From NCBI GenBank assembly GCA_001723855.1, contig MCBC01000168.1, positions 1 through 5,333 on the forward strand: a DNA stretch of 5,333 nt. The letters run 5' to 3'. This DNA is from Candidatus Altarchaeales archaeon WOR_SM1_86-2 (GTDB lineage: Archaea > Altiarchaeota > Altiarchaeia > IMC4 > MCBC01). This document shows positions 1 to 5,333 of the stretch, piece after piece. Both the position numbers and the translations under genes were made by a program. The number at the start of each line of letters is the position of its first letter. Positions within the stretch are counted from its first letter, which is position 1. The notes under the pieces were generated by a model. That model searched no databases, had not been told where the DNA came from, and saw only the letters and a list, made by a program, of their open reading frames with translations.

Positions 1-81
1 GGAAAACCCGTCCTCGAGTACTACTCTCTCCCTTAAATCCTCCTGTATTTTTCTTAATTCCTTTAGATTTAGGGTGTCCAA
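1..81 (-). CDS. nfi: Endonuclease V (deoxyinosine-specific), N-terminal 27 codons, partial
   Basis: Seen: on the minus strand an open frame runs from a TTG at 81-79 to the left edge without a stop. It contains NLKELRKIQEDL followed by VVLED. Known: archaeal endonuclease V proteins such as the Archaeoglobus enzyme begin almost the same way (NLEELRRIQEE...VVLED). This enzyme nicks DNA one base 3' of deoxyinosine in repair of deaminated adenine. The catalytic Asp/Glu residues lie beyond the window, so activity cannot be judged. Start choice: the only upstream in-frame stop on this strand is at 108-106, and no ATG or GTG lies between it and the homologous segment, so TTG at 81 is the best start. 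An AGGAGG at minus-strand 43-38 is inside the gene and irrelevant to initiation. The gene is transcribed away from the tail cluster and is probably an ordinary chromosomal neighbour. Confidence 0.75.
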   Translation of the reverse strand, partial: MDTLNLKELRKIQEDLRERVVLEDGFS

Positions 82-137
82 ATTTGATATATTTTTATTT
101 ATTATTTATTTATTTCTAATAACCAAAAAAATTAAAA
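82..137. promoter_or_regulatory. Divergent A/T-rich promoter region between nfi and the tail sheath gene
   Basis: The 56 bases between the two divergent starts are almost pure A/T. For the rightward gene, the TATA-like GATATATTTTTA at about 86-97 would place an archaeal transcription start near 115-122 and give a leader of about 20 bases. That leader (AACCAAAAAAATTAAAAATG) has no Shine-Dalgarno sequence. For the leftward gene, A/T-rich DNA at about 100-115 could serve the same role. No operator-like inverted repeat stands out. The assignment rests on composition and position only. Confidence 0.45.
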
Positions 138-1157
138 ATGACAAGAGTATTGCCCGGAGTTGAGATAGAGGTTGTAAAGGAGATCGTTCCACAGCAATTG
201 AACCCGTCAGGTGTTGTGGGAATGATAGGGACCACGGAAAGAGGGCCTTTAATGGAGCCCGTGCATGTAGGTTCTTATAAAGAATTTACTGAAAAGTTTG
301 GGTCAGGTACGGAGTATTCTCTGACCCGCGATGCGAAACTGGCTTTTCAGAATGGTGTTTATGAGATAGTGGTTGTTGGCGTTTCGGGTGCCGGAGGCGC
401 TAAAGCATCTTTGGCATTGAAGAATAAAGAGGGTAAGGAAGCGGTTAAATTAGAAGCAAAATCTGAAGGCGACTTTGGCAATGATATTTCCATTGAAGTT
501 GAAGCGATGGAAGAGGTGGAAGATTCCGTAAGATTGATGGTAACCGACGGCAAAACTATTGAGGCGTATGAGAATCTGGTTATGGATCCGGAAAGTGATA
601 AATACCTGGTTGATCATGTAAACAAAAGTTCCACGTTGATCAACGCAGCAGATCTGGGTTTAAAGGTAAAATCTCCAAAAAACAACCCAGCCAAGGTTAA
701 AGCAAAATTAAGCGGCGGTGCTCGAGGCAAGGAGCCGTCAAAGAAAGATTATGAAGATGCGCTTGAAAAACTTGAATCCGAGCCGGATGTTGATATAGTA
801 TTGGCATGTGATGTTTCCGACCCTGCAATACATGCACTGATCGACGCCCACTCCAAGAACATGAGCAAGGATGCAAAAAATAGAATAGGGATTGGCACGG
901 TGAGTAAAGGCGAATCAATCAAGGATATCGTAAAAAGAACGGATGTTTTAAGCACCGACCGGTTTATCCTTGTGGCACCTTATGGGAACGCAGGTGCGGT
1001 CGCTGGCTTAATCAGCAATTTGAACTACTATGAGTCCCCGACGTTTAAAGCAATCACCGGACATCGAGGAACACTACTCTCCTGCAGAGCTGACACAGCT
1101 TTTAAAAGCAGGCATACTGGCATTGGAGGTTCAGCGCGGCAGGGGAATAATAGTTGA
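138..1157 (+). CDS. Contractile tail sheath protein, N-terminal part (frame broken near 1060)
   Basis: Sheath subunits polymerise around the tail tube and contract to drive it through a target envelope. Seen: residues 1-50 have the usual opening (LPGVEIEVV, then GMIGTTERGP and a VGSYKEFTEKFG element). Residues 105-165 carry the variable outer domain, with the EAKSEGDFGNDISIEV motif and ENLVMDPESDKYL. GGARG at 193-197 matches the family GGxDG loop, and YYESPTFKAITG at 297-308 leads into the conserved C-terminal domain. From about position 1060 homology continues in the next frame (1060-1491); the last 31 residues here are out-of-frame sequence ending at the TGA at 1155-1157. Joined, the two parts give about 451 residues, normal for a sheath. 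The ATG at 138 sits in an A-rich leader without Shine-Dalgarno sequence and fits the family N-terminus. The break may be a real mutation, an assembly error or recoding; the first two are more likely. Confidence 0.9.
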   Translation: MTRVLPGVEIEVVKEIVPQQLNPSGVVGMIGTTERGPLMEPVHVGSYKEFTEKFGSGTEYSLTRDAKLAFQNGVYEIVVVGVSGAGGAKASLALKNKEGKEAVKLEAKSEGDFGNDISIEVEAMEEVEDSVRLMVTDGKTIEAYENLVMDPESDKYLVDHVNKSSTLINAADLGLKVKSPKNNPAKVKAKLSGGARGKEPSKKDYEDALEKLESEPDVDIVLACDVSDPAIHALIDAHSKNMSKDAKNRIGIGTVSKGESIKDIVKRTDVLSTDRFILVAPYGNAGAVAGLISNLNYYESPTFKAITGHRGTLLSCRADTAFKSRHTGIGGSARQGNNS

Positions 1158-1491
1158 AAAAGGCATTTCGACGAGCAAGGAACAGATAAGCGTTACGAGA
1201 GTGGCGGATCATGCTGTCAGGGGCGTAAAGAATATAAGCGATAACTTTATAGGAACGTTAAACAGCCCCACCGGAAGATCTGCTTTAAAGGAAAAAATAA
1301 CGGAATTTTTCATCCGCATGGAAAACGAGGGCTCAATTGTCCCGAGCACGGATTTAAAGGAGCCTTCATTTGTGGTCGATGTGTACTCATCAGAGCTTGA
1401 TTTTGCCCAGGGGATCGTGAGAGTGGATATTGCGGTGCGACCCGTGAGGGCGATTGATTACATATACGCGACAATATTGGTGGAAGCATAA
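1030..1491 (+). CDS. Contractile tail sheath protein, C-terminal part (shifted frame)
   Basis: This frame holds the C-terminal domain of the same sheath. Homology begins at about 1060 (DIEEHYSPAELTQLL), not at the ATG at 1030. The first ten residues after that ATG are an out-of-frame reading of the end of the N-terminal part. Recognisable family elements are GILALEVQRGRGIIVEKGIS, ISVTRVADHAVRGVKNI, GRSALKEKITEFF, VDVYSSELDFAQGIVRVDIA, and RPVRAIDYIYATI at the end. These form the interlocking core of assembled sheaths, including the C-terminal strand that augments a neighbouring subunit, so the N-terminal part alone should not assemble. The shift relative to the first part is frame 0 to frame +1. 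A few residues expected between ITG and DIEEHY appear to be missing, which suggests a small deletion rather than a single-base slip. Stop TAA at 1489-1491 is followed by T6. Confidence 0.88.
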   Translation: MSPRRLKQSPDIEEHYSPAELTQLLKAGILALEVQRGRGIIVEKGISTSKEQISVTRVADHAVRGVKNISDNFIGTLNSPTGRSALKEKITEFFIRMENEGSIVPSTDLKEPSFVVDVYSSELDFAQGIVRVDIAVRPVRAIDYIYATILVEA

Positions 1492-1528
1492 TTTTTTCAC
1501 AATAAAAAAAAATAATAAATAATAAAAA
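1492..1528 (+). promoter_or_regulatory. A-rich leader ahead of the tail tube gene
   Basis: The 37 bases between the sheath stop and the tube ATG consist of T6, CAC and then an A/T-only stretch of AATAAA/AATAAT runs ending in AAAAAATGG. There is no Shine-Dalgarno sequence. The leader resembles the one before the sheath gene, the other highly abundant tail component. It may be an unstructured ribosome landing region, or a secondary promoter for the tube. Composition and position are the only evidence. Confidence 0.3.
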
Positions 1529-1711
1529 ATGGCGGCAACAATATTATCTGCAAGCGGGAGTAAAGTAACAATTGACGGGAGCCAGATAGAAGGGCTTCAG
1601 TCAATTGAATATAAATACAGCAGGAGTCGGAAGGACATTGAAGCGGTGGGAACTGATGAAAGAATCGGCGTGGATTACGGGCTGAAGGTGGTTACAGGGA
1701 CCACTGCTTAA
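1529..1711 (+). CDS. Tail tube protein, N-terminal part (ends at premature TAA TAA)
   Basis: Tail tube subunits stack as rings to form the inner conduit that the sheath drives forward. Seen: ILSASGSKVTIDGSQIEG, then LQSIEYKYSRSRKDIEAVG, DERIGVDYGLKVVTG. This is the N-terminal half of XkdM-type tail tube proteins of contractile tails. The frame closes at TAA 1709-1711, after 60 residues and only seven residues past LKVV. The other half follows in the next frame (from about 1704). The tube is expected directly after the sheath, as here. The family usually runs to about 130-150 residues; the two parts total about 120, so roughly 10-20 residues around the break are probably missing. The ATG at 1529 matches the family start and has no Shine-Dalgarno sequence. 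Confidence 0.85.
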   Translation: MAATILSASGSKVTIDGSQIEGLQSIEYKYSRSRKDIEAVGTDERIGVDYGLKVVTGTTA

Positions 1712-1886
1712 TAAGTCAACGGAGGATGCGAAGTTCCAGATTGTAGCGGAGTTGAAGAAAGGAAATGTTATAAGAAAGGCGACTTTTGACGATTGCTGGC
1801 TCGATGACAAAAGTTTCGGTATGGATGCCAACGGTGTTGGAATGAGCACCTATTCTTTTTCGGCAACGAGAGTTAGAGAAGAATGA
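1704..1886 (+). CDS. Tail tube protein, C-terminal part (shifted frame, no start codon)
   Basis: Seen: in frame 0 the sequence reads LLNKSTEDAKFQIVAELKKG, then ATFDDCWLDDKSFGMDANGV and STYSFSATRVREE before TGA at 1884-1886. Known: KFQIVAELKKG and DDKSFxMDANGVGxxxYSFxATRxREE are the usual C-terminal pattern of XkdM-like tube proteins. No plausible start codon precedes it, so as read it could not be translated alone. It must have been continuous with the frame starting at 1529, or be reached by recoding. The left limit is approximate, since the frame stays open for some codons upstream. Sequence on both sides of the break is well conserved, so the lesion is recent, an assembly error, or a site where ribosomes change frame. 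The shift (+1) is in the same direction as in the sheath. Confidence 0.8.
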   Translation: MLNKSTEDAKFQIVAELKKGNVIRKATFDDCWLDDKSFGMDANGVGMSTYSFSATRVREE

Positions 1887-1890
1887 GAAA

Positions 1891-1908
1891 CAACCTTCAG
1901 AAAGGTTG
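1891..1908 (+). repeat. Hairpin 1 between tube and chaperone genes
   Basis: CAACCTT at 1891-1897 and AAGGTTG at 1902-1908 are perfect 7-base inverted arms around the 4-base loop CAGA, starting five bases after the tube stop. No T-tract follows, so it is not a bacterial-type terminator. It may protect the 3' end of the sheath/tube mRNA or act as a processing or attenuation point together with the next hairpin. Confidence 0.5.
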
Positions 1909-1924
1909 ATCATCAGAATGAATG

Positions 1925-1945
1925 ATGGGGGCTTTCAGCCCCCAT
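1925..1945 (+). promoter_or_regulatory. Strong GC-rich hairpin directly upstream of the chaperone start
   Basis: ATGGGGGCT at 1925-1933 and AGCCCCCAT at 1937-1945 are perfect 9-base inverted arms around the 3-base loop TTC. This is the most stable hairpin visible in the window. It ends one base before the ATG at 1947, so in mRNA it would sit where the initiating ribosome must bind. It could lower expression of the chaperone and tape measure relative to sheath and tube, which are needed in far larger numbers. No U-tract follows, so Rho-independent-like termination is less likely. If translation starts at the second ATG (1962), the hairpin clears the start by 16 bases. Confidence 0.6.
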
Positions 1946-1946
1946 A

Positions 1947-2327
1947 ATGCCTTACCAAAAAATGAGAAAACTTACAAAGGGGGATATATTGAAGGGAAAG
2001 GATAGAAGAGAAAACATACATCTGGATGGTTACGATGCTGATGTTGTGATAAGACCATTGACCGACGGGGAGTTGACAAGTGTTTTCGGGGTGATAGGGA
2101 ATATTCCGTTCAAGGACGATGGAACGATAGACGCCGGCAAGATGGATGTTAAAAGAAATTTTGATGCATTAACGCTTGCTGCGTCGATGGGGCTGGTGGA
2201 GCCCGAACTCACGGTTGAAGAGGTTAAAGAGATGAAATTCGGGGTTCCGGAGTTTATCGGCACAAAGGTACTTGAGATCAGCGGGATTACTTCCGGCGGC
2301 GGCGCTAAAAAAAAAGGATTGAAATAG
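1947..2327 (+). CDS. Tail assembly chaperone, short (pre-frameshift) product
   Basis: Position (after tube, before tape measure) and the frameshift architecture identify this as the gpG-like tail assembly chaperone. Such chaperones coat the tape measure and recruit tube subunits, but are absent from the finished tail. Seen: KLTKGDILKGKDRRENIHLD near the start, VVIRPLTDGELTSVFGVIG, then a helical segment (FDALTLAASMGL, TVEEVKEM) and VLEISGITSGGGAKKKGLK at the end, 126 residues. VxIRPLTDGE is the most family-like element. The second ATG at 1962 (MRKLTKGDI) is an alternative start that clears the upstream hairpin and may be the true one. The gene ends ten bases after a run of nine A, and the -1 frame beyond is open for 68 codons. 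Chaperone role is inferred from context and architecture more than from motifs. Confidence 0.78.
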   Translation: MPYQKMRKLTKGDILKGKDRRENIHLDGYDADVVIRPLTDGELTSVFGVIGNIPFKDDGTIDAGKMDVKRNFDALTLAASMGLVEPELTVEEVKEMKFGVPEFIGTKVLEISGITSGGGAKKKGLK

Positions 2328-2521
2328 AGAATTTTGTAAGAAGCCCGGAAGGGTTGGAGTTAGCGGCATTATGTATCGATTACAAATATAAATTTACCGG
2401 CAGGATACAGGATCTGACAAGGGACCAGATAAATTTTTTGATGGCGGCTCTCTCATACAGGATAGAGCAAACAAAGCCTTCAGAAGCCGGCATGAGAAAG
2501 ATTATAATCACCGAGGATTGA
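1947..2521 (+). CDS. Tail assembly chaperone, long -1 frameshift fusion (gpGT-like)
   Basis: Reading 1947-2315 in frame 0 and continuing from AGG at 2315 in the -1 frame gives a fusion of 123 + 68 = 191 residues ending at TGA 2519-2521. The extension begins RIEIENFVRSPEGLELAALC and includes FTGRIQDLTRDQINFLMAAL. This helical second domain after an RSPEGLE-type opening is what the T-like part of tail chaperones often looks like. The -1 frame is closed upstream by TAA at 2306-2308, immediately before the A-run, and has no ATG near its start, so independent translation is unlikely. Known: a conserved programmed frameshift at this point of tail operons (lambda G/GT and many contractile tails) makes a minor fusion that binds the tape measure. 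Whether it occurs here, and by ribosomal or transcriptional slippage, is inferred. Confidence 0.72.
2307..2315 (+). other. Slippery A9 site for programmed -1 frameshifting
   Basis: Nine consecutive A follow GCT; frame-0 codons are AAA AAA AAA then GGA TTG AAA TAG. A -1 slip of two Lys-tRNAs (A AAA AAA pattern at 2309-2315) leads into AGG and the 68-codon extension. The -1 frame is blocked by TAA at 2306-2308, so entry is possible only within the run. A nine-A run can also cause RNA polymerase slippage, so either mechanism fits. A 5-pair hairpin with a GGAA tetraloop (2342-2355) lies 26 bases downstream, farther than normal stimulators. Confidence 0.7.
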
Positions 2522-2553
2522 AAATTTTTATTAAATTTATTTGAAGATATAAT
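2522..2553 (+). promoter_or_regulatory. A/T-rich gap before the tape measure gene
   Basis: The 32 bases between the frameshift product stop and the ATG at 2554 are A/T-rich (AAATTTTTATTAAATTTATT at 2522-2541) with no good Shine-Dalgarno sequence. They contain a TATA-like stretch at about 2526-2540. This could be an internal archaeal promoter giving a nearly leaderless tape measure transcript, or merely an A/T-rich spacer. Weak evidence. Confidence 0.25.
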
Positions 2554-4428
2554 ATGGAAGCCATTAATAACCTTATGTTAAAGGTTGAGGAAATAAATAA
2601 GTCCATTATCCCAATCATAAAACTTTCAGCGAAGATCAGGAAACAATTGCTGGATTTAATTCTTGAAAAATTGATTATCCTGCCGGATTTTCCACGGGAA
2701 GAAGAAAAACTTGGGGGAAAAAAAATTTCGCATTACGAAAATTTTTACGAATTTATAAAAAACTTAAACTTCTATTTTTACATAAATATCAAAAGTACCG
2801 GGGAAAATTTCCAAAAATATTTGGAAAGATTTGCAACCGAAAGTTTGTCTGTGTTCAGCAGTTCAGAAATAAGATCAGTCGGCGATTACATAACCAGTGT
2901 TTCTGAAATCTATGAAAAACCCGAGGTTCCCGAATCTAAACCCATCCCGGAATATATACCCGCAATTTCACAGATGCATGAAAAAATCGAGGAGATCTCA
3001 ACAACAATACCTGAATTTATAGTCAGCGAGGTGACCAGAATCTCTGAAATTTCCGAGTTATATGAAAAACCAGAAACCAAAGAAGAAATTCCAGCCCCCG
3101 AATATAAAGCCACAACAATAGCATACACAGCACCCCACATACCAGCAATCTCACAGATGTATGAAAAAATTGAAGAGATCTCAACAACAGTTCCTGAATT
3201 TGTGGTTAGCCAAGCAACAACAATTCCTGAGATCTATGAAAAACTCGGGGTTCCCGAATCTAAACCCATCACGGAATACATACCGGCGATTTCGCAGTTG
3301 TATGAAAAAATTGAAGAGATCTCAACAACAGTTCCTGAATTTATAGTCAACGGGGTAAGCAGAATCTCTGAAATTTCCAAGTTATACGAAAAACCCGAGG
3401 TTCAAGAAGTTCAAGAGAGAATTTCTGTATTAGAACATAAAGTCACTCCAGAATATATGCCAGCGATCTCACAGTTACATGAAAAAATTGAAGAGATCTC
3501 AACAACAGTTCCTGAATTTGTGGTTAGCCAAGTAACTAGTATTTCCGAGGCATATAAAATTCCTGAAGTTCCTGAACCCAAAGTCATTCAAGAATACATA
3601 CCAGCGATTTCAAAGATGCACGAGGAAATTGAAGAAATAACAACAACAGTTCCTGAATTTATAGTCAATGAGGTAAGCAGAATCTCTGAAATTTCCGGGA
3701 TATATGAAAAACCAGAAGTTCCCGAATCTAAAGCCGCCACACCCGCTCATATGCCAGCGATTTCACAGATGCATGAAAAAATTGAAGAGATATCAACAAC
3801 AGTCCCTGAATTTACGGTCAACCAAGTAACCAGCGTTTCTGAGGTATATGAAAAACCAGAAGTTCCCGAATCTAAAGTTCGCCCCGAATACATACCAGCG
3901 ATTTCACAAACAATTTCAAATATCAAAGAAACATTTGAAGAATTAGGGATTATGAATGTAGATTACTTAACAACAATCTCAGAGATGTATGGAATTGCCG
4001 AAAGTCCCGTGATGCCAATCACCGAAACGGCCCGTGGACTAAGTTATGCAACGAACATACCAGAGATTTATGAAAAAATTGAAGTCCTTTCCCATACGAA
4101 TGAATATTCCAGGGAAATTATTGAAAAAACCGCAAGCGCAATAATCGACAGAAGTATGTTAAGCAGTGTCTATGAGCACGATAAAGAAGTAAGGTTCCTG
4201 GATGCTTTAGCATCATTTGAAACAACAAAAATTGATCAAATATTCCCCCTTATCTCCGCACTTACTCCTCAAGCATCCCATTCAACAACAGTTAATAAAG
4301 CGATGCATAACACCTTTAATATAACAATCACCACAAAATCAATAAGTGAAGAGCGGGATCTGAGAGAACTTGGGAAAAAGATAGGCATGATATTAGCCGA
4401 AGAAGTTCGCAGGTCGGGGGGGATATAA
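2554..4428 (+). CDS. Putative tail tape measure protein with alternating internal repeats
   Basis: A 624-residue protein in the slot where tape measure proteins sit, between the frameshifted chaperone and the hub gene. Tape measures run inside the tube and set its length, roughly 1.5 angstrom per residue in known phages, implying a tail near 90-95 nm if the rule holds. Seen: residues 1-110 are an amphipathic helical N-terminal region (KLSAKIRKQLLDLILEKL). Residues 112-134 are a partial repeat, 135-446 are six repeats of IPAISQMHEKIEEISTTVPE type, and 447-510 are degenerate copies. The C-terminus (585-624) reads FNITITTKSISEERDLRELG, then KKIGMILAEEVRRSGGI, a form common at tape measure C-termini. 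No long hydrophobic transmembrane segment and no peptidase motif is visible. The regular proline pattern is unusual for a tape measure, which is normally long helix. A fibre-like structural role cannot be excluded, but the C-terminus and order favour tape measure. Confidence 0.72.
   Translation: MEAINNLMLKVEEINKSIIPIIKLSAKIRKQLLDLILEKLIILPDFPREEEKLGGKKISHYENFYEFIKNLNFYFYINIKSTGENFQKYLERFATESLSVFSSSEIRSVGDYITSVSEIYEKPEVPESKPIPEYIPAISQMHEKIEEISTTIPEFIVSEVTRISEISELYEKPETKEEIPAPEYKATTIAYTAPHIPAISQMYEKIEEISTTVPEFVVSQATTIPEIYEKLGVPESKPITEYIPAISQLYEKIEEISTTVPEFIVNGVSRISEISKLYEKPEVQEVQERISVLEHKVTPEYMPAISQLHEKIEEISTTVPEFVVSQVTSISEAYKIPEVPEPKVIQEYIPAISKMHEEIEEITTTVPEFIVNEVSRISEISGIYEKPEVPESKAATPAHMPAISQMHEKIEEISTTVPEFTVNQVTSVSEVYEKPEVPESKVRPEYIPAISQTISNIKETFEELGIMNVDYLTTISEMYGIAESPVMPITETARGLSYATNIPEIYEKIEVLSHTNEYSREIIEKTASAIIDRSMLSSVYEHDKEVRFLDALASFETTKIDQIFPLISALTPQASHSTTVNKAMHNTFNITITTKSISEERDLRELGKKIGMILAEEVRRSGGI
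2956..3891 (+). repeat. Six in-frame repeats, two types alternating A-B-A-B-A-B
   Basis: Units start at 2956, 3139, 3280, 3457, 3598 and 3751, each with (I/M)PAIS(Q/K). Odd units (A) are 61, 59 and 51 residues and continue FIV(S/N)xV(T/S)RISEIS. Even units (B) are all exactly 47 residues and continue F(V/T)V(S/N)Q(A/V)T. Both share EEI(S/T)TT(I/V)PEF and end in YEKPEVPESK-like sequence. A B-type half unit precedes the array (2887-2955) and worn copies follow to about 4090. Units 2 and 4 share 54 identical bases (3161-3214 and 3479-3532), spaced by 318 bases, exactly one A+B pair. This indicates amplification by pair duplication, probably recent or maintained by recombination. Confidence 0.9.
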
Positions 4429-4430
4429 AA

Positions 4431-4461
4431 AGCCCTTTTCTTTTTAAAAAAGAAAAATGCT
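4431..4461 (+). terminator. Likely transcription terminator after the tape measure gene
   Basis: Two bases after the stop lies a pyrimidine tract (CCCTTTTCTTTTT at 4433-4445), which resembles archaeal T-rich intrinsic terminators. It is also the left arm of an inverted repeat: TTTTCTTTTT at 4436-4445 pairs with AAAAAGAAAA at 4447-4456 around one A. AGC at 4431-4433 and GCT at 4459-4461 extend it with two mismatches. The symmetry would let it act in both orientations. Confidence 0.45.
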
Positions 4462-4464
4462 TTC

Positions 4465-4500
4465 GAAAAATATGATATTTAAAATATAATTTATAACACA
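4465..4500 (+). promoter_or_regulatory. Candidate archaeal promoter for the baseplate/hub gene
   Basis: GAAAAATATGATATTTAAAA followed by TATAATTTATAACACA leads directly to the ATG at 4501. TATA-like elements lie at about 4469-4477 and 4478-4490. The first would place a start close to the ATG, giving a leaderless transcript, consistent with the lack of a Shine-Dalgarno sequence. With the terminator-like element just upstream, this suggests that a second transcription unit starts here. No expression evidence is available. Confidence 0.35.
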
Positions 4501-5333
4501 ATGAAAATAGAACTTGACAACATAACTCTTATAAAGCAGACGGAGGAGACAGAAACCGGCAAGATTACAGAAGTGAGAAGTGTCCGGAACATAAATACCC
4601 GTGAAAAGAGAAACATTGTTGAGCATAAAATCCCCGGGATGGAAGGAAATATATTCCAGGATCTTGGAAGAGAGCCGGTGAAAATATCTTTTGAAGGTAC
4701 TTTTCAGGGGGAAAACGCCAAGGAAAATCTTGAGAGAATCAGATCAAAATTTAGGTTAGGAAAAGCGGTGACTTTTGCGTCAGACCTTACGGGCGCATCT
4801 GATGTGACTCATGTTTTGATTGAGGAATTAAGTATTGATGACACAGGGGGCGTGAAAAATGAATATAAATATTCTATTGTTATCAGGGAGTATAAAATTC
4901 CTGTAGAGGAAGAAACCCCCGCTCCTGATCAGGACGATAAAGCAAAAGATGCTGTTGATGATAAAACCGATGATGCCATGGGCACCATAAACTATATAAC
5001 CGGAAAGGTTCTGGATGAAGAGGATAAACCAAAGGCGGATGTTCCCGTGAAAATTACATGGGATAAGGGAGAGATTGCAATAAAAACAAACGAGGGGGGC
5101 ATTTACAGGCAGGATGAACTTGAACCAGGGAAATATATTGTCACCATCGACGCAGAAGGTTATAGGGGCATAGAAAAAGAAGTTATTATAAAACCCGGAA
5201 AAGAGAAAGCAGAGGTGAAAGAGAAGGGGGCTGGAGAGAAACCCAAGGAAGAAGAGAAGCCCACGGAGGAAGAGAAACCCACTGAAGAAGTTGAGGAGAA
5301 ACCCACGGAGGAAGAGAAACCCACTGAAGAAGT
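4501..5333 (+). CDS. Baseplate/hub-type protein with Ig-like domain and repeat tail, partial (runs off right edge)
   Basis: Open for 277 codons from ATG 4501 to the window end with no stop. Residues 1-134 form a beta-rich domain. Its HKIPGMEGNIFQDLGREPVK, then ISFEGTFQG, and later ELSIDD...YKYSIVIREY match the pattern of the Mu gp43/DNA-circularisation N-terminal family, found in contractile tails just after the tape measure. Residues 135-160 are an acidic linker rich in D, K and A. Residues 161-234 resemble a carboxypeptidase regulatory-like (transthyretin/Ig-fold) domain: GKVLDEEDKPKADVPVKI, TNEGGIYRQDELEPGKYIV, then DAEGYRG. From 235 the chain is Glu/Lys/Pro/Thr repeats. Known: in PBSX and related tails this slot holds a LysM baseplate protein that joins hub and tube. 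A LysM domain could lie beyond the edge, with the Ig-like module and repeats as an insertion. Role inferred from order and N-terminal domain; likely cytoplasmic assembly, with no signal peptide. Confidence 0.68.
   Translation, partial: MKIELDNITLIKQTEETETGKITEVRSVRNINTREKRNIVEHKIPGMEGNIFQDLGREPVKISFEGTFQGENAKENLERIRSKFRLGKAVTFASDLTGASDVTHVLIEELSIDDTGGVKNEYKYSIVIREYKIPVEEETPAPDQDDKAKDAVDDKTDDAMGTINYITGKVLDEEDKPKADVPVKITWDKGEIAIKTNEGGIYRQDELEPGKYIVTIDAEGYRGIEKEVIIKPGKEKAEVKEKGAGEKPKEEEKPTEEEKPTEEVEEKPTEEEKPTEE
5254..5333 (+). repeat. 42-bp tandem repeat coding an EKPTEE-rich linker
   Basis: One full 42-base unit (5254-5295, 14 codons, EKPTEEEKPTEEVE) is followed by a second copy (5296-5333) cut by the window edge. 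They differ by a single base (AAG/AAA) over the visible 38. Looser copies of the KPxEEE theme start at about 5242. The encoded chain is highly charged and proline-rich, likely an extended disordered linker. The near-identity of units suggests recent expansion and possible length variation between strains. Confidence 0.85.

Follow-up and report, generated by a model that had tools for sequence, protein, structure and literature searches.

The window analysed here, a stretch of 5,333 nucleotides on contig MCBC01000168.1 of Candidatus Altarchaeales archaeon WOR_SM1_86-2, carries a run of tail genes, all on the forward strand. The first is a tail sheath gene that occurs in two pieces: an N-terminal piece (138..1157; Pfam Phage_sheath_1, E 2.2e-10; PHROG sheath, 3.9e-30) and a C-terminal piece in another frame (1030..1491; Pfam Phage_sheath_1C, 2.4e-7; PHROG sheath, 1.1e-15). 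The reading frame breaks near position 1065, with a small net deletion relative to intact relatives of about 450 aa. This break was seen in an alignment that held both pieces as separate rows, and the best 12 sheath relatives are single ORFs of 448-478 aa. Methanocella paludicola SANAE is among the cultured archaea with a sheath of this family. The tail tube gene is also frame-broken. Its N-terminal piece (1529..1711) was assigned from position and a weak Phage_tube_2 match (E 0.067), and carries the PHROG label 'major head protein' (phrog_9206, 1.4e-4); its C-terminal piece, in the other frame (1749..1886; ELKKGNV...SATRVREE), resembles by eye the C-terminal ends found at the same position in relatives, where an ORF of 130-139 aa is often present. 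Two overlapping open frames of a tail assembly chaperone follow: a G-like first ORF (1947..2327), assigned from a PHROG tail assembly chaperone match (0.0019) and its resemblance by eye to relatives, and a T-like second frame (2309..2521), which is -1 relative to the first. A run of nine A residues (2307..2315) contains an in-frame A_AAA_AAA heptamer at 2309-2315. Beyond the 624-aa ORF that is the subject of this analysis (2554..4428), a hub/Dit-like protein (4501..5333; DUF6046/DNA_circ_N) runs off the window. In addition to a CarboxypepD_reg domain, the hub-like protein has a tail of repeats (periods of 18 and 42 bases) in which K, P, T and E are abundant and which continues past the window end.

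The frames of the chaperone, the 624-aa ORF and the hub-like gene are open, and those of the sheath (138-1491) and tube (1529-1886) are broken; the machine may therefore be dead in this copy. The breaks may mean that this copy is decaying, or they may stem from faulty assembly. The identical 624-aa protein is recorded on three contigs, and its record points to contigs of up to 14.7 kb.

The position of the 624-aa ORF, between the tail assembly chaperone and a hub/Dit-type gene, is the slot of a tape measure protein (TMP). The order sheath-tube-TAC1/TAC2-ORF-hub recurs among archaeal relatives located via the sheath, which comprise 33 loci from a genome collection and two from a viral collection (IMG/VR). 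We took an ORF from this slot in 27 of the 35 loci; that of L002, whose start looks like that of a secreted protein, is doubtful and probably no TMP. The contig or stretch ends before the slot in three loci (L009, L029 and L033), the sequence ends inside the slot ORF or just past its start in three others (L007, L018 and L035), and no ORF of the tape measure kind is present in the slot of L031 and L032. Comparison of the slot proteins revealed a conserved C-terminal motif (4300..4425 in the window; NTFNITI...ERDLRELGKKIGMILAEEVRR). A pattern for this motif matched 23 of the 26 complete slot proteins, a count that omits the four genes interrupted by contig ends (L001, L002, L024 and L027); the other three (L006, L014 and L022) have the motif by eye. 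The pattern occurred in one of 2600 shuffled ends. Because it was written from those very proteins, it is a description of the family and no test of it; the shuffles serve as the control. Likeness among the slot proteins lies mainly in this motif, which probably has a docking role, and the middle of the proteins is hypervariable across archaea.

Profile searches gave further, mixed indications. The ORF matched the PHROG tape measure family phrog_1272 (9.6e-7) over residues 200-533, which are mostly repeats, so that composition may drive the match. No TMP family was matched in the Pfam scan of the ORF. Two Pfam matches above the cut-off, to NPV_P10 (baculovirus P10) and Trimer_CC at residues 282-341 and 185-215, fall inside the repeats of a tail gene and probably reflect coiled-coil resemblance. 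When a profile of the C-terminal motif was searched against the PDB, it returned only weak matches (E 0.3-0.86), one of them to an SPP1 gp17-like tail completion protein. No segment of the ORF is strongly hydrophobic (the best mean over 19 residues is 0.97). The proposal of an earlier note on this DNA that the ORF is a tape measure gene is borne out by position and by the family-wide C-terminal motif. Judging from the gene arrangement, and by analogy with phage tails, the protein would occupy the tube and set its length.

The chaperone junction is a conserved feature of these clusters. An in-frame A_AAA_AAA was present in the first chaperone ORF of all 29 loci compared (the window and 28 of the 35 sheath loci), and lay inside a run of nine A residues in 23 of them; as a control, six A residues in the same frame occurred at 6 of 3056 upstream positions. 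A second conserved open frame overlaps the first at the heptamer, in -1 in 20 loci and in +1 in nine, the frames having been chosen by hand. This pattern suggests that slippage, either ribosomal or transcriptional, is conserved in archaeal tail clusters. In haloarchaeal viruses, -1 frameshifting of the chaperone gene pair has already been inferred (PMC5009743), and the G/GT chaperones of lambda type described in that paper, those of haloarchaeal viruses included, likewise consist of two overlapping ORFs that a frameshift joins close to where the first one ends. The clusters described here differ in that they are read as chromosomal and in that, with A_AAA_AAA in every locus, the second frame may be either -1 or +1.

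Six repeat units make up the core of the 624-aa protein. Their borders were set by seven PAIS anchors, at residues 136, 197, 244, 303, 350, 401 and 448, which confirmed the unit lengths of 61, 47, 59, 47, 51 and 47 residues given in the earlier note. Units 1 (2959..3141), 3 (3283..3459) and 5 (3601..3753) are of the longer, variable A type, and units 2 (3142..3282), 4 (3460..3600) and 6 (3754..3894) are of the 47-residue B type. A B-like half unit ahead of the array (residues 118-135; 2905..2958) and decayed copies behind it (PAISQ, SEMYG and PEIYEK; 3895..4090) had also been described, and both were found by eye. When the protein was matched against itself, the best ungapped diagonal scored 329 at an offset of 106 residues, and the maxima in shuffle controls were 50, 52 and 61 (30, 20 and 60 shuffles, respectively). 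At the DNA level, exact comparison verified the claim of 54 identical bases one A+B pair apart (3161-3214, offset 318). Exact runs at one-unit offsets are also present in the array (44 bases at offset 141 and 41 bases at offset 177); identity is thus not limited to the spacing of an A+B pair.

The alternation of A and B units is real in the window copy, and its statistical force is small at six units. Among the ten possible 3+3 splits of the units, compared on the basis of rounded pS values, the split 135|246 gave the best separation at synonymous sites, which is modest support since one split in ten has to be best. Alternation is further backed by a 3-residue insert in the A units and by longer linkers in units 1 and 3. 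Between the units of the window, dN/dS was 0.12-0.36, values that are rough because dS reaches 2.25.

The earlier note had also suggested that regularly placed prolines make the helix non-continuous. Its separate estimate, that each pair would change tail length by about 15 nm, is arithmetic from 0.15 nm per residue and no finding. The longest proline-free stretch in the repeat region is at most 19 residues. An AlphaFold model of one A-B pair contained four helices of 14-19 residues, interrupted at prolines, with a mean pLDDT of 57.9 and the final 26 residues below 50; the model of the whole protein had helices and a mean pLDDT of 31.6, which is uninformative. Proline spacing and the breaks in this weak pair model both fit the note's suggestion, and the helices may be short ones, interrupted at prolines.

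Relatives of this protein were sought by shared words among about 5.8 billion proteins. The search scored the 7994 candidates with most words in common and returned three: the window's own protein (P0001), P0002 (589 aa) and P0003 (483 aa, from Altiarchaeales). The sole named TMP relative comes from HGW-Altiarchaeales-2. A protein search with residues 470-624 found P0001 and P0002 only, a scan of the genome collection with P0003 found no relative, nor did a scan of viral contigs with the 624-aa ORF, and a TMP profile matched one of 29 genomes of the Altiarchaeal phylum. By the same arithmetic, fully helical proteins of 624, 589 and 483 aa would reach lengths of about 94, 88 and 72 nm.

Comparison with P0002 showed which parts of the protein change. 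P0002 retains both ends, with 92% identity over residues 470-624, and its units run B-A-A-B-hybrid (47, 59, 59, 48 and 50 aa), the two tandem A units being 95% identical. Unit number and order thus differ in the one close relative that was found, which is not the fixed repeat number in all relatives that the earlier note named as a refutation. Strict alternation, which that note also claimed, holds in the window copy but not in P0002, and appears to be peculiar to the former. The tandem A-A arrangement implies that single units duplicate too; together with the hybrid unit, it speaks against the A+B pair as a general duplicating module.

Length differences were examined in eight close pairs of slot proteins. 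P0001 and P0002 differ by indels of 12, 6, 5 and 33 aa inside the array. L025 and L026 differ by 26 aa, which equals the self-repeat offset of L025, and this was the only clean one-unit change among the eight pairs. L008 and L011 (97% identical) differ by indels of 24 and 21 aa, of which the 24-aa piece resembles its neighbour by eye; L021 and L023 differ by indels of 25 and 9 aa with no obvious repeat, and L021 and L022 by a 4-aa indel. The remaining three pairs showed no indel of at least 4 aa. We infer, from units compared as protein sequences, that unit changes are probably caused by recombination between near-identical copies.

Internal repeats were assessed in 30 slot proteins, including the four cut by contig ends. 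Nine had self-repeats above the maximum of 60 shuffles (L001, L008, L010, L014, L025, L028, P0001, P0002 and P0003), L008 by a margin of one score unit, and 21 had none. In L011, a 24-residue self-offset exceeded 20 shuffles and not 60. Repeat offsets varied among the proteins (20, 26, 47-61, 57, 58, 130 and 157 residues). Ruler candidates ranged from 483 to 961 aa in 26 proteins, whose starts were set mechanically, and sheaths were mostly 441-478 aa. In the 928-aa TMP of a Nitrososphaeraceae genome (L028, 3014-5800), the C-terminal motif itself is doubled in tandem at a 57-residue offset.

The most extended array was found in Altiarchaeales WOR_SM1_SCG. On the minus strand of one of its contigs (L037, 5819-7756) lies a TMP-type gene whose ORF, 645 residues or longer, repeats a 20-residue unit (MLGNLTSGISDALGGLDAGG) in tandem at least 26 times and closes with the TMP C-terminal motif (E 3.9e-8). 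On a second contig (L007), genes from sheath to TAC2 are followed by a protein start with the 20-residue unit near the contig end. We read the two as probable ends of one gene split by assembly, apparently broken by the array itself. Against the one-gene reading, the genes beyond the motif on L037 lie on the opposite strand and lack the usual hub gene; the four that were scanned gave a pentapeptide match, a MacB/FtsX match, no match and a weak DUF2460 match. Across the 26 units, the mean difference was 61% at synonymous and 5% at nonsynonymous sites (pN/pS 0.08), and neighbouring units were more alike (47% synonymous difference). The low nonsynonymous difference and the greater likeness of neighbours fit purifying selection combined with local duplication.

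We consider it likely that the 624-aa ORF is the tape measure of a chromosomal contractile injection system (CIS), most likely that of an Altiarchaeale, and that its array changes unit by unit, altering ruler length. In the proposed mechanism, conserved N- and C-terminal ends would flank an array of units of about 50 residues, recombination of near-identical copies would add or remove single units or pairs, and ruler length would shift in steps while the ends stay intact. The explanation that competes most closely is that the repeats expanded neutrally within a coiled-coil spacer and that how many there are has no selected effect on length. The absence of strong repeats from 21 of the 30 slot proteins and the wide variation of repeat offsets would fit such drift, but the units are under purifying selection, most clearly in the 20-residue array, and we regard neutrality as unlikely, though a serious contender.

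The particle of which the earlier note speaks is most likely such a CIS and not a virus tail. The window itself is too short to decide this, and we read the machine as host-owned on the basis of housekeeping genes beside the relatives, the lack of head-gene matches in the ORFs scanned there and the sheath tree. The cluster of L017, whose tube-slot ORF had no family match, continues with a spike (Phage_base_V), a sheath initiator/gp25-like gene, a Baseplate_J-like gene and a further baseplate gene; it is preceded by OAD_beta and YhfC and followed by KARI. L012 has PfkB and an MGMT-type domain before the cluster and NucS about 5 kb after it. Two Nitrososphaeria genomes share a PfkB-family gene immediately upstream of the cluster, on the minus strand in both (8884-9810 in L012 and 8947-9828 in L023), which suggests a common ancestral site. 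Other neighbours include PALP before L001, an acetyl-CoA synthetase-like (AMP-binding) gene before L010, an ammonium transporter and ASST before L004, and Band_7 near L007. Scans of 50 distinct ORFs in the surroundings of nine relatives (L001, L002, L004, L007/L037, L010, L012/L039, L017/L038, L023 and L035) detected no terminase, portal or capsid family; they covered part of the ORFs there, mostly with one library each. An AAA+ ATPase gene is typical of eCIS. The ORFs scanned in L017/L038 and L012/L039 gave no match to one; two large L039 ORFs had no Pfam match. When sheath copies were sought in the genomes of eight relatives, six had one match and two had further weak ones. In the sheath tree, sequences group for the most part by host phylum, and the window shares a clade (support 100/98) with Altiarchaeales WOR_SM1_SCG, whose row is a long branch flagged as unsure.

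That the window derives from an archaeal virus or provirus, with the ORF as an ordinary virus tape measure, is improbable in light of these data. Several features are admittedly phage-like: the slip-site chaperone together with a long TMP, the occurrence of the sheath in two IMG/VR records, sheath and tube frames broken as in a decaying provirus, and a few PHROG head-class labels. Besides phrog_9206 on the window's tube piece, these labels comprise phrog_215, on an L001 ORF that is pilin-like, and phrog_2386 with phrog_4411, both on one ORF of L035 that matches a baseplate protein best. Against a virus stand the head families missing from the 50 scanned ORFs, the housekeeping neighbours with PfkB upstream in both Nitrososphaeria genomes, the grouping of sheaths by host, and a search of 50,697 phage records in which the sheath N-terminal piece had one match, at 25% identity, and the TMP none. 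Contractile phage-tail-like clusters, known as phage-like protein translocation structures, are also described in ANME archaea, including ANME-2d (PMC9012536), and contractile phage-tail-like systems are reported for Methanoperedens (PMC12246660).

It is very improbable that the ORF, instead of being the ruler, encodes an effector that is loaded into the tube and descends from a tape measure, as reported for some actinobacterial CIS. TMP-related CIS effectors have been reported (PMC13277306, PMC11126660), and a middle region that is hypervariable across archaea beside a retained C-terminal motif would suit one, but this is the sole long ORF between chaperone and hub, and an ORF could be taken from the slot in 27 loci, that of L002 being doubtful, with none in L031 and L032. 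Streptomyces Sle1 and Tme are likewise coiled-coil TMP-like CIS proteins; they are reported as effectors (PMC13277306), whereas the window gene fills the ruler slot. The surface fibre or adhesin that the earlier note named as an alternative is scarcely credible, for although the repeats are rich in Pro and Glu, the ORF has a tail-gene position and the C-terminal family motif, and no fibre or adhesin family appears among its Pfam and PHROG matches.

A repeat-built tape measure has a precedent in phage TP901-1, whose ruler bears repeats and whose tail length drops with deleted residues (PMC5099701); the repeats were proposed to ease duplication and deletion and hence change of ruler length (PMC5099701). 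Repeats in phage rulers are therefore known, and repeat change as a route to altered tail length has been proposed. The TP901-1 protein is described as having 11/18-residue aromatic repeats and hydrophobic regions (PMC5099701); by comparison, the window protein is built from two types of unit, 47-61 residues long, lacks a strongly hydrophobic segment and is set in an archaeal contractile system. In the literature searched, which did not extend to preprints, we found no paper joining a tape measure with archaeal contractile systems or an Altiarchaeota virus, and none joining tape measure, transcriptional slippage and contractile injection. Within the scope of these searches, what seems new is the presence in archaeal CIS of repeat-built rulers whose unit types, sizes and numbers vary between relatives.

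Our reading of this locus as the tape measure of an Altiarchaeal CIS leads to a broader proposal, which we advance tentatively and hold at somewhat less than even: that the length of widespread archaeal CIS is set by repeat rulers varying within populations, with their chaperone made by poly-A slippage into either frame in different phyla. Changes in block number would offer an easy route to altered machine length, if the protein acts like phage rulers. The series of ruler lengths beside sheaths of mostly 441-478 aa opens selection on injection-tube length to comparison, and with the Altiarchaeal 20-residue array nature would offer a way to test whether ruler length changes by whole units. If the proposal is true, these host-owned machines would have a tube length that is polymorphic and evolves fast, with the 20-residue repeat ruler of an Altiarchaeale as the extreme case.
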